From an uncultured Prevotellaceae bacterium (GTDB taxonomy: Bacteria > Bacteroidota > Bacteroidia > Bacteroidales > Bacteroidaceae): DNA of 64,000 nucleotides. Location of the stretch: assembly GCA_900315565.1 (NCBI GenBank), contig OMZS01000026.1, positions 1 through 64,000 of the forward strand, written 5' to 3'. Below, one piece after another: positions 1 to 64,000 of the stretch. The notes under the pieces are model-generated. The model did no database searches. It was not told the DNA's origin and saw only the letters and a program-made list of their open reading frames with translations. Every line of letters starts with the position of its first letter. Positions within the stretch are counted from its first letter, which is position 1. Position numbers and translations under genes: made by a program.

Positions 1-1116
1 TACTTTTGTGGCGGTGACTGCGTGGAGGACGTTACGAGCCACCTGATGCCCCATCTCTCGCTGCATCCCACACTTCGCACATGCAGCTCTGACACAATTC
101 TGAGAGCGATTTCAGAACAGGCCACAGCTAACACGACCTACACCTCTGACACGGGCAAGAGCTATGACTTCAATACAGCCGCGAAACTGAACAGCCTGCT
201 GGTGAAGGTGCTCATGAACACAGGCCAGCTTGTGGCAGGAGAGTCTTACGACCTTGATTTCGACCACCAGTTCATCGAGACGGAGAAGTACGATGCGAAG
301 ATGACCTACAAGAAGTTCACGGGCTACAGTCCCGGCGTGGCCGTCATAGGCGACCTCATCGTCGGTATAGAGAACCGCGACGGCAATGCCAACGTACGTT
401 TCCACCAGCAGGACACGCTGGAGCGCATCTTCTCGAATCTTGAATCGGAAGACATCCACATCAGACGCGCCCGTATGGACTGCGGATCCTGCTCGCGGGA
501 GATAGTGGAGACCGTCGAGAAGCACTCTGAGCATTTCTACATCCGTGCCAACCGCTGCGCCTCACTTTATGACAGCCTGCTGGCATTGCGCGGCTGGCAG
601 CGCCAGGAGATAAACGGCATCGAATATGAACTGAACTCCATCATCACGGAGAAATGGGAAGGGAAGGCATATCGCCTCGTCATACAGCGGGAGCGTCGTC
701 TGGACGGTGAGCAGGACTTGTGGGAGGGCGAGTACACATACCGATGCATCCTGACCAATGACTACACTTCAACCAACCGAGAGATTGTGGAGTTCTATAA
801 CCTCAGAGGCGGCAAGGAGCGTATCTTCGACGAGATGAACAATGGATTCGGATGGGCCAGGCTGCCAAAGTCGTTCATGGCTGAGAACTCTGTGTTCCTG
901 TTGCTCACGGCAATCATACGCAACTTCTACAAGTTCCTCATCGGCAGGCTGGACACAAAAGCCTTCGGACTGAAGAAGACCAGCCGCATCAAAGCCTTCG
1001 TGTTCAAGTTCATCAGCGTGCCTGCCAAGTGGATAAGAACGGCAAGACACTATCAACTGAATATCTACACGGACAACAAATCATATCAAAACCCTTTTGC
1101 ATTCACAGACGGCTAA
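1..1116 (+). CDS. IS1380-family transposase, 5' end outside window
   Basis: Transposase of the IS1380 family, a DDE (RNase H-fold) enzyme that moves its own insertion sequence. The frame is open from base 1; the apparent GTG at base 22 is internal, since the preceding residues (YFCGGDC) continue into the family's usual GGDCVEDV stretch. About 370 of roughly 430 residues are visible. The family landmarks are the acidic YDLDFDHQ segment, KYDAKMTYKKFTGY, the IVGIENRDGNANVRFHQ block, and RMDCGSCS with its second acidic residue. The C-terminus is complete (YQNPFAFTDG then stop). The left end and left inverted repeat lie outside, so copy number, target duplication and intactness cannot be judged. 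Family assignment is confident; activity is unknown. Confidence 0.88.
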   Translation, partial: YFCGGDCVEDVTSHLMPHLSLHPTLRTCSSDTILRAISEQATANTTYTSDTGKSYDFNTAAKLNSLLVKVLMNTGQLVAGESYDLDFDHQFIETEKYDAKMTYKKFTGYSPGVAVIGDLIVGIENRDGNANVRFHQQDTLERIFSNLESEDIHIRRARMDCGSCSREIVETVEKHSEHFYIRANRCASLYDSLLALRGWQRQEINGIEYELNSIITEKWEGKAYRLVIQRERRLDGEQDLWEGEYTYRCILTNDYTSTNREIVEFYNLRGGKERIFDEMNNGFGWARLPKSFMAENSVFLLLTAIIRNFYKFLIGRLDTKAFGLKKTSRIKAFVFKFISVPAKWIRTARHYQLNIYTDNKSYQNPFAFTDG

Positions 1117-1478
1117 GAAATAGAATCCGCGGGTTAATGGCAGCATAAAGCCCCTGTAATGCTTGATGGGGTAAGGGGAAACTGGGCATGACCCATGCAT
1201 AATCACGTCTGTAGTGGCAAGTCTATTGCCAGATGGAGAAGTGAACTGCAAAATTAGTCAGCATCACTATTAGTTGCGGATTTTAGGGTATATTTAAGTT
1301 TCGCAAGCTCTCAACTTTTTGGAGTTCACCTGCAAAAGTTGAGTAATTAAAAGCAACAGATAATAGGTAAGACCAAAACAAGGCTCCCGCCGCACGGTTC
1401 ATCGATAGCACTGTACGACGGGAGTGTTATTATTATGCTGCCATCATCTTCATCTACGGCAAAACGTCAATCATTTGA
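1117..1478. other. Right flank of the IS element, no gene
   Basis: Non-coding stretch after the transposase. It should hold the right terminal inverted repeat of the IS1380-type element, but the end cannot be fixed because the left end is not in the window. It contains a small hairpin (1311-1342) and the first copy of a short direct repeat (about 1393-1424). I see no convincing coding sequence. Confidence 0.5.
1311..1342 (+). terminator. Hairpin downstream of the transposase
   Basis: TCAACTTTT at 1311-1319 pairs perfectly with AAAAGTTGA at 1334-1342 around a 14-nt loop. It lies about 200 nt after the transposase stop and has no clear T-run, so it may be part of the IS end or only a weak terminator. 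Confidence 0.3.
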
Positions 1479-1794
1479 GAAAATGACAACGACGATTTCT
1501 TAAAATTATCCAAATCGGATAATCTGTTTTGGATAATCTTATGCAGGTTCAATAAAATAATGCTTGCCAAGAAACATTTTGAAAAGGCCGGTAAAGAAAT
1601 AGCTGACGGATATAATCTATCTTCTGCCAGCAGCGTTCAGAAATCGGCCCAAACACTTATGGAGAAGCAACTGCTGACCCACAATCAGGGTGTTTACGAG
1701 GTCTATGATAAGTTTATGGCCCTCTGGCTTCGCGAGTCATAGTATATTTCTCTTGCCAAGCAAACTGTTCATCGATAGCACCATGCGGCGGGAT
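1393..1794. repeat. Imperfect direct repeats flanking a gene fragment
   Basis: Two copies of a roughly 32-bp sequence sharing the exact core GTTCATCGATAGCAC occur at about 1393-1424 (core 1397-1411) and 1763-1794 (core 1767-1781). Both continue into a similar GC-rich tail ending in CGGGA. They bracket the ATPase remnant. The first copy can fold, because CTCCCG upstream pairs with CGGGAG downstream. They may be scars of a lost mobile element; this is inference. Confidence 0.5.
1479..1742 (+). pseudogene. C-terminal remnant of an archaeal-type AAA ATPase
   Basis: The open stretch contains NLSSASSVQKSAQTLMEKQ and GVYEVYDKFMALWLRES. This resembles the winged-helix end of the Bacteroidetes ATP-binding proteins related to archaeal ATPases, where a 'SASSVQ' helix precedes a 'YxVYDxFxxLWL' strand. 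The ATP-binding part is missing. The only ATG (1560) would give a 60-residue peptide, and the sequence before it back to 1479 is not recognisable. I read it as a decayed gene tail lying between two direct repeats and next to an insertion sequence, which fits a rearranged spot. A functional short protein is unlikely but not excluded. Confidence 0.5.
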
Positions 1795-1828
1795 TATCCA
1801 AGGCTTTATGCCGACGGAAGCATGCACG

Positions 1829-3124
1829 TTACTTGAGGCGAATGATGTCGCTCCAACGTGTGGTGGGGTTCTTTGATTTGAAGTCGTGCTTGATGGCATT
1901 GGCAAAGACATCGGCCTTGCCTTTGCCGTTCTTCTGGGTGTACTGTTGCGCGCCTATGACGATGGTTTCACTGCCATTGAGTCGGTTGATTCTATCTACG
2001 ACGGCATCCAAGCGTCTGTACTTCTCAATCTGCTCTGCATTTATGTCGAACAGGTCTTGCTGAATGGGAGATTTGGGCGATATGCCCATGACAATGACGC
2101 CAGCTTTTTTATACTGATAACCTTCCTTGAAAATGCTCTTTAGCACCTCTATGGCTGCCTGGACGATGGGTATGGTGGAATTGGAGGGTGTGATGAGCCG
2201 CGTTTCCTGATAATTCCAATATTGCGCCAAATCTTCCCTAAAGGCATTGGTATTCACAAAGACGCCAATGATGGATGCAACTGTGGATTGTTTTCTCAGT
2301 TTCTCCGCACACTTGCTGGCATAGTTGGAAACATGGGTCCTTAATGTCGCAAAGTCGCTCACCATGCCGTTGAAGCTTCTGCTCGTACAAATGCTTTTCT
2401 TCTTGGCCAGTTCTTCGTTCGGCACACAATCCTCGCCGTTGAGTTCTTGCCATGTTCTGACAATATTGATATTGTTGAAGGTGGCCCGTACCCAATCTTT
2501 GTGATGCGCGGCAAAGTCAAAGGCCGTTTTGCATCCCAAGGCCTGCAGCTTTGCAGCATACCTTCTTCCTATGCCCCAAACATCCTCTATGGGCAGCCAC
2601 TTCAATGCGGCTATGCGGTTTTCGTCATTGTCGATGATGCAGCAGTGCCTATATACGGAGAACTTTTTAGCCAGCCTCGATGCAATCTTGGCCAATGTTT
2701 TGTTGGGTGCAAGCCCTATTGATACAGGCATGCCTACCTCTCTTTTGACTCGTTCGTAAAGATGCTCGCCCCATTTCTGCAGATTGACATCCTCCATGCC
2801 GTCGAGGTAAACGAAGCACTCATCAATGGAATAGCGAAAAAAGGCGGGTGCCTCTTTGCTGATGATGCTCACCACCCTTGCTGTCAGTTCGCCATAAAGT
2901 TCGTAGTTGCTACTGAACACGGCTATCTTTTGGTTGGGAAACTGTTGGGCTAACTGGTAATAGGGCGTTCCTTCTTTGATTCCGAGTGCTTTTGCCTCGT
3001 TGGAACGGGCCACCACACACCCGTCGTTGTTGCTTAACACAACAACGACCTTTCCTTCCAGATCGGGTCTGAAGACCCGCTCGCAGCTCACGTAACAATT
3101 ATCACAGTCGATGATTCCGTACAT
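1829..3124 (-). CDS. umuC: Error-prone DNA polymerase V catalytic subunit
   Basis: Y-family DNA polymerase that copies past DNA damage in partnership with processed UmuD. At 431 residues it matches the usual UmuC size. The N-terminus shows the metal-binding [13 protein letters not shown] (residues 6-18), and the palm carries YSIDE (98-102) with the catalytic acidic pair. Helix-hairpin-helix and little-finger regions follow, and QQDLF near residue 370 fits a sliding-clamp-binding motif. The partner umuD lies upstream in the same direction but is separated by 303 bases of repeats instead of the usual overlap, so co-transcription is uncertain. Start chosen at ATG 3122-3124 because [11 protein letters not shown] is the expected first segment. 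No truncation seen. Confidence 0.93.
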
Positions 3125-3144
3125 TTATCTTCTCCCTGGTTTTA

Positions 3145-3425
3145 TTGGAGTTCAAGGAGTTACAAGGAGTTGCAAGGAGTTACAAGACAATAGATAATTC
3201 ATAATGCATAATGCATAATACACATTAAAATTTTTTATTTATCATCATTAATCTTTCATTTTCAGAAAGTGCCTCAGAGTAAAGACTAATGTCTTGTAAC
3301 TCCTTGTGACTCCTTGAACTCCTTGTGACTCCTTGAACTCCTTGTGACTCCTTGAACTCCTTGTGACTCCTTGAACTTCTTGTAACTCCTTGAACTCCTT
3401 GTAACTCCTTGAACTCCTTGTATCA
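3145..3425. repeat. Inverted and tandem repeat spacer between umuD and umuC
   Basis: Left arm at about 3145-3186 is built of GGAGTTCAA/GGAGTTACAA units. The right side, 3291-3425, is a longer run of the complementary units TTGAACTCC and TTGTGACTCC. GGAGTTACAAGAC (3174-3186) is exactly complementary to GTCTTGTAACTCC (3291-3303), so transcripts could form a long imperfect hairpin around an AT-rich loop. No open frame of note; this fills the space between the two polymerase genes. Confidence 0.85.
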
Positions 3426-3427
3426 TC

Positions 3428-3853
3428 TTACTTCCATTTCTTGATAGTATAGATAACAACGCCCCACACCCTGAAGTTTGAATCTGCGTCGATACGGATG
3501 GGCTGAAACTGCTCGTTCGCGGGCTTTAGCTCTATCCAACCGTCTTGTTTGTGGGTCAGGTCCAGGTATTTGACAGTGAACTCTTTGTCAATATAGCCCA
3601 CCACCACATCACCGTGCTCGGGCTCCAATGCCCTGTCGATGACGGCTATGTCACCGTCGCAGATACCAGCGTTTATCATGCTGTCGCCTTCAACTTGACC
3701 ATAGAACGTAGCTTCTGGATGCTTAATCAGGTCTCTGTTGAAGTCAAGGCTGTCATTGAGATAATCTTCGGCCGGACTTGGGAATCCGGCCCTTATAGCT
3801 GGCGCAAACTGTAAATCGAGTTGCTCTTTGAATTCTCCTTTAATTAGTTTCAT
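3428..3853 (-). CDS. umuD: UmuD-like self-cleaving SOS protein
   Basis: S24-family protease/regulator that cuts itself to give the active partner of UmuC. The 141-residue length is that of UmuD. The Ser-Lys dyad is visible: Ser58 in GDSM and Lys95 in FTVKYLDL. The likely cleavage site is Ala22-Gly23 in IRAGFPSP, in the position of the Cys-Gly bond of E. coli UmuD. There is no DNA-binding domain, so this is UmuD rather than LexA. It is read leftwards into the repeat-rich spacer before umuC. A striking palindrome (3979-4054) lies 126 bases upstream and may be regulatory. The start is the ATG giving MKLIKGEF. Confidence 0.9.
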   Translation of the reverse strand: MKLIKGEFKEQLDLQFAPAIRAGFPSPAEDYLNDSLDFNRDLIKHPEATFYGQVEGDSMINAGICDGDIAVIDRALEPEHGDVVVGYIDKEFTVKYLDLTHKQDGWIELKPANEQFQPIRIDADSNFRVWGVVIYTIKKWK

Positions 3854-3978
3854 ATATCACTAAATTCATCCATCAATCATTGAATGTTTACATTTGCTTT
3901 AGGTTCTGGTATTTCATGTTAACTTCCGAGAACTCCAAACACACGAAAGCCCAAGTTCAAATGACGACTACAAAAATA

Positions 3979-4054
3979 CTAAAAAAACGGTTAGTCTGTT
4001 TTTACTTTTCCAAAAATCTGATCAAAGGTACTTTCTTTTTAACCGTTTTTTTAG
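3979..4054. promoter_or_regulatory. 15-bp perfect inverted repeat upstream of umuD
   Basis: CTAAAAAAACGGTTA at 3979-3993 is exactly complementary to TAACCGTTTTTTTAG at 4040-4054. Between the arms lies CAAAGGTA (4023-4030), which on the minus strand reads TACCTTTG, a match to the Bacteroidetes -7 element. No good -33 box is seen. It could be an operator for the damage-inducible umuD promoter, or a terminator for the giant gene ending at 4143; the T-run arms permit both. Confidence 0.45.
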
Positions 4055-4142
4055 AATCAGAGTGCTTCAGATGTCCCAAACAAAAAAGACTGATGCCCAA
4101 AAGTTGGACATCAGTCTTATATTCGTTTGTCAGAAAGGCTTG

Positions 4143-7100
4143 TTACTTCACCATCACTTTGCGGCCGTTGATGATGTAAATGCCCTTCTGTAACTGTGAA
4201 TTCTCTATTTTCCGTCCCTGAAGGTCGTAGATTTCTGCACTGCCAGACTGCGAACGGTATTGCCGCAAATCTGAAACGCCTAAGGTTTCTTCGTCCATGT
4301 CGTCGTTGATGCTCATAGCAATTGCTGCTTTGCTGGCCGACTCCATATTGCCATTGTAATAGAGGAAGGCTTTGAAGGGCGGAAGCCACTGGTCGGGGTT
4401 GGCATAGTAGAAGAAGCCTACTGTGCCGCTCTTGTTACGGCCCAGTGTGAGCACGCTGCCTTGGTTACTATCGCTCTGGCCTGTGACATCAAGACCGTAT
4501 TTGTAGCCACCTCTGCCGTCGTTGCCGATGTTGGTGCCCTGCAGGTGGTTGGTATATTTCAAGAACTCCGGCACCTCGCCCACGTATGGCAACAGCTTGT
4601 AAAGACCGGGCTTGTCGGAACGTATCACAACGGGCACTGTATGGTGCAGCAGGTTGCTGATGCGCTTCAGCTCCACGGAAGTGGTGTTTTCGTCAAACTC
4701 CTCGTTTTCTGCAGTCTTGTTCACCTTATAGACTTTCAGTTCTTTAGGAAGCTTCGTGTTAAAGCCTATATACATTGTTGCCCATCCTAAGGAATTTACA
4801 GTCAGGGGGAAGTAGCGGTGCAGGTGGCCCTTGTTGGCGTATTCGCGCCAATAGCTGTTTTGGAGGAACTCTTTCATGAGCACACCGTCGAACTTGCCAC
4901 CGTTAGAGATGTCGTAAGAGTCGTCGTAGGTACCGTCGTTGATATAGATGTCAATCATGCCGCCATTGTCGTCATCGTAATGGACGAAGCTATCTTCTGA
5001 AGGACCAGAGGAGTGGCCATTAGGCTTGGAATCGTCAAACCAGATGGTTTCGAGCTGGGGAATGCGGTAGAATGCATGGTCGTAAATGCCAGCAACGGTG
5101 CCGGAGATGGTGACCTCAGTCTCGCCACGTGCGGGGGGATAGACCACAAGGTCGTTACTGACAGTAAAGAGAGCATGGTCGCGAACCTTCAAATCTTCGT
5201 TTCGGGGAGCCACGAAGATGTCGGTTAGCGAACAGTCGTCGAAAGCACCAGGAATAATCCTGTAAGTAGTGGCGGGAATTTCTACTGTTTGCAGACTGCT
5301 GCAACCGCTGAAAGCACCCATGCCGACAGACTTCAACTGCTTGGGAAGTTCCACCTCGTTGAGATTTTCAAGACCAGAAAGGACACCGTTGTCAAGCTTC
5401 AACTTCTTATCGATGACAAAGAAGTATCGCATCTCGGGGAACTTTTCTACGCCCAATTTCTTGGCGAAATTGTTGAATTGACTGCCGTCCTCATCAACAT
5501 CTGCCTCGTAGGCATAGCGCAAGGTGACAACCTCGTCTTCGCCTTTGCCAAACACTTGTTTCCATGCGGCCTCGCACTTGGGGTCAACAAACTCGATACC
5601 AACGGGGCCTGTAGGTTTCGTGTCTATCTGAACCACTCGCAGGGCCTTGGTCGATTGGCTCTTTGCAGTAATAGTCTCAGCATAGATACAATCTGAGCCT
5701 TTGCTCATCGGAGTGCCTGCTCCGCAATCGCCAATCAAATCGACGAAGGTATTTCCTTTGGTGGCTGTCCATGTAACATTCTCGGTGGGGAACTCGAAAA
5801 TCTTCGTCACACTGCCAGCGCGGTCGCCCTCGGCAAAGTGTACGGGCATGGAAAGTATATCGCCATAAGGAGTCTGAGCAAACTGCTTCAGCATGGGATA
5901 ACGACCTTTCTCATGCTGCCAGGCAGGCGAGTCGGTAAGGATGTCGCCCCGAATCATCTCGGAAGTGTTAAGTTCGCCTCTGTCAGTACTTGACTGTTTC
6001 TCAGTGGTCATCTGCTGCTGGTCGAAGAACCACGTGTCCACGTCAGACATGTCTTCACAGAGTCCTATGCCCCTACGATAAGTAAAATTCTCCACTTTCC
6101 CCGTAGCCACACAGCGGCTGATTTTTACCACATGACTGCCGGTTATCCCACCGCCCGAACCAGAATACATAGAAGGTCTCTGCCCATTGGTATGATAGTT
6201 GCTGAGACCGTATTCAACGTGGACACAGGAGAAACAGTCCTCAATAGTGCCACACCTTTTCGTATGAATTTTGCCACCAGCGTCAAACGTTGCATGAAAA
6301 TCAATTTCATACGAACCACCAGCAATTCCGCCATTAGTTCCCTTGCCGTCAATAATACCATGAACCATGCAACGCGATATCTTCGATTCTCCTGTCATCA
6401 CGCCACACACTATGCCGTAATCATTTGGCGTGGTATCATATCCTGAGCTATAAATAAAACTATCTACGATAGACAAATCGTGTACGTTGCCGCTAAGTAC
6501 GCTGAAAAGGCCTCCACAAGTAACGTCAAAATTGTAAGTAACGATTTCTGTCCCGTAAGCCGTGTGTGAACCATTGCCAGTAACGGTCAACTTTTCTCTA
6601 ATTGCATTACTCGTATACAATCCGTATATAGCCTTGCCGTTACCATCAAGATTTGCATGCCACCATACTGGTGTCCAATTCTTAGCGTTGTCTTTCAACA
6701 TCTCATTCGGCTGTATGAGGTGAGTATTCATGAAGATGTCGTTGGCCAGACGGAAGAAGGCCCCTTCACGGTTCTTGATGGGGTCGGCTGCGGCCTTGGC
6801 CAGCTGCGATGCGTTCTGGATGAGATAAGGCGTATTTTGAGTGCCGTCGCCGGCAAAGATGTCGCTGGGCTCATCGTCGTTCCATTCTTCGCCATAGGCA
6901 ATATTGAGGTGTATGGTGCGGGTGAGGCCAGAGGCAGCGTGAGTGACGGTGAGGGGGGCCTTTCCTGGGTCAAGGGGACGTACGTGGTACGGGTCGTTCT
7001 CGTCATCGTATTCAACAAAAGTGATGTCGTTTGGCAGGGTAAAATAAGCCAGCTCTTTCACACCTGGCAGATTGCTCATCAAAGGAGCAAGCGTGAAAGG

Positions 7101-8681
7101 CGTGGTAATGTAATAGGCACAGAAACTGGTGCTCTTCTTGCCCTCGTTGACATAGAACGGGATGGAGGCAAGAAGGAAATTGTCCTTGAAGCAAACTTGC
7201 TGATTGCCGTGGTCTTGGGCGTAATCATTTATTATGTCACGGGGCATGATATAACAATACTCGTAACCGACGTGCTCGCCCTCCACCTCTTGGCTGGCCA
7301 GTTCCTTGGTTAACTTTTCTTCTATACCTTCGAGAGTTCCCGTAGAACAAAACGGCAGCGCGCACATATTCTTATCAACATAGACATCGATGAAGGCATC
7401 GCTTTGGTTCAGAAATTCAACGACATCTGTATTGGAAGCTGGAGCGCAGGTACCCACAATTGAACCACAACTCATATTGCCAAGTTGTAACTTGTCATAC
7501 TTGAATGTACCAGCAAAGATACATTCGGTTAATAAGAAATTGCACTCCCGGATTTGATTACATTCGAGCAATCCTATGAATCCACCAGCGCTAGTTTCCT
7601 GTCCGTTTTTCAGTTCAATGCCACCACTTACAAAGCAGTTGGAAATGACCGAGTAACTTAAAACATATCCTGCCAATCCTCCTACCAGCCCCAATCCAGA
7701 AATAGAAACAGCCGACGAACAATTTTCAATGTTAGAATTCGAAAGATATCCAATCATTCCCCCGAGGCGAGGTAGCGAGGCATCGAAAGGAGCTGTGATG
7801 GAGCCAGAAGTAGAACAGTATTGTATGACTGCTTTGCTGTCCGTGTGACATTCTCCCATCAATCCTCCTGCACTCTTTACATACGAATCAGCGTTGATAT
7901 CAGTAGCAGTATGGCAATCTTCTACGACCACGGTGGGTTCCTCCAAAATATAGTTCAAACCATTGTATCGACCCACCATGCCACCACAGATATGTCCGCT
8001 AAGCGCACCTGTAACTGTGCAATGCATGAACATACAGCCAGCTGCAAATCCCACAAGGCCTCCCACATAGCCTACGCCTTCATGCTCAAGAATGCGCACA
8101 TTGGTGGCAGTGCTGTTCTCTATGGTTACTGTGGAGTTGGCATCAATTCTTGCACAAAGGCTGCCAGCCTCGAAATCTCTACTGATTTGAAAATCCACAT
8201 CAGAAAAGCGAGCACCACTAATACTTTGATTCAGTATTTCGAACAGTCCGAAATAAAAGGGACCGCCCCAACGGTTGCCTACAGCCCGGATGGTCATTCC
8301 CTTGATGAAATGCTGACCCTTAAACTTTACTGTTCCTTTGAAAGATTCTTTTATGGGCACCCAGTTTAGCGTCTGCTCCTGGCCGTCAACCATTATCTGC
8401 TTGCCCAAGTCAATGTTAGCATTCGACAAGTCGATGAGGAAATGATTCCCTTCATACGACATGTTGTTAACATTCACATTATACGTCAGCAAAGCCAACT
8501 GCTCAGGGGTGTTAATCATATATGGGGCAGACTGAGAACCACTACCTCCACCAAAACTACTGGCTTTGGCCTCATACCAAGTAGGACCGTTGAAGCCAGA
8601 CACCTGAGTATAAGCGTTAGCATTGAGGCCAAGGAGCATGGTGAGTGCGCATGCCGCGAATATCTTAACGATTGTTTTCAT
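4143..8681 (-). CDS. Giant secreted GLUG/BspA-like surface protein
   Basis: A 1512-residue exported protein. Residues 1-23 (MKTIVKIFAACALTMLLGLN and after) form a signal peptide. The N-terminal half carries repeated GGLVG/GGLAGY segments spaced with CxxxG-type strands, like GLUG repeats of bacterial adhesins. A further GLUG-like block follows after about residue 600. Residues near 1120-1200 hold BspA-type leucine-rich repeats (GAFSGCSSLQTVEIP). The end, EIYDLQGRKI...KGIYIINGRKVMVK, is a type IX secretion sorting tail. It starts 23 bases after the preceding 1735-residue secreted gene, suggesting one transcript. A role in adhesion or surface binding is inferred from the repeats; no catalytic domain is seen. 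Confidence 0.75.
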   Translation of the reverse strand: MKTIVKIFAACALTMLLGLNANAYTQVSGFNGPTWYEAKASSFGGGSGSQSAPYMINTPEQLALLTYNVNVNNMSYEGNHFLIDLSNANIDLGKQIMVDGQEQTLNWVPIKESFKGTVKFKGQHFIKGMTIRAVGNRWGGPFYFGLFEILNQSISGARFSDVDFQISRDFEAGSLCARIDANSTVTIENSTATNVRILEHEGVGYVGGLVGFAAGCMFMHCTVTGALSGHICGGMVGRYNGLNYILEEPTVVVEDCHTATDINADSYVKSAGGLMGECHTDSKAVIQYCSTSGSITAPFDASLPRLGGMIGYLSNSNIENCSSAVSISGLGLVGGLAGYVLSYSVISNCFVSGGIELKNGQETSAGGFIGLLECNQIRECNFLLTECIFAGTFKYDKLQLGNMSCGSIVGTCAPASNTDVVEFLNQSDAFIDVYVDKNMCALPFCSTGTLEGIEEKLTKELASQEVEGEHVGYEYCYIMPRDIINDYAQDHGNQQVCFKDNFLLASIPFYVNEGKKSTSFCAYYITTPFTLAPLMSNLPGVKELAYFTLPNDITFVEYDDENDPYHVRPLDPGKAPLTVTHAASGLTRTIHLNIAYGEEWNDDEPSDIFAGDGTQNTPYLIQNASQLAKAAADPIKNREGAFFRLANDIFMNTHLIQPNEMLKDNAKNWTPVWWHANLDGNGKAIYGLYTSNAIREKLTVTGNGSHTAYGTEIVTYNFDVTCGGLFSVLSGNVHDLSIVDSFIYSSGYDTTPNDYGIVCGVMTGESKISRCMVHGIIDGKGTNGGIAGGSYEIDFHATFDAGGKIHTKRCGTIEDCFSCVHVEYGLSNYHTNGQRPSMYSGSGGGITGSHVVKISRCVATGKVENFTYRRGIGLCEDMSDVDTWFFDQQQMTTEKQSSTDRGELNTSEMIRGDILTDSPAWQHEKGRYPMLKQFAQTPYGDILSMPVHFAEGDRAGSVTKIFEFPTENVTWTATKGNTFVDLIGDCGAGTPMSKGSDCIYAETITAKSQSTKALRVVQIDTKPTGPVGIEFVDPKCEAAWKQVFGKGEDEVVTLRYAYEADVDEDGSQFNNFAKKLGVEKFPEMRYFFVIDKKLKLDNGVLSGLENLNEVELPKQLKSVGMGAFSGCSSLQTVEIPATTYRIIPGAFDDCSLTDIFVAPRNEDLKVRDHALFTVSNDLVVYPPARGETEVTISGTVAGIYDHAFYRIPQLETIWFDDSKPNGHSSGPSEDSFVHYDDDNGGMIDIYINDGTYDDSYDISNGGKFDGVLMKEFLQNSYWREYANKGHLHRYFPLTVNSLGWATMYIGFNTKLPKELKVYKVNKTAENEEFDENTTSVELKRISNLLHHTVPVVIRSDKPGLYKLLPYVGEVPEFLKYTNHLQGTNIGNDGRGGYKYGLDVTGQSDSNQGSVLTLGRNKSGTVGFFYYANPDQWLPPFKAFLYYNGNMESASKAAIAMSINDDMDEETLGVSDLRQYRSQSGSAEIYDLQGRKIENSQLQKGIYIINGRKVMVK

Positions 8682-8704
8682 GATGCTTTGAAATGATATG
8701 TTGG

Positions 8705-11700
8705 TTAGAATTTAAATTTCAGAATGTCCTTGCCCGTGCTGAGCACATACACGTCGTGCTGCTTCAAAGGCACAAAAATGCTCTCAGCTGTTGAAGGTTC
8801 GCTATAGATAGTTATGCCAGAGGAGTTGAACACACGCACCTGAAGGGCTTTGCCCTCGCTGTCGTGCCCGGTAGAGAGGCCGCTGATGCGCACGCCGCCA
8901 TCCTCGTTGGTGATGCGCACGTTGATACGTGCTTTCTGCTCTTCGAAGCGAATGGGGTTGATGTCAGTGGGGTTGTCGCTGGGCTGCAGAATCACATAGT
9001 GGATGTTGTCCGTGTAGCTCGAGTTATTGACCAGCGGGCTCTGGCCAGCTGCATGCTTGGTGTCGTAGATGTGAGCCGAGAGATAAGCCTCGGTGGTCTC
9101 CAGAACACCTGCTGCACGGATAACGGCATAAGCCTTGCTCACACCTCCAAAATTACGGAAGTCTGAAGCATGTACGCTCACGATGGAGCCGTCGCTCAGA
9201 GGCACAGGGTAAGCCGGATGTGCATAGACACCCACACGCACCTCATGGTCTGGACTAAGTCCGCGCGACGAGCGGTCTGTCAGCTCTACGGTAAAGATAT
9301 TGACACCATCTTCGATGCCCTGCCCAATGAGACGCATCTCGATGTTCTCCATGCCAACGCGGCGCGGTGGAGTCATCTGAAGCTGTCGCATCAAGCTGTG
9401 CCCCTTGCGGCGGGCATGCATTTTGGCACGGAACACATTGTCGTAATCGACAAGAACCTGTGTAGAGAGATAACCGTCGAAGTTGTCGAGCGGGTATTCA
9501 ACCACAAACTCACGCTTACTCATAGGTGCAACATAAGAGTTGTCGATGGAGTATTCATTTCCGTTAAGAGTGACGGTTGCATGGTTGATGGGCGATGTTC
9601 CGGTATTGATTACGGTGATGTTCACAGGCATGGTACTTCCACCAAGAAGCGACGACCGCGAGAAGCTGACTTCGTAGCGGAAACTGTTGGTGAAGAAGCG
9701 CTCACTCTGCATGATGACAGCCTCATCGGTCTCTGGATCGGAAAGCGAATAGACCACCTTAATATGCTGGTCGTTGAGGAATCCGTCGAAATCCATCATA
9801 TACAACTCGTCGGTTTCTGCTCCGAGTGTCAGGGGTGCTGTAATACGCATGGTGGGATCGAGAGCAATGCGCGATGCGTTGAGCATCATGCGCGTCTTGC
9901 CAGTGTCCTTCGATGTACCTTCAACGCCGTGGGCTGTGTTGTTCATTTCTGTCCAAAGCACAGCAAAGTCGTTGACATTGCTGGCGGAGCGGTCACAAAC
10001 AATTTTCACCAATTCGGGAGTACAGAAGTTTGCACCCAGGTCGTTGCCGGCCATGCCGTTGCCCTGTCCATTCATGTTAAGCGTCTTGACGTAGATGTCG
10101 CGCAGGGTGTCGTTCTTAGCATAGAGCATAGCGATGACAGCATGCTCGCCCACACGGTTCATGAAGAATCGCATTGGCTGGATATTCTCGCTGGCACGTG
10201 TCACCACTTTTGTTGTCAGAGGCACCGATGCGTAACTGAAGTGGCGTGTGCGCTTTTCCGGGTCGAGAACATTCTCGGTGATGTTGGATCCAACGAGCAC
10301 AGTGTCGTTGCGCATCATGAGGTCGTACTGGGCAATCGTGTGAGTGGCATCGAGTTTTTGTAATGCTATAGGCGCACTCCACAATTTTCCGTTGTAGATG
10401 GAAAGCATCAGGCTGCCGTCGAGATACGTGTTATAGTACTCGTTGTCTTCCACGTTGGCCGTATTAAGCTTCTTGATTTCTCCGTGCTGCCATACACAGG
10501 CGGCATGTCCGTCGTCCTGAATGGTGACGATGGGCTTGGCATCCACCTTACCGGGGTTATGGGCAATGACCATATTTTTCCACTCTCCACCCTCGGTGCG
10601 CAGGTTGGCCATGATGCGCTGCTGGGCGCCCAGGTTGGTGGCAGTCTCTACTTCATCGTCTGTGTTCAGCTCGCTGTCGGAAACCCGACGAGTCATTTCC
10701 TCATAGACCACAATCTCGTGCTTGCCACGCTTTGAACGCATGTGGCTCGAAGCCCTCAGCCCACTGTTAGAGAGCGAGGTGGTTTTGCCTGTTTCAGTGT
10801 TGAGCAGAGCCACGCGGTCGTCGTTGTAGTCTGTGGTATTGGCATTGTCGTTATACACAATGGTGTTTTCGTCGATGTAGTGCGGATTGGCATTGCTGGC
10901 CACATCGGTGACGACGGGTGTGCCAAAGTCAGTATCCTCAGGAGTCTGAATGGCCTTACGGATGCGGGCTGAGTGGCGCGAGAAGCGCGGAGCCTTCATC
11001 AGTCCGAAGTTATTAGGCTCTGGGGTCCAAAGGGCGTTGCCCTGAAGTTCCTGGTTGGCAGTTTCGAAGAATGCATTCTTGGCACTTGGGTTTGCCTTTG
11101 GTGCCCAGTAGGGGTATTTTTCGTGGAAGGGATTGCGGTTGTCTGAGTCTGGGAAGAGAATTCTGCTGCCCAAATGCACCTCGGCACGTGCCTGTCCGCT
11201 AATAATGCACGAGCGGATGAAAGCGTAAGCCTCGAGTATGCCGATTCCCATCACAATACCTCCAAAGTCGTGGTGGCTGCGGTAATCGGTTCCGTATCCG
11301 AAACCTGCTGCAACTTTGATACCGGCGCGCACGCCAGCACCCAGATGCAAGAACGGGTTGGGGGGTGTGTGAAGCTCGATGGCGGCTCCTGTCTTCATTT
11401 TTCCTGTCAAGGTGACGAGGAATCCCCAGCCATCCACATCGTAGCCCACTTCCTGTGCAGCCCAGTTCTTCACAGAGAAGTCGAGGTCAAAGCCTGCCTG
11501 AAATACTGCGGTGGCCGAAATGAGTTTGAGTTTGCTGAGATACTTGCTAATCCATTTTCCAGGTGTGCCAAGCTTGCCGGCAACAACATCAATATAGTTA
11601 GGAATGCCAAGTCCGTAGGAGTAGAAAATTTTACCTCCGCCTTCAGATATAACGAAATTGGGGTTGGCATCTTCCTTCTTGTTGCCATCTTTGTCAAAGT

Positions 11701-13912
11701 TCTTTTTCACAAATCCCAGAAATCCGGAAATACCGAAGTTGAAGCCGAAGCTATGACCAGGCTTAGGAATGGCAAAGATGTCGTCGATTTCCTTGTAAAT
11801 CCAACCGTCGAGTTTGGCGGCACTACCGTCGCTCACGATTGAACCGTCAATGCCGTGCCATTTTTCGGTGTCGTTGGGATCATCGCCTTCCTGCATGTTC
11901 TCTTTTTTGAACTTGTCCCAGGTGGCCAGTTCCTTCTGCTCTTTTCGCAGGTCGCTGTATTCTTCGAGCGGTGCATTGTGAGTATAGTTCAATGACGCTT
12001 TGAACATCAGACACTTCTTCAATATGCTAAGATACCAAGAAAAGTTCAATTTCAAACTGTGTGGAGAATCAGGACCAAGGTCAGGTCCCCAGCTGTAGTT
12101 CGAGGGTATGCCTATATCGTAGTTAGCGTCAGCATCGGCACCGCCCGCTTTGAGGGGGTCTTTTTCACAGAGTCCTACGATGGTCTTATTGACAATCTCG
12201 TCGTTGGTTTCTTCAGAAGCTTCCTTGCGGTCGAAGTGAACGCGATGGAACATGGGAAGTCCTTCGTAAGTGCTGTTTGCAGCCTCAAGATGGAGGCGAC
12301 ACTCCTGATTGAGGGGCATCTCTGTCAAATCGTAGTTCACATCATAGTAGTCGTAGGTGAAAATGGGAATAATAACGGGAGCAGTTGTACTGGAAGCCGT
12401 GTGATATCGTTCCAGTTCTTTCCAGGTTTTCGAATCGTAGGCCACCAGTTCGGGCTGCTGGATGTTCTGTCCCTGACCTTTGTTCTTCGAGAAGGTCATC
12501 ACCAGCTGCGCATATTTGTCTATCACCCGCCCTCTCATCAGTTTCGGGGCTTCTTGTCCGGCATTAGCGTCGAAGAAAAGGGTTGTAGTGGCTGGCTGTC
12601 CCGAGAGGTCAACGTCCTCAAAGTCGCATAGGGCGTGGTCTTCACCCCGATACACCACCACTTTCTTCGTGTCGCGCAAGTTGTAGAAGTGCTGGTTGCT
12701 GATGGCAAAGTCGGCATATTTGGCGTTGCCCGGCATCATCATGATTTCGGCAGTGCAACGCTCCTCATCAACGATGCCGGAGATGGGGTCGTAAGCACCT
12801 GGATATTTGTAAATAGAGGGGAAGAAGCCTTGGGCCAGTATCTCTATATAGACGGGATTGCCCATGGTAATCACCTTGTGGGCCTCGCGGCTCTGGTCGT
12901 AACCGTCGTATTTCACCTGGTTGTTAGGCATGTAGTTGCCATTGGCATCAACGCGTGCCACATTGATTTTCTCAATCTGGGAGATGGGCAGGCCGTTGGA
13001 GCGGCGCAGCTTCACGTAGAGCGTGTCGAAACTCTCAAACAGCCCTGTGCCTATCCAGTTGAAGTTCACCAGCTCGCGGTTGGCATGGCGGTCCAGATGG
13101 AAAGTGGGTGAGAGCGTGAGAAAGTTAAAGTCGGGATCAGTGCTTACACCAGGGTGCAGGCGTCTCTTGTCTATTCGCAGTTTCTTTTTCTTCCCACTGT
13201 TGTCAGCTGCACCCGTGGTGAGGAACACATCTGTGAGTTCTTTTCCGTCGGGCACGTAGAAACTCTGGAAATTGTTTTTCTGCAGTTTCAACGTGATGGT
13301 GTCCTCTTTCAGCAGTCCATCATCACCTGAGTAGCTGAGCACATAGTCCATGTTATAAGCCTCGCCGTCGGCCTGACGCTTGGAATCGAGCTGGAACACA
13401 TAAAGGTTATCGTCGTTCCAGTCGCGAACGTGGTATTGGAAAGTGAGAGTGTCGGCTTTCTCACCGATTTTCCAAACACGAATCTTGACAGGAGCCTCCT
13501 GCAACGGCATATTGGCATAAAAATAGCGGCTCACTGTAATGTTGAGCACTTTGCCGTTGCCGTCGGTGGCCTCTACGCCGTAAGCATCGTTGTTCTCGCC
13601 GCCATCGTTAATACGGAAGCAGAGCAGCGAGTGGTCGCGCATCTTCCAGAAAGATTTCTGGTGGGTGAGGTTCTTCATTTCGGGCGAATCGAACATACGC
13701 ATAATGGAGTTCACCTCAGCGGTATTTGTATAAACATCGCCATGGGGCTGCACTTCGCGCCATTCGAGCGTGGTTGATTCTTCTATTTTGCTAAAATCCT
13801 TCACATCTGAAATGTTGTTGGCAAAATACAGTTTGAAGTTCTGCGCCCGGCAGACTGTCGATAGGCAGAGCAACATGAAGAACAGCAGTAATGGGGTCGG
13901 TTTCCTATTCAT
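8705..13912 (-). CDS. Giant secreted protein of unknown function
   Basis: A 1735-residue exported protein with a clean signal peptide (MNRKPTPLLLFFMLLCLSTV, then CRAQ). I do not recognise the family. The middle has glycine/aromatic-rich stretches, and residues about 1030-1400 alternate short strands with 'DDGHAACVW'-like turns that suggest a beta-propeller. A segment near residue 1430 (MPVNITVINTGTSPINHATV) resembles a CARDB-type adhesion fold. The C-terminus (LQVRVFNSSGITIYSEP...LSTGKDILKFKF) looks like a type IX secretion sorting tail. It is the middle gene of three in one direction, between a small acidic protein and the GLUG/LRR giant, so the two giants may act together at the surface. 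Function unknown. Confidence 0.7.
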   Translation of the reverse strand: MNRKPTPLLLFFMLLCLSTVCRAQNFKLYFANNISDVKDFSKIEESTTLEWREVQPHGDVYTNTAEVNSIMRMFDSPEMKNLTHQKSFWKMRDHSLLCFRINDGGENNDAYGVEATDGNGKVLNITVSRYFYANMPLQEAPVKIRVWKIGEKADTLTFQYHVRDWNDDNLYVFQLDSKRQADGEAYNMDYVLSYSGDDGLLKEDTITLKLQKNNFQSFYVPDGKELTDVFLTTGAADNSGKKKKLRIDKRRLHPGVSTDPDFNFLTLSPTFHLDRHANRELVNFNWIGTGLFESFDTLYVKLRRSNGLPISQIEKINVARVDANGNYMPNNQVKYDGYDQSREAHKVITMGNPVYIEILAQGFFPSIYKYPGAYDPISGIVDEERCTAEIMMMPGNAKYADFAISNQHFYNLRDTKKVVVYRGEDHALCDFEDVDLSGQPATTTLFFDANAGQEAPKLMRGRVIDKYAQLVMTFSKNKGQGQNIQQPELVAYDSKTWKELERYHTASSTTAPVIIPIFTYDYYDVNYDLTEMPLNQECRLHLEAANSTYEGLPMFHRVHFDRKEASEETNDEIVNKTIVGLCEKDPLKAGGADADANYDIGIPSNYSWGPDLGPDSPHSLKLNFSWYLSILKKCLMFKASLNYTHNAPLEEYSDLRKEQKELATWDKFKKENMQEGDDPNDTEKWHGIDGSIVSDGSAAKLDGWIYKEIDDIFAIPKPGHSFGFNFGISGFLGFVKKNFDKDGNKKEDANPNFVISEGGGKIFYSYGLGIPNYIDVVAGKLGTPGKWISKYLSKLKLISATAVFQAGFDLDFSVKNWAAQEVGYDVDGWGFLVTLTGKMKTGAAIELHTPPNPFLHLGAGVRAGIKVAAGFGYGTDYRSHHDFGGIVMGIGILEAYAFIRSCIISGQARAEVHLGSRILFPDSDNRNPFHEKYPYWAPKANPSAKNAFFETANQELQGNALWTPEPNNFGLMKAPRFSRHSARIRKAIQTPEDTDFGTPVVTDVASNANPHYIDENTIVYNDNANTTDYNDDRVALLNTETGKTTSLSNSGLRASSHMRSKRGKHEIVVYEEMTRRVSDSELNTDDEVETATNLGAQQRIMANLRTEGGEWKNMVIAHNPGKVDAKPIVTIQDDGHAACVWQHGEIKKLNTANVEDNEYYNTYLDGSLMLSIYNGKLWSAPIALQKLDATHTIAQYDLMMRNDTVLVGSNITENVLDPEKRTRHFSYASVPLTTKVVTRASENIQPMRFFMNRVGEHAVIAMLYAKNDTLRDIYVKTLNMNGQGNGMAGNDLGANFCTPELVKIVCDRSASNVNDFAVLWTEMNNTAHGVEGTSKDTGKTRMMLNASRIALDPTMRITAPLTLGAETDELYMMDFDGFLNDQHIKVVYSLSDPETDEAVIMQSERFFTNSFRYEVSFSRSSLLGGSTMPVNITVINTGTSPINHATVTLNGNEYSIDNSYVAPMSKREFVVEYPLDNFDGYLSTQVLVDYDNVFRAKMHARRKGHSLMRQLQMTPPRRVGMENIEMRLIGQGIEDGVNIFTVELTDRSSRGLSPDHEVRVGVYAHPAYPVPLSDGSIVSVHASDFRNFGGVSKAYAVIRAAGVLETTEAYLSAHIYDTKHAAGQSPLVNNSSYTDNIHYVILQPSDNPTDINPIRFEEQKARINVRITNEDGGVRISGLSTGHDSEGKALQVRVFNSSGITIYSEPSTAESIFVPLKQHDVYVLSTGKDILKFKF

Positions 13913-13976
13913 GATGTTTGAATTCTATTTAAATGCATTATTGTCTAAACTAAATTTCAAGAGAGAAGCAATGACA

Positions 13977-14168
13977 TCAGTCATCCCACAATGAATGCTG
14001 ACGAGGATAGTTGCCATCGTCGTAATCGGCTTCACGCGCAAAAACATCCTCCGTAGGATCATGAGGATCAAAAGGTGTCGGTTCAGTGGGACTGCCATCC
14101 TGCATCAGGCATTCGCCCTCTATGGCCTTGACCTTCATTTGTGGTATTAGGTAGATCTTCTTATTCAT
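13977..14168 (-). CDS. Small acidic protein of a common Prevotella type
   Basis: A 63-residue protein starting MNKKIYLIPQMKVKAIEGEC, then a proline/aspartate-rich tail. I chose the ATG at 14166-14168: the frame extends 17 residues upstream, but the segment from MNKK is the one that resembles many small Prevotella proteins which begin with K-K-x-Y-x-x-P and carry an early acidic/Cys turn. There is no signal peptide. It lies 64 bases before the two giant secreted genes in the same direction. A leader or accessory role is possible; the function is unknown. Confidence 0.5.
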   Translation of the reverse strand: MNKKIYLIPQMKVKAIEGECLMQDGSPTEPTPFDPHDPTEDVFAREADYDDGNYPRQHSLWDD

Positions 14169-14287
14169 TTGAATTTCAATCTGTTGAAAATAATTATAGA
14201 AAAATAAACACAATAACAATTACGTTTGCAAATATAAAGAATTCTTTCTTCTCAACATTACTTATTTATGTTAAAAAAAACGTAGTT

Positions 14288-14350
14288 TGTTCGGACAAAA
14301 GCTGTTTTTTCGGACAAATAGCCAATTTCGGATTATTTTTTGTCCGAAAA
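14288..14350. repeat. TTCGGACAAA repeats and hairpin at the M20 gene end
   Basis: TTTTCGGACAAA (14307-14318) pairs with TTTGTCCGAAAA (14339-14350), and a third TTCGGACAAAA copy lies at about 14290-14300. The inner arm overlaps the M20 stop region. It may act as a terminator for the M20 gene, although no T-run follows on the minus strand. Confidence 0.35.
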
Positions 14351-15445
14351 GAGTCCGTCAAACAACTGCACATAAGTGCTGATAGCGTTGGCTATTTCGC
14401 TCACACGAATAAACTCGTTGGCAGAATGTGAGCGTGCGCTTTCGCCTGGCCCGAGTTTCATTGAGGGGAAGGACATCACCGACTGGTCGCTGAGCGTGGG
14501 CGAGCCAAATGGGGTCATGCCCATTTGCAGGCAACGTTGCACAAGCGGATGCTCCACTGGAATGGACGATGAATGCAGGCGGAACGAGCGTGCATGCAGC
14601 TCACTGCGCACATGTTGCTGCAGAAACTCGAAAACGTCCTCGTTGCGATAATGCTCATTGGTGCGCACATCAATGGTGAAGCGGCACTCGTCAGGCACCA
14701 CATTATGCTGAGTGCCAGCATTGAGCACAGTAACCGTCATTTTCGTGGGACCCAGCAGCTGACTCACTTTTTCAAAACGGTAGTCGCGCAGCCACACGAG
14801 GTCATCGAGAGCCTCGTAAATAGCATTCACGCCTTCGTTGCGGGCAGCGTGGCCACTTTGCCCATGGGCAACGCCGTCGATTACCATCAGGCCTTTTTCG
14901 GCTATGGCGGGCTGCATGCCCGTAGGCTCTCCAACAATGGCCACATCTATCTTTGGCAACAGCGGCAGGGCGCGCACAATGCCTTCGCTGCCAGTCACTT
15001 CCTCCTCGGCTGAAGCCAAATATATCAGGTTGTACTTTGAACATTGAACATTGAGCTTTGAACTATGAACTTTGAACTCTTTGAACTCCTTTGTAATAAT
15101 GCGGAACACTTGCAGCAGACTCACCAGTCCGCCGCCGCAGTCATTGCTGCCAAGGCCGTAAAGGGTATCGCCTTCAAGACAAGGCTCGTAGGGGTTGCGT
15201 GTCCAGGTGCTCACGGGGCGCACCGTGTCGAGATGGGCATTCAGCAGCACTGTGGGCAGTGTGGCATCGTAGTGTGGGTTGATGGCCCATACGTTGTTAG
15301 CCTCACGACAAACTTGGAATCCATAACTCTCAATGGTGCGCTGCATAATGTCAGCCGCGCCTTGCTCGTTGCGGCTTGTACGCGGCGTAGCGATGAGCCA
15401 GCGCAACAGTTCTACCGCGTCGTTGACATAAGACGATATTTCCAT
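14333..15445 (-). CDS. M20 family metallo-hydrolase, ArgE/DapE type
   Basis: A two-zinc amide hydrolase of the acetylornithine deacetylase / succinyl-diaminopimelate desuccinylase group; in Bacteroidales the relative is usually assigned to removal of the N-acyl group in arginine synthesis. Metal ligands are visible in LLNAHLDTV and GLGSNDCGGG, and the catalytic glutamates in LASAEEEVTGSEG. I chose the start MEISSYVNDAVELL (ATG at 15443-15445), 14 bases after the EnvC-like gene stop; the upstream open frame overlaps that gene. Oddity: residues around 120-140 (EFKEFKVHSSKLNVQCSKYN) are encoded by a short heptanucleotide repeat and look like an insertion just before the LIYLASAEEE strand. The exact substrate is not certain. 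Confidence 0.8.
   Translation of the reverse strand: MEISSYVNDAVELLRWLIATPRTSRNEQGAADIMQRTIESYGFQVCREANNVWAINPHYDATLPTVLLNAHLDTVRPVSTWTRNPYEPCLEGDTLYGLGSNDCGGGLVSLLQVFRIITKEFKEFKVHSSKLNVQCSKYNLIYLASAEEEVTGSEGIVRALPLLPKIDVAIVGEPTGMQPAIAEKGLMVIDGVAHGQSGHAARNEGVNAIYEALDDLVWLRDYRFEKVSQLLGPTKMTVTVLNAGTQHNVVPDECRFTIDVRTNEHYRNEDVFEFLQQHVRSELHARSFRLHSSSIPVEHPLVQRCLQMGMTPFGSPTLSDQSVMSFPSMKLGPGESARSHSANEFIRVSEIANAISTYVQLFDGLFSDKK
15034..15091. repeat. Heptanucleotide repeat inside the M20 gene
   Basis: Plus-strand units of the GAACATT/GAACTTT kind run through 15034-15091. They are translated in the M20 hydrolase as HSSKLNVQCSK. The same repeat type lies inside the GH78 gene at 33381-33430. Confidence 0.75.
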
Positions 15446-15459
15446 GATACTCTTGATTG

Positions 15460-17139
15460 TTATCTTCCCAGCCACGACTCGGGGTTGAGTTTGGCTGTTT
15501 CGCGCCTGAGCTGAAATTGCAGCATATTGTCGGAAGCCAAGGGACCAAGCACCTGTCGTGTGCTCACTTTCTGTCCTTTGCTTACGCTGACAGAACGCAA
15601 ATTGCAATACACAGAGATGTAGCTTCCGTGACGCACCATGACTACCCATGTACCGCCAAAGCCGAAGATTCCGCTCACCTCACCGTCGAATACGGCACGA
15701 GCCTGTGCGCCAGCTTGCCCGAGAATATGAATGCCTTTGTTGTCGAGACGCACGTTGTGAAGACCCTCCACGTTGTATTGTCCAAAGTGGCTCACAATGC
15801 GGTATCCACCGGTGATGGGCATGGGCAGCCGTCCCTTGTTGCTGGCAAAATTGCCGCTCAACCGACGGTCTTCACTGGAGAATTTCAGCGATTCCTCGCG
15901 TTCGTTTCTGGCAGTTTCCATTTCGCGCTGGTGCCGTTCGTTCTCTACTCTAGCCTTGCGTTCAGCTGCCAGACGTGCAGCCTCGGCCTCGCGTGCTTTC
16001 TGCTCTGCTCGTGCCTTGGCAGCAGCATCGCGGCGGGCAGCCTTACGAGCCTCTGCCTTGGCCTTGGCCTCAGCTTTGCGAGCCTCTTCTATGCGACGTG
16101 CGTTCTCTTTGGCGGCTGCTTCGGCCTCGGCTTTTTTGCGAGCCAGCTCCTCTGCCCGTTTCTTTCGGGCAGCTTCCTCTTCAGCAGCTTTCTTGCGTGC
16201 CTCGGCCTCGGCACGGGCACGTGCCTTTGCTACTTCCTCGGCTATCAGACGGTCGATTTCAGCATTGAGGGCCGCGTCTTTTTTCTGCTGCTCGTCGATC
16301 ACGGCCTGAATGGTTTTCTGTTGCTTCTGCAACGATGTCACCACCTTCTGCTGTTCCTCCTGTTGTGTGGTGAGCTGGGCTTGTTCTTTCTTACCTTTAT
16401 TCAGCAGCGAGTGCTTCTGACCTTTGACCGCCTGCAGTTGTTTGTGCTTCTCGTCAATCTGCTGTTGCTTGGCTTTCACCATTTCGCCTTGCGCTTTCTG
16501 GTAGGAGGCATAATCGCGCACGAAACGCAGTCGGCGGTGCATCTGTGTAAGGTTCTTGGCACTGAAGATGAACATCATCTGGTCTTGAATGGTGCGATGG
16601 CGTGCCATGTACCGCATGCTTCTCACATATTTTGCCTTACGCTCCTTAAGTTGTTCTTCGAGGGTTTTCAACTGGGCCTGTAGCAGACTGATGTTGCCGT
16701 CTATATGGCGGATGTCACTCTGAATAGTGTCGATGGTTCGCTGCCTGTTGCCTATTTCGGTATTGATGACTTGTAGGTCCTGCAGACGTTTTTTTACATC
16801 GGCGCGGTTGGCACTGAGCAGTTGCTGCTGCTCCTTGATTTTCTTCTGAATGGCGGCACGCTGGTTTTGCAGCCCCTTAATGTTTTCATTGGTATATTCG
16901 GGTGCCTTGCCCTTGGCATTTTTCGCCTTGCTCTTGGTGCGCTGGGTGTTGGATGCTGCTTTTGCTTTGGCGGCCTGCGTGGTTTTTGTCTTGGCCTTGG
17001 TGGTTGTTGTTTGTTTCTTTACCGGAGACTTTGTCACACGTGTTGTCTGCGCTTTCGGTTTTTGAGCGCTTTTCTTTCGCTGCGCTGTAACCGGAAGCAT
17101 CAGAAAGATGATGAGTAGCAGAACGACTGACTTTTTCAT
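15460..17139 (-). CDS. EnvC-like coiled-coil protein with inactive LytM domain
   Basis: A secreted peptidoglycan-hydrolase activator of the EnvC/M23 type, 559 residues. A signal peptide (MKKSVVLLLIIFLMLPVTAQ) is followed by a Lys/Ala/Thr-rich linker to about residue 85, coiled coil at about 85-270, a very Ala/Lys/Glu-rich coiled stretch at about 285-410, and a C-terminal LytM domain from about 435. The zinc ligands of active M23 peptidases are absent: where G-x-D is expected the sequence has NKGIHILG, and where HxH is expected it has LQFQLRRE. It therefore probably regulates amidases in cell separation rather than cutting peptidoglycan. It follows the DUF4292 gene by 36 bases, part of a dut-TPR-DUF4292-EnvC series. 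Confidence 0.82.
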   Translation of the reverse strand: MKKSVVLLLIIFLMLPVTAQRKKSAQKPKAQTTRVTKSPVKKQTTTTKAKTKTTQAAKAKAASNTQRTKSKAKNAKGKAPEYTNENIKGLQNQRAAIQKKIKEQQQLLSANRADVKKRLQDLQVINTEIGNRQRTIDTIQSDIRHIDGNISLLQAQLKTLEEQLKERKAKYVRSMRYMARHRTIQDQMMFIFSAKNLTQMHRRLRFVRDYASYQKAQGEMVKAKQQQIDEKHKQLQAVKGQKHSLLNKGKKEQAQLTTQQEEQQKVVTSLQKQQKTIQAVIDEQQKKDAALNAEIDRLIAEEVAKARARAEAEARKKAAEEEAARKKRAEELARKKAEAEAAAKENARRIEEARKAEAKAKAEARKAARRDAAAKARAEQKAREAEAARLAAERKARVENERHQREMETARNEREESLKFSSEDRRLSGNFASNKGRLPMPITGGYRIVSHFGQYNVEGLHNVRLDNKGIHILGQAGAQARAVFDGEVSGIFGFGGTWVVMVRHGSYISVYCNLRSVSVSKGQKVSTRQVLGPLASDNMLQFQLRRETAKLNPESWLGR

Positions 17140-17175
17140 TACAATATCGGTGTTTCTCTTTCCTACAAACTGCTT

Positions 17176-18102
17176 TTACAAGCTCATAACCCTTTTGAGT
17201 ACATTTTCAACGCTCACCTCCTCGTATTTCTTGCTCAGAGAGGTGCGCAATTCCCAGTCGCTATCGGTGTTCACGTTGTTCATGTTGATGTTCACATTCA
17301 GTTTTTTTGCTCCTCCCTTCAGGGCTGTTGTATTAGCATCGATAGTCAGCTGTGAGGGGAACTGTTTTACGCCCAGTTGCACAAAGTTGTCGTAGTTAAC
17401 CACCACCTTGGTGCTGCCACTTTGCTTGCTTGAGTAGTCAATGGTGGTTTTCTCTATCTGGCCTGTCTTGCTGTTGGTTTGCCAGAGGTAGCTCATGTTG
17501 CCTTTCTTCAGTCTGACGGGTGTTGAGGCAGTGTTGGCAAGATCGGTCTCAAGTTGTTTCAGCGAGTTTTGGTCAATGCGGTCGGCCCCTGGCACAAAGA
17601 GCTGATTCCAAAACAGTGCCTGCAGTGAACTGAAGGTTAATCCGTTACGCTTGAGGAAATCCAGTTGGTTATAGTTGCCCTTGCAGTACTCTTTGTGTAT
17701 GCGGTCAACAATCAACACGTAGTCTTTAGTAAACTCAAGCCGTGCAGCCTCTGTTCCCAGCAGAGGAATCTGTACTTGTATACGGATTACGTCATCCTTG
17801 TGCATTCGCAACACACCGGGCAGTGTAATCTCTTTACTTCCCGTTTGTACCTTAAGCTTGATTTTTGAGTTGATGAAGTCGGAATAGACGGCATTGTCGG
17901 CTACCATTTGTAGAAAACGTGCTTTCTGCATTTCCAAGGAGTTAAGGGCGTTGTCAGTGCCCACTTTTTGTTGTGTTTCGGTTTTATGAGCGTTCTTACC
18001 GTCTTTCACCAGGGATTTTTTTGAACCGCACGAGTTGATGGCTATCATCAGAAAGGCAGCCACTGCCCATGTTGCTATGTTTGTTGCTTTTTTCATTTTC
18101 AA
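17176..18102 (-). CDS. DUF4292 outer-membrane lipoprotein
   Basis: A 308-residue lipoprotein: hydrophobic start and lipobox-like INSC at about residues 23-26 (MIAINSCGSKKS). The body is mostly beta strand, with segments such as NSKIKLKVQTGSKEITLPGV and DDVIRIQVQIPLLGTEAAR. These fit the DUF4292 family, which has a LolA/LolB-like fold and lies beside EnvC-like genes in Bacteroidetes. It lies between the TPR lipoprotein and the EnvC-like gene, all on the minus strand. A role in envelope assembly or lipoprotein handling is inferred from fold and context only. No truncation is seen. Confidence 0.75.
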   Translation of the reverse strand: MKMKKATNIATWAVAAFLMIAINSCGSKKSLVKDGKNAHKTETQQKVGTDNALNSLEMQKARFLQMVADNAVYSDFINSKIKLKVQTGSKEITLPGVLRMHKDDVIRIQVQIPLLGTEAARLEFTKDYVLIVDRIHKEYCKGNYNQLDFLKRNGLTFSSLQALFWNQLFVPGADRIDQNSLKQLETDLANTASTPVRLKKGNMSYLWQTNSKTGQIEKTTIDYSSKQSGSTKVVVNYDNFVQLGVKQFPSQLTIDANTTALKGGAKKLNVNINMNNVNTDSDWELRTSLSKKYEEVSVENVLKRVMSL

Positions 18103-18173
18103 AATGTATTATTATAATGTTTCTATAATTTGTATTCGTTTACTAAGTTCGTGGTTAGTTCAGGAGTTGCGCC

Positions 18174-19985
18174 CTATTCCTTCAAATATTTCCTCAGTTT
18201 TATCTTTCTGATGAGCACCTTACTCTCGCTGCCCCCATCTTTGGCTTTCTGCCACAGTTCCAGGGCTTTCAAAATATTGTTGTTCATGGCATAGATGTCA
18301 CCGCCATGCTCCAGAATCACGTCACTGGCTGTGGTGTCGTTCTGGATGGCCTGGTCGATGTAGATTTGCGCTTCGGCGTAACGCTCTTGCTTGAAAAGTA
18401 TCCATGCATAAGTGTCCAGGAAAGTGCTGTTGGTGGGTTGTGCCTTGATTGTACGGAAACTCATCCGTTCGGCCTTCTGCAGCTCACGATTCTCTTCACT
18501 CAGGTAGTAGGCATAGTTGTTCAGGCAGCCCCAGTTGTCGTCTTTCCATTGCAAACAGCTGTCGTAAGCGGCGTATGCCTCGTTGGCCAACCCCTTGTCA
18601 TGAAGTATGTCGCCCATCATGGCATAGAAGTCCGACACGATGTTTTTGTTGCTCTGTTCGTTGATCTGACTCACTCCACGACGAAAAGCCTGCAGGGCAG
18701 AGTCTTTTTTCTCTTTCTGGTAGTAAGCTACTCCCTCGAAGTAGTAAAAGGCCATTTCATCGGGAATATATTGTTGCGCCTGTCGCGACAGTTCTATCAC
18801 GCGGTCGTAGTTCTGCGTTTTCCAGATGTTCTGAATGAGTTGCAACCGAGCATCGCTGTCGTCGGGCGTAAGGGCCAGCACCCGCTCAAGGGCCACGTTC
18901 ACCGAGTCGTCAGGCATGTCCTTCAAGTTCATGTAGGCCGCCAAGAGCGAGGCCATGCTGGCATCCTTGGGGTTGGCCTCGTAGATTCGGTCGAACAAGG
19001 CAAGCACCTGTGTACTGTCACCCCCGCTCAGCTCGCTTTCTTGGATGACCTGACGCATCAGCAGCACTTTCGTGTCGCTGGGAGTTTTGGCGCTGATGAG
19101 CATGCGTTCTTGCATCTGACGTGCTATGGAGTCTTGCCCGTCTGCCTTGTAATAGTCGGCCAGTGCGGTTTGCGCCAGTACATTGTCGGGCTCTTCTTTC
19201 AGCACATGCTCATATTCGGCTAGGGCCTCGGCCTTGCGATCGTTTTGCAGCAACCAGTTGCCCATCATCACGCGGTAGTTCAGGTCGTTGGGGTGGCGTT
19301 GAGCCAACAGCTTTAGTTCGTTCAATGCTTCTTTTTTCTTTCCTTGCTGGTCGTAAATACTCATGCGACCTAGTGAAAGCTGCTCATTAGGACCGTCAGA
19401 AGCCTCCATGCGATTGACGGTTTCCAACATTTTGGCATAGTTTTTCTCACTGCCATATAGGCGCAGAAGCATGGCGAGCACGTCTGAACGGCTCTTGTTG
19501 CCCTCGTATAGACGCTCATAAACAGAGGTGGCGTCGGCCAGATTTCCTTCGTTGACATAAACCTGCGCCAACCGCTCCATGTAGTCGCTGTTGTCGGGAT
19601 TCAGTTCGGCGGCTTTCTTGAAACAGTTCATTGCAAGCGTGTCTTGCTGCATTTCACCGTAATAAGCAGCCAGCAGGTAATAGACCTCGGCAGCACCGGG
19701 GTTGATTTGCTGACAGTGGCGCAACAAGTCGAAAGCCTCGTCGTATTTCTCAGCCAACTGCAGCTTCACAGCTTCTTCGAAAAAATAGGTAAAGCGAAGA
19801 CTGTCGTTGTGGCTCAGCGGTTTCAGGCTTTTAGTTGTGAACTTCTTCCCCTGAACGGCCTGGGTCTGTTTCAAAGAACTTGTTGACATGGCTCCGCGAT
19901 AGCCACAACCCGTCAGTGTGGCTGCCAGCAGCATAAACAAGACGATACGCGTCGTTTGTTTTTGTATCATATCTGTCAACATCAT
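18174..19985 (-). CDS. TPR-repeat lipoprotein
   Basis: A 603-residue lipoprotein with many tetratricopeptide repeats. The lipobox is LTGCGY near residue 27; the signal peptide may really start at the ATG giving MIQKQTTRIVLF (19970). Repeats run through most of the protein, for example AEVYYLLAAYYGEMQQDTLA, and NLADATSVYERLYEGNKS. Such proteins are scaffolds on the periplasmic face of the outer membrane. It lies between dut and the DUF4292 gene in a series that is recurrent in Bacteroidales and seems tied to envelope upkeep. The binding partner is unknown. The stop is 71 bases before the DUF4292 start. Confidence 0.8.
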   Translation of the reverse strand: MMLTDMIQKQTTRIVLFMLLAATLTGCGYRGAMSTSSLKQTQAVQGKKFTTKSLKPLSHNDSLRFTYFFEEAVKLQLAEKYDEAFDLLRHCQQINPGAAEVYYLLAAYYGEMQQDTLAMNCFKKAAELNPDNSDYMERLAQVYVNEGNLADATSVYERLYEGNKSRSDVLAMLLRLYGSEKNYAKMLETVNRMEASDGPNEQLSLGRMSIYDQQGKKKEALNELKLLAQRHPNDLNYRVMMGNWLLQNDRKAEALAEYEHVLKEEPDNVLAQTALADYYKADGQDSIARQMQERMLISAKTPSDTKVLLMRQVIQESELSGGDSTQVLALFDRIYEANPKDASMASLLAAYMNLKDMPDDSVNVALERVLALTPDDSDARLQLIQNIWKTQNYDRVIELSRQAQQYIPDEMAFYYFEGVAYYQKEKKDSALQAFRRGVSQINEQSNKNIVSDFYAMMGDILHDKGLANEAYAAYDSCLQWKDDNWGCLNNYAYYLSEENRELQKAERMSFRTIKAQPTNSTFLDTYAWILFKQERYAEAQIYIDQAIQNDTTASDVILEHGGDIYAMNNNILKALELWQKAKDGGSESKVLIRKIKLRKYLKE

Positions 19986-20003
19986 TTCAATCTATATCGA
20001 TTC

Positions 20004-20438
20004 CTATCTTATTCCCGTGTGGCCATAACCGCCAGCTCCGCGTTCAGTCTCGTCGAGCTCTTCCACTTCCACAAACTCACCTTGCTCATGGCGTGCAATC
20101 ACCATTTGTGCAATACGTTCGCCGTCGTTCACCACAAATTCCTCCTGCGACAAATTCACCAGACAAACGCCTACTTCGCCACGATAATCGGCATCAATGG
20201 TACCAGGGGTATTAATCACCGTGATGCCATGTTTTAAGGCTAATCCGCTCCGTGGGCGCACTTGGGCCTCGTAACCCTCAGGAAGGGCAATAAAAAGCCC
20301 GGTCTTAATCAATTTGCGCTCCAATGGGCGAAGCGTAATTGGTTCATCCAGATTAGCGCGCAAATCCATACCGGCACTCTGTGCTGTAGCATACTTGGGC
20401 AGCGGCTGATGGCCTTTATTGATTACTTTTATCTTCAT
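20004..20438 (-). CDS. dut: dUTP diphosphatase
   Basis: Trimeric dUTPase that hydrolyses dUTP to dUMP and pyrophosphate, keeping uracil out of DNA and feeding thymidylate synthesis. The five motifs are present in order: [33 protein letters not shown] and the C-terminal [10 protein letters not shown]. The length of 144 residues is normal. I chose ATG 20436-20438 (MKIKVINKG); the open frame extends 18 residues upstream but without family resemblance. It is the first gene of the minus-strand series leading to the EnvC-like gene. A -7-like element (CAAAATTA, 20539-20546 on the plus strand) lies about 100 bases upstream. Confidence 0.95.
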
Positions 20439-20658
20439 TGCTTTTATTGTCGTTTCGTTTTCTAAATACCTAAAATTGCTAACGGCGTTCAAACGGAGAC
20501 GTTCTGTCTGTTCCCTTCTCCCACCCTATATTGAGTTGCAAAATTAATCATTCATTCTCAAAATGCCATCATTTTCACCTTATTTAATAAAAAATACCAC
20601 CAACGACATCTGTAATCCGCCTTTTTTGAGGCATAAAAAAAGAAAAGCGAAGTTTCCT

Positions 20659-20689
20659 TTTGTCTTTTGCCCACTTAATTGTAACTTTG
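20659..20689 (+). promoter_or_regulatory. Bacteroidetes promoter for dgt
   Basis: TTTG at 20659-20662, a 19-nt spacer, then TAACTTTG at 20682-20689. This is a full match to the -33/-7 consensus. Transcription would start at or within a few bases of the ATG at 20696, so the message is probably leaderless or nearly so. Confidence 0.7.
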
Positions 20690-20695
20690 CGCACA

Positions 20696-22036
20696 ATGAT
20701 GAACTGGAAATCTCTTATCTCCAACAAGCGTCTCGGCCAGGAAGGCCGTCATGCTGAGCGTCACGACGACCGCAGTGAGTTCAGGCGCGATTACGACCGG
20801 CTGATTTTCTCTGCACCCTTCCGTCGCATGCAAAACAAAACACAGGTGTTTCCTTTGCCGGGAAGCATCTTTGTTCACAACCGGCTCACTCACTCGCTCG
20901 AAGTGGCCAGCGTGGGGCGTTCTTTGGGCGACGACGTGGCTAGGCGACTGCTCGAGCGGCATCCTGAGTTGCGCGGCACTTTCTTCGAGGAGATAGGCAA
21001 TGTGGTGTCTGCTGCATGCCTGGCTCATGACATGGGCAATCCGCCATTCGGACATTCGGGCGAAAAAGCCATTCAGGCCTATTTCACCGAGGCCGAGGGG
21101 GCGTCGCTCAGAGAAAAAGTGAGTCCACAGTTTTGGAGCGACATTACTCATTTTGAAGGCAATGCCAACGTTTTCCGCATACTGACCCATCGGTTCAAGG
21201 GGCGCCGTGAGGGAGGCTTTGTCATGACTTATGCCACATTAGGTAGCATCGTGAAATATCCTTTTTCGTCGGCTGTAGCTGGAGACAAAGGCAAGTTCGG
21301 CTTTTTCGCTACAGAGGAGGACACATACAAGAGAATTGCCGATGAAATGGGCATTCTTTGTTTCTCAGAACCAGGCCAACCATTACGTTATGCGCGTCAC
21401 CCTTTAGTGTGGCTGGTCGAGGCTGCCGACGACATCTGTTATGAGATTATGGACATTGAGGACTCTCACAAACTGAAGATTCTCTCGTTCGAAGAAACAT
21501 CTGGCATGCTACTCAGTTTCTTCAGCGAGGAGCAAAAGCAGAAAATCTGCCAACGCATCATCGACGAGAACATTACTGACAACAATGAGAAAGTGATTTA
21601 CATGCGAGCCAGTGTCATCGGACTCCTAGAACGCGAGTGTGTAGAGGCTTTTGTACAACACGAAGAGGAGATTCTTAATGGCACACTCACAGGAAGCCTT
21701 ATCGACCATATCAGTCCGCGGCTTCGCGACGCTTACAAAGCATGTGTAAAAATGAGCGTTAAAAAGATTTACAACAGCAAACCAGTGCTTGACGTAGAGC
21801 TGTCGGGCTACAAAATCATCGAAACACTCATGGACAGCCTCATTCAGGCGGCAGTCTTTCCTGAGAAATTCCACTCAAAACAACTCATTGGCCGAGTTAG
21901 CAGCCAATACCACATCGACTCGCCCGACTTGGAGACACGCATCATGGCCATGATTGATTTTATCAGTGGTATGACCGATGTCTATGCACTCGACATTTAC
22001 CAGAAAATCAATGGTATATCGTTGCCCATTGTCTGA
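20696..22036 (+). CDS. dgt: dGTP triphosphohydrolase, HD superfamily
   Basis: HD-domain enzyme that removes triphosphate from dGTP or other dNTPs, controlling nucleotide pools. The metal-binding pattern is H66 (NRLTHSLEV), H111-D112 (CLAHDMGNPPFGHSGE) and a later aspartate in EAADDICYEIMDIE. The N-terminal RLGQEGR...SEFRRDYDRLIFS is typical of the family. Length is about 446 residues. Start: two consecutive ATGs at 20696 and 20699; the strong promoter immediately upstream excludes the earlier in-frame ATG at 20660. It diverges from dut, so the two nucleotide-pool genes sit back to back. No defect is seen. Confidence 0.9.
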   Translation: MMNWKSLISNKRLGQEGRHAERHDDRSEFRRDYDRLIFSAPFRRMQNKTQVFPLPGSIFVHNRLTHSLEVASVGRSLGDDVARRLLERHPELRGTFFEEIGNVVSAACLAHDMGNPPFGHSGEKAIQAYFTEAEGASLREKVSPQFWSDITHFEGNANVFRILTHRFKGRREGGFVMTYATLGSIVKYPFSSAVAGDKGKFGFFATEEDTYKRIADEMGILCFSEPGQPLRYARHPLVWLVEAADDICYEIMDIEDSHKLKILSFEETSGMLLSFFSEEQKQKICQRIIDENITDNNEKVIYMRASVIGLLERECVEAFVQHEEEILNGTLTGSLIDHISPRLRDAYKACVKMSVKKIYNSKPVLDVELSGYKIIETLMDSLIQAAVFPEKFHSKQLIGRVSSQYHIDSPDLETRIMAMIDFISGMTDVYALDIYQKINGISLPIV

Positions 22037-22050
22037 GGCTTTCCAGCCCC

Positions 22051-23055
22051 CTACTCTTCTGCTATAATTCCTTCTTTGTAAATCACCTTGTTGGCACCCG
22101 ATGTAATATGAAGAGCATTGGGATGCTGGCGAATGAAACTGTCAATGTGGCGTACGCGCTTTTCTTGTAATATCTCGTCAACGGCAATCAAAATGCCCGT
22201 TTCCTCCACGTCGCCAAAACCATAGTTAATGGCTGTTCCAAAGAGTTTCATCGTGGGCGAAAGGTTCATGTAGGCGTTCACCAGCGGCGGAATGTTGAAG
22301 CCCAGGCGGCGTATCTCGCGATTCAAAATCCGGTAGTCTTTCCTAAAGTCATTTTCACAGAAAAGAGCTTCCAATTCTTTCTCGTCAGTTTCTATTTTAA
22401 GCGGTTTCATCGGGATAATCAGGTTCTCCTTATCGTCAAAATGCTTCTTCAGGAAATAAAGAATCATGTCGCGCCCCTTGCGGACGTAAGAGGGATACAT
22501 GGTCATTTTCCCGAAGAAATATTTCACGTTGGGCTTAATGACGGTGAGAGCACCAAGTCCGTCCCAAAGGTTGTCGAGCGCAAAAAGACTTTTGGCTCCC
22601 ATACGCGAGCTCTGGTAAGGCAGCGACACGAAAGAGCGTCCCAGCTCAATGGTTCGGGGCATGTACTCTTCGATAAACTTTTTTGAGAAATGGAACATGT
22701 GGCTGGTGGCCAATATAGGCTGTCCGTTGTCATCAATTTTCCAGTCGGTACCCGCCAGGTAGCGGTATCCTCCAATAATTTCCTCTGCCTCCGGATTCCA
22801 CACAATGAGTTGCTTGTAGCAATTCTCACAAGTGTCAAACTCGTCAATATCCACCTCCTTGCCAGTGCCGCCGCCCGCCTCGCGGAAAGCTATTTCGCGC
22901 AGACGGCCAATTTCTAACATCACGTTGGGTGCTTCATGCGCCGTGACGACATAAATCTCATTGTTGCTTTTGTTCGTCATGCGCATTTGACGCTCTGGTG
23001 TCAGCTCGCTTTTCAGCAGCTCTTTGCTCACTGGCTGAATAATCTCTTGTTCCAT
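22051..23055 (-). CDS. glsB: Glycine/ornithine-type lipid N-acyltransferase
   Basis: A 334-residue GNAT-like acyltransferase of the OlsB/hemolysin-like group. It contains IGRLREIAFREAGGGTGKE, ILATSHMFHFSKKFIEEYMP and RTIELGRSFVSLPYQ, characteristic of enzymes that load a 3-hydroxy fatty acid onto an amino acid. In Bacteroides thetaiotaomicron the equivalent, GlsB, makes the first step of glycine lipids. It follows the PlsC-type gene by 48 bases in the same direction, which fits the glsA-glsB pair: N-acylation here and O-acylation by GlsA. The enzyme should work at the inner face of the cytoplasmic membrane. The amino acid used (glycine) is inferred from relatives. Confidence 0.8.
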   Translation of the reverse strand: MEQEIIQPVSKELLKSELTPERQMRMTNKSNNEIYVVTAHEAPNVMLEIGRLREIAFREAGGGTGKEVDIDEFDTCENCYKQLIVWNPEAEEIIGGYRYLAGTDWKIDDNGQPILATSHMFHFSKKFIEEYMPRTIELGRSFVSLPYQSSRMGAKSLFALDNLWDGLGALTVIKPNVKYFFGKMTMYPSYVRKGRDMILYFLKKHFDDKENLIIPMKPLKIETDEKELEALFCENDFRKDYRILNREIRRLGFNIPPLVNAYMNLSPTMKLFGTAINYGFGDVEETGILIAVDEILQEKRVRHIDSFIRQHPNALHITSGANKVIYKEGIIAEE

Positions 23056-23103
23056 CTTCTATGTTTGCTGTTTTTATTCTTATTGGGGGAGGTATGAATT
23101 CTT

Positions 23104-23919
23104 TTACAACTTATAGACTTCTTCTTTTACGAAATTCGCCCATTCCAACGGAGTTTTCTGTTTGTCGAATGTTTGCCAGGGTATGGGCTTGCCAATTCTC
23201 ACATGGAATGTCTTGCCCACGTTTTTATACATTTCATCTACCAGAAAAAGCATGGCCAGATTGAATGGCAGATGCTTGTCGCTGAAATTGGCCAGCCGGT
23301 AGAAAAAATTCGAGTTATGTCCGTCAAAATGAATGGGCACTACGTCGCGGTGGGTCTGAACACTTTTCGTAATAAACGTTTTTGTCCAAGGCAAGTCTTT
23401 TATCTCACCGTCTTGCTTTCTCGAGCAGATGCCTGCCGGGAACATGAGCATGTGGTTCTGACTGGTAAAACCAGCCTGCACCATGGCCGGAAAATCGCGA
23501 CTCTGTTTGCCTGTTTTGTTAATGGGAATACAGAGAGGGGCTAATCCGGGCAGATTCATCAGAATGTCGTTCACCAGATAGCGGAAGTTCCCGTCGTAAT
23601 GGTTGCCGATAACTGCTCCCAAAGCCACCCCGTCGATTCCACCCAGCGGATGGTTGCTAACAAAAGTGTAGAGCCGGCCATCATTTTTGTCGGGCAGATT
23701 CTCGGTTCCTTCTACACGCAAGTCCATTTCAAGGTATTTCACGCAAGAGTTGAGCCACTCCACGCCTTTCTCGTCGCGGTGCTCCCAAAGGAAAGCGTTC
23801 ACTTGGTCCTGATGCACTAAGCGTTTGAGCCATCCTGTGGGTACAAAGCGAGCTTTCTTTCCAATTTTGCTGGCCAGAATGTCATCAACGTCAACGGTCT
23901 TCTGTGTGATTTTTTCCAT
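23104..23919 (-). CDS. glsA: PlsC-type O-acyltransferase for glycine lipids
   Basis: A 271-residue acyltransferase of the lysophosphatidic-acid acyltransferase superfamily. The catalytic box is NHPLGGIDG, with five residues between His and Asp as in the glycine-lipid group, and the second block is MFPAGICSRK. The start is the ATG at 23917-23919 (MEKITQKTVDVDD); the open frame extends seven residues further without support. It lies directly upstream of the OlsB-like gene and probably completes glycine lipids by adding the second fatty acid. An intrinsic terminator (24001-24039) separates it from the HU-HIG/smalltalk pair. Function is inferred from pairing and motifs. Confidence 0.78.
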   Translation of the reverse strand: MEKITQKTVDVDDILASKIGKKARFVPTGWLKRLVHQDQVNAFLWEHRDEKGVEWLNSCVKYLEMDLRVEGTENLPDKNDGRLYTFVSNHPLGGIDGVALGAVIGNHYDGNFRYLVNDILMNLPGLAPLCIPINKTGKQSRDFPAMVQAGFTSQNHMLMFPAGICSRKQDGEIKDLPWTKTFITKSVQTHRDVVPIHFDGHNSNFFYRLANFSDKHLPFNLAMLFLVDEMYKNVGKTFHVRIGKPIPWQTFDKQKTPLEWANFVKEEVYKL

Positions 23920-24000
23920 GCTCAAGTGTTTCAAGTTCACTCATCTATTAATTTGCAAAAGTAACGTTTCTTTTTCAAAATCATTCCTATTTTACAAAAA

Positions 24001-24039
24001 AAGTTCAAAAACAAGTGCATTTTTCTTGTTTTTGAACTT
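24001..24039 (-). terminator. Intrinsic terminator after the smalltalk gene
   Basis: AAGTTCAAAAACAAG (24001-24015) pairs perfectly with CTTGTTTTTGAACTT (24025-24039) around a 9-nt loop. On the minus strand it is followed by a T-run. It ends the HU-HIG/smalltalk transcript. Confidence 0.75.
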
Positions 24040-24125
24040 TTTTCATGTCATTCTGTGGCCAGCCCTTTCGTTTGTTTCTTGCCAGGCAAGGTAAAGTTTA
24101 GGGGTGTGGCCCTTTCAGCGTTTAC

Positions 24126-24242
24126 TTACATGCAGCTGGCTATTCCAAAGGTCGTTGCGATGGCCGTCAGGATAGTGATGATCAGCTGCAACAGCATTTT
24201 CCACGTTTCGCGTTTCATTCTGGTAGCATTTTTAGTAGGCAT
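24126..24242 (-). CDS. Smalltalk family small membrane protein
   Basis: A 38-residue protein beginning MPTKNATRMKRETWKMLLQ and ending in a hydrophobic helix, TILTAIATTFGIASCM. The pattern KxETWKxxxQxIITxLTAIATTxG...SCM is that of the 'smalltalk' proteins of Bacteroides and Prevotella. A second possible start is the Met at residue 9 (24218), which gives the shorter form commonly seen. It begins 6 bases after the HU-HIG stop in the same direction, the usual arrangement. It probably inserts in the inner membrane; the function is unknown. Confidence 0.75.
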   Translation of the reverse strand: MPTKNATRMKRETWKMLLQLIITILTAIATTFGIASCM

Positions 24243-24248
24243 ACATCT

Positions 24249-24662
24249 TTATGCAGAAAGCTTGCCGTCATAGTCGTCCATCTCCTTGATGGTGGCCACC
24301 TGCTTCAGAGCATTCGAACGGTAGTTGCCAGTGGCACGTGCGCGCAGCTTGTAACCGGTGATGTTCTCCTGTGCGCTGAACTGCTCTGCACTCTCTGCAC
24401 CGGTGCTCTTGATGCCGACGGAGAAGATGGCGAGGTCGTCAATCTTCACGGCGATGCCCTCAAGGGTCAGTTCCTGAATGCAGTCCACCATGTCGGTGAG
24501 CAGTCCCTTGATGACCCCACGCGAGAAAACGGTGTTGTGCTTTGACATGTGGCTGGCGAGTCCGTCGATGCCGATGGTCTGGTTCACTACGGCCTTGGCA
24601 TACACCTTGCCGTCAGTCAGCTCGTTGTTCGAGCTTGCCTTGTACTTGCGATACTTCAACAT
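24249..24662 (-). CDS. HU-HIG family DNA-binding protein
   Basis: A 137-residue HU/IHF-like protein of the Bacteroidetes HU-HIG type. The order is MLKYRKYK start, VYAKAVVNQTIGIDGLASHM, the HU core SRGVIKGLLTDMVDCIQELT, then the strand region KIDDLAIFSVGIKS and a basic C-terminal arm (YKLRARATGNYRSNAL). It should bind DNA without strong sequence preference and help shape the nucleoid or local promoter structure. A consensus promoter lies about 140 bases upstream, and the smalltalk gene follows after 6 bases. The specific role is unknown. Length and start are typical. Confidence 0.8.
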   Translation of the reverse strand: MLKYRKYKASSNNELTDGKVYAKAVVNQTIGIDGLASHMSKHNTVFSRGVIKGLLTDMVDCIQELTLEGIAVKIDDLAIFSVGIKSTGAESAEQFSAQENITGYKLRARATGNYRSNALKQVATIKEMDDYDGKLSA

Positions 24663-24803
24663 AATAGTAAGTTTTAGTTAGGTTTGTAATAGGGTTTAAT
24701 TGTTCTCTGTGTCAATGTAGCGGTTTACTTTTTTTGATGTTTTTGTTTTTCACAGGCCTGTTTCATGTTTCTTTCATCATTGTCAGTTCGCTTTTGACAA
24801 GTG

Positions 24804-24835
24804 CAAAGGTATAGCCACAAATCCTTTCCACCAAA
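24804..24835 (-). promoter_or_regulatory. Promoter for HU-HIG/smalltalk
   Basis: On the minus strand: TTTG (plus CAAA 24832-24835), a 20-nt spacer, TACCTTTG (plus CAAAGGTA 24804-24811). This leaves a leader of roughly 130 nt before the HU-HIG start. Confidence 0.65.
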
Positions 24836-24853
24836 TTTTACGGCCTTTTCGCC

Positions 24854-24986
24854 CCGTTAATGGATGTTAACGGAGCGGACGGAAATAAGAATCTCAGAAT
24901 TTTTTCATACGCTTGTTTAGTTAAGTTTACTTAATTAATTTTCGGTTTCTTCAGTGCCTGTTCCCACTTACGCAAGACAGGCACTG
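24854..24986. repeat. Two inverted repeats between HU-HIG and the TonB receptor
   Basis: CCGTTAA/TTAACGG at 24854-24873, and a perfect 10-bp pair CAGTGCCTGT (24952-24961) / ACAGGCACTG (24977-24986) with a 15-nt loop. The second lies 47 bases after the TonB-receptor stop and may end that transcript, but it has no T-run. Nothing else of note lies in this roughly 370-base gap apart from the HU-HIG promoter. Confidence 0.5.
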
Positions 24987-25032
24987 TTGCAAAAGCCAAT
25001 CCGTCACGACATACTTTCCGCCCATCACAGAT

Positions 25033-27141
25033 TTACTTACTATACTCAATGGTGCGCACTTGCTGCTGGTTGTTGGTTTGCTTGGCATTCACCTTTTCTC
25101 CTCCACTGAAATTCCAGCGCAGGGTTAAGCTGATGGTTTGGCAGGGTTCATGGTTGGCGTATCTGCTCTCGAATCCGTTGCCACTGATGTCGAGCACACG
25201 GTGGTGCCTAAGCAAAAGTCCTTCGGCGGATAGTGAAAGGCCTTTCCCGAAATCGTGGTCTATGCTGGCCCTTAGTTGCGATACGCCGTGGTAGAGTCTG
25301 TTCGAGGCGCGGTAGGTGGGTTCCCAGTTGCCGCTCATTGTGGCCGATGTCTTCTTGGTCAGGCTGAAGTTGTGATTCATGCTGAAGTATGTCCGTTTCT
25401 GCCACTTGTCGTAGAGTATTCCTCCCACCGTTTCGTTCTGGTTGGCCAGCAGAAAGCGTGCCATCAGGCTAGTTGTCCACCAAGCCGTCAGTTTCTTTCT
25501 GAAATTAGCCGAGATGCCGGCAAATTTTGCGGTGAGCTCGTTGTTGCGTGGCTGCACCATTATGACTCCGTCGGCTCTGGTGGTCTGCTCATACACGCGG
25601 TTGTTGTAGTCCTGCTCGTAGTAGGCCGACAGCCTCAGCGTATTGTCGAAAAGCGACAAGGTTATCCCCACAGCATCTTCCGAGGGTGCTATCAGATTCG
25701 GGTTTCCCATGCTGCACTCGTTGTTGGCCACCCATAGGATGTTGGGGTTGAGCGTGGAATAGGGCAGCGCGCTGATGGCGTGGCGATAGTAGGCGCTCAG
25801 CTCGTGCTTTCCGTCTTTGTCGAGCGGTATAGATGCCTGTACCGTGGGGTTTATCGAGTTCTGGGTATTGGTCACGTCGGTTCCCTTCAGTCTGTCGGTG
25901 TATTCTATGCGGTTCATCTGCCAGTTCAGTCCTGCAGTCCATTTCAGTCTTTTTATCTTACCTTCCAGTGTGGCAAATGCCAGGGGGGTAAGTCCTTTGG
26001 CCCTTGTGTCTTCGGCCTCGCTGTTCAGCCGCTGGTTGCCTGAGAATGCGTTGTTGGTGGTGTTGTATTCTACCACTTGCTGCTGGACCGATGCTCCTAT
26101 GCTTAGTGTCGGAGCATTCTGCTGTTCCGCCCTGCCCAGTCGCATCTGCAGCTTGGCCTCCAGTTCTGCCAGCGTGGTCCGTTCTTTCGTGTCGTAGTGT
26201 TCATCGCCGTCGTAGCAGGTGTTTTGTTTTTTCTGCTGGCTCAGCAGGTCGGCGTTCACTTCTATCCTCATCCCCCTGTCGGCAAGCTGGTTGATATATT
26301 GCAGCGTTCCCTGCACCAGGCTGCGCTTGGTGTCGTTGTCGAGCACATTGGGGGTGGTGCCATTCGTCAGAGTGCTCCTTTTCTGCTCATTGCCGTGGTA
26401 GAAGGTGCGCAGAGCACCGCCCAGCGTGCTGTGGCCGTCAATGTCGTAGGTGATGCTCAGCCTGTTGAAGGGCAGACTGATGCTGTAGGTGTTTTCGGTT
26501 TGCTCGTCCGTCTTCTGGCCGTTGTTGTATAGATAGGAATTTGCTTCGGCCCCCTTTTGCCGTCCGCCGTACCAGTATATGTTGTCGACGATGCTCCACC
26601 GTCCGCTCACGAAGTTGATCAGCGCGTAGGGCATCAGTGTGGTGCGTCCGTATTTCAGGTCTGTGTCGGTGGTCATTCTCAGGTTGCCATAGTGTCCGTT
26701 GTCCTTCGGTTTCCTCATGGTCAGCCTCAGGATGCCTCCCTTGTTGGTGGCATTATTACTGCTGCCTGCCACGTATTCCACTTCTGCCGAGTTCAGCACG
26801 TCGGCAGGCAGTTTGAGTATGTCGTCGCTGCTAACCTTCATTCCGTTCAGGTAGAAAATACTTACCGGCTTTCCGTCGGTTTTCACCACTCCGTCTTCCA
26901 CGCTGATGCCTGGCAGGAATCCCAGCAGCTGGCCCACCGTCTTTCCCTTGCAGAGCGGCTCGTCCTTCAGGTTGATGGTGTAGCCACGTGCCGAGTTGCG
27001 GATGCGGCTGGCCTGGATAGTTACTTCTTGAAGCTCCATCTCACGGAAAATACTGTCGGCTCTGGCTATGCTGTCAGTTTGCTGTGCAAAAGATGACACG
27101 GTGAAAAAGAGGAGAATCGGAAGAATGTGTTGTCTTTTCAT
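25033..27141 (-). CDS. TonB-dependent outer-membrane receptor, OMP_b-brl_3 type
   Basis: A 702-residue outer-membrane receptor. The signal peptide is MKRQHILPILLFFTVSSFAQ; a plug domain runs from about residue 35 to 150 (LQEVTIQASRI, LLGFLPGISVEDG, VEYVAGSSNNATNKGGILRL); the rest is a beta-barrel ending in SLTLRWNFSGG. It has no CarboxypepD-type N-terminal extension and no SusD partner, so it belongs to the 'outer membrane beta-barrel' group rather than classical SusC. It starts 3 bases after the stop of a SPASM-only protein, which implies translational coupling and a shared job. The substrate may be a modified peptide; that is inference from the neighbour. Confidence 0.82.
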   Translation of the reverse strand: MKRQHILPILLFFTVSSFAQQTDSIARADSIFREMELQEVTIQASRIRNSARGYTINLKDEPLCKGKTVGQLLGFLPGISVEDGVVKTDGKPVSIFYLNGMKVSSDDILKLPADVLNSAEVEYVAGSSNNATNKGGILRLTMRKPKDNGHYGNLRMTTDTDLKYGRTTLMPYALINFVSGRWSIVDNIYWYGGRQKGAEANSYLYNNGQKTDEQTENTYSISLPFNRLSITYDIDGHSTLGGALRTFYHGNEQKRSTLTNGTTPNVLDNDTKRSLVQGTLQYINQLADRGMRIEVNADLLSQQKKQNTCYDGDEHYDTKERTTLAELEAKLQMRLGRAEQQNAPTLSIGASVQQQVVEYNTTNNAFSGNQRLNSEAEDTRAKGLTPLAFATLEGKIKRLKWTAGLNWQMNRIEYTDRLKGTDVTNTQNSINPTVQASIPLDKDGKHELSAYYRHAISALPYSTLNPNILWVANNECSMGNPNLIAPSEDAVGITLSLFDNTLRLSAYYEQDYNNRVYEQTTRADGVIMVQPRNNELTAKFAGISANFRKKLTAWWTTSLMARFLLANQNETVGGILYDKWQKRTYFSMNHNFSLTKKTSATMSGNWEPTYRASNRLYHGVSQLRASIDHDFGKGLSLSAEGLLLRHHRVLDISGNGFESRYANHEPCQTISLTLRWNFSGGEKVNAKQTNNQQQVRTIEYSK

Positions 27142-27144
27142 GTA

Positions 27145-27483
27145 CTATTTCTTTATTCGTGGATATATATTATGCTCAAAACATTTGTTTTTGTAAAACG
27201 TACTTTTTTCTTTTGTATTGTTCTTAGAGGGACATTCTGTTTCGCTTGTTTCCATTTTGTTTTGTGAGCAAACTCCACAAATAGGGAGAATGCTGCAAGA
27301 ATGACATACTTTTAACAACCTTTTCTTTTGTCTTTTTATAAATAGTTCGGATGTGACAATTTCCCCATTGCTTTTAATGACCCCATCTCTGCTTCCTTGA
27401 TCGAAATTTCTTGCCGTACAATGGAAAATATCTCCATCGTAGTTGATAACAATATTATCTGTATAATCTGCATAGCACCTCAT
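27145..27483 (-). CDS. SPASM-domain protein without radical SAM core
   Basis: A 112-residue protein matching the C-terminal Fe-S (SPASM) domain of radical SAM peptide maturases. The signature is complete: C3-x13-G17-x4-C22, then C60-x2-C63-x5-C69-x2-C72 (VCHSCSILPICGVC), with later cysteines C84 and C101. The radical SAM CxxxCxxC domain is absent: the frame upstream is open for 33 codons to a stop at 27583-27585 but has no start codon. It may be a decayed maturase or a stand-alone SPASM protein. The second is supported by a consensus promoter at 27617-27648 and by tight coupling (3 bases) to the TonB receptor. The start is the only ATG, just before C3. Confidence 0.6.
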   Translation of the reverse strand: MRCYADYTDNIVINYDGDIFHCTARNFDQGSRDGVIKSNGEIVTSELFIKRQKKRLLKVCHSCSILPICGVCSQNKMETSETECPSKNNTKEKSTFYKNKCFEHNIYPRIKK

Positions 27484-27616
27484 TATGCGATATTCAGGAT
27501 CATCAAGATTTGTGCGGAAAACTAATGATGATACATGACATGTTACAGGCGAAAAGCATGGAAATGAATAGGAAAAATGTTTTTACTTTCATAGTTAATT
27601 ATCTTTTTGGTTTCTG

Positions 27617-27648
27617 CAAAATTAGGATTTCGTTTTGTTACTTCCAAA
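27617..27648 (-). promoter_or_regulatory. Promoter for the SPASM/TonB-receptor operon
   Basis: On the minus strand: TTTG (plus CAAA 27645-27648), 20-nt spacer, TAATTTTG (plus CAAAATTA 27617-27624). The predicted leader to the SPASM ATG is about 125 nt. Confidence 0.6.
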
Positions 27649-27723
27649 TTTTTTGGCACTTATTTTTCGGGGGCGTTGCAAAATTCGAATACAGCTTAAC
27701 GCTCTGGTGTTCAATGTTTTAAA

Positions 27724-27741
27724 TATAGCTATATAGCTATA
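27724..27741. promoter_or_regulatory. 18-bp perfect palindrome between divergent promoters
   Basis: TATAGCTATATAGCTATA is its own reverse complement. Its centre (27732.5) lies within two bases of the midpoint between the -33 boxes of the leftward SPASM promoter (27648) and the rightward regulator promoter (27821). It is a good candidate operator for the divergently encoded HTH regulator. Confidence 0.5.
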
Positions 27742-27820
27742 ATGAAAGGTGAAGATGCAACGCTTAGGTTATTTGGCAATTAAGAAAAAGATGGTGGAAA
27801 GATAAAATAGTTTAGAAAAA

Positions 27821-27852
27821 TTTGTATGTCCCGACAAAGATTGATAACTTTG
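27821..27852 (+). promoter_or_regulatory. Promoter of the TPR/HTH regulator
   Basis: TTTG at 27821-27824, 20-nt spacer, TAACTTTG at 27845-27852. The message would start about 20 nt before the ATG at 27879. Confidence 0.7.
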
Positions 27853-27878
27853 CGAGGAAAAAGAATAGTTGCAGTTTT

Positions 27879-29498
27879 ATGAAAAGGTTTTTCTTGTTTT
27901 GGACTCTTTGCTCGAGCTTTGTTTTTTTATCGTCTTGCAGACACACTTCTGAATGCAGGAAACAGTTGGCGGAAGTAGAACAAGTGATAGAACTGTATCC
28001 TGACAGTGCATGGAAGATGTTGCAGAAGATAGACTCGGCAAGTGTCGCTGATGGAGAAGAAAAGGCTGTATATAATCTGCTCATGACGGAGCTGAAATAC
28101 CGTTATTATTTGCCCACTCCTAATGATTCTGTTATACGATATAGCTCCGATTTCTTTGCCGACAATGAAAATCCGCACTATCAGGCCACAGCATATTATT
28201 ATCATGGGTGTGTACTTCTGGAACTTGGAAAGCGTATGGAAGCAATGCAGATGATGAAAAAGGCAGAAGAAAGTTCGGGTAAGACTGATGACGAACTGTT
28301 GCGGAACAAAATCTATGAAAAACTATTCCACATGAATGTTAATACGAGTAATAGTTTGTTGGCGATGAAGTATGCAAGATTGTTTTTAAAAAGCTCGGAG
28401 CAGTTGCGTGATACGTTATTGATTTGTAGGGCCTACGATGTCATTTCGCTTGAATTTACTCGCTACAATAATAAGGATAGCGTCAGGTTTTATAAAGATA
28501 AAAGCTGGCAACTGGCAGAGAAGGCAAATATAAAGTATGCGCAGTTGTTAGCAAACAAGGCAGAGGAACTGATAAATGACAGCCTTTATGATGATGCAAG
28601 GGTTTTATTGGAAGAAGCTATAAGAATGGAACAACAGCCAGAATATGTCAAACTACTTGGAGATGTCTATAATCATAAAGGTGAAAACGAGAAAGCTTTT
28701 CTATGTTATAATAAGGTATTCGCATTTAATAATATAGGAAACAATATTATTGCCTATAAGGCTTTATCAAATCTGTATTTACGGCAGCAGAACTACAAGG
28801 AGTCGAGGCGGATGCTGTGGATGGCTGATAGCCTGGTTTATGCGCAAAGCGAACAGGCACAGTCTATGCCGCTAACTATGTTACAGCAGGAGTATGATCA
28901 ATCGATTGCCAGTCTGGCAGCCAGCCAGCGGCTAAACAGATGGCTGGCGGGTTTGTTGGTGCTAATTGTGTTGTTGGCCGTTGGAATCATTTTCTATCTG
29001 CTGAAGGTGAAGAAGCTGAAAAGTGTGTTAAGTGAGAATGTGCAGCGATATAATGAGACACTTCTTACGGTGAACCAGATGGAGTCAGCTGAGAAACTGA
29101 ACCAACAGAGAATCAGCGCACAGGAAAGCAGCATGGCCCAGATGAGCAGTGAACTTACAGATTTGAACAATTTGGTGGATAGGCAAAGGAAAAGACTGGA
29201 ACAGCAGCGTAAGGAGATGGCTCAAAGTCTTGGACGCGGAAAGGAACTGTTTGAGAAAGCCAAGCGCGGAGAACCATTCGCTAATTTCCAGTCAGCCGAC
29301 GAACAAAGTTTCATAGACTATTATGCATTCTCCAACAGCGAACGCTTTGCTCGGCTGATGATGGTCTATGGAACCCCTACACGACGACTGGTCACCTTTC
29401 TAATATTGTGCGATATGGGACTGAGTGACAAGGAAATCCAGCAAGTTCTCCACATCAGTTCATCTACCATCCGCTCCTATCGCTATCGTCTGAAGTAA
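27879..29498 (+). CDS. Membrane TPR regulator with C-terminal HTH
   Basis: A 539-residue Bacteroidetes-type regulator. The N-terminus has a lipoprotein-like signal (MKRFFLFWTLCSSFVFLSSC). TPR-like helices cover about residues 25-350. A transmembrane helix follows (WLAGLLVLIVLLAVGIIFYL), then a coiled coil rich in Gln/Glu, and finally a LuxR-like helix-turn-helix (LCDMGLSDKEIQQVLHISSS then TIRSYRYRLK). The layout suggests a sensor outside the cytoplasm linked to DNA binding inside. ATG 27879 is chosen because it follows the promoter and starts the signal sequence. It diverges from the SPASM/TonB-receptor operon with a palindrome midway, so it probably controls that operon and itself. The signal is unknown. 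Confidence 0.75.
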   Translation: MKRFFLFWTLCSSFVFLSSCRHTSECRKQLAEVEQVIELYPDSAWKMLQKIDSASVADGEEKAVYNLLMTELKYRYYLPTPNDSVIRYSSDFFADNENPHYQATAYYYHGCVLLELGKRMEAMQMMKKAEESSGKTDDELLRNKIYEKLFHMNVNTSNSLLAMKYARLFLKSSEQLRDTLLICRAYDVISLEFTRYNNKDSVRFYKDKSWQLAEKANIKYAQLLANKAEELINDSLYDDARVLLEEAIRMEQQPEYVKLLGDVYNHKGENEKAFLCYNKVFAFNNIGNNIIAYKALSNLYLRQQNYKESRRMLWMADSLVYAQSEQAQSMPLTMLQQEYDQSIASLAASQRLNRWLAGLLVLIVLLAVGIIFYLLKVKKLKSVLSENVQRYNETLLTVNQMESAEKLNQQRISAQESSMAQMSSELTDLNNLVDRQRKRLEQQRKEMAQSLGRGKELFEKAKRGEPFANFQSADEQSFIDYYAFSNSERFARLMMVYGTPTRRLVTFLILCDMGLSDKEIQQVLHISSSTIRSYRYRLK

Positions 29499-29776
29499 AT
29501 GATGTTTTTACACTAGTGTCCAAAGAAATATTGAATAGCCATCCTTGGCCATCATTTTCTGACTTTAATTTGAATTATCGATTCGATTAAATAACTCGGA
29601 CAAGGGTATCTTCTCAAAGAGAACCAACCCGATAGCTTGAAAGAAAATGAAAAGATTCTGTTCAATATGATACCCCGATGAATAACTATTCATGCCAAGG
29701 TTTTGAGTATAAATGTCGCGCCTACAAAGGCAAGTATTGCTGTTGCTTATATATAAAAAAGGAGAACCATTCTCGT

Positions 29777-30331
29777 TCAATGAGCGTTCATTACGCGTAT
29801 TTTCTTTCCCTCTTTGTTCCAAATGAATATCCAACTGCCTTTGCGGCTGGTAATGGTGTTATTTGACACACCCACTATCTCACCTACGTCTGAAACGTTC
29901 ATCGTCTTCAGTGTCCTGCCCTTGGCGTCGCAGATGTGGTAATAAGAGTAGCGTTTCGCAACGAAGAAATCGCTGCCCCACCCTTTCAGTTCTCCCACGC
30001 TGCCGCGCGACAGTCCACAAATCCGCTTGCCCTTTTCATCATAGACATAGTACCAGTTTTTTGTCTCCTCTATATATGAAATCTGCGGATAAGCGAGAGC
30101 AGTCTGAGCTTGCTCAGAGACAGCCGAGCGTGAGCAGGTTATGCAAATCTGCGGATAAGCGAGAGCAGTCTGAGCTTGCTCAGAGACAGCCGAGCGTGAG
30201 CAGGTTATGCAAATCTGCGGATAAGCGAGGGCTGTCTGAGTTTGCTCAGAGACTACCGAGCGAGAACTGGTTTGTTCCGCTTGAGCAGCCATCGCCAACA
30301 TGAGCATCACGATGATAAAAAGTTTCTTCAT
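29777..30331 (-). CDS. Secreted WG-like protein with 22-residue repeats
   Basis: A 184-residue exported protein. The signal peptide is MKKLFIIVMLMLAMAAQAEQ. Then come three copies of a 22-residue unit (SRSAVSEQAQTALAYPQICI plus TC), encoded by 66-bp tandem repeats at 30079-30276; the first two DNA copies are identical. The mature end has WG-like strands: WYYVYDEKGKRICGLSRG, YSYYHICDAKGRTLKTMN and WIFIWNKEGKKIRVMNAH. The repeat lies right after the signal peptide, so copy number can change protein length without shifting frame (66 is a multiple of 3). The function is unknown. It has its own consensus promoter 23 bases upstream. Confidence 0.65.
   Translation of the reverse strand: MKKLFIIVMLMLAMAAQAEQTSSRSVVSEQTQTALAYPQICITCSRSAVSEQAQTALAYPQICITCSRSAVSEQAQTALAYPQISYIEETKNWYYVYDEKGKRICGLSRGSVGELKGWGSDFFVAKRYSYYHICDAKGRTLKTMNVSDVGEIVGVSNNTITSRKGSWIFIWNKEGKKIRVMNAH
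30079..30276. repeat. 66-bp tandem repeat, three copies
   Basis: Units begin at 30079, 30145 and 30211, each starting AAATCTGCGGATAAGCGAG. The first two agree over their length and the third has several changes. The array is in frame in the secreted protein gene. Confidence 0.9.
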
Positions 30332-30353
30332 TGTTTTCGATTATATTTGGTGG

Positions 30354-30385
30354 CAAAGATAATAAATTGAATGCAATTTCACAAA
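30354..30385 (-). promoter_or_regulatory. Promoter of the repeat-bearing secreted protein
   Basis: Minus strand TTTG (plus CAAA 30382-30385), 20-nt spacer, TATCTTTG (plus CAAAGATA 30354-30361). It lies 23 bases before the ATG. Confidence 0.65.
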
Positions 30386-30427
30386 TTTGTGATTACAAAT
30401 CTGTACTGCTTGCCACTGCATCGTCAA

Positions 30428-31441
30428 TCAAATGCCAATATTCACTCGCAACAGTCCGACGCATTTGGTAGTGCCGTTGGTAGTGATGACATGTAGTACG
30501 GGCTTCAGCTGCAGGAAGTCAGTGAGATGGAGACTGCAGATAAGCTCTGTGGCCCATTCGTCGATATCGAGCATATGGGTGTAATCAGTGAATAAACCCA
30601 ACTCAGTACGTTTGAGGGTGTATTCCCCGCCAAGACCGCAGAAGTTTTTACATAAGCTGTTGCTGCCAAAAGCATGACTATAGACGGCAAGCAACCTGAG
30701 GTTGGGCGTCAGCGCCTGCTCGGTATAAACCCACGCCGAAGGGTGAATATCCGAATCGGTGTGCACAGTGCCTCCCAGGTAATAGCTACTGCCGCGATGG
30801 CGGTATTCCACCTGCCCTATGGCAAACACACCGTCACTCTTCGGGCAGATGCGGAAGACGTTGTAGTGCCCCTTGAACCGGTAGTTTCCCATGCCGTTAT
30901 AGACCGATGCCTGCAAGCGCAGGTTCTCATGGTCGTAGGCGTAATGAACGCCCATAGCGGCCACAGGGAAAGTGGCAATGCTTGCGTTCCAGCTGATGGT
31001 GGGGAAGATGCCGCACGAACTGTTGGTGAATAGGGCCAGTCCGTCGCTGCAGAAATAATCCTCATCTACGCGGCGGATACCACCAAAGAGCGAATGACGG
31101 TCGTTGATTTGCCAGGTGATGCCGGCCACCGTGAGTGCAAAAGGAATGTTCAACCCGTAGGTATCGATGTTTGAGTAACCCTGCAGGTCACTCACCATCG
31201 GTTTGTCTTCAGTAGAGAGCGTGCTAAGGGAATGTAACTGAAAGGATAACGCCCTTGAAATTGGTACGTCGGCATAAAGCTGCAGGAGGTTGGCCATGCG
31301 GGCTCTTTTGAGGTCTGTTTGCACTTCGCCAGTATAGTCCACCCCAAACGACGGACGCAGTGAGGTGCTGTCAGCACCCTGTGCCGACATATTCAGACTG
31401 CCCCCTATCAGAGCTGCCAGGAAGATGGTTGTTTTTCTCAT
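30428..31441 (-). CDS. OprB-like carbohydrate porin
   Basis: A 337-residue outer-membrane barrel protein. The signal peptide is MRKTTIFLAALIGGSLNMSAQ. Many alternating aromatic/hydrophobic strands follow, and the pattern RLQASVYNGMGNYRFKGHYN with the closing LKPVLHVITTNGTTKCVGLL resembles the OprB-type porins that Bacteroidales use as passive sugar channels. It lies after the GH78 gene in the same direction with a 249-base gap that holds a lone -7-like element (CAAAAGTA, 31562-31569). It may take up sugars freed by the neighbouring glycosidases, although those genes are frameshifted. Family call is moderate. Confidence 0.6.
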   Translation of the reverse strand: MRKTTIFLAALIGGSLNMSAQGADSTSLRPSFGVDYTGEVQTDLKRARMANLLQLYADVPISRALSFQLHSLSTLSTEDKPMVSDLQGYSNIDTYGLNIPFALTVAGITWQINDRHSLFGGIRRVDEDYFCSDGLALFTNSSCGIFPTISWNASIATFPVAAMGVHYAYDHENLRLQASVYNGMGNYRFKGHYNVFRICPKSDGVFAIGQVEYRHRGSSYYLGGTVHTDSDIHPSAWVYTEQALTPNLRLLAVYSHAFGSNSLCKNFCGLGGEYTLKRTELGLFTDYTHMLDIDEWATELICSLHLTDFLQLKPVLHVITTNGTTKCVGLLRVNIGI

Positions 31442-33230
31442 GTTTTTGCTCAGTTTTTCAACTTTAGCAGGCTCTGCTTATTGGGGTTAAAGAATCTGCA
31501 TAAGTTAACACATACAGGCATACAGGTGCTGCTGAAAACCTTCGAACGTCTATCCATTTTGCAAAAGTACTTATTTTTTAGTAATTTTGGTTGAGCAAAG
31601 GAGTATTTTATGATTTCTGAGAACATTCGATAATGATTTGCACAAATATTTCCCAAACAAAAGTGAGCGTAACAAAACGCAGAATGAGTTTTATTTATGT
31701 TGATTATTATGGAATTCGAGGTTGTGCGTTCCGGCTTCCAACAACATATCTCGCCCATGGGTTGATGCGTAGCCATCAGGTGCGATGAAGTGGACTTTCA
31801 TGCCCTTTGGGATGCTAATGGTGGTACGGAAGATGTTGCCACCATCCTTGAAGCAATACACCAATTCGCCTTTGACTGTCGGAATAGTAATAGCAGCTTC
31901 ATCGATGGAGCTGATGGCGGGATGGATGACGGTCTCTTTCCAACCGGCGACGGTGGGACGGATGCCGAGTATCTGCTCGCAGATGTCGGTGAGCATGCCG
32001 CCGCTCCAGGCATGGTTTGTCGAGCCGCCTCCGTAGCCGCCCTCCTGCCAGCCCTCGTAGAGCGTCGTGTGCTGCGGGTCGGCTATCATTGGCCCGAAAC
32101 GTCGCTTGAATCGCTCCAAGGCATAGTCGGCGTGACCCATCCGCATCAAGGCCTCATACACATATTTCTCCATATACGGACTGGCATACTCCTGTGTCTT
32201 CAACACCTCGAATATACGGTCGTATTTCGTGCTGTCGGCCAGTCCGCTCACCACGGCCATTGCCTGCACACGGTCGTCGGTGGCTCCCTGATACGTCGGG
32301 TGGCGGTAGGCATAGCCGTTCCAACAATAGTTGAAGGCCCTGCGTATCTTCTGCATCTGCCGTTCATAGTCGGCCGTATCGCCCTCGTGTCCCGTCAACC
32401 GTGCCACGTTGATGGCCGACTGCAAGGCCAGATAGTGCCACGCAGCCAGTATCAGACGCATGTCCACATCCGCCCCCCAGTCGCCCCAGGGCCATCCACC
32501 CTGCCGCTCGCAGGTCAGCCCGTTGTCATCGAGCGTCCACAAGGCGAGGTAGCGGCGCATGGCAGGATACACATACTCCATCGTCTCCTTGTCGCCCGTG
32601 TGCATATAGTAGTACCAGCATCCGTAGGTGCTGATAGCGGTGAGCGACTGCGCAGGCAGTTCCTTGTCCCAGTTCCCCGCGGGGATGGGCGAAAACAGCG
32701 TACCGTTCTCCTTCTGCCAGTCTGCCAGCTCGCGGATAGCCTTGCGCATCAGCAGGTTGGCACGGGGCGAGAGCTGGTAGAAACTCTGTCCCATCAGGAT
32801 GGTGACATCACCCCACCATTGCGCCCGTTCGCGGTCAGGACAGTCAAAGTAGTTGTCGCGCATGTTCACGTATAGTGTGCGCATGGCCTTTTGCCAGAAT
32901 CGGTTGATCGTGGAGTCGTTGCAACTGAACGAGCCCTCGAAGTTGCAGTCGTAGCCCGTTTCCCGATAGCCAATACCGTGAACGGTCAGCCGTGCCGACT
33001 TGGGATAGATGATGCGCAGCACGTCTCCGTTCATCCAGCCCAGCGATTCGTACTGCTGCCGCCCCTGCCGGGTGACGTACTCAGCCCTGACGCACTCGGC
33101 ACTGCCGCCCCAGGCGTGGTCCGTCTCCAGTCGTATGCAGGTGCCGTCACCCTCGTCGGTCACGTCAATCCAGGGAGTCATTTGCATATTATAGGGCAGC
33201 CTTACGGAGAGAACCACAGAAGCCTCCAAA

Positions 33231-33257
33231 GCCCCCCCCTTCTGCCCCCGAGGGGGC
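33231..33257. repeat. C8 homopolymer and GC hairpin at the GH78 break
   Basis: A run of eight C at 33232-33239 is followed by the near-palindrome GCCCCCGAGGGGGC at 33244-33257. The GH78 frame is lost in the C-run. The GC-rich hairpin looks like the dispersed CCCCCGAGGGGG-type repeat found in Bacteroidales spacers. Confidence 0.7.
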
Positions 33258-33380
33258 TACTATAGTTGTATCGACCTTTGTGGCAATCTTCATGCCGTAG
33301 TCGTGCCACTGAGGAATAGGCCGTTTCACCAGCTTGCCCCAGGGAGCAGAACCCCACACACCGATTTCCAGCGAAGACTT

Positions 33381-33430
33381 GTAACTTTGAACTTTGAACT
33401 TTGAACATTGAACATTGAACATTGAACTTT
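33381..33430. repeat. Heptanucleotide repeat inside the GH78 gene
   Basis: GAACTTT units, then GAACATT units, then GAACTTT again. It is translated as MFNVQCSKFKVQSYK in the rhamnosidase, nearly the peptide found in the M20 hydrolase at 15034-15091. Confidence 0.8.
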
Positions 33431-34104
33431 GGGGGGCCTCATACCGTATGTTCGACTCCGCCAGCCGAAAATTGGTGTATGGTTCGCCGCAGGTCTGATA
33501 GGCTTTCAGTCGCTGACTCTGCCATGAGGCATCGGTTGCCAATCCGATGGACGGAGCATGGACGATAATACCCGACTGTCCACTACTGACATGCGAAAAG
33601 CCCTGCTTGCCGAAGTAGCACAGCAGTAGCCGCACATCATTCTGCCCTTTTTGCAGATACGGCGCGAGGTCAACCACGTCATAATAGGTGTCGGCAGGGT
33701 TGGGACCGCGCTTCAGTCCACCTTCAAACACGGCCATTCTACCGTTCACCCACAGCCAGTACTTTGAGTCGGCGGCAATCCGAGCCTCACCCCTCTTCGG
33801 TTTCTTCTTCAGCGTGAAGGCCTTACAGAACTGAATCCATGTGTTCGGCTCGTTGCACCGCGGGTCGTCCGCCGTTATCCAGTGGGCCGTCTGAGCTGGT
33901 GCTGCCAGGGCAACCGACAATAGGACAAGCAGACAAAGAGCACATGTGGTATTCTTTATCTTCTCCATAAGGTGTTTCACGTTATTCATTATTCATTTCA
34001 ATTTACAAAGCACGACTTCAAAACAGAGATTTTCGTCCGTTCCTGCTGAGCAAGAAAGCCAAAGGCATCATAGCATACCTTTGTGACATGAGACAAGTCG
34101 CCCC

Positions 34105-35948
34105 CTATCGTTTGTTTTGTTTTATCACGACTTTTTTACCATCCACGATGTAGAGCCCATTTTTCATTTGACCATTTGAAGATTTCTCTATTCGCCATCC
34201 CTGCAAATCATATATTTCATTTTTCATCATGCTTTGTGTTTCATGCATTGAAGAAATGCCAGTCAGTGAGCTTTCACCAAACGTCCACTTGTCGAAGCTA
34301 ACACCACCCTTCAATATCAGGAAAACTGTATGTGTGCCGCTCAACGCGACGCTGCACTCAGTTGTCAGTTCCTGCCAGTTGTCGCCCGTGCTGCTGACGG
34401 TGGCAATGTCGGCTCCATCCTTGTTGTCGAGACGCAGGGTGACGCTGCCGTTACCTTTCAAAAGGCATTTCAGCACATTGGCGGTGCCATTGAAGTCAAC
34501 GTTGCGCACCTCGATGATGCCCTCAGCAGGAACAGGGGCGATGGTGCTGGGCGTACCCACCTTGGCAACCATGTGGCCCTCGCCGTCGGCCAGCTCATAG
34601 ACGATGCCGAGTGTGGCTGCGGCCGTGGCGGCATACTGGACGGTGTAGGGGTCGAGGTTCTTGATGGCCTTGACGCCCTCGAAGGTGGGCTTGCACTCTG
34701 GGTGTGGTTGTTACCGTAGTTCATGCCGTTCTCGCCGGTGTTCTTGAAGTAGTTGGCACCGTAGGTCCATGAACTTGCATCGAGCGGGGTCTTACTCTTG
34801 AAATAGACCATACTACAAGGCGTTGGCTTTTCGCCACCATAGTTCCACGGGGTGTGGTCGCTCCAGTCGTTATTATAAGTATATACGTAGGTGCCGTTGA
34901 TGAAGTTCAGCTCATTGGCCTCAAAGTGATAGGGCGTTGGTGGCAGCACAGGACCGGCAGCTACGGAGTGAAGGTCGGCATTCAATTTGACGATTTTGCC
35001 CTTGCCGCCGCCATAGGCAAGCCATGCATCACCATTGTCATCTACGACGGCACCCGGGTCGAAGCCGTCGGTGAGATTTTTGTTGAGTGGCGATGTCCAA
35101 GGACCTAAGGGCGACTTGGCCTGAATGACGCCGGAACCGGTGCCGCTGTTGGAGAAGTAAAGCGAGAAGAGCGTGGAGCCGTCGGCCTGCGGTTGGCTGA
35201 TGATAGTGGGAGCCCACGATGCCGCGATCCATGGCGCAATGTTTTTTACGTCAATCAGTCCGTGGTAGGTCCAGTTCACCATGTCGTCGGTGGAGATGAC
35301 GACGAGCGACTTGATGGCCTCGTAGCTGTTAGTGGGTGTGCCGGCCTCGTATTGCTGATGGTCGTTGGTGCCATAGACGTAGAGGCGGCCGTCGTACTCA
35401 ATGGCGGTGGGGTCGGCAATGTAGTGGAAGTCGAGCAGGGGGTTGGCCATGCCCTTGCCCAACTTGGGCGAGCCGACGGGCATCGTACCGACGTTGCCCG
35501 TTGAGTCCTTGGCACGGATGATGATGCTGTCGAAGTAGATGGTTGTTGAACCACTGGGGCCATCCCAACCTATGGTGATGGCAATCTTGACGAGAGTCTT
35601 GTTGGCATCGAAGTTCACGGTGTGGCTCGTAGCGCCGTTAGCAATCTTCGTCTCGGTAGTGGTGCCGTCGCTATAGGTGGCTACGACATTAATGTTATCG
35701 TAGTTTACGGCTTGGGCAAAGGTGATATCAAGCTTATTATAGACATTGGTGCTCAGGTCGTGGATGTCCCAATAGTTCTCGGCGTACTGGTTGTAGGAGA
35801 AAGCATTGTGCTCCACATCCTTCGTACCACCGCCACCGCTCCAACCGATGATGATATCTTTCACGTACAGACCGATGTCGTCCGTAGCAGCAAAGGCACT
35901 TGAAGTCAGAGCCATCAGCAGAATTGAAATATACATAATCCTTTTCAT
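34105..35948 (-). pseudogene. GH43 glycosidase with CBM6-like end, frameshifted
   Basis: A secreted five-bladed propeller glycosidase (arabinan/xylan type). The signal peptide is MKRIMYISILLMALTSSAFA (ATG 35946-35948). An N-terminal sandwich of about 150 residues precedes the GH43 domain, whose three acids are visible: IADPTAIEYDG (base), DGFDPGAVVDD (helper) and HFEANELNF (acid). The frame breaks at about 34690-34702, just after NYGNNHT. The other frame continues CKPTFEGVKAIKNLDPYTV, a CBM6-like module (LRLDNKDGADIATVSSTGDN) and a type IX sorting tail (EIYDLQGWRI, GLYIVDGKKVVIK). It is a probable pseudogene or sequencing slip. It lies upstream of the GH78 gene, so both glycosidases of this locus are broken. 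Confidence 0.78.
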
Positions 35949-36232
35949 AATCTCTTCTATATTATCAAATAATTCAACTATCGCTTTTTTAAGGGGGGCC
36001 GTAGTTATAGGAAGTAACAAATCTTTATGCCGATTCAAATACCATATATGATTCAATGGTATTTATATATCTTCGATTCGTTTGCAAAATTACGAATTTA
36101 TTTTAGAATTTCTTGCTTGTGTAGAGGATTATTTCATGATTCCCATTTACTCCCTGTACTCCCTGTAAGCGAACCTGTTATCCTTAAGTTGAAAAAAATC
36201 GCTAATCGAAGATTTACGTAGAATATTATTTG

Positions 36233-36240
36233 TACTTTTG
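36233..36240 (+). promoter_or_regulatory. Possible -7 element before the M15 gene
   Basis: TACTTTTG fits TAnnTTTG and lies about 70 bases before the ATG at 36310. No clear TTTG -33 box is found at 19-21 nt, so support is partial. Confidence 0.4.
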
Positions 36241-36309
36241 CACCCAATTAATCTATGTCTGGCATAGAGAAACATCATATTGATTTTATCAAAAAAAACA
36301 CGAATTAAA

Positions 36310-37125
36310 ATGCAGAAATTGATTACTCTGTTTTCTTTTCTTTTGCTTGTCGGTTGTGAAAACATACCGTACAGGCAGGCCAATCAAGCACCAGCTTCTG
36401 ATTCAATTTACTATTCGGAAGATAGCATTGTCAGTAATATTGATTCGATTCCACTATATGCCAAGAAAGTAATTGAAGCTTATCCTGAATTTGCCATCAG
36501 GTATCTCATTGACAATCGTCTTGTCTTTCCAGATGGAACCACAATTCTGTGCGACGACGGAAAGAAGAAAAGTTTTATCAAGATGTTAGATGATTGCGAC
36601 ATTGAAGATATGTTTTCAATGACCTATGACACCATCAACCCTTTGCCTTCGTATCTGAATGATTGTGGAAGGGGACGTTGTGAGGCTCTGTTCAAAAAGA
36701 TGTATGGAAGCAATAAAAAAGCCGCAAGGAGAAATCTTGTTTCTGTAGATTGGTTTGGCCAAAAGATACGTTTTTCCAAGGTTAATGGTGCTGCAGACCA
36801 GTTGAGGAAAGTAGCCATTGAGCTGTCAGAGCAGCCTCAGTTGCGGTATTATTTGACAAATGCCTCGTCGTTCAATTGGAGAACAGTGAGGGGAGCCAAT
36901 CGCCAAAGTGCTCATAGCTATGGTATTGCCATTGACATCAATACATCTTTCTCTGACTACTGGCTCTGGTCAAACCCTAATTGCTCAGAGACCGACACTT
37001 TGAAGTATGCCAATCGCATTCCTTTCGAGATAGTGAAGGTATTTGAGAAGTACGGTTTTATATGGGGAGGCAGATGGTATCATTACGACACCATGCACTT
37101 TGAATTTAGACCCGAATTGTTATGA
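36310..37125 (+). CDS. M15-type D,D-carboxypeptidase-like lipoprotein
   Basis: A 271-residue envelope peptidase of the VanY/M15 group, probably trimming or splitting peptidoglycan stem peptides. The lipobox is LLVGCEN near residue 17. The zinc site is the usual pair: SAHSYGIAIDIN (His and Asp) and WYHYDTMHFEFRP (final His). The region before it (residues 30-170) is not recognised. I chose the ATG at 36310 (MQKLITLFSFLLL) because it begins the signal sequence; the open frame extends ten residues further. It stands alone between the divergent GH43 gene and luxS. Zinc ligands are intact. Confidence 0.8.
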   Translation: MQKLITLFSFLLLVGCENIPYRQANQAPASDSIYYSEDSIVSNIDSIPLYAKKVIEAYPEFAIRYLIDNRLVFPDGTTILCDDGKKKSFIKMLDDCDIEDMFSMTYDTINPLPSYLNDCGRGRCEALFKKMYGSNKKAARRNLVSVDWFGQKIRFSKVNGAADQLRKVAIELSEQPQLRYYLTNASSFNWRTVRGANRQSAHSYGIAIDINTSFSDYWLWSNPNCSETDTLKYANRIPFEIVKVFEKYGFIWGGRWYHYDTMHFEFRPELL

Positions 37126-37288
37126 TGTAGTATTTCCTAACAGGCCCCATCACCCGTCACCCAACACCCAACACCCTATTAGGGCACAATAATCTCCCGA
37201 CAGGCTAATGAATCTCAGAATTTTTATCTAACTTTGGCTCCGCCGAAGTTACTGACACTCGGAAATGAAAAGAAAAACAAGTTTTCCT

Positions 37289-37318
37289 TTTGCATTCCTC
37301 TCGTTTTTAGTAACTTTG
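37289..37318 (+). promoter_or_regulatory. Promoter for luxS
   Basis: TTTG at 37289-37292, an 18-nt spacer, and TAACTTTG at 37311-37318, 24 bases before the luxS ATG. Confidence 0.65.
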
Positions 37319-37341
37319 CACAAGATTTTAAAAGTAGCATT

Positions 37342-37836
37342 ATGGAAGTAATACAAAGTTTCACCATCGACCACACCCACCTCAAGCCGGGTATTTACGT
37401 TTCGCGCGAGGACAAAGGATTCACAACGTTTGACCTGCGCATCACCGAGCCCAATCAGGAACCTGCCGTTGCACCAGCCGCCATGCACAGCATGGAGCAC
37501 CTCATGGCCACATGGTTCCGCAACAGCGAGGCCAAGGACGATGTGGTGTATGTTGGCCCGATGGGCTGCCTCACGGGCATGTATATCATCATGACAGGCA
37601 ACTACAGCGTGGAGGACATGCGCCAACTGACCATCAAGTGCCTGCAGTGGATTCTGCAACAGACGGAGGTACCGGCCACGCGGCCCGAGGCCTGCGGCAA
37701 CTACCTGCTGCACGACCTGCCCATGTGCAAATGGGAGAGTGCCCGCTACCTGGACCGTCTGGAACACGATTTCCACTGCGAATATACCAAACTCCAGATC
37801 ACCCTCGACGACGGCAAGGTCTTTGCCGACGCATAG
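37342..37836 (+). CDS. luxS: S-ribosylhomocysteine lyase
   Basis: LuxS splits S-ribosylhomocysteine to homocysteine and DPD, the precursor of autoinducer-2, in the activated methyl cycle. The metal site is HSMEH (residues 49-53) plus Cys118 in PEACGNY; the catalytic Cys76 lies in GPMGCLTGMY. The N-terminus IDHTHLKPGIYVS is typical. Length is 164 residues, within the family range. ATG 37342 is chosen because the open frame before it lies inside the promoter region. It is a single-gene unit with its own promoter and no mtn/pfs neighbour in view. Complete and apparently functional. Confidence 0.95.
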   Translation: MEVIQSFTIDHTHLKPGIYVSREDKGFTTFDLRITEPNQEPAVAPAAMHSMEHLMATWFRNSEAKDDVVYVGPMGCLTGMYIIMTGNYSVEDMRQLTIKCLQWILQQTEVPATRPEACGNYLLHDLPMCKWESARYLDRLEHDFHCEYTKLQITLDDGKVFADA

Positions 37837-37934
37837 CGAAGAATAAGGTCAGCAGTTTGGCAAGACAAAAACGGAACAAATATCAAGAGGTGTACTGAAA
37901 ATCTATCAGTTACACCTCTTTTTCTGTCGTTTTT

Positions 37935-38825
37935 TTAATCCTCACTCACTAAATCAGATTGTTCATAATAGTATGAATAATCGATGCCCTTCATGAAGAT
38001 TTCGCGGTCATCAATGCGGTCGGTCATTGCGCTTTGGAGTAAGGCTTTGATTTTTGTGGCATCCGTCATGCTTTGGCGCATAGCTGCCAGATACTCCTTT
38101 TTGTCTATCTTACTCCAATCCACACAAAGTTTCAGGCGCGCCTTGAAGATAAGGTCGAGCCAGATGCGGGTTGCACGGCCATTACCCTCCATAAAGGGAT
38201 GGGCAACGTTCATCTCCACATACTTGTTTACAATCTCCCCGAAAGTTGTTTCTGGCATATTCTCTATGATGTCCAGGTTTTTTTTCAGATACTCGGCACG
38301 ACAAAAGAGTGTGCCGTCTTTCCAGATGGTTTTGGTGCGTATCTTTCCTGCGAAATCGTAAAGCCCGCCAAAAAGGTAAGCGTGAATCTGCTGTAAACAT
38401 TCAATGGTACCAGGCTTCATGCTATCAAGCAGACCACTCTCAACGAGCGTATAGGCTTTCTTCTTGCTCTGTCCGTCAATGCTGTTGTCGCTATAGGTGA
38501 ACCAGTGCAGGAACGAACGGGCACGGTTATTGGGATAGTTCTCCGCCAAAATCCTTACACAATCACTGTCTAAAGCATCGGCGAAACGTTGTTTGCCATC
38601 GGGAGCTTGGAATTTGAAGTCGTGAGTAACACTCACGAGTTGAATATCATCGCTGCGAAATTTCTTTTTCAGCCATCGCCAGTAGTTACCTGCTTTTACG
38701 TAGTCTTCCTCGTCATTGATGGCGCGCACGATGTCAGTGGCCGAGAACCACCATTTTGAGTTTTCCTCGTCCCAGACAGCACGTACTTCTCTGTCATTGA
38801 AAAAACGTATCGACTTTTTGCTCAT
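37935..38825 (-). CDS. Bro-N/Fic domain protein
   Basis: A 296-residue protein with two parts. Residues 1-110 resemble a Bro-N-type antirepressor DNA-binding region (VRAVWDEENSKWWFSATDIV). Residues 120-296 are a Fic domain that transfers AMP or a similar group to proteins, with the complete active motif HPFMEGNGR (209-217). Near the C-terminus DYSYYYEQ (S284, E288) fits the inhibitory SxxxE helix of self-inhibited Fic proteins, although Gln replaces the usual Gly/Asn. The start overlaps the end of a short upstream frame (ATGA). It may be a toxin-like or stress regulator; the target is unknown. The context, beside a possible restriction-methylase scar, suggests a remnant defence locus. Confidence 0.82.
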   Translation of the reverse strand: MSKKSIRFFNDREVRAVWDEENSKWWFSATDIVRAINDEEDYVKAGNYWRWLKKKFRSDDIQLVSVTHDFKFQAPDGKQRFADALDSDCVRILAENYPNNRARSFLHWFTYSDNSIDGQSKKKAYTLVESGLLDSMKPGTIECLQQIHAYLFGGLYDFAGKIRTKTIWKDGTLFCRAEYLKKNLDIIENMPETTFGEIVNKYVEMNVAHPFMEGNGRATRIWLDLIFKARLKLCVDWSKIDKKEYLAAMRQSMTDATKIKALLQSAMTDRIDDREIFMKGIDYSYYYEQSDLVSED

Positions 38826-38970
38826 CGTCCCATGATTTTAGCCATTAATGCCGCCTCTTCCATCCCAAGCTCTTGCAAATGGGCTAAGATTTCCTCGCTC
38901 TTTCCCAAACGAGGTTAGCTTTTTCTTGTATATTGACGGTTGTCCGTTTCTGTAATTCTTCGGTTGACAT
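38824..38970 (-). pseudogene. Short remnant upstream of fic, HsdM-like start
   Basis: A 28-codon frame (38884-38970) encodes MSTEELQKRTTVNIQEKANL and then VWE..., like the first residues of type I restriction methylase subunits. It ends at a TAG. Another frame continues KSEEILAHLQELGMEEAALM (and AKIMGR) up to a TGA that overlaps the fic start. A single frameshift would join them. I read it as a decayed gene or scar; neither half alone identifies the family firmly. Confidence 0.4.
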
Positions 38971-39125
38971 ATTGTTGAGGTTAATAATCAAAAGACAAAA
39001 TTACGAAAAAAATTTGAGATGCATTCACTTTTCACGTTTTTTTCCTCAAATATCAAAAAACTGAGAGCACTTAAAAAAGACCTATACAAAAAGGAAGCTA
39101 CTGAAATTCAGCAACTTCCTTGTTT

Positions 39126-39201
39126 TGGTCGGGATGAGGCGACTCGAACGCCCGACCCCTACGTCCCGAACGTAGTGCGCTACCAACTGCGCTACATCCC
39201 G
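39126..39201 (-). tRNA. tRNA-Pro (anticodon CGG), CCA encoded
   Basis: 76 nt on the minus strand. The acceptor stem is CGGGATG (39195-39201) with CATCCCG (39130-39136), followed by discriminator A and encoded CCA (39126-39128). The anticodon arm CTACG-TTCGGGA-CGTAG gives anticodon CGG. The T-arm contains GTTCGAGTC. No integrase or attachment duplication is seen next to it. Confidence 0.93.
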
Positions 39202-39308
39202 AAAGCTTTTTGAAAAGCGGTGCAAAGATAGTGCATTTTTCGCAATTACGAGCATTTTTAGGCAGAAAAAAAGAAAAAAAATACCCCGAATGCTTAATTA
39301 AAAGATTC

Positions 39309-39382
39309 TTCATGGTGATTTCATAAGAAAAACAGGGAAAAACAAGAAAAGCCAAATCAAACAAAACTTGTTTTTCCCTATT
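39309..39382. terminator. Hairpin with CAGGGAAAAACAAG element, copy 1
   Basis: AACAGGGAAAAACAAG (39331-39346) pairs, with one mismatch, with CTTGTTTTTCCCTATT (39367-39382). The stretch from about 39309 to 39350 closely matches 42736-42778, so this is a repeated element. It lies downstream of murF and upstream of tRNA-Pro on the minus strand and can act as a terminator. Confidence 0.6.
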
Positions 39383-39470
39383 TTATTGAAATGAGCAGTT
39401 CCTACTCTCTTTTTCAACTACGAACTAAACAAATGACGCGAATCATCACGACCAACAAGCAACTTCGTGT

Positions 39471-40814
39471 TCAGAGCACTTCGGGCAGCTGATAGAGGCG
39501 GATGCTGTTGCTGCCTTTGATGAGGATGCAGCAGTCGCGGGGAGGCTTCTGGGCGATGGCCGCCTTTACTTGCTCCACATCGCTGAACTTACGGAAGGGA
39601 CTGTCGGTTTTACCGAACTCCTCACCCACGAGCCAAGTGTTGGTAAGGCCATATTCGCTGAGCATGTCGGCAATGCGCTGATGCTCTTCGGCCGAGGCTT
39701 CGCCCAGTTCTCGCATGTCGCCAAGGATGGCCATTTTGTTTTCCATTTTCATGTCGCGGAAATTCCTGAGGGCTGCCGCCATGCTGGTGGGGTTGGCATT
39801 GTAGGCATCTACGATAAGGGTGTTGCTGGCAGTGCGCGTGAGCTGCGAGCGATTGTTGCTGGGAATGTAGTTGCTCAGCGCGTGGTTGATTTGCGGAATA
39901 TCGACATCGAAGAACAGTCCCACCGAGATGGCTGCCAGCATGTTGTAGAGATTATACGAGCCGATGAGATGGGTTTGCACCTCTTCCTTGGGCGAGTCGC
40001 CCTCTTCGTCGCTAATCCACCAACGGAACTTCAGGAAAGGCGCACATTCGACCACTTCGCCTTTGACAACAATGTCCTCATTGTTGCCTGTGCCGTAGGC
40101 AGCCTGAAGAATGATGCCCCGCTCGTCGGCCATTTGCATCAGGTCCTTGTCATCGGCATTGATAAACACAAAGCCATGGTCGGGGTCGCCCTCCTCGCCG
40201 CGCTTGCGCAGATAGTCGTAGAGCTCGCCCTTGGTTTTTTTCACGCCCTCGAACGAGCCGAAGCCCTGCAAGTGGGCACGGCCCACGTTGGTGATGAGTC
40301 CGCAGGTAGGTTCGGCGGTTTCAACGAGGGTCTTGATGTCGCCCGGATGGCTGGCTCCCATCTCTACGACGGCTATCTCGTGGTCGCCGTTGAGCCTGAA
40401 GAGGGTTTTGGGCACACCCACGTCGTTGTTAAAGTTGCCCTGCGTGGCCATAACGTTGTATTGCTCGGCGAGAACGGTGGCCACAAGCTCTTTGGTGGTG
40501 GTTTTGCCATTGGTGCCAGTGATGCCCACCACGGGAATGTCGAACTGCCGGCGGTGTTCGCGAGCCAACAGCTTGAATGTCTGCAAGCAGTCGTCAACAA
40601 GGATGAACTGGTCCTTACGGCTGTCATCGATGGCTTGTGGCTCATCGACGATAGCATAGGCGCATCCCTGCTGGAGAGCCTTGGCCGCAAAGTCGTTGCC
40701 ATTAAACGAGTCACCTTTCAGGGCGACGAAAATGCTTCCTTCGGGACAGTCGCGGCTGTCGGTGGTAATGTACGGATGCTGCTTGTAGAGCTGGTATAGT
40801 TTTTTGATGTCCAT
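39471..40814 (-). CDS. murF: UDP-MurNAc-tripeptide--D-Ala-D-Ala ligase
   Basis: Cytoplasmic Mur ligase that adds D-Ala-D-Ala to UDP-MurNAc-tripeptide, the last soluble step of the peptidoglycan precursor. The substrate-binding N-domain has ITTDSRDCPEGSIFVALKG. The P-loop GITGTNGKTTTKE is at residues 97-109, followed by TQGNFNNDVGVP and the central-domain block VEMGASHPGDI. The C-domain has DAYNANPTSM. Length is 447 residues. I chose ATG 40812-40814 (MDIKKLYQLYKQH), since the 22 residues before it have no family likeness. A TATCTTTG element (plus CAAAGATA, 40838-40845) lies 24 bases upstream. It is separate from the mur/dcw cluster, as often in Bacteroidales. Confidence 0.94.
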   Translation of the reverse strand: MDIKKLYQLYKQHPYITTDSRDCPEGSIFVALKGDSFNGNDFAAKALQQGCAYAIVDEPQAIDDSRKDQFILVDDCLQTFKLLAREHRRQFDIPVVGITGTNGKTTTKELVATVLAEQYNVMATQGNFNNDVGVPKTLFRLNGDHEIAVVEMGASHPGDIKTLVETAEPTCGLITNVGRAHLQGFGSFEGVKKTKGELYDYLRKRGEEGDPDHGFVFINADDKDLMQMADERGIILQAAYGTGNNEDIVVKGEVVECAPFLKFRWWISDEEGDSPKEEVQTHLIGSYNLYNMLAAISVGLFFDVDIPQINHALSNYIPSNNRSQLTRTASNTLIVDAYNANPTSMAAALRNFRDMKMENKMAILGDMRELGEASAEEHQRIADMLSEYGLTNTWLVGEEFGKTDSPFRKFSDVEQVKAAIAQKPPRDCCILIKGSNSIRLYQLPEVL

Positions 40815-40837
40815 GACGTGTTTTTTATTTGTTAGTG

Positions 40838-40845
40838 CAAAGATA
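40838..40845 (-). promoter_or_regulatory. Possible -7 element for murF
   Basis: Minus strand TATCTTTG fits TAnnTTTG, 24 bases before the murF ATG. No matching TTTG is found at the usual distance. Confidence 0.4.
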
Positions 40846-40887
40846 TTCAATATTTTCGGAATAGAATTGTATTTATGCAAGTTTTAT

Positions 40888-40918
40888 TTTGTAATTAGCC
40901 GAATTTGTCATACCTTTG
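40888..40918 (+). promoter_or_regulatory. Promoter for folP
   Basis: TTTG at 40888-40891, 19-nt spacer, TACCTTTG at 40911-40918. The leader to the folP ATG is about 80 nt. Confidence 0.7.
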
Positions 40919-41004
40919 CTAATGTAAACACTAAAGGCCGACGAACAGAGAGCACCCGCATTGCTTGACAAGCAGGCAACGAGATCTTTCTGAACAACCA
41001 CAAA

Positions 41005-41871
41005 ATGGAATACCAGATACAAACGAACGGACGGCTGCTGGGATTCAACCCGCCGCTGGTGATGGGCATTCTGAATGCCACGCCCGACTCGTTCTACAGC
41101 GGCAGCCGACAGCAGACGGAAAAACAGATAGCCGAACGCACACTACAGATAGTGAGCCAGGGCGGAGCCATCATCGACGTGGGTGCCTTCTCAACACGCC
41201 CTGGCGCAGCAGAAGTGAGTCAGGCCGACGAGATGGCGCGTCTGCGCACTGCCCTGAGCATTGTGCGCCGCGAGGCGGCAGAGGCCATTGTGTCGGTAGA
41301 TACGTTTCGGCCCGAGGTGGCCCGTATGGCGGTAGAGGAATACGGAGCCAACATCATCAACGATGTCTCGGAAGGCGGGCTGACGGGTGTGGCGGGTGTT
41401 CCGCTGAGCGACAGACGCGAAGGAACGGCCGACGACGCCACCGACGTGCCGGCCATGTTCAGCATGGTGGCCAAGCTACAGGTGCCCTACATCCTGATGT
41501 CGGTACAGCCCACCCTGCGCGACACCTTGCTGAGCTTTGCCCACAAAACGGAGCAGCTGCGCGCCTTGGGACAAAAGGACATGATACTCGACCCGGGATT
41601 CGGGTTCGGCAAATCACTGCAGCAGAACTACGAGCTGCTGGCACAGCTCGAAAAACTCAACGTGCTGGGGCTGCCGCTGCTGGTGGGCGTGAGCCGCAAG
41701 TCGATGATTTTCCGCCAACTGTGCACAACGCCCGACGAAGCCCTCAACGGCACCACTGCCCTCCATGCCGTGGCACTGATGAAAGGCGCCTCTATTCTGC
41801 GGGTGCACGACGTGCGCGAGGCAGTAGAGGCCGTGAAGCTCGTTGAAGCCGTCAGACAATTTGAGAAATAA
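41005..41871 (+). CDS. folP: Dihydropteroate synthase
   Basis: Condenses p-aminobenzoate with dihydropterin pyrophosphate in folate synthesis; the target of sulfonamides. Signature blocks: MGILNATPDSFYSG near the N-terminus, IIDVGAFSTRPGAAEVSQ (family form GxxSTRPG), SVDTFRPEVARMAV, INDVSEGG, DMILDPGFGFGKS and VGVSRKSMI. 288 residues, normal size. It diverges from murF with its own promoter and is followed after 54 bases by the diadenylate cyclase gene cdaA, a neighbour pair common in Bacteroidetes. No odd feature seen. Confidence 0.95.
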   Translation: MEYQIQTNGRLLGFNPPLVMGILNATPDSFYSGSRQQTEKQIAERTLQIVSQGGAIIDVGAFSTRPGAAEVSQADEMARLRTALSIVRREAAEAIVSVDTFRPEVARMAVEEYGANIINDVSEGGLTGVAGVPLSDRREGTADDATDVPAMFSMVAKLQVPYILMSVQPTLRDTLLSFAHKTEQLRALGQKDMILDPGFGFGKSLQQNYELLAQLEKLNVLGLPLLVGVSRKSMIFRQLCTTPDEALNGTTALHAVALMKGASILRVHDVREAVEAVKLVEAVRQFEK

Positions 41872-41925
41872 TTCAACTATCGCAGGTAAAAGAAAACAAG
41901 GAGTTCAATAGAAAATCTATACTAC

Positions 41926-42702
41926 ATGTTCGCATTCGGAATAAAAGATTTCATCGACATATTTCTTGTCGCCCTGTTGCTTTACTACAGCTACAAGGTG
42001 ATGAAAGAGTCGCGCTCGGTCAACGTGTTCATCGGCATCATGATATTTGTGGTCATTTGGCTGCTGGTGAGCCAGGTGTTGGAAATGCGTCTGCTGGGAA
42101 GCATCATGGACAAACTGGTCAGCGTGGGTGTGCTGGCGCTCATTGTGCTCTTCCAGGACGAAATACGCAAGTTCCTCTACGTGATGGGTGGCCACCAGAG
42201 CGTCAAGCCTCTGATGAACATCTTCAACTTCGGACGCGAGAAGAAAGAGAAAACCGACAAGAGCGTCATCATGCCCATCGTCATGGCCTGCATGAGCATG
42301 AGCAAGAGTCGCGTAGGCGCGCTCATCGTCATCGAACGGGCTGCTCCACTCGACGACATCGTGGCCACGGGCGACCGCATCGATGCCATCATCAACCAGC
42401 GGCTCATAGAAAACATTTTCTTTAAGAACTCGCCCCTGCACGACGGTGCCATGGTGGTGTCGCAGAAACGCATCAAAGCCGCCGGCTGCATTCTGCCCGT
42501 CAGCCACGACATGGACATACCCAAAGAGCTGGGTCTGCGCCACCGTGCTGCTATGGGCATCTCGCAGGACAGCGATGCCATTGCTGTTGTGGTGAGCGAA
42601 GAAACGGGACGCATCTCGGTGGCCATCAACGGACAGTTCCACCTACGTCTCTCGGCCGAGCAACTTGAAATATTGCTCACCGAACAAATGGAGGAGCAAT
42701 AG
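41926..42702 (+). CDS. cdaA: Diadenylate cyclase CdaA
   Basis: Membrane-bound enzyme that joins two ATP molecules to form cyclic di-AMP, a messenger for potassium and envelope balance. Three hydrophobic helices occupy about residues 5-80 (FLVALLLYYSY, VFIGIMIFVVIWLLV and LVSVGVLALIVLF). The DAC domain follows with the catalytic DGA (173-175, in LHDGAMVV) and RHR (205-207, in GLRHRAAMGIS). Length is 258 residues, typical. It follows folP in the same direction and probably shares its transcript. A strong bidirectional hairpin ends it at 42758-42826. Confidence 0.94.
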   Translation: MFAFGIKDFIDIFLVALLLYYSYKVMKESRSVNVFIGIMIFVVIWLLVSQVLEMRLLGSIMDKLVSVGVLALIVLFQDEIRKFLYVMGGHQSVKPLMNIFNFGREKKEKTDKSVIMPIVMACMSMSKSRVGALIVIERAAPLDDIVATGDRIDAIINQRLIENIFFKNSPLHDGAMVVSQKRIKAAGCILPVSHDMDIPKELGLRHRAAMGISQDSDAIAVVVSEETGRISVAINGQFHLRLSAEQLEILLTEQMEEQ

Positions 42703-42757
42703 AAGGTCTATTAGCGCAGGAATAGGAAGGAACCATTCATGGTGGTTTCAATAGAAA

Positions 42758-42826
42758 AAACAGGGAAAAACAAGAAAACAGGGAAAAACAAATTCTTTCC
42801 TATGGTTTTCTTGTTTTTCCCTGTTT
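42758..42826. terminator. Bidirectional terminator, CAGGGAAAAACAAG element copy 2
   Basis: 22-bp perfect arms at 42758-42779 and 42805-42826 lie between the converging cdaA and 42858-43529 genes, with T-rich sides. The left arm region (42736-42778) closely matches 39309-39350, showing a repeated terminator-like element. Confidence 0.75.
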
Positions 42827-42857
42827 TTCTTGTTTTATTAAATAGCTCAAATGTTAG

Positions 42858-43529
42858 CTATTGAGCCAAGAACTTGAGCAGTGTGGCAAGGCTTTCGGGA
42901 TTTTTCCACTTGATTTTGTTCTCCTTCAGAAACTTCTTCAACTCGTCGGCACGGCTGTCGCCAAGATACTTGTCAACGCCCCGCTTGGTGGCCTCCACCT
43001 GGGTGCCGTTCAGAATGAAGTAGTAAGTGTCGATCAGGGGAATGCCGCTGCCTTCGTAGCGCTGCTGTTCAAGCTGTGCGAGGTCGGGGTTGTCGAGTCC
43101 GCCAAGGTTGAGCGACGAGAGGTCGCGCTTGGCCGACGAGTTGAGACTGGCCCCATAGGCGCCCGAACCCTCCTGCAGAGCGTCGAAGTCGGCGCGAGTG
43201 AGTTTCACAAGCAGCTGCGTGCCCTCGGTGGCAAGAATCTTCATCATTTTGTGGTCGCAAAACACAAAAGCATCGTTGTCCATTTCCACGCGCACCACGT
43301 TCTTATCGTCGCTCTGATAGATTTTACCGTCGGTGCCGATGTAGTGGAGCACATTGCCCCAAAGGTGAATATTGAGGTTGCTCTCGCTCTTGGTGTTGTT
43401 GTCCAGATAGATGGTGCCCGGGCCGAAATCAGAGTAGAGATAGGGCCAGCGGGTGTTGGGCTCGTACTGCTGAGCGCTGGCTGCCAGTGCCGACAGCAGG
43501 CAAAGCATGAGAAAAATCCTGGTTTTCAT
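42858..43529 (-). CDS. Secreted protein of unknown function
   Basis: A 223-residue exported protein. The signal peptide is MKTRIFLMLCLLSALAASAQ. The mature part begins QYEPNTRWPYLYSDFGPGTI and looks beta-rich in its first half (LHYIGTDGKIYQSDDKNVVR), with a helical, Lys-rich C-terminus. I do not recognise the family. It begins 13 bases after the stop of the C10 protease in the same direction, so the two may share a transcript; a role tied to the protease (for example inhibitor or partner) is possible but unproven. Confidence 0.6.
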   Translation of the reverse strand: MKTRIFLMLCLLSALAASAQQYEPNTRWPYLYSDFGPGTIYLDNNTKSESNLNIHLWGNVLHYIGTDGKIYQSDDKNVVRVEMDNDAFVFCDHKMMKILATEGTQLLVKLTRADFDALQEGSGAYGASLNSSAKRDLSSLNLGGLDNPDLAQLEQQRYEGSGIPLIDTYYFILNGTQVEATKRGVDKYLGDSRADELKKFLKENKIKWKNPESLATLLKFLAQ

Positions 43530-43542
43530 ACGCTTGTTACAC

Positions 43543-45108
43543 TTATTTTAAAATGACTTTCGTGGTTCGTGTGCTGCCGTCGCTCATGCGCTGACGAATG
43601 ATGTTCAGGCCGGGCTGCGGCGTGCTGAGCTGAGCGCCCGAGGGGCTGAAGTACTGCTCACTGGCCGTAGTGGCAGGCGCCTGCGCACTGCTGATGGCAT
43701 CGACGTTGGACACATGGATGGTGAAATCGCGGCTCACCGATGCCTTGTTCTTGGTGTTGGTGGCAGTGATGGTGACGGTGTAGTCGCCCACCTCGAGATT
43801 GTCCTCGGTGGTAACCAGCTCGCCATTCTTCACTTCGAACGGAGCGGGCAGATAGTCGCCCCAGAGCGGAGCCCACTCGCCTTGCACCTTGAACGAATAT
43901 GTGGGATTCTCGGCCTCGCTCTCAACAGTGATGTCGCCCACCTTGGTGCCCTTGGGTTTTCCGGCAAGCACAATGTTGTGAGAGAGCACAATGTTGCTGG
44001 GCTTCTCAGATGGGGCACGAATACCCACAACCACTCCCTGGCCCTCGGTGTAGTCCATGTCCATGGTCTTGTCGCGCAAGGCGTCGAGAGAGAAGTAATC
44101 GTTGTTAGAACCGCCCCAGCCCCAATTGACGTGATACCACTGGCCGTTGTAACCATCGAGATTGAAACAGTGACCGTAGCTCTTTTTGGGGTCATAGCCG
44201 CTGTAGGCCACGGCACGGCCAGCCTTCAGTTCGTTCAGGATGAGGTCGTTCCAGTCGCTGTTGCTGAAATCTTTGCGGCTATAGAATTTAACGCTATTGG
44301 GATAGCTGAAGTTGCGCTGCAAAGCTGCGGGAATATAAGAGGTCTGCGTGCCAGAGCCGTCGGTGCCGTAATCCATCTTTACGGCCACGCCGCAATGCCA
44401 GAGCAGACGGGCCACGTCGTCGCGGTCGTTGGCACCCGAGAGAATGTTATTCCAGTTGTAGGCAGGCTCCTTGTCGTAATTAATATACATAGAGCCGTAA
44501 TTCTCGCTGGTGTAAGAAAATTCGCCCACAGGACGCTTGGGCCACTTGGCCACACTCATAGCCTGAGCCATGCCCACGGCCACACAGCCCACGAGAGCCC
44601 GGCCATTGGCATCCTCGGGACAATATTTATTGAATTTACCCGACTGGTTCCAGTTGACTTTTATCAGCGGTTCAACTTTGTCGCTGCCCGAAGCCTTGCG
44701 AGGAGCCTTATTGGGGCGGCTGGCCTGCTGCCAGCCCTTGTGAGGCTCGCTGAATAGGCGGGCATTGCGCACCACCTGCTGGGCATAGACTTCCATCATG
44801 CCACGGAAATTCTCGGGCTGATTCTCGGTCTGGAAAACGCCATCGGGCGAATAGCCGATAAAGGGCGACGACATGTCGTCGGCGGAGATCATGGCCCAGC
44901 CACCGGGAGTGAACTGCACCACATAGTAAGCTTTCTGGCCTTCGTAGCTGAAGGCACGTACTGACTTCAACTGAGCACTGAAGCCGTCAACTTGCTCTTC
45001 GAGCAGCTGGCGGGCCTTGGCAACAGCCGTTTCGGGGCTAATCTCGTTGGCCTGAGCTGCAGTGAGTGGCATGAGAACTGCCAAGAGCAGAATGAATTTT
45101 TTGAACAT
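43543..45108 (-). CDS. C10 family cysteine protease (streptopain-like)
   Basis: A secreted protease of the SpeB/interpain group. The signal peptide is MFKKFILLLAVLMPLTAAQA. A Spi-type propeptide (about residues 22-140) contains YYVVQFTPGGWAMISADD. The catalytic domain has Cys175 in ALVGCVAVGMAQAM, His313 in SYGHCFNLDGY and the NWGWGG strand. An Ig-like module and a type IX sorting tail (EQYFSPSGAQLSTPQPGLNI...) follow to residue 521. Related Prevotella enzymes degrade host proteins; that role is inferred here. It is separated from the susCD operon by a strong terminator and is followed by a small secreted protein gene. The active site is intact. Confidence 0.88.
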   Translation of the reverse strand: MFKKFILLLAVLMPLTAAQANEISPETAVAKARQLLEEQVDGFSAQLKSVRAFSYEGQKAYYVVQFTPGGWAMISADDMSSPFIGYSPDGVFQTENQPENFRGMMEVYAQQVVRNARLFSEPHKGWQQASRPNKAPRKASGSDKVEPLIKVNWNQSGKFNKYCPEDANGRALVGCVAVGMAQAMSVAKWPKRPVGEFSYTSENYGSMYINYDKEPAYNWNNILSGANDRDDVARLLWHCGVAVKMDYGTDGSGTQTSYIPAALQRNFSYPNSVKFYSRKDFSNSDWNDLILNELKAGRAVAYSGYDPKKSYGHCFNLDGYNGQWYHVNWGWGGSNNDYFSLDALRDKTMDMDYTEGQGVVVGIRAPSEKPSNIVLSHNIVLAGKPKGTKVGDITVESEAENPTYSFKVQGEWAPLWGDYLPAPFEVKNGELVTTEDNLEVGDYTVTITATNTKNKASVSRDFTIHVSNVDAISSAQAPATTASEQYFSPSGAQLSTPQPGLNIIRQRMSDGSTRTTKVILK

Positions 45109-45138
45109 CTTGGAAATGAGTAATTAAATGGTTAATAA

Positions 45139-45192
45139 AAAAATCCTCTTCTCCTCCACCGCTTGACAAGGGTGGAGGAAAAGAGGATTTTA
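45139..45192 (-). terminator. Terminator of the susCD operon
   Basis: AAATCCTCTT (45141-45150) pairs with AAGAGGATTT (45181-45190) and CCTCCACC (45153-45160) with GGTGGAGG (45171-45178). A T-run follows on the minus strand. It separates the last lipoprotein gene of the operon from the C10 protease gene. Confidence 0.85.
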
Positions 45193-45204
45193 TGGACAGA
45201 GAGA

Positions 45205-46842
45205 TTACTTCTTGGAAATCTTCTTCAGGCTGCGCAGGTTCTTGGGCAGCTTGATGTTCTTGAGAGCCTTGTGGATACCAGCCTTCTTGGCCTTGGCAGC
45301 TGCTTCCTCAGCAGGGGTGAGCGTAGCAGTAGCACACTTCTCCCACCAGCCCAGAATATCCTCCGTTTCGACGGCTACAGCCAACAGACCAATATTGTCG
45401 GAGGTCAGCGTGCCGTTGGCATTGATGGTGAACGATACATAAGAAGTTTCCCCATCCACATTGTAAAGCACCAAATAAAGCGGAATGCCCTGATATTCAT
45501 CTTCGCCTACTACCTGGAAACCAGGAATGGTAACCTTGGCGGAGCTCAGGTCGTAAGTACCAGCCACCTCAAAGCCTTCACCACCATCGAACAGGTTGGA
45601 AATCATGACGCCGTTCTTGCCATCTTCCAGGTCGGTGATGGTAACTCTACCGCCATCGTACTCCTCAGGCTCTTCGTCGTAAACCGAAGTAAAGGTGAAG
45701 TCGAAGTCGCCAAGAACCATCTCCTTGGTGGGTGCGAAGAACAACCACCACACCTCGCTGGTGTATTCAACGTTGGGATTGCCATACATATCGGTAATGG
45801 CTCCCTCAATAAGGCTCACATACACCTTTTCGCCAGGAGCAGGTGAAGCGGGCAGGGTGAAGGTAAGTTTCTTGCCGCTTACGCTCCACTGCTCGGCAGT
45901 GAGCTTATAGATGGCTGTGCGCGAGTCGCTGGCATAGACCACCGACACATCGCCGTCCTTCACCAGTCGGTCGTAACGGTAAACATCGAAGTCGAAAGTC
46001 AGTTCGCCCTTGAACTCCTCCCATTTGTCGAAGAGAGAACCAACTGAGGGAGCGGTAACATTCTCGTCGGTAATGGCGAAGGGCACGGTAGTGACGCGCA
46101 TGTTGATACCAGTGAAGGTACCCTTGGTCATGTCGAGACCGCTGGTGAACGCACGGCAATTGTTGCCGGCACCGTCAACAAAGGCACCCTCGCTCCAAGA
46201 GTAGGTGACATAAGCACCAGCAGGGAGAGCGGTAGAAACGACAGTCACAACTTTGCCACTCACATCCATCTGCACTGAGTCGGCAGGAAGAGTGACGGGG
46301 TTCATGATGTCTTTCTCTATGTAGTACTGCACCTTGAAGTCGCCCGAGCCACGCTTTACGTCCTCGCTAAACAGAATGTACATCGTCTTGTTATCAGCAT
46401 CGCCTTCAAAATCAACAGGACCAGGAACACCGGCATCGCCAGTCTTGATTTGAGCAACGGCAATGTTGCCGCAAATGCCCTTATCGCTGCAGGCCACAGC
46501 ATACACAACATAGGAAGTGTTGGGGTCGGCATCGCTGATGGTCATCGTGAATGACGGATGCTCAGAAGCATTGAGCACGGGGTTGCCGTAGCCGCCCTTG
46601 AGCAGCGTCTGGGCATCGAGGCTTTCAGCCTCTTCACCCTCTCCAACGGCAAATGAATAGTAAGAAGTACCGGCAGCGGGGGTAAGCGTGATGGTGAACA
46701 CACTGTCGGCGGGTACGCCAGGAGTGACAGCCACCTGAATGTCGGGCCCGTTGCCATAGTTCTCGGTCACAGGGTCGTCGAATTTTGTACAGCTGGCCAA
46801 AACCATGACAACCATTGCCAAACTATATATTAATTTCTTCAT
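45205..46842 (-). CDS. Surface lipoprotein at the SusE/F position
   Basis: A 545-residue lipoprotein, last gene of the susCD operon. The signal MKKLIYSLAMVVMVLASCTK carries a lipobox (LASC). Several beta-sandwich segments follow: a fibronectin-like stretch (AGTSYYSFAVGEGEEAE, TSYVVYAVACSDKG) and Ig-like/'SwmB'-like stretches (ILFSEDVKRGSGDFKVQYY, VYVSLIEGAITDMYGNP). The C-terminus is unusual: about 35 residues rich in Ala and then Lys/Leu (AEEAAAKAKKAGIHKALKNI, then KNLRSLKKISKK). By position it may be a SusE/F-like binding protein; the ligand is unknown. The stop is just before the operon terminator. Confidence 0.65.
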   Translation of the reverse strand: MKKLIYSLAMVVMVLASCTKFDDPVTENYGNGPDIQVAVTPGVPADSVFTITLTPAAGTSYYSFAVGEGEEAESLDAQTLLKGGYGNPVLNASEHPSFTMTISDADPNTSYVVYAVACSDKGICGNIAVAQIKTGDAGVPGPVDFEGDADNKTMYILFSEDVKRGSGDFKVQYYIEKDIMNPVTLPADSVQMDVSGKVVTVVSTALPAGAYVTYSWSEGAFVDGAGNNCRAFTSGLDMTKGTFTGINMRVTTVPFAITDENVTAPSVGSLFDKWEEFKGELTFDFDVYRYDRLVKDGDVSVVYASDSRTAIYKLTAEQWSVSGKKLTFTLPASPAPGEKVYVSLIEGAITDMYGNPNVEYTSEVWWLFFAPTKEMVLGDFDFTFTSVYDEEPEEYDGGRVTITDLEDGKNGVMISNLFDGGEGFEVAGTYDLSSAKVTIPGFQVVGEDEYQGIPLYLVLYNVDGETSYVSFTINANGTLTSDNIGLLAVAVETEDILGWWEKCATATLTPAEEAAAKAKKAGIHKALKNIKLPKNLRSLKKISKK

Positions 46843-46864
46843 AATTCTTCAGTTGTTGAATGAT

Positions 46865-47758
46865 TTAATTACTTTTTACGAAAACAGCACCCTTTTCAAT
46901 AGCAAACCAGCCAGCGCTAGTGGTTGTGCCTGCGTTGTAGGCGTGAGCACCAAATGCGTTCTTAATGGTAACAACTCCTTCGGGACTGATTTCACCAATA
47001 ATAGCCATACCAGAAGTAAGCATCTCGTCGCTGTCGGGGTCAGAACCAGCCCAGCCTTCGAACTTACCATCGTGAGAAGAAGAGGCATAGCTTGTCTGGC
47101 CAACAGGAATACTGATTTCTGTCTTTTCCTCGTTGACGATACCATAAACAGGATAATCGGGGCTACAGCCACCCGAGCAGATGTTGTAAATCCAAACCTT
47201 GTTCAGGTCGTCGGCATCCTTCTCGAAGGTAGCAGTCCACGACTCAGGAGCGCCGCTGAAGTAGTCGAGACCAGTAGCATTCATAGTACCCAGGATGAAC
47301 GACAGCGGGTGCTCGTCGTCCTCGATGGTCACACCACAAACCTTGTTGGCACCAAGCTTCACACCCTGAGGATTGCTCAAGGTGATGGTGAGCTTCTTGT
47401 CGCCGCCAAACGTGTCGTTGTCAATCACTTTCAGCACGATGTACTGAGTAGGAGCATCCTTAGTGAACGAAAGGGTCTTCGAGGTGTTGCCCAACGTGTA
47501 GTGGACACCTTCCTGAGCGGCATTGGTCTCAGGGAACGAAATCTCGAAATCAACAGAGCCCTGAACACCCGACAACGAAGTCAGCATAACGGGAATCTGC
47601 AGCTCATTACCGTTCTCTGTAACAGAGGCCGATGTCTGCTGAATGGCCACGAAAGCATCAGCATCGTCGAACTCAGGAGCCTCGTTCAGGTTGCACGATG
47701 CCAGCGTAAGGGCAGCGGCAGCCATCAGTCCGTATGTTAATTTAAATATCTTCATCAT
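46865..47758 (-). CDS. Calx-beta domain lipoprotein in the susCD operon
   Basis: A 297-residue surface lipoprotein. The lipobox is LASCNLNE. A Calx-beta-like domain covers about residues 35-150: SASVTENGNELQIPVML, GVHYTLGNTSKTLSFTKDA, KLTITLSNPQGVKLGANKV. A second domain follows from about 155 (TWTATFEKDADDLNKVWI kind of strands). It lies 40 bases after susD and 22 bases before the 545-residue lipoprotein. Probably a binding partner of the SusCD pair; the ligand is unknown. Confidence 0.7.
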   Translation of the reverse strand: MMKIFKLTYGLMAAAALTLASCNLNEAPEFDDADAFVAIQQTSASVTENGNELQIPVMLTSLSGVQGSVDFEISFPETNAAQEGVHYTLGNTSKTLSFTKDAPTQYIVLKVIDNDTFGGDKKLTITLSNPQGVKLGANKVCGVTIEDDEHPLSFILGTMNATGLDYFSGAPESWTATFEKDADDLNKVWIYNICSGGCSPDYPVYGIVNEEKTEISIPVGQTSYASSSHDGKFEGWAGSDPDSDEMLTSGMAIIGEISPEGVVTIKNAFGAHAYNAGTTTSAGWFAIEKGAVFVKSN

Positions 47759-47798
47759 GTTTCGGAATATTTAATCTTTAATCTTTAATCTTTAATCA

Positions 47799-49223
47799 TT
47801 AATAGCCCTCGTTCTGAGTCATGTTGGGGTTAGCATCCATTTCACGCTTCGGAATAGGCATTGCCCAGCGATGGCTTGGGAACGGAACGTCCTTGTTGGT
47901 AACGCCGTCGAAGTCGTTGCGCACAAGAGATTTCTTGCAGCGGGCATAGTCATAGACAATGTGACCTTCGAACATGAGTTCCTTGCGGCGCTCGTCGAAC
48001 ACACTGAACTGAGAGGGAACGGTGGTTCCGCGCTTCGATGCAATGGCATCGAGGTCGCCACGTACACTGGCTCCACTGATAGAGGCACCATTCGAGATGG
48101 CCTCGGCACGGTTGAGATACATCTCTGAGAGACGCAGGATGGGAATGTTGGTCTCGCGGGGAACGCCGCCCTCTTTGCCCGAATACTTGGTAATGAGGTT
48201 GTCGTTCTCGTTCTTGGCAAAGAACTTCAGGCGGATGTCGCCCTCATCGTACAGGCTCACGAGGTCGGTAGTGGCGCAAACGTCGCCTGAGCCATCGTCG
48301 CCATTGCCCCAGCTGGTGATGTAGGGAAGGTGTGTCCAACCCGACTCATCCCAGTATTCGTTCTTCTTTGAACCGAACACCTCGAAGATGATTTCGCTGC
48401 CGGTAGGAGCAACCGAGGCACGGAACATGTTGAGATAGTCGTCGCCAGAGAGCAGGTTGAAGCGGCCGCTGTTGATGACCTTTGTGGCATAGTCGGCCGA
48501 CTTCTGCCACTGGCCCATGTACAGATAGACGCGCGAAAGGAGAGCCTGGATGGCCTCTTTCGATACGATGGCAGCGGGGTCGCTAATGCCTTCGCGAGTG
48601 TAACGGCTGCTGATGAGACCCTCAGCCTCGGTGAGGTCGGCCACCACCTGAGTGTAAACTTCCTCTACGGTGTTACGGGCAGGCAGACCGTTCTCGGTAA
48701 CAGTAACCACGGGCACACCAGGCGAGCTGGGGGCTGAGGTGTAAGGCTGAGCGTAAGTAATCACCAGGTCGAAGTGGCAAAGAGCACGCATGAAGAGAGC
48801 CTCGGCCTTGAGGTTGTTCATATCCTGGTCTGTTGCACTGCCTTTGTCGGCTGTCTCAAGATTGTTGATGACGTTGCAGGCGCGTGCAATAGTATAATAA
48901 GCATAGGTCCAAAGCGGACTTGTGCTGCTCTCGTTGTAGTTCCACTGTGTGTCGTTGCGATAACGTCCAGAGCCGGGAATCGAAATGGGGTTCTTGGCAT
49001 TGCCGGCGCGCAGTTCCGACTGCAGGATAAATACTCCGTCGTACCAGCTGGCACTCTGCATCATTCCGTACAGGGCAGCACAGGCAGCATCGAGACCGTC
49101 GTAATTAGAGAAGGTAAGCTCGTTGCTCTGCTTCAATTTGGGTTCCTCGTCGAGGAATCCGCTACAAGAAGTGAAAGCTGCGGCTGCTGAGAGCAGTGCC
49201 ATTCCTAAAAATATCTTTTTCAT
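47799..49223 (-). CDS. SusD/RagB-like nutrient-binding lipoprotein
   Basis: The lid lipoprotein of a SusC/SusD import complex. The lipobox is in FTSCSGFLDEEPKLKQS (Cys20). The body carries helices typical of the SusD fold (ALYGMMQSASWYDGVF, YYTIARACNVINNLE, AEALFMRALCHFDLVITYAQ) and the RagB end region (PFPSHRWAMPIPKREMDANP). Length is 474 residues. It starts 27 bases after susC. The signature LRLSEMYLNRAEA is present. The substrate is not shown: no glycosidase lies in this operon, and a protein or peptide source is possible given the nearby C10 protease. Confidence 0.92.
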   Translation of the reverse strand: MKKIFLGMALLSAAAAFTSCSGFLDEEPKLKQSNELTFSNYDGLDAACAALYGMMQSASWYDGVFILQSELRAGNAKNPISIPGSGRYRNDTQWNYNESSTSPLWTYAYYTIARACNVINNLETADKGSATDQDMNNLKAEALFMRALCHFDLVITYAQPYTSAPSSPGVPVVTVTENGLPARNTVEEVYTQVVADLTEAEGLISSRYTREGISDPAAIVSKEAIQALLSRVYLYMGQWQKSADYATKVINSGRFNLLSGDDYLNMFRASVAPTGSEIIFEVFGSKKNEYWDESGWTHLPYITSWGNGDDGSGDVCATTDLVSLYDEGDIRLKFFAKNENDNLITKYSGKEGGVPRETNIPILRLSEMYLNRAEAISNGASISGASVRGDLDAIASKRGTTVPSQFSVFDERRKELMFEGHIVYDYARCKKSLVRNDFDGVTNKDVPFPSHRWAMPIPKREMDANPNMTQNEGY

Positions 49224-49250
49224 ATTGATTTTTCCTTTTAATGAATTAAG

Positions 49251-52226
49251 TTAGAACGACAAATCAAGTCCCACGATGAAAGTCTTGGTAACAGGATAAA
49301 CACCGTATCCCATACCATCGATACCACGCTCGGGATCCCAGAAATTCACATCATGGAATGTGAAAAGATTGAGAGCACTTGCATAAATGCGAGTGGTGCT
49401 GAGTCCAACTTTAGAGAGGAGCTGCTGCGGCAGGTTGTAAGCCAGCGTGATGTCCTTGATGCGGAAGTAGTCGCCCTTCTCAACGAAACGGTTGGAGCTG
49501 AAGCTGTAAGAGTTGGTAGAGTTACCGGCAATGGGCTTGGGGTTCACACCCGTATCGCCCGGCTTGCGCCAGTAGTTCATGGCGTTCTTCTGCTGGTTCA
49601 TCGTCAGCTGGTTACCGTCGGAAGTGAAGTAACGGTTTTCAACAATCAGCACTTTGTTGCCGGCCTTGAACTCGGTAGCCATGCTCAGAGTGATGTCTTT
49701 CCAAGAGAACGAAGTATTGATACCGCCAGTGAGCTTAGGCTCGGGGCTTCCGCTCTTCACCCATGCGGCTGAATTGTAGTCGTTGGTGAGCTCGCCATCC
49801 TCGGTGCGCCAGAGGGCTTCACCGTTGACGGGGTTCACTCCGTAGTAGTCTTTCAGCCAGAAGGTGAACATGTGTTCGCCTACGATGTGGCGCAGACGAG
49901 AGTCCCCGCTGTAGCTCATCATCTCGTCGCCGGCCAATTCGAGAATCTTCGAAGAGTTGTGGGCCAGGTTGAAGCCGAGGGTCCACTTCCAGTCTTGCTT
50001 GTCGATGATGTCAGCGTCGAACTGGAACTCAACACCCGTGTTGCGCATCGAGCCGATGTTGGTGGTAGCACTGTTGAAACCACTGGTAGAAGACTGCGAC
50101 TTGTCGAGCAGCATATCGGTGGTCTTACGCGAATACACGTCGATGCTTCCAGAGAAGCGCTTCAGGAATCGGAAGTCGATACCAGCGTTCCAGGTGTAGT
50201 TCTTTTCCCACGACAGGTCGGGGTTGGCTGGTGTAGAAGGACGCAGACCTGTTACACCGTTATAAATAGAAGATGTGTAAGTACCATACTGCTGGTAGAG
50301 TGCGATGTTGTTGTTACCGTTGACACCGTAGCTGGCGCGGAACTTCAACACTTGCAGCCAGTCGAAGTTCTTCATGAATGCCTCGTTGTGAGCATTCCAC
50401 GAAGCACCTACCGACCAGAACAGACCCCACTGAGAGTTGCTTCCGAAGAGCGAGCTACCGTCTTCACGGACAGAAGCCTGCAGATAGTAGCGCGAGTCGA
50501 AGTTATAGTCGAGGATACCGAAGTAAGAGAGCAGTGTGCGTGTGCTTACATAGTCCTCAACGGGGTGTTTCGACGAGTCACCCGACTGGTGATAAGGAAT
50601 CAGCGGGTTCAGGTTCTCACTCATTCCGTAAGTGTACTGATACTTATACTGGTTGGCCTCCTGACCAGCGAGCAGACGAACAGAGTGCTTGTCGTACTGG
50701 TCCTGGAAGGTGATGGTATTCGAAGTAGTCAGGCTTCGGCGCTGGCTGTTGATGGTCTGCAGCTCGGGGTATCCCGATGCGTAGTTGTGAGCCTCAAGCG
50801 ACCAGTAACGGCGGCTCTCAATGAATCCCATTTCGGCGGCGTTGGTGGTCTTGAAAGTCAGCTGACGGATAGGCTTCCACTCAAGATAGATGCTTCCGTT
50901 GAAGCTGTACTTCTTCTGCCACTGGTCGTCGTAGGCGGCAGTAGCGCGCGGGTTGGAGTTAGAGTTCTCAGGAATTGAAGAGTTGTAGTTTCCTTTCTCG
51001 TCGTAGGCGGGAGTCCAAGGCATAATGGTCATGCCGGCAAATGCAGGGTTAGAATAATAGAGGTCCTGCATAGGCACGTCGTTACCCTTGGTGTAACCCA
51101 CGTTGATGCGGGTACCGGTCTTGAGGTTCTTGTTGATTTCGTGGTCAACGTTGACGCGGCCAGAAATACGGCGGAAGTCAACTCCGTAGTAGATACCCTG
51201 ATTGTCGTGGAACGACAGTGAGTTGTAGTACTTTGTCTTGGCCGAGCCGCCCTGCATGGTAATCTCATACTCCTGCATGCGTCCCAGACGGGTGAGATGG
51301 TCCATCCAGTTGGTCTGCGGACGTGAGAGCAACTCGTAGGGGCGATAGTAAGCACCTGCGGGATCGTCGGGATTCATGCCGGCATTGCGGATAGCGTCGC
51401 GCTGGTACTCCAGCAGCTGCTGACCGGTCATCGTGCCGTAGTCGTTGTCGTTGGCAAGGCTCGAAACGCCATACTTGGCACGCACACCAAAACGGCTCTT
51501 GCCTTCCTTACCGCTCTTGGTCTGTACCAGGATGACACCGTTGGCTGCACGGCTACCATAAACCGATGCGGCGGCAGCGTCCTTCAGCACAGTGATGGAC
51601 TCGATGTCGTCGGGGTTCAAAGCAGCAAGCGTGTTACTGGTGTTCACCATTTCAGCGTCGTCGCCACCCATCATGGGGATACCATCGACCACCCACAGAG
51701 GGCTGTTGCCGGCGTTGATAGAGCTGATACCACGAATACGGATATCAGAGAACGAACCGGGCTGTGCGCTGGTTTGCGACACGGTAACACCTGCCAACTT
51801 ACCACCAAGCATCTTGTCGAGCGAAGTGGCGGGAATGTCGGCGAAATCTTCGGTTGAAAGGGTAGTGATAGAACCCGTCTTAGCCTCACGGCGCTGGGTA
51901 CCATAACCTACCACGATCACTTCATCGATGGCTTTCTGGTCGCTGGTGAGCAGAATGCGCATGTTGGAACGTGCGCTCACCACCAACGGCTCCATGCCGA
52001 TGTAGGTGATGCGAAGTGTGTTCTTGCCTGCCGGACAGGTAAGCGAGAAACGACCTTCGGAGTCAGTAACAGTACCCACTTGTGTTCCGACTACCATGAC
52101 CGTGGCTCCCACCACAGGCTGGTTATCGTCCTGAGACAATACGGTACCGCTGACTTTCGTCTGTGCCAGCGCCATTCCTATGCTCAGAAACAGGCCGGCC
52201 AACAACATTGTTAGTCTTTTTTCCAT
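49251..52226 (-). CDS. SusC/RagA TonB-dependent transporter
   Basis: Outer-membrane transporter of 991 residues. The signal peptide (MEKRLTMLLAGLFLSIGMAL) is followed by a carboxypeptidase-like domain (VSGTVLSQDDNQPVVGATVM), the TonB box region (AIDEVIVVGYGTQRREAKTG), the plug (LAGVTVSQTSAQPGS, IRIRGISSINAGNSPLWVVD) and a barrel ending TKTFIVGLDLSF. It lacks an N-terminal extension of the anti-sigma-interacting (STN) type, so regulation by a FecI/FecR pair is not expected. It is the first gene of a four-gene operon with a consensus promoter at 52415-52446 and a long leader of about 180 nt. The substrate is unknown. Confidence 0.94.
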   Translation of the reverse strand: MEKRLTMLLAGLFLSIGMALAQTKVSGTVLSQDDNQPVVGATVMVVGTQVGTVTDSEGRFSLTCPAGKNTLRITYIGMEPLVVSARSNMRILLTSDQKAIDEVIVVGYGTQRREAKTGSITTLSTEDFADIPATSLDKMLGGKLAGVTVSQTSAQPGSFSDIRIRGISSINAGNSPLWVVDGIPMMGGDDAEMVNTSNTLAALNPDDIESITVLKDAAAASVYGSRAANGVILVQTKSGKEGKSRFGVRAKYGVSSLANDNDYGTMTGQQLLEYQRDAIRNAGMNPDDPAGAYYRPYELLSRPQTNWMDHLTRLGRMQEYEITMQGGSAKTKYYNSLSFHDNQGIYYGVDFRRISGRVNVDHEINKNLKTGTRINVGYTKGNDVPMQDLYYSNPAFAGMTIMPWTPAYDEKGNYNSSIPENSNSNPRATAAYDDQWQKKYSFNGSIYLEWKPIRQLTFKTTNAAEMGFIESRRYWSLEAHNYASGYPELQTINSQRRSLTTSNTITFQDQYDKHSVRLLAGQEANQYKYQYTYGMSENLNPLIPYHQSGDSSKHPVEDYVSTRTLLSYFGILDYNFDSRYYLQASVREDGSSLFGSNSQWGLFWSVGASWNAHNEAFMKNFDWLQVLKFRASYGVNGNNNIALYQQYGTYTSSIYNGVTGLRPSTPANPDLSWEKNYTWNAGIDFRFLKRFSGSIDVYSRKTTDMLLDKSQSSTSGFNSATTNIGSMRNTGVEFQFDADIIDKQDWKWTLGFNLAHNSSKILELAGDEMMSYSGDSRLRHIVGEHMFTFWLKDYYGVNPVNGEALWRTEDGELTNDYNSAAWVKSGSPEPKLTGGINTSFSWKDITLSMATEFKAGNKVLIVENRYFTSDGNQLTMNQQKNAMNYWRKPGDTGVNPKPIAGNSTNSYSFSSNRFVEKGDYFRIKDITLAYNLPQQLLSKVGLSTTRIYASALNLFTFHDVNFWDPERGIDGMGYGVYPVTKTFIVGLDLSF

Positions 52227-52414
52227 AAATTCTCTCTCGATTTTATAAATTAAACTATTAAAAAAAGTTCTTTAACCATCCCCCCATGTCGCGGTTATGC
52301 ATGAAAAAACGCACTATTCGTTGGCATGAGAGCGCAGAAACTATCACTTTGGAAAAATTTACAAGTTTTCACAAAAAAGTTGATAAATTCATGCGCATTT
52401 TTCATGTCACCCTG

Positions 52415-52446
52415 CAAAAATACTGCATTTAATTAACATCAACAAA
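52415..52446 (-). promoter_or_regulatory. Promoter of the susCD operon
   Basis: Minus strand TTTG (plus CAAA 52443-52446), 20-nt spacer, TATTTTTG (plus CAAAAATA 52415-52422). The leader of about 180 nt to the susC ATG has no recognised riboswitch. The rest of the 52227-52563 gap is AT-rich with no gene. Confidence 0.6.
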
Positions 52447-52563
52447 AAAAATTATAAAAAACATACATCGTTAAACATTTTTTAAAAGAAAATGTTAAAA
52501 TAAAGGATGATATGAGCGAAAATGGCGCGGAAGTTAACGGAAGTAAGTAGAAGTTAGCGGGAG

Positions 52564-53475
52564 TTATTCTTCGCCATACTTTTCGGCCATGTTTTTGACT
52601 TTGCGGGCCAAATAGTGGCGGAAGTCGTCGGGTGAAAGCACCTCAATATCGTCGGCCAGGCCCAACACAAAACGGCCGATGCCCACAAAACTGCAAACGG
52701 GGATATCCAACAGCCACCGGCTGCCACCCTCGTGGGTAAGATAGCGCTCGGCACGCGGATACTCCTCGGTGAGCACGTGGTGAGCCAGCAGCCCCAGCCG
52801 CAGTCTTACCTGCTGCTGCTCTTCGTCGGTGAACATAAACACATCGGTGAACATCTGCCGGTGCTGCGACTCGTGGCCCCAGCGCAGGTCGAGCAGCTGC
52901 ACGCCTTCCATGCGGGCGAGCTTGAAAGTCTTGTTGATGCCGCTCGAAGGCTCAAAACAGCGCACCTCGTTGTTGCCGTTCATCAGCATGAACGGCTCCA
53001 CGATGCGGTCTTTCTGCGACTGACCGTGAGGCGACGAATAGTTTTTGATGACCACCATTTGCTTGAACTTAATGGCCTGATAGAGCATGCTCACATGCTC
53101 GGCGGTGCGGCGGCGCAACTCGTCGTTGGCCAGAATTTTGAAGTCGTAGAAGCGGTCGAGCTTACGCTTGGCACCCTCAACGACGGCATTTCGCACGTCC
53201 ACTTGCTCCAGCAGCTGACGAATGGTGATGGCCTCGTCTTCGGTGAACGAGATGCGGTCCACCAGCTTCGCAAAAAATGGTGATGAACGGTCGATGCTGT
53301 AGCGGCGCCCGCGCTTCTCTATCACAAAACCGCAGTCGCGGTAGAACTCCAGATAGTAATAAAACGTACGGCGCGAAATGGCCGTGCGCTCGCAAATGCG
53401 GTCAACGTCCATGTCGCGGTTCTCGATGAGCAGGAGCAGCAGCTCGAGTTGTTTTTCTAGTTTGTCGTGTCGCAT
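52564..53475 (-). CDS. WYL-domain transcriptional regulator
   Basis: A 303-residue regulator. The N-terminal winged helix (RICERTAISRRTFYYYLEFY) binds DNA. The middle has a helical linker, and the WYL-type domain follows (IKFKQMVVIKNYSSPHG, VEPFMLMNGNNEVRCFEPSS) with a C-terminal WCX-like region. WYL regulators sense ligands or nucleic acids and often control stress or defence genes. ATG 53473-53475 (MRHDKLEKQLELL) is chosen; the 17 residues before it are not family-like. It lies upstream of the susC operon in the same direction, 338 bases away, but a link is only possible, not shown. Confidence 0.82.
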   Translation of the reverse strand: MRHDKLEKQLELLLLLIENRDMDVDRICERTAISRRTFYYYLEFYRDCGFVIEKRGRRYSIDRSSPFFAKLVDRISFTEDEAITIRQLLEQVDVRNAVVEGAKRKLDRFYDFKILANDELRRRTAEHVSMLYQAIKFKQMVVIKNYSSPHGQSQKDRIVEPFMLMNGNNEVRCFEPSSGINKTFKLARMEGVQLLDLRWGHESQHRQMFTDVFMFTDEEQQQVRLRLGLLAHHVLTEEYPRAERYLTHEGGSRWLLDIPVCSFVGIGRFVLGLADDIEVLSPDDFRHYLARKVKNMAEKYGEE

Positions 53476-53567
53476 GCTTTCTATGGGATGGGCAGAAAAT
53501 GAGGTGATTGATACGAATGGGACCAACGGGCTGACGGAGGTGTAAGTCCCTGTGGTTCAAGATGTAA

Positions 53568-54275
53568 TTATTTGAATTCGAGCGAAAGTTCCTCGGGCGG
53601 CAACAGCGTGTAGCTCATGCGGTGATAGGGCGTAGGGCCATAGGCTCTGATGGCCTCGCGGTGCTTGCGCGTAGGATAGCCTTTGTTGTTCGCCCAGTCG
53701 TACTGGGGATATTCCAGGGCCAAACGGTCCATGTAGTCGTCACGGTAGGTTTTGGCCAGAATAGAAGCGGCAGCGATAGAGAGATACTTGCCGTCGCCCT
53801 TCACAATGCAAGTGTGAGGCAGCGGAGTCCTGGCCCGCTGAATGGTGGCATCTGGCGCAACATTTCCCTCGGCGCACCCACCCATGATGGCTGGCACACT
53901 CTCGACTTTCATACCCAGCGGCGGGTAATAGGGTCTGAAACGGTTACCGTCCACGATGATGGCCTCGGGCCGTAGCCGAAGCTGGTCGAGCGCACGGTGC
54001 ATGGCCAGGAAACTGGCATTGAGGATATTGATTTTGTCGATTTCCTGCGGAGTGACAATGCCCACGGCCCAGGCCAGCGCGTCGCGCTCGATGACTTCGC
54101 GCAGGGCATGACGCTTACGGTCGGTGAGCTGTTTCGAATCGTTGAGCTCATCGTTCTCATAGTCCTTTGGCAGCACGACGGCAGCCGCATAGACGCTCCC
54201 AGCCAAACAACCGCGCCCCGCCTCATCGCATCCAGCCTCGGTCAGTTCTTCGTAATAATAACTTTTCAGCATCAA
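53568..54275 (-). CDS. rnhB: Ribonuclease HII
   Basis: Removes ribonucleotides from RNA-DNA hybrids. Active-site acids are in [19 protein letters not shown] (Asp and Glu of DEAGRG), VDGNRF, and [21 protein letters not shown]. About 235 residues, at the long end of the family because of an insert after [14 protein letters not shown]. Two ATGs (54275 and 54272) start [15 protein letters not shown]; either may be used. It is followed on the minus strand by the WYL regulator after 93 bases. Complete. Confidence 0.93.
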
Positions 54276-54354
54276 AAATAAATCTTTATCAAAATGAATA
54301 TTTCTTCCTGCGCGGAGCGAAATCCACCCTTTTTCTAGAAAAACGAAAGCACCG

Positions 54355-54729
54355 ATGAATTATTGCCTGCATTTATGGCAGTTTTATCGGAGCAGAATTT
54401 GGGGAAACAAAACGATGCGAAAATCATCTACGGTAATAACACAAAATTTTCTAGAGAATTTGGGCGTAACGTCGCGAGATATTATCGTAACTCACGACAT
54501 TATTTTCATAACTCACGGTAATAATTTCGTAACTCATGGTATTATTTTCGTAACTCACGGCATTACTTTCATAACTCACGGTAATATTATCGCAACTCGC
54601 GGGGCAGTTCTGTGCAAAAGCGTTAAAATGATTGAAAAAGGGAAAGATTTAACAGAAATATTTCGGTTTGTGAACATATTGTGCACAAAACTGCGATTTC
54701 TTTGCAGCAGAAAACAGAAAAATCTATAG
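54355..54729 (+). CDS. Doubtful gene made largely of heptapeptide repeats
   Basis: A possible 124-residue protein in the sequence after rnhB. Its middle consists of seven-residue units of the VTHGIIF kind, from a 21-bp tandem array at 54466-54612. There is no signal peptide and no recognised domain. Because 21 is a multiple of three, the array stays open in several frames, so this may not be a gene. Low confidence. Confidence 0.25.
54466..54612. repeat. 21-bp minisatellite A, seven units
   Basis: Units start at 54466, 54487, 54508, 54529, 54550, 54571 and 54592, with consensus close to GTAACTCACGGTATTATTTTC (first and last most diverged). Reading it rightwards gives VTHGIIF-like heptapeptides. 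Confidence 0.9.
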
Positions 54730-54777
54730 AAAAGAACCCAAAACAATGAAACCCATGAATATGAAACAACAAATAAT

Positions 54778-54924
54778 TATGGCTTCGAAAGCTTCCACAT
54801 GGCAATCGGAAACGTCTGCATGGCAATCGGAAACGTCAGCATGGCAATCGGAAACGTCTATCTGGCAACCAAAGGTATCCGCATGGCCATCGAAAGTTTC
54901 GGCTTGGATGTCGGAGGCTGCGCA
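54778..54924. repeat. 21-bp minisatellite B, about seven units
   Basis: Units of ATGGCAATCGGAAACGTCTG plus C start at about 54778, 54799, 54820, 54841, 54862, 54883 and 54904; the middle three are nearly identical. Rightwards it reads WQSETSA heptapeptides in a frame that runs from 54746 into the small gene at 54962; the opposite strand also stays open. Unrelated in sequence to minisatellite A but equal in period and copy number. Confidence 0.9.
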
Positions 54925-54961
54925 ATCGTCCTTATTAACCTTTAAAAGAATGACAGAAACA

Positions 54962-55165
54962 ATGAAGAAATCCATCACCCCTCTCTGCCAATACTACTCG
55001 CGTGTACTGGAACGCCCCATCGACCTGCGGCAGACGCTGCTCTTGGTGCAGGCACAGGTGGCATTCGTATTGGCAGCTTTGCCGGCCGAATGTCCGCTGC
55101 TGTTGCGGGCAGCGTTCGCGCTATGGTTCGGCTGGAGCGTCAGAGTGTGCAAGCACAGCCTCTGA
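54962..55165 (+). CDS. Small conserved-looking membrane protein
   Basis: A 67-residue protein starting MKKSITPLCQYYSRVLERPI. It has a hydrophobic segment, LLVQAQVAFVLAALPAECPL, and a second one, LRAAFALWFGWSVRV. It resembles small Prevotella proteins with a YYSRVLERP motif that I cannot name. The same frame is open upstream through minisatellite B to 54746, so a longer form (139 residues) with an N-terminal heptapeptide repeat is possible. A perfect hairpin terminator (55183-55221) follows, which supports a real transcript. Confidence 0.5.
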   Translation: MKKSITPLCQYYSRVLERPIDLRQTLLLVQAQVAFVLAALPAECPLLLRAAFALWFGWSVRVCKHSL

Positions 55166-55182
55166 GCAAAAACAAACCGAAA

Positions 55183-55221
55183 GCGGGCCTGCAACCTTTG
55201 TTTATCAGGTTGCAGGCCCGC
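55183..55221. terminator. Strong hairpin terminator
   Basis: GCGGGCCTGCAACCT (55183-55197) pairs perfectly with AGGTTGCAGGCCCGC (55207-55221) around a 9-nt loop. It lies between the small membrane protein (plus) and the end of sufS (minus) and can serve both. Confidence 0.85.
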
Positions 55222-55275
55222 CTATAAAAATATAATAGTACACGCGTACATTATATTATAATGGCGCATACGATG

Positions 55276-56577
55276 TCAGAACATGGCTGCCACGCGTCGG
55301 ACAGCCGCTACCAGCGTGTCGATTTCCTCTTTCGTGTTGTAAAGGGCAAACGAGGCGCGCACGGTGCCGCTGATACCCAGCCGCTGCATCAAGGGCTGGG
55401 CGCAGTGATGGCCAGTACGCACGGCGATGCCAAGGCGGTCGAGCAGGGTGCCGATGTCCAGATGGTGGATGCTTTCCCCGCTGGGTGACGACACGTTGAA
55501 CGAGACGACGGCATCGTGGTTCCACATCTTCTCTTCGAGAGGCGAAGTGGGGAGGGGGCATCCGTAGATGTGTAGTCCGTCGATGGTTTGCAGCTGTTGC
55601 ATGCAGTAACGGGTGAGCTCGCGCTCATGGGCTTCGATGCTATCGAAGCCAACAGAACTGATATAGCCGATGGCGGTGGCCAGCCCGTGGGTAGCCACAT
55701 AGTCGGGCGTGCCGGCCTCGAACTTGAAGGGCAACCGCTCGAAGGTGGTGCGCTCCCAAGTGACTTTGTCGATCATTTCGCCGCCACCCTGATAGGGGGG
55801 AAGGCGGTCGAGCCACTCTTCCTTGCCATAAAGCACACCAATGCCCGTGGGACCATACATCTTGTGACCGCTGAAAGCATAGAAGTCGCAGTCCAGGGCC
55901 TGCACGTCGATGCGCGTGTGGGGCGCGCCTTGCGCGCCGTCTATCAAGACGGGAATGCCGCGCTCATGGGCCATGCGCACAAGTTCGGCCACGGGGTTCA
56001 CCGTGCCCAGCACGTTGCTCACATGGGTGATGCTTAGCAGCTTGGTTTTTTCTGTCAGGTAGGCTGCGACAGTGTCGCAGCAAAGGGAATCAGAGTCACA
56101 GCAAAGGGGGCCTGAGTCGCAGCAGAGCCTGCCGTCATCGGTGATGGGCAGGTGGCGAACCACAATGCCCCGCTGTTGCGCCTGCAGCTGCCAAGGCACA
56201 ATGTTGGAGTGGTGCTCCATGTCGCTGACGAGAATTTCGTCGCCCGGCTTCATCTGGCTCTGGCAGAACGAGCTGGCCACCAAGTTGATGGCCTCGGTGG
56301 TGCCGCGGGTGAAGACAATTTCCTCGGTCTTGCGGGCGTTGATGAAAGAGCGTACCGTTTCGCGGGCAGCCTCGTGCAGGTCGGTGGCGCGCTGCGAAAG
56401 GTAGTGAACGCCACGGTGAACATTGGCATTGGCGTTGAGATACTCCTCGCGCATGGCGTCGAGCACGCAGAGCGGTTTCTGCGTGGTGGCCGCATTGTCG
56501 AGATAGACCAGCGGACGGTCATATACCCGGCGCGAAAGAATGGGGAAATCGGCTCTTATTGCTTGCAGGTCGTACAT
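55276..56577 (-). CDS. sufS: SufS cysteine desulfurase with repeat insertion
   Basis: PLP enzyme that takes sulfur from cysteine for Fe-S cluster assembly by SufBCD. The substrate and cofactor region DNAATTQKP, the NVHRGVHYLSQRAT and MEHHSNIVPW blocks, the PLP lysine in AFSGHKMYGPTG, and the catalytic cysteine in RTGHHCAQPLM are all present. Length is 433 residues, about 25 more than usual. Part of the excess is a run of LCCDSGP-like heptapeptides (about residues 148-166) encoded by a 21-bp tandem repeat (56074-56136) in the loop after LPITDDGR. It is last in the SUF series, separated from sufD by two inserted-looking genes. Probably active since the insertion is in a loop. Confidence 0.9.
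   Translation of the reverse strand: MYDLQAIRADFPILSRRVYDRPLVYLDNAATTQKPLCVLDAMREEYLNANANVHRGVHYLSQRATDLHEAARETVRSFINARKTEEIVFTRGTTEAINLVASSFCQSQMKPGDEILVSDMEHHSNIVPWQLQAQQRGIVVRHLPITDDGRLCCDSGPLCCDSDSLCCDTVAAYLTEKTKLLSITHVSNVLGTVNPVAELVRMAHERGIPVLIDGAQGAPHTRIDVQALDCDFYAFSGHKMYGPTGIGVLYGKEEWLDRLPPYQGGGEMIDKVTWERTTFERLPFKFEAGTPDYVATHGLATAIGYISSVGFDSIEAHERELTRYCMQQLQTIDGLHIYGCPLPTSPLEEKMWNHDAVVSFNVSSPSGESIHHLDIGTLLDRLGIAVRTGHHCAQPLMQRLGISGTVRASFALYNTKEEIDTLVAAVRRVAAMF
56074..56136. repeat. 21-bp tandem repeat inside sufS, three units
   Basis: Units at 56074, 56095 and 56116 begin GTCGCAG or GTCACAG. On the coding strand they give LCCDSGP/LCCDSDS/LCCDT. A third 21-bp array within 1.7 kb of minisatellites A and B. 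Confidence 0.85.
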
Positions 56578-56592
56578 GGCATTGGCATGGGT

Positions 56593-57639
56593 CTATGGGG
56601 CAACATAGTTCATTCTCACTTTCTCGTAGCTCACGGTGCCGTCGGCTTTGACATGCACACGCAGCAGATAGTCGCCGGGGCCGGGGCTGTTGCGCTCGCT
56701 CATGGAATCGAGCGTGATGTGCTTCACACCTGCGTAGTCGCGCTCGTCCCACTTGTGCACATGGCCATAGAACACCGTATGAACATTCCATTTTTCGAAC
56801 TGCTTGAGCAGGAAGAAAGTCTCCTCGCGGGCAAACGTCGAGGCAAACTGCATGGACGACGGGCGGAACAGGTTGGTGTGGGTAAACACAAACGTGTGAC
56901 GCATCTTCAGGCCAAACTCCTCAAGTTCCTTGCCGAAAAGCGCGCCTTCTTCTATCAGCTCCACCTGCTTCTTGCCAAGGGTGCCGCTGGCTGTGTCGAG
57001 AAAGATGAAATGGTCCACAATGTTCTGTTCCTCTCCCACAGTAACGTAAACATCGTAGAACGACGAATGAAAGAGGTTCGACCAGAGTGCCCAGCCGTTG
57101 TGGGTAATATCGTGGTTGCCCACAACAGGATAGAATGGGAAAGGAATATCATTGACTGTGTATATACTATTATAGACTGTGTCCTCATAAATATAATTAG
57201 ACCTGTCCTCACGTTCCCATTCGTCATCATCTTCTCCCACATATATTTCCTTATAGTATTTCCTGGCATATCTCCACTTGTACTCGTCAATCAGAGTGCC
57301 CAGATTGATGTAATATTCTGCCTTCGTGTCGGCAATGTCGCCCAAGTGACAATACATCAAGTCGTCGTGGTCGAGTCCAATCTGCAGCATCTCTTGCATG
57401 CGCCCCAAGTCGGAGGTGACATGGCTGTCGGCGCCCACCAGGAAGGAGTATTCGCCAGAAGGGGCCAAGTGCTCCCTGAAATCGCCTTTATAAGTGGAAT
57501 AATAACTATGTGACATTTCCACACGGTCCTCAACGGCCGTACCCGAGACGAGCACACCTATGGGACTTACTTTCTCGCAGGAAATCAGACCTGCGACGGC
57601 CAGAATGGCCAACGCGTATGTTTTGATTCTTGTCTTCAT
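56593..57639 (-). CDS. Calcineurin-like metallophosphoesterase lipoprotein
   Basis: A 348-residue secreted phosphoesterase. The lipobox is LISCEKVS. The two-metal site motifs appear in order: GADSHVTSD, HLGDIADT, VVGNHDITHNG, FVFTHTN and FYGHVHKWDE. The start is ATG 57637-57639 (MKTRIKTYALAIL), 2 bases after the stop of the preceding outer-membrane protein, so the two are coupled. It stands between sufD and sufS, where Bacteroidales usually have no gene. The substrate is unknown. Confidence 0.82.
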   Translation of the reverse strand: MKTRIKTYALAILAVAGLISCEKVSPIGVLVSGTAVEDRVEMSHSYYSTYKGDFREHLAPSGEYSFLVGADSHVTSDLGRMQEMLQIGLDHDDLMYCHLGDIADTKAEYYINLGTLIDEYKWRYARKYYKEIYVGEDDDEWEREDRSNYIYEDTVYNSIYTVNDIPFPFYPVVGNHDITHNGWALWSNLFHSSFYDVYVTVGEEQNIVDHFIFLDTASGTLGKKQVELIEEGALFGKELEEFGLKMRHTFVFTHTNLFRPSSMQFASTFAREETFFLLKQFEKWNVHTVFYGHVHKWDERDYAGVKHITLDSMSERNSPGPGDYLLRVHVKADGTVSYEKVRMNYVAP

Positions 57640-57641
57640 GA

Positions 57642-58349
57642 TTACCAAACGTATTTGATTCCTAACCTTCCCGTTGTCTCGTATTTACTGGCCAACTGGC
57701 TGATACTGCCTGCCGGGCGCACGGTGAACTCGCCGAAAAGCATCATCTGCTCACGCAGTTTGGCGTAGAACTGCAAGCCCCAGTTGATGTTCCAGTTTTC
57801 GTAGTAGAACTCATCGTAATTGCGGAAGAAGAGTCCGATGTTCCACGGGTGCCAGCGGGGACGAATTGTCACGCCGGTACCGAAGGTCATGGTGAGCGGC
57901 TCGGAATAGCCGTCATCGTGGAATTGATAGTGAATGTACGATTCTCCCAGGCGCAGGTGGATATAGGGTGTTTCCCACACAACGGAGAGATTGTAGATTT
58001 TCTCGTTGGTCTGCCATCGGTTGTAGCGGTTGGCTATGGCACGACCCTCAAAATAGAAATCGGAGAAGCCCCAAGGCAACCGGTAGCCACCCTCTATCCC
58101 GATGGAATAGATCTGCTTGCCGAACTGCAGCTGGCCGTTGGAGCTCACATGCCAGCGGTCGGTGAGATGGCGCTTATAGGAGAGTTCCACTCCCACGAAA
58201 GCACCCGACACCACGTTGTAACCGCTTATCACGTAGCCAGTGCCTTCGTTTTTGTGCTCCCCGTCGTACTTGTGTACGCCGCAGAAAGATTGCGCATGTA
58301 AAGACATTGTTGTCAACAACATCATTACTGTGAATAAATAGTTTTTCAT
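57642..58349 (-). CDS. Putative outer-membrane beta-barrel protein
   Basis: A 235-residue exported protein (signal MKNYLFTVMMLLTTMSLHAQ). The mature part alternates aromatic strands typical of a small barrel (GAFVGVELSYKRHLTD, FSDFYFEGRAIANRY, WNIGLFFRNYDEFYYENW) and ends GRLGIKYVW, with an aromatic last residue as in outer-membrane proteins. It is coupled to the phosphoesterase by a 2-base gap. I do not recognise the family. The pair interrupts the SUF gene series. Confidence 0.6.
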   Translation of the reverse strand: MKNYLFTVMMLLTTMSLHAQSFCGVHKYDGEHKNEGTGYVISGYNVVSGAFVGVELSYKRHLTDRWHVSSNGQLQFGKQIYSIGIEGGYRLPWGFSDFYFEGRAIANRYNRWQTNEKIYNLSVVWETPYIHLRLGESYIHYQFHDDGYSEPLTMTFGTGVTIRPRWHPWNIGLFFRNYDEFYYENWNINWGLQFYAKLREQMMLFGEFTVRPAGSISQLASKYETTGRLGIKYVW

Positions 58350-58450
58350 TTACGTTAAGTTGATTTTTTCTAGGCCTTTATTACTCAATACTATTAAACC
58401 CCTACTCCACTCCTTTTTTGTTCTTCACCAGATTTTTGTCCGCTTACTTC

Positions 58451-59806
58451 TCATTTACACAGCTTACAGCCCTTGCATTTGCTTAGCTCGCCACGGAAAC
58501 GCTTTTCCACCAGATAGTGGAGCCGGTCGCGCAGAGGCTCGAGCTTCATCTGGTCGATGACTTCGTTGATGAAAGCGTTCTGCAAAAGCACCTTGGCCTC
58601 ATGTTCGCTGATGCCGCGCTGGCGCATGTAGAACATGGCCGCATCGTTGAGCTGACCAACGGTAGAGCCGTGGGCACACTTCACGTCGTCGGCATAGATT
58701 TCGAGCATGGGCTGGGTGAACATGCGGGCCTCGCTGGTGGCGCAGAGGTTTTGGTTGGTCATTTGCGACACGGTCTTCTGAGCGCCGTGTTCCACCAGCA
58801 TCTTTCCGGCAAAGGCCCCCGTGGCCTGCTCGTCGAGCACGTACTTGTAGAGCTCACGGCTGGTGCAGTGGGGCACGCGGTGAGTGACAAGCGTGTTGTT
58901 ATCTACATGCTGGTGTTTGTCGGCTATCACGCAACCGCTGCAATAGCACTCTGCCCCTTCGCCACTGAGCGAGAGGTCGAGCCGGTTGCGGGTGATGCCG
59001 TTGTGCAGGGTAATGACATTGTGGCATACACGGCTGTCGCGCTGCTGGTCGATATACACGTTGCTCACACGCACATTTTTATTGTGGGTTTCCTCCAGAC
59101 AGTAAAGGTCGAGCGAGGCATTGGCACCGGCATAAGCCTCAATGACCTGGGTGGTAAGGAAGTTGCGGTCGTCGGCAGTATGGTCGCAGAAGAGGATTTT
59201 CACTTCGGCCCCTTCTTCCACCACAATGAGCACCCTGCGGTTGACCATCATGTCGGTCACCGCGCGTTGGGCGTTTTGCGGCGGAGCTTTCAGGATGTTG
59301 ATGACCTGAATGGCGCGATCAACCTTCACTCCCCGGGGCACATACACCAGCAGTCCGTCTTGGGCCAGCATGGTGTTGAGCGCTGTCACCGCATCGTCGC
59401 TGGTATTTGCAAGGCGGGCGTAATAGTTGCTCACTATTTCGTTGTGCTCGCGCATCGACCCTACAACGACACCCTCGGGCAAATGACTCTTGGGCAGGGC
59501 TTGGTTATAGAAAGAGTCGTTCACCACAAAATAGAGCGAGGTGCTCAGGTTGGGAACGTCACAACGGAAAGCCTCGTAAGGGTCAACGGCTATTTCGTAG
59601 CGGTTGAGGTTCACACCGTAGTCGGGCTCGAAGAGTTTCTGCATGTCGGTGTATTTGTAACGCTCCACCTTTTTCGTGGGGAACCCCTGCGCCTTGAAAT
59701 CCTCGAAAGCCTGGTCGCGAACAGCATTCATCGGCTCAGTGGCGTGACCGAAAATCATCTGCCGCGCCTGCTCGTAGAGTTCTATATATTGTTGCTCACT
59801 ATTCAT
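58451..59806 (-). CDS. sufD: SufD Fe-S assembly scaffold subunit
   Basis: Partner of SufB and SufC in the SufBC2D scaffold. The right-handed beta-helix core is visible in EEGAEVKILFCDHTADDRNF, and the end in VKCAHGSTVGQLNDAAMFYM, QRGISEHEAKVLLQNAFINE and EVIDQMK. The C-terminus has FRGELSKCKGCKLCK, a short cysteine-rich tail. ATG 59804-59806 (MNSEQQYIELYEQAR) is chosen; the upstream extension overlaps a short repeat. It follows sufC by 65 bases. Length is 451 residues, normal. Confidence 0.92.
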   Translation of the reverse strand: MNSEQQYIELYEQARQMIFGHATEPMNAVRDQAFEDFKAQGFPTKKVERYKYTDMQKLFEPDYGVNLNRYEIAVDPYEAFRCDVPNLSTSLYFVVNDSFYNQALPKSHLPEGVVVGSMREHNEIVSNYYARLANTSDDAVTALNTMLAQDGLLVYVPRGVKVDRAIQVINILKAPPQNAQRAVTDMMVNRRVLIVVEEGAEVKILFCDHTADDRNFLTTQVIEAYAGANASLDLYCLEETHNKNVRVSNVYIDQQRDSRVCHNVITLHNGITRNRLDLSLSGEGAECYCSGCVIADKHQHVDNNTLVTHRVPHCTSRELYKYVLDEQATGAFAGKMLVEHGAQKTVSQMTNQNLCATSEARMFTQPMLEIYADDVKCAHGSTVGQLNDAAMFYMRQRGISEHEAKVLLQNAFINEVIDQMKLEPLRDRLHYLVEKRFRGELSKCKGCKLCK

Positions 59807-59833
59807 AACTGAGAACTGTAAACTTTCATTCGC

Positions 59834-59874
59834 CAATTGTCAATTATCAATTATCAATTGTCAATTAACAATTA
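59834..59874. repeat. CAATTATCAATTGT repeat between sufC and sufD
   Basis: Short AT-rich units of TCAATTAT/TCAATTGT are repeated about five times and overlap the sufC stop codon (59872-59874). They fill the sufC-sufD spacer. Confidence 0.7.
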
Positions 59875-60627
59875 CTCTTCGCCGATTTCTTCTTTTATCC
59901 AGTCGTAACCGTGCTCCTGAATCTGACGGGCCAGTTCGGGGCCGCCCGTTTTCACCATTCGTCCTTTGTAGAGCACATGCACATACTGAGGACGAATCAT
60001 TTCGAGCAGACGGTCGTAGTGGGTGATGACGATGCATGAGGTGTCGGGCCGTTGCAGTTTGTTCACACCTTCGGCCACAATGCGCATGGCATCGACATCG
60101 AGTCCCGAGTCGGTTTCGTCGAGAATGCTGAGCTTGGGTTCGAGCATGGCCATCTGGAAAATCTCGTTGCGCTTTTTCTCACCGCCACTGAAGCCTTCGT
60201 TCACCGAACGGTTGGCCAGCTTCGAGTCGAGCTCCACAATCTTTCGCTTCTCGCGCATCAGTTTCAGGAACTCTGCCGCATTCATCGGTTCCAGCCCTTG
60301 AAACTTTCGTTTCTCGTTGATGGCCGCACGCATAAAATTGGTCATCGATACGCCCGGAATCTCTACCGGATACTGAAACGAAAGAAACAGCCCTTCATGC
60401 GCACGCTCTTCGGGCTTCATGTCGAACAGGTTCTTGCCGTTGAAAAATGCCTCGCCCTCGGTGACCTCATACAACGGGTTGCCAACCAGCACAGCGCTCA
60501 GCGTGCTCTTGCCCGAGCCGTTAGGTCCCATAATGGCATGGGTCTCGCCATCGTTTATCACGAGGTTGATGCCCTTCAATATCTCTTTTTCGCCAATTTT
60601 GGCATGCAAATTTCTTACTTCTAACAC
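59872..60627 (-). CDS. sufC: SufC ATPase of Fe-S assembly
   Basis: ABC-type ATPase of the SUF scaffold. Walker A GPNGSGKST is at residues 34-42, the signature FSGGEKKRNE at 146-155 and Walker B LSILDETDSGLD at 167-178. FLSFQYPVEIPGV, the region contacting SufB/SufD, is present. 251 residues, normal. Upstream on its strand lies a 110-bp sufB copy (60691-60800) instead of sufB itself, which is 2.2 kb further away. Confidence 0.95.
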   Translation of the reverse strand: MLEVRNLHAKIGEKEILKGINLVINDGETHAIMGPNGSGKSTLSAVLVGNPLYEVTEGEAFFNGKNLFDMKPEERAHEGLFLSFQYPVEIPGVSMTNFMRAAINEKRKFQGLEPMNAAEFLKLMREKRKIVELDSKLANRSVNEGFSGGEKKRNEIFQMAMLEPKLSILDETDSGLDVDAMRIVAEGVNKLQRPDTSCIVITHYDRLLEMIRPQYVHVLYKGRMVKTGGPELARQIQEHGYDWIKEEIGEE

Positions 60628-60690
60628 CTTTATCTAAAGTTTATTTTCTTTTATCTTCAATCTTTATCATTTCTCTTTCATCTCCAGCAG

Positions 60691-60800
60691 CAGCGAGTCG
60701 CAGCTGGAGTAGTTGCGGGCGTTGTCGGCATTAGCCGTGGCGCGCACCAGTCAGCTGTAACTGTTCTGCGAGTGGCCGGCACTGATGCTTTTCGAGATGA
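60691..60800 (-). pseudogene. 110-bp fragment of sufB
   Basis: This stretch matches 63131-63240 inside intact sufB over 110 aligned bases without gaps, with 7 differences that I counted. Orientation is the same as sufB. It lies between sufC and the PAP2 gene and has no open frame of its own. It is a duplication scar: the true sufB lies on the far side of the PAP2 gene. Confidence 0.9.
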
Positions 60801-60819
60801 ATCTCATGCACAGCAATCG

Positions 60820-62658
60820 TTAGAATGAAATCGTAAACGAACCGCCCAGGATAAACGTATGGCGATTCTTCTTCATGTGTTGTGTCTCGTTAAACGACTC
60901 CAAGTCTCCGGGCTCGAGCAGGTTAATCATAGGGACAGATTCCTCGCCCATTGACAGGTCAATAGCTTCTAACACGAATGGTACGGGATTATAGGTCATG
61001 GTGTAGGTCTTCCTCGAAAAGTCGTAGTCGAGAAACAGCCTCCACGCGTAATTCTCTTTATAGGCATATGTGAGCGAGAGACCCGTACCAAACTTCATCG
61101 TATTGTTTCCTCCCAGGGTAAAGTAATCAAACTCCGCGTTATATTTGTCTGATTTAGGTGTCGCCTTGAAGAGCACATTGTCTTTCATTTCGTCCATCAA
61201 ATACTCAATGCTCAATTCGCGCTTGCATCCTGTGACGGTGGCATTGAGGTCAACCTCCTGCATGATGCTGCGCCCAACGAGCAGCTTCGAGCCAAGTGCA
61301 AATCGTTTGGAAAGCGGCAGGTTGAAGTAAACGCCCAAATCGGCCGAAAACTCTGTCAGATGGTCACTCTTAATGGTAAAGTAGGCATCTTCCATGAGGT
61401 ACATACCGTCACCGTCGATGAAGCGGCGGAATTCGGCGTCCGATTTGTAGTCATCGCCATAAAGGGACTCCACGAGATCGTTCCACGCATAGCTCTCAAT
61501 ACCATCCCATCCCTTGATAGGCGAGCTGTTCACACGCAGACGTCCACCTACGCCAACGTACTTATTGAAGAAATAGGCACCCTCGGCCCCCACGGCCGTG
61601 GAGGCACCGAACCTGAGATTAAGCACATTGTCGCCATCGAAATCAGTCAGTTCAAGTTTTTCCATGCTGAAGTCCAGATTGCTGGAACCGAAGCCAATGC
61701 CCATCGACACTGAGAAAAACGACGGGTTGTCGATGATGCTTTTATTGCCACTGATGTCACCGCGCAGCAGGCCGCGCCCTTTAAACAGCCAGTCGCTAAT
61801 GGCGTAGGCCAGTTCGCCCGACATGATGCCAATGCCCGCACCACTGAGCACATCGCTCACCCAGTGGCGGTTGTTCAGCACACGCATCACACCCGTGGCC
61901 GTAGCCACACCGTAGCCTGCCACCGAATACCACGGCGAGCGTGTCAATCCATACTCCTTGTGCAGGATGGTGGCTCCCACGAAGGCTGTTGCCGTGTGTC
62001 CGCTCGGCCACGAGTTGGCAGTAGAGCCGTCGGGGCGCATCTCCTTCGCCGTGTATTTGATGGAGTTCACAAAGCCCGCCATAATGCCATACGACAATGC
62101 GGTGGAGGCTAAGTAACGTCCCCAGTCGCTACGGCCTTCCACACCAGCAATCTTCAGGCCCGTGGTCATCACCGGTCCGAAGAACTGCGAGTAGTCGTCA
62201 ATACTTGTCTTGAAATCGGTAATCAGCGTGTGTTTGTTGTCTTTTGTGTTCTGCCTGAACGATTTTTTCTCGCTCTTGGCAATCATACCTGCAACAAACA
62301 GCGGCACACCCGCGAATGTCAGGTCATCCATCACCTTAAAAGGCTTTACCCCTTCGTTTGTGCGCATCCATGTCAGCTGGTATTTCTCGGTGGCCATGCT
62401 TTCAGCGGCATTCGTCGTCACCGAAGGAAGCATTCGTACTTCCAATTTGGGGTCTCTTGTAGTCAGAATACGTCCAAGAGGCTTTTTAGCGGCAGTCTCC
62501 CACTCCATGCTCGGCGCACTCAACTTCAGAGGCTCGCTAATCAAGGCACTGCGTACTTCGCCTGCTGTCCAGTCTGCACTTTCTTCAGTACCTGTTGTTT
62601 CTGCTTTCATCAGACTTGCAGTAACAATGGCAAAAACAAATATCAATAAACGTTTCAT
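60820..62658 (-). CDS. PAP2 phosphatase fused to an outer-membrane barrel
   Basis: A 612-residue secreted protein. The signal is MKRLLIFVFAIVTASLMKAE. Residues about 150-260 hold a PAP2 phosphatase with KYTAKEMRPDG, PSGHTATAFVGA and RVLNNRHWVSDVLSG, the three catalytic blocks. From about 300 on there are many barrel-like strands ending HTFILGGSFTISF. It may remove phosphate from lipid A or other isoprenoid/lipid phosphates; substrate inferred only. ATG 62656-62658 is chosen (the open frame runs further but into AT-rich spacer with a promoter). It lies between sufB and sufC, and a sufB fragment remains at its 3' side, so the gene was inserted into the SUF operon. Confidence 0.8.
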   Translation of the reverse strand: MKRLLIFVFAIVTASLMKAETTGTEESADWTAGEVRSALISEPLKLSAPSMEWETAAKKPLGRILTTRDPKLEVRMLPSVTTNAAESMATEKYQLTWMRTNEGVKPFKVMDDLTFAGVPLFVAGMIAKSEKKSFRQNTKDNKHTLITDFKTSIDDYSQFFGPVMTTGLKIAGVEGRSDWGRYLASTALSYGIMAGFVNSIKYTAKEMRPDGSTANSWPSGHTATAFVGATILHKEYGLTRSPWYSVAGYGVATATGVMRVLNNRHWVSDVLSGAGIGIMSGELAYAISDWLFKGRGLLRGDISGNKSIIDNPSFFSVSMGIGFGSSNLDFSMEKLELTDFDGDNVLNLRFGASTAVGAEGAYFFNKYVGVGGRLRVNSSPIKGWDGIESYAWNDLVESLYGDDYKSDAEFRRFIDGDGMYLMEDAYFTIKSDHLTEFSADLGVYFNLPLSKRFALGSKLLVGRSIMQEVDLNATVTGCKRELSIEYLMDEMKDNVLFKATPKSDKYNAEFDYFTLGGNNTMKFGTGLSLTYAYKENYAWRLFLDYDFSRKTYTMTYNPVPFVLEAIDLSMGEESVPMINLLEPGDLESFNETQHMKKNRHTFILGGSFTISF

Positions 62659-62696
62659 AATCAACAAAGTAATTTGTCTGTTTTCTTTAATCACTG

Positions 62697-62727
62697 CAAA
62701 GGTACAATTTAGTGAGTAAAAAACAAA
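62697..62727 (-). promoter_or_regulatory. Promoter of the PAP2 gene
   Basis: Minus strand TTTG (plus CAAA 62724-62727), 19-nt spacer, TACCTTTG (plus CAAAGGTA 62697-62704), 38 bases before the ATG. The inserted gene thus has its own promoter, which also may now drive sufC and sufD. Confidence 0.65.
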
Positions 62728-62866
62728 AAAGAAAGACCATTTTCTTTTTGTTTTTAGAGCGCAAGTACCTTTGGAAAAGCCAAACGTGCAATTGATTGAG
62801 CAGTGCAAGGCTTTACTCACGCAAAGAATGACACGAGTGAAATAACGCCGGAGATATATGAAAACC

Positions 62867-64000
62867 TCATCCCACAGTGCCTTCGAGCGAAACCGACAAC
62901 AGCTTCTGCGCCTCAACGGCAAACTCCATGGGAAGTTTGTTGAGCACTTCCTTGGCGTAGCCGTTCACAATCAGGCCAACGGCCTGCTCGGTAGGAATGC
63001 CGCGCTGGTTGCAGTAGAAAAGCTGGTCTTCGGAGATTTTCGACGTGGTAGCCTCGTGCTCGAAAATGGCCGTCGGGTTGTGAACGTCCATATAGGGGAA
63101 CGTGTGGGCACCGCAATCAGAGCCCAACAACAGCGAGTCGCAGCTGGAGTAGTTGCGGGCATTGTCGGCATTGGCCGTGGCGCGCACCAGTCCGCGGTAG
63201 CTGTTTTGCGAGTGGCCGGCACTGATGCCTTTCGAGATGATGGTGCTACGTGTGTTCTTGCCAATATGAATCATCTTGGTGCCCGTGTCGGCTTCCTGAT
63301 AATTGTTGGTAACGGCCACCGAATAGAACTCTGCCACCGAATCATCGCCGCGCAGCACGCACGAGGGATACTTCCACGTGATGGCCGAGCCTGTTTCCAC
63401 CTGTGTCCACGACAGTTTCGAGCGTTCGCCGCGCAGGTCGCCGCGCTTGGTCACCAGATTGAGCACACCACCCTTGCCGTGCTCATCGCCGGGATACCAG
63501 TTCTGCACGGTGGAGTATTTCACCTCGGCACGGTCGTTGACAATAATCTCAACAATGGCGGCATGCAACTGGTTCTCGTCGCGCATCGGGGCGGTGCAAC
63601 CTTCCAGATAGCTCACGTACGAGTCGTCGTCGGCAATGATAAGTGTGCGCTCAAACTGACCCGTGTTGCGGGCGTTGATGCGGAAATAGCTGCTTAGTTC
63701 CATGGGGCAGCGCACTCCCTTGGGGATATACACAAACGAGCCGTCGCTGAACACGGCAGAATTGAGCGCGGCAAAGAAATTGTCGCGATAGGGTACCACC
63801 GTGCCCAGATACTGGCGCACCAGGTCGGGGTGCTGCTTGATGGCATCGCCAATGCTGCAGAAGATAATACCCTTCTCGGCCAGTTTTTCCTTGAAAGTGG
63901 TTTTCACGCTCACCGAGTCCATGATGGCATCCACAGCGGTATTGCCGCTCAGCGCCAACCGCTCCTCCAACGGAATGCCCAGCTTGTCGAACGTTTTCTC
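62867..64000 (-). CDS. sufB: SufB Fe-S scaffold subunit, 5' end outside window
   Basis: Core scaffold protein on which SUF builds Fe-S clusters. Recognisable blocks: [72 protein letters not shown] and [20 protein letters not shown]. The frame runs past base 64000 to the right (upstream residues [15 protein letters not shown]), so the start is not in the window; about 378 residues are visible of roughly 480. The C-terminus is complete. Its next gene in the operon direction is PAP2, not sufC. A 110-bp copy of its interior lies at 60691-60800. Confidence 0.94.

Follow-up and report, generated by a model that had tools for sequence, protein, structure and literature searches.

The 64,000-nucleotide stretch of DNA analysed here (the window) contains a 112-amino-acid open reading frame (ORF) located directly upstream of a gene for an outer-membrane beta-barrel protein (OMP) and opposite a gene for a membrane regulator. 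This locus is very probably what a deletion has left of a Prevotella radical SAM/SPASM peptide (RiPP) cluster with a double-glycine (GG) leader, and it most likely shows the ordinary gene decay of a cluster kind that is already known. This reading is based on the full-length relatives of the ORF, a single match to such a maturase in the genome (residues 301 to 413), homology that runs across the annotated start codon, similar deletions elsewhere, and a start codon 25 nt below the minus-strand promoter, as in the comparable loci L079 and L080 (26 nt). The features of the locus are as follows.

25033..27141, minus strand: intact outer-membrane beta-barrel gene, OMP_b-brl_3, 702 amino acids (PF14905, 115 bits), in the OMP position of radical SAM peptide clusters
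27145..27483, minus strand: 112-amino-acid ORF, the SPASM tail of a radical SAM/SPASM maturase gene (TIGR04085 score, alignment with the L064 maturase, seven conserved cysteines)
27484..27537, minus strand: in-frame radical SAM-derived sequence 5' of the annotated ATG (the L064 and L121 maturases match from residue 301 onward, starting at position 27537)
27503..27592, minus strand: 29-amino-acid ORF, signal-peptide-like, beginning MKVKTFFLFISMLFACNMSC, in a different frame from the SPASM ORF
27537..27545, minus strand: approximate, putative deletion junction that joins the signal-peptide-like start to the radical SAM tail, placed where the radical SAM homology ends (27537), inside the 29-amino-acid ORF
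27617..27648, minus strand: Bacteroidota-type promoter TTTG-N20-TAnnTTTG of the minus-strand genes (motif match)
27724..27741, no strand: 18-bp perfect palindrome TATAGCTATATAGCTATA (exact), also tandem copies of an 8-bp unit
27821..27852, plus strand: Bacteroidota-type promoter TTTG-N20-TAnnTTTG of the regulator gene (motif match)
27879..29498, plus strand: intact TPR/transmembrane/HTH regulator gene, 539 amino acids (weak domain matches and a hydrophobic peak)

The initial annotation had described the 112-residue protein as carrying the cysteine signature of a SPASM domain, as having no radical SAM core, and as coupled by 3 bases to a receptor-like gene, and our results agreed with all three descriptions. 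The protein scored above the cutoffs of the SPASM profile TIGR04085 (36.3 bits; cutoff, 27) and of PF13186 (21.6 bits; cutoff, 21.5). Its cysteines are at positions 3, 22, 60, 63, 69, 72, 84, and 101. Conservation of the cysteines and of the ATG position had been suggested as checks. Seven columns that were 98 to 100% cysteine across 98 aligned SPASM domains were all retained in the window ORF, with C101 outside them. The ATG did not prove to be a boundary: the radical SAM homology, previously overlooked, continued through the annotated ATG at 27483 for about 18 codons upstream (to 27537).

The 112-amino-acid ORF aligned with residues 322 to 434 of the 434-amino-acid maturase of L064, the fullest intact cluster, and is homologous to the C-terminal part (about a quarter) of full-length radical SAM/SPASM maturases of ~430 amino acids. 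It has the C-terminal seven-cysteine SPASM domain in common with such maturases (TIGR04085), but the window sequence spans only residues ~301 to 434 of its relatives, and the radical SAM barrel with its CxxxCxxC motif is absent. When the whole genome was searched with the L064 maturase (E values up to 0.001), the sole match was to residues 301 to 413, in the window, and no other part of a maturase of this type was detected.

The relatives of the ORF were surveyed in a sample of 398 genomes from a larger genus, among them the window's own. Matches were found in 28 of the 398 genomes, at 31 places; G155, a weak partial match without a radical SAM ORF, was left out, which gave 30 loci, and G036, of another family and a partial match near a contig end, was not counted. 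Full maturases of 421 to 447 amino acids were present at 17 loci, 2 were ended by contig ends (G392 and G332), and 11 were broken inside a contig (the window, G360, G231, G152, one of two loci in G218, G187, G102, G296, G389, G209, and G250), although draft-genome errors may explain part of the frameshifts and stops seen there. Two pairs of loci, L071/L072 and L107/L116, had identical lengths and scores and could represent recent copies. A first scan of GTDB contigs, with the 112-amino-acid ORF alone as the query, confirmed none of 43 candidates. For a second scan the query was an alignment that included relatives; of 152 relative-encoding stretches the best 80 were kept, and 70 of these 80 encoded at least 399 amino acids with the CxxxCxxC motif, and two of the remaining 10 (L145 and L165) ran to the end of their contig.

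In a tree of the 98 SPASM domains, the window sequence fell within an 11-member clade (support, 0.91), with an inner group of 8 (support, 0.80), whose members come from Prevotella, Phocaeicola, Muribaculaceae, and Tannerellaceae. Nine members of the clade are full length and two are truncated, the window ORF and that of Phocaeicola intestinalis (L119). An intact locus was not found in any sister species. A family of stand-alone SPASM proteins was rejected as an explanation, since the relatives in the 398 genomes and the GTDB contigs were full maturases or broken or contig-cut ones. No paper on stand-alone SPASM proteins was found in the open-access library searched.

Fernandez-Cantos et al. 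2023 (PMC10352776) describe Bacteroidales clusters that combine GG precursors, a radical SAM enzyme, an exporter, and an OMP, in some cases with a TPR protein. The window locus shares with these GG-leader/radical SAM/PCAT/OMP clusters the OMP gene, the radical SAM-derived gene, and an adjoining TPR-type protein, but it differs in having no precursor, radical SAM core, or C39 exporter. In L064 the gene order is regulator (on the opposite strand), DUF3244 protein (125 amino acids), GG precursor (64 amino acids, with a leader ending in ...LHGG and a Cys-rich core), radical SAM/SPASM maturase (434 amino acids), OMP (699 amino acids), and C39 peptidase ABC exporter (731 amino acids). The best NCBIfam matches of the L064 maturase, NF038107 (CefB) and the geopeptide-type TIGR04280, were both far below the cutoff. 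L063 has the same gene set, all in one direction, and the precursors of L062, L063, L064, L121, and L143 have NGNCKxxGWFDxNxNCxRC in common. Clusters of Prevotella falsenii DSM 22864 (L126, the same as L062; G017) and of uncultured Prevotella sp. RUG143 (L122, the same as L063; G132) have a SPASM domain of the same clade and a related OMP in common with the window; they differ from it in having a full maturase of 427 to 434 amino acids, a Cys-rich GG precursor, and an exporter gene (ended by the contig in L126). For three of the five nearest full-maturase clusters (L121, L126, and L143), no regulator or DUF3244-like gene was present among the few upstream genes listed.

What remains in the window is the promoters, the 29-residue signal-peptide-like start, the SPASM tail, the OMP gene, and the regulator gene. 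Searches of the window with three precursors gave no convincing match (best E value, 0.17), and a search of the genome with one precursor, run without a positive control, gave none; short precursors are hard to detect by similarity. An exporter ORF lay within 6 kb of the radical SAM ORF in 24 of the 30 genus loci; it was absent within this distance from the window, L070, L073, L108, and L114, and L109 was ended by its contig. No C39 peptidase ABC exporter was found at the window locus, nor was any piece of an exporter found between the OMP gene and the next gene. The only ABC-domain matches in the window were partial, weak, and far from the locus, at 59.9 to 60.6 kb, and are taken as another gene. 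The one C39 gene in the genome is on another contig (C18), and its product is 61% identical to the L064 exporter. It belongs to a locus (L206:4540-10283; C18:122539-128282) with genes for a 398-amino-acid protein that appears thioredoxin-like from its sequence, a 763-amino-acid outer-membrane-type protein, and the 737-amino-acid C39 peptidase ABC exporter. As no radical SAM ORF adjoins it, this gene was considered as the exporter of the window cluster and set aside as separate.

The OMP gene follows the radical SAM-derived ORF directly, with a 3-nt gap to its start codon, as is characteristic of GG-leader radical SAM/PCAT clusters, and its product belongs to the beta-barrel family PF14905 (115 bits), which makes it at most a putative TonB-dependent receptor, and is related to the OMPs of such clusters. 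The nearest OMPs were 29 to 32% identical. Besides the window OMP, four relatives were found at 1e-70, three of which adjoin a full maturase and one of which (L117) does not. Both the highest-scoring OMP matches and the tree of SPASM domains led to the same clusters. Compared with five full-maturase clusters, the window had identities of 41 to 44% in SPASM and 29 to 31% over ~678 amino acids in the OMP; among those five clusters themselves, the values were 64 to 83% and 51 to 76%. The terminal branch of the window SPASM domain was the fifth longest of 98. Despite this long branch, the SPASM domain and the OMP diverge in parallel, so there is no clear sign of relaxed selection on the tail, and by sequence identity the comparison appears compatible with either relaxed selection or its absence.

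The regulator gave weak TPR matches and C-terminal HTH matches, all below the Pfam cutoffs, and had a single strong hydrophobic peak near residue 357. The GerE profile scored 15.0 bits (cutoff, 23.5), and the HTH domain was not assigned to the LuxR/GerE type. Proteins related to the regulator were found at 1e-30 in 48 of the 398 genomes, the window's own genome included. In the window, ~three tandem copies of a 66-bp unit at 30080-30270, read as CSRSAVSEQAQTALAYPQICIT repeats, lie inside an ORF of 184 amino acids with a signal-peptide-like start (29777-30331, minus strand).

Earlier descriptions of the regulator and spacer were also borne out: the opposite gene encodes a TPR/membrane/HTH protein (with domain matches below the cutoffs, as above), promoters of the full TTTG-N20-TAnnTTTG form are present at 27617-27648 (minus strand) and 27821-27852 (plus strand), and the 18-bp palindrome is exact. 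The promoter motif is one that we take to be the Bacteroidota consensus. With a spacing of 19 to 21, it occurred 10 times in the window, compared with a mean of 0.7 (maximum, 2) in 30 order-2 Markov copies, and none of 3,000 Markov copies of the spacer had a motif on each strand. The start of the regulator gene is 27 nt below the plus-strand promoter. Similarly placed promoters were found in L079, where the starts of the DUF3244-like gene and the regulator are 26 and 28 nt downstream, and in L080, where they are 26 and 19 nt downstream; L074 had the motif on one side, and the strict motif was missing from the other 7 of the 10 spacers compared. A palindrome of 18 bp appeared in 0.5% of 2,000 Markov copies of the 286-bp spacer, but 0.27 such palindromes are expected per 64 kb. 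It had been suggested that the palindrome be sought in orthologous spacers; 10 other spacers adjoining this type of regulator all lacked it, so a conserved operator was rejected. Shorter palindromes of 10 to 14 bp with other sequences occurred in 3 of the 10 (L079, L083, and L101). An 8-bp inverted pair, GCGTTGCA and TGCAACGC (27673-27680 and 27756-27763), flanks the palindrome and may be due to chance.

The 29-amino-acid ORF, which was not part of the initial annotation, stops 19 nt before the ATG of the SPASM ORF, and the radical SAM homology overlaps its end in a different frame. Its start codon is 25 nt below the minus-strand promoter; in L079 and L080 the corresponding distance for the DUF3244-like gene is 26 nt. 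It is probable that this ORF is the start of a lost secreted-protein gene and, judging from its position, that gene was probably DUF3244-like. A DUF3244-like gene was present in all 11 other radical SAM loci of the genus that hold this type of regulator, a count that holds partly by construction, as do other seed matches, because the seeds of the profile were chosen by hand on the basis of size, start, and position. Among 20 loci retrieved by similarity to the regulator, only 5 had such a gene and 15 showed none. The profile found nothing above threshold in the window spacer (best E value, 0.13), and of four DUF3244-like proteins tested only that of L064 passed the Pfam DUF3244 cutoff (25.7 versus 25 bits). 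The window's own genome had no DUF3244 match in a search that was positive in 1 of 14 control genomes. In the accessible part of PMC10434189, DUF3244 genes are named only in expression tables.

A single deletion is the simplest and likeliest account of this arrangement. It would have fused the signal-peptide start of the upstream secreted-protein gene (at about codon 17) to the radical SAM gene at about codon 301, with loss of both the Cys-rich precursor gene and the SAM-cleaving core, a span of ~2 to 2.2 kb if the spacing was as in L064. The joined upstream gene would probably have been DUF3244-like, but this step is weak, since the profile gives no support, 15 of the 20 regulator-fetched loci are without the gene, and L121, L126, and L143 have no listed regulator or DUF3244-like gene. 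The exporter gene below the OMP gene may have been lost separately or may never have been present. The minus-strand promoter, perhaps under the membrane regulator, may still drive the OMP gene, and the succession of the 29-amino-acid ORF, the SPASM ORF, and the OMP gene with gaps of 19 and 3 nt could allow expression of the OMP to continue. Any product of the SPASM ORF would at most be incidental to translation that leads on to the OMP, and the OMP itself may be retained as a putative receptor or immunity protein for the peptide.

Comparable junctions were found in other genomes, two of them (those of L070 and L111) belonging to the same genus. In L070 (G152), a DUF3244-like gene is broken in mid-domain and joined to radical SAM sequence just before the IWQ motif, and the resulting 145-amino-acid SPASM ORF is followed by a 780-amino-acid OMP gene with no exporter within 6 kb. 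In L111 (G250; 2608-3303, minus strand), a GG leader is fused in frame to the SPASM part of the maturase (231 amino acids) and the exporter is retained. L070 and L111 thus resemble the window in that an upstream cluster gene is joined by deletion to the SPASM part, but they have other junctions. In L119 (Phocaeicola intestinalis), a 5'-truncated radical SAM gene with a 189-amino-acid tail is accompanied by a 778-amino-acid OMP and a truncated exporter. The junctions of L070, L111, L119, and the window differ and therefore represent separate events.

Several further loci were observed in the surveys. L110:7407-8886 (G209) has a 343-amino-acid maturase ORF that is without its N-terminal part, with no GG precursor flagged and with CxxxCxxC, OMP, and exporter kept; it is probably another deletion, below a DUF3244-like gene. 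L117:3524-5845 (minus strand; G137) has a relative of the window OMP (29%) and no adjoining maturase-sized ORF, and is possibly another OMP-only case. L146:7477-8701 has, between two ORFs of ~970 amino acids, three closely spaced ORFs: one of 207 amino acids whose beginning resembles a C39 exporter, one that is SPASM-only, and one that is Cys-rich and like a GG precursor; pieces very similar to these occur in L136 in a different order.

The initial annotation had offered two interpretations, a stand-alone Fe-S protein or peptide system and a remnant of a peptide-maturation locus still under control. The latter fits our results, with control being read from the promoter sequence. The former found no support, given that most relatives are full length (70 of the best 80 GTDB loci and 17 of 30 genus loci) and that the homology crosses the ATG. 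The annotation would have been abandoned if close relatives were always full maturases, only this strain was truncated, and the palindrome was not conserved; most relatives are in fact full length and the 10 other spacers lack the palindrome, so this is largely the situation found, except that other truncated strains exist. A functional SPASM-only protein, either a stand-alone Fe-S protein working alongside the OMP and regulator or a partner in trans of another radical SAM enzyme in the cell, is very unlikely. The seven cysteines and the frame are kept, the coupling to the OMP gene is tight, and L070 has a similar regulator/DUF3244-like/SPASM-only/OMP arrangement. However, the start codon of the ORF sits within homologous radical SAM sequence, the genome has no second match to the L064 maturase, no precursor was found in a genome search without a positive control, and the junction in L070 is elsewhere in both genes, which indicates separate events rather than one inherited design. 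The retention of the seven SPASM cysteines and an open frame also counts against a deletion remnant, as an old neutral remnant might have lost them, and so do the lack of an intact locus in any sister species found and the strict promoter motif missing from 7 of 10 other spacers. It is extremely unlikely that an assembly or sequencing artefact joined two places. The genome is a draft of 40 contigs, but it is 99.97% complete, the locus is inside an 85-kb contig, no other piece of a maturase was found, and comparable junctions are present in other genomes.

It is also possible, if somewhat unlikely, that after the loss of production the OMP, together with its regulator, was kept by selection for survival against, or uptake of, the product of producing strains. 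This reading is compatible with a deletion remnant and does not exclude it. The frames of the OMP and regulator genes are intact, while the precursor, core, and exporter were not found at the locus; L070 and L119 retain a full-length OMP after loss of the radical SAM core, with the exporter absent or truncated, and L117 has a relative of the window OMP without an adjoining maturase-sized ORF. In L073, however, the OMP gene is broken as well. A broader and more speculative proposal, which we consider unlikely, is that these clusters repeatedly lose the peptide and core through deletions that leave a SPASM tail, often fused to upstream sequence, with the regulated OMP as a putative immunity or eavesdropping module and the tail perhaps as a small Fe-S protein (window, L070, and L119).

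Recognition of the window locus as a deletion remnant corrects a tempting misreading, in that a SPASM-only ORF beside a receptor-like gene here represents a decayed peptide cluster rather than a novel class of Fe-S protein. Should the OMP truly be kept after the loss of production, it would be indicated as the receptor or immunity factor of the peptide, and such loci would be natural states of resistance or cheating with respect to an uncharacterised family of Prevotella peptides.
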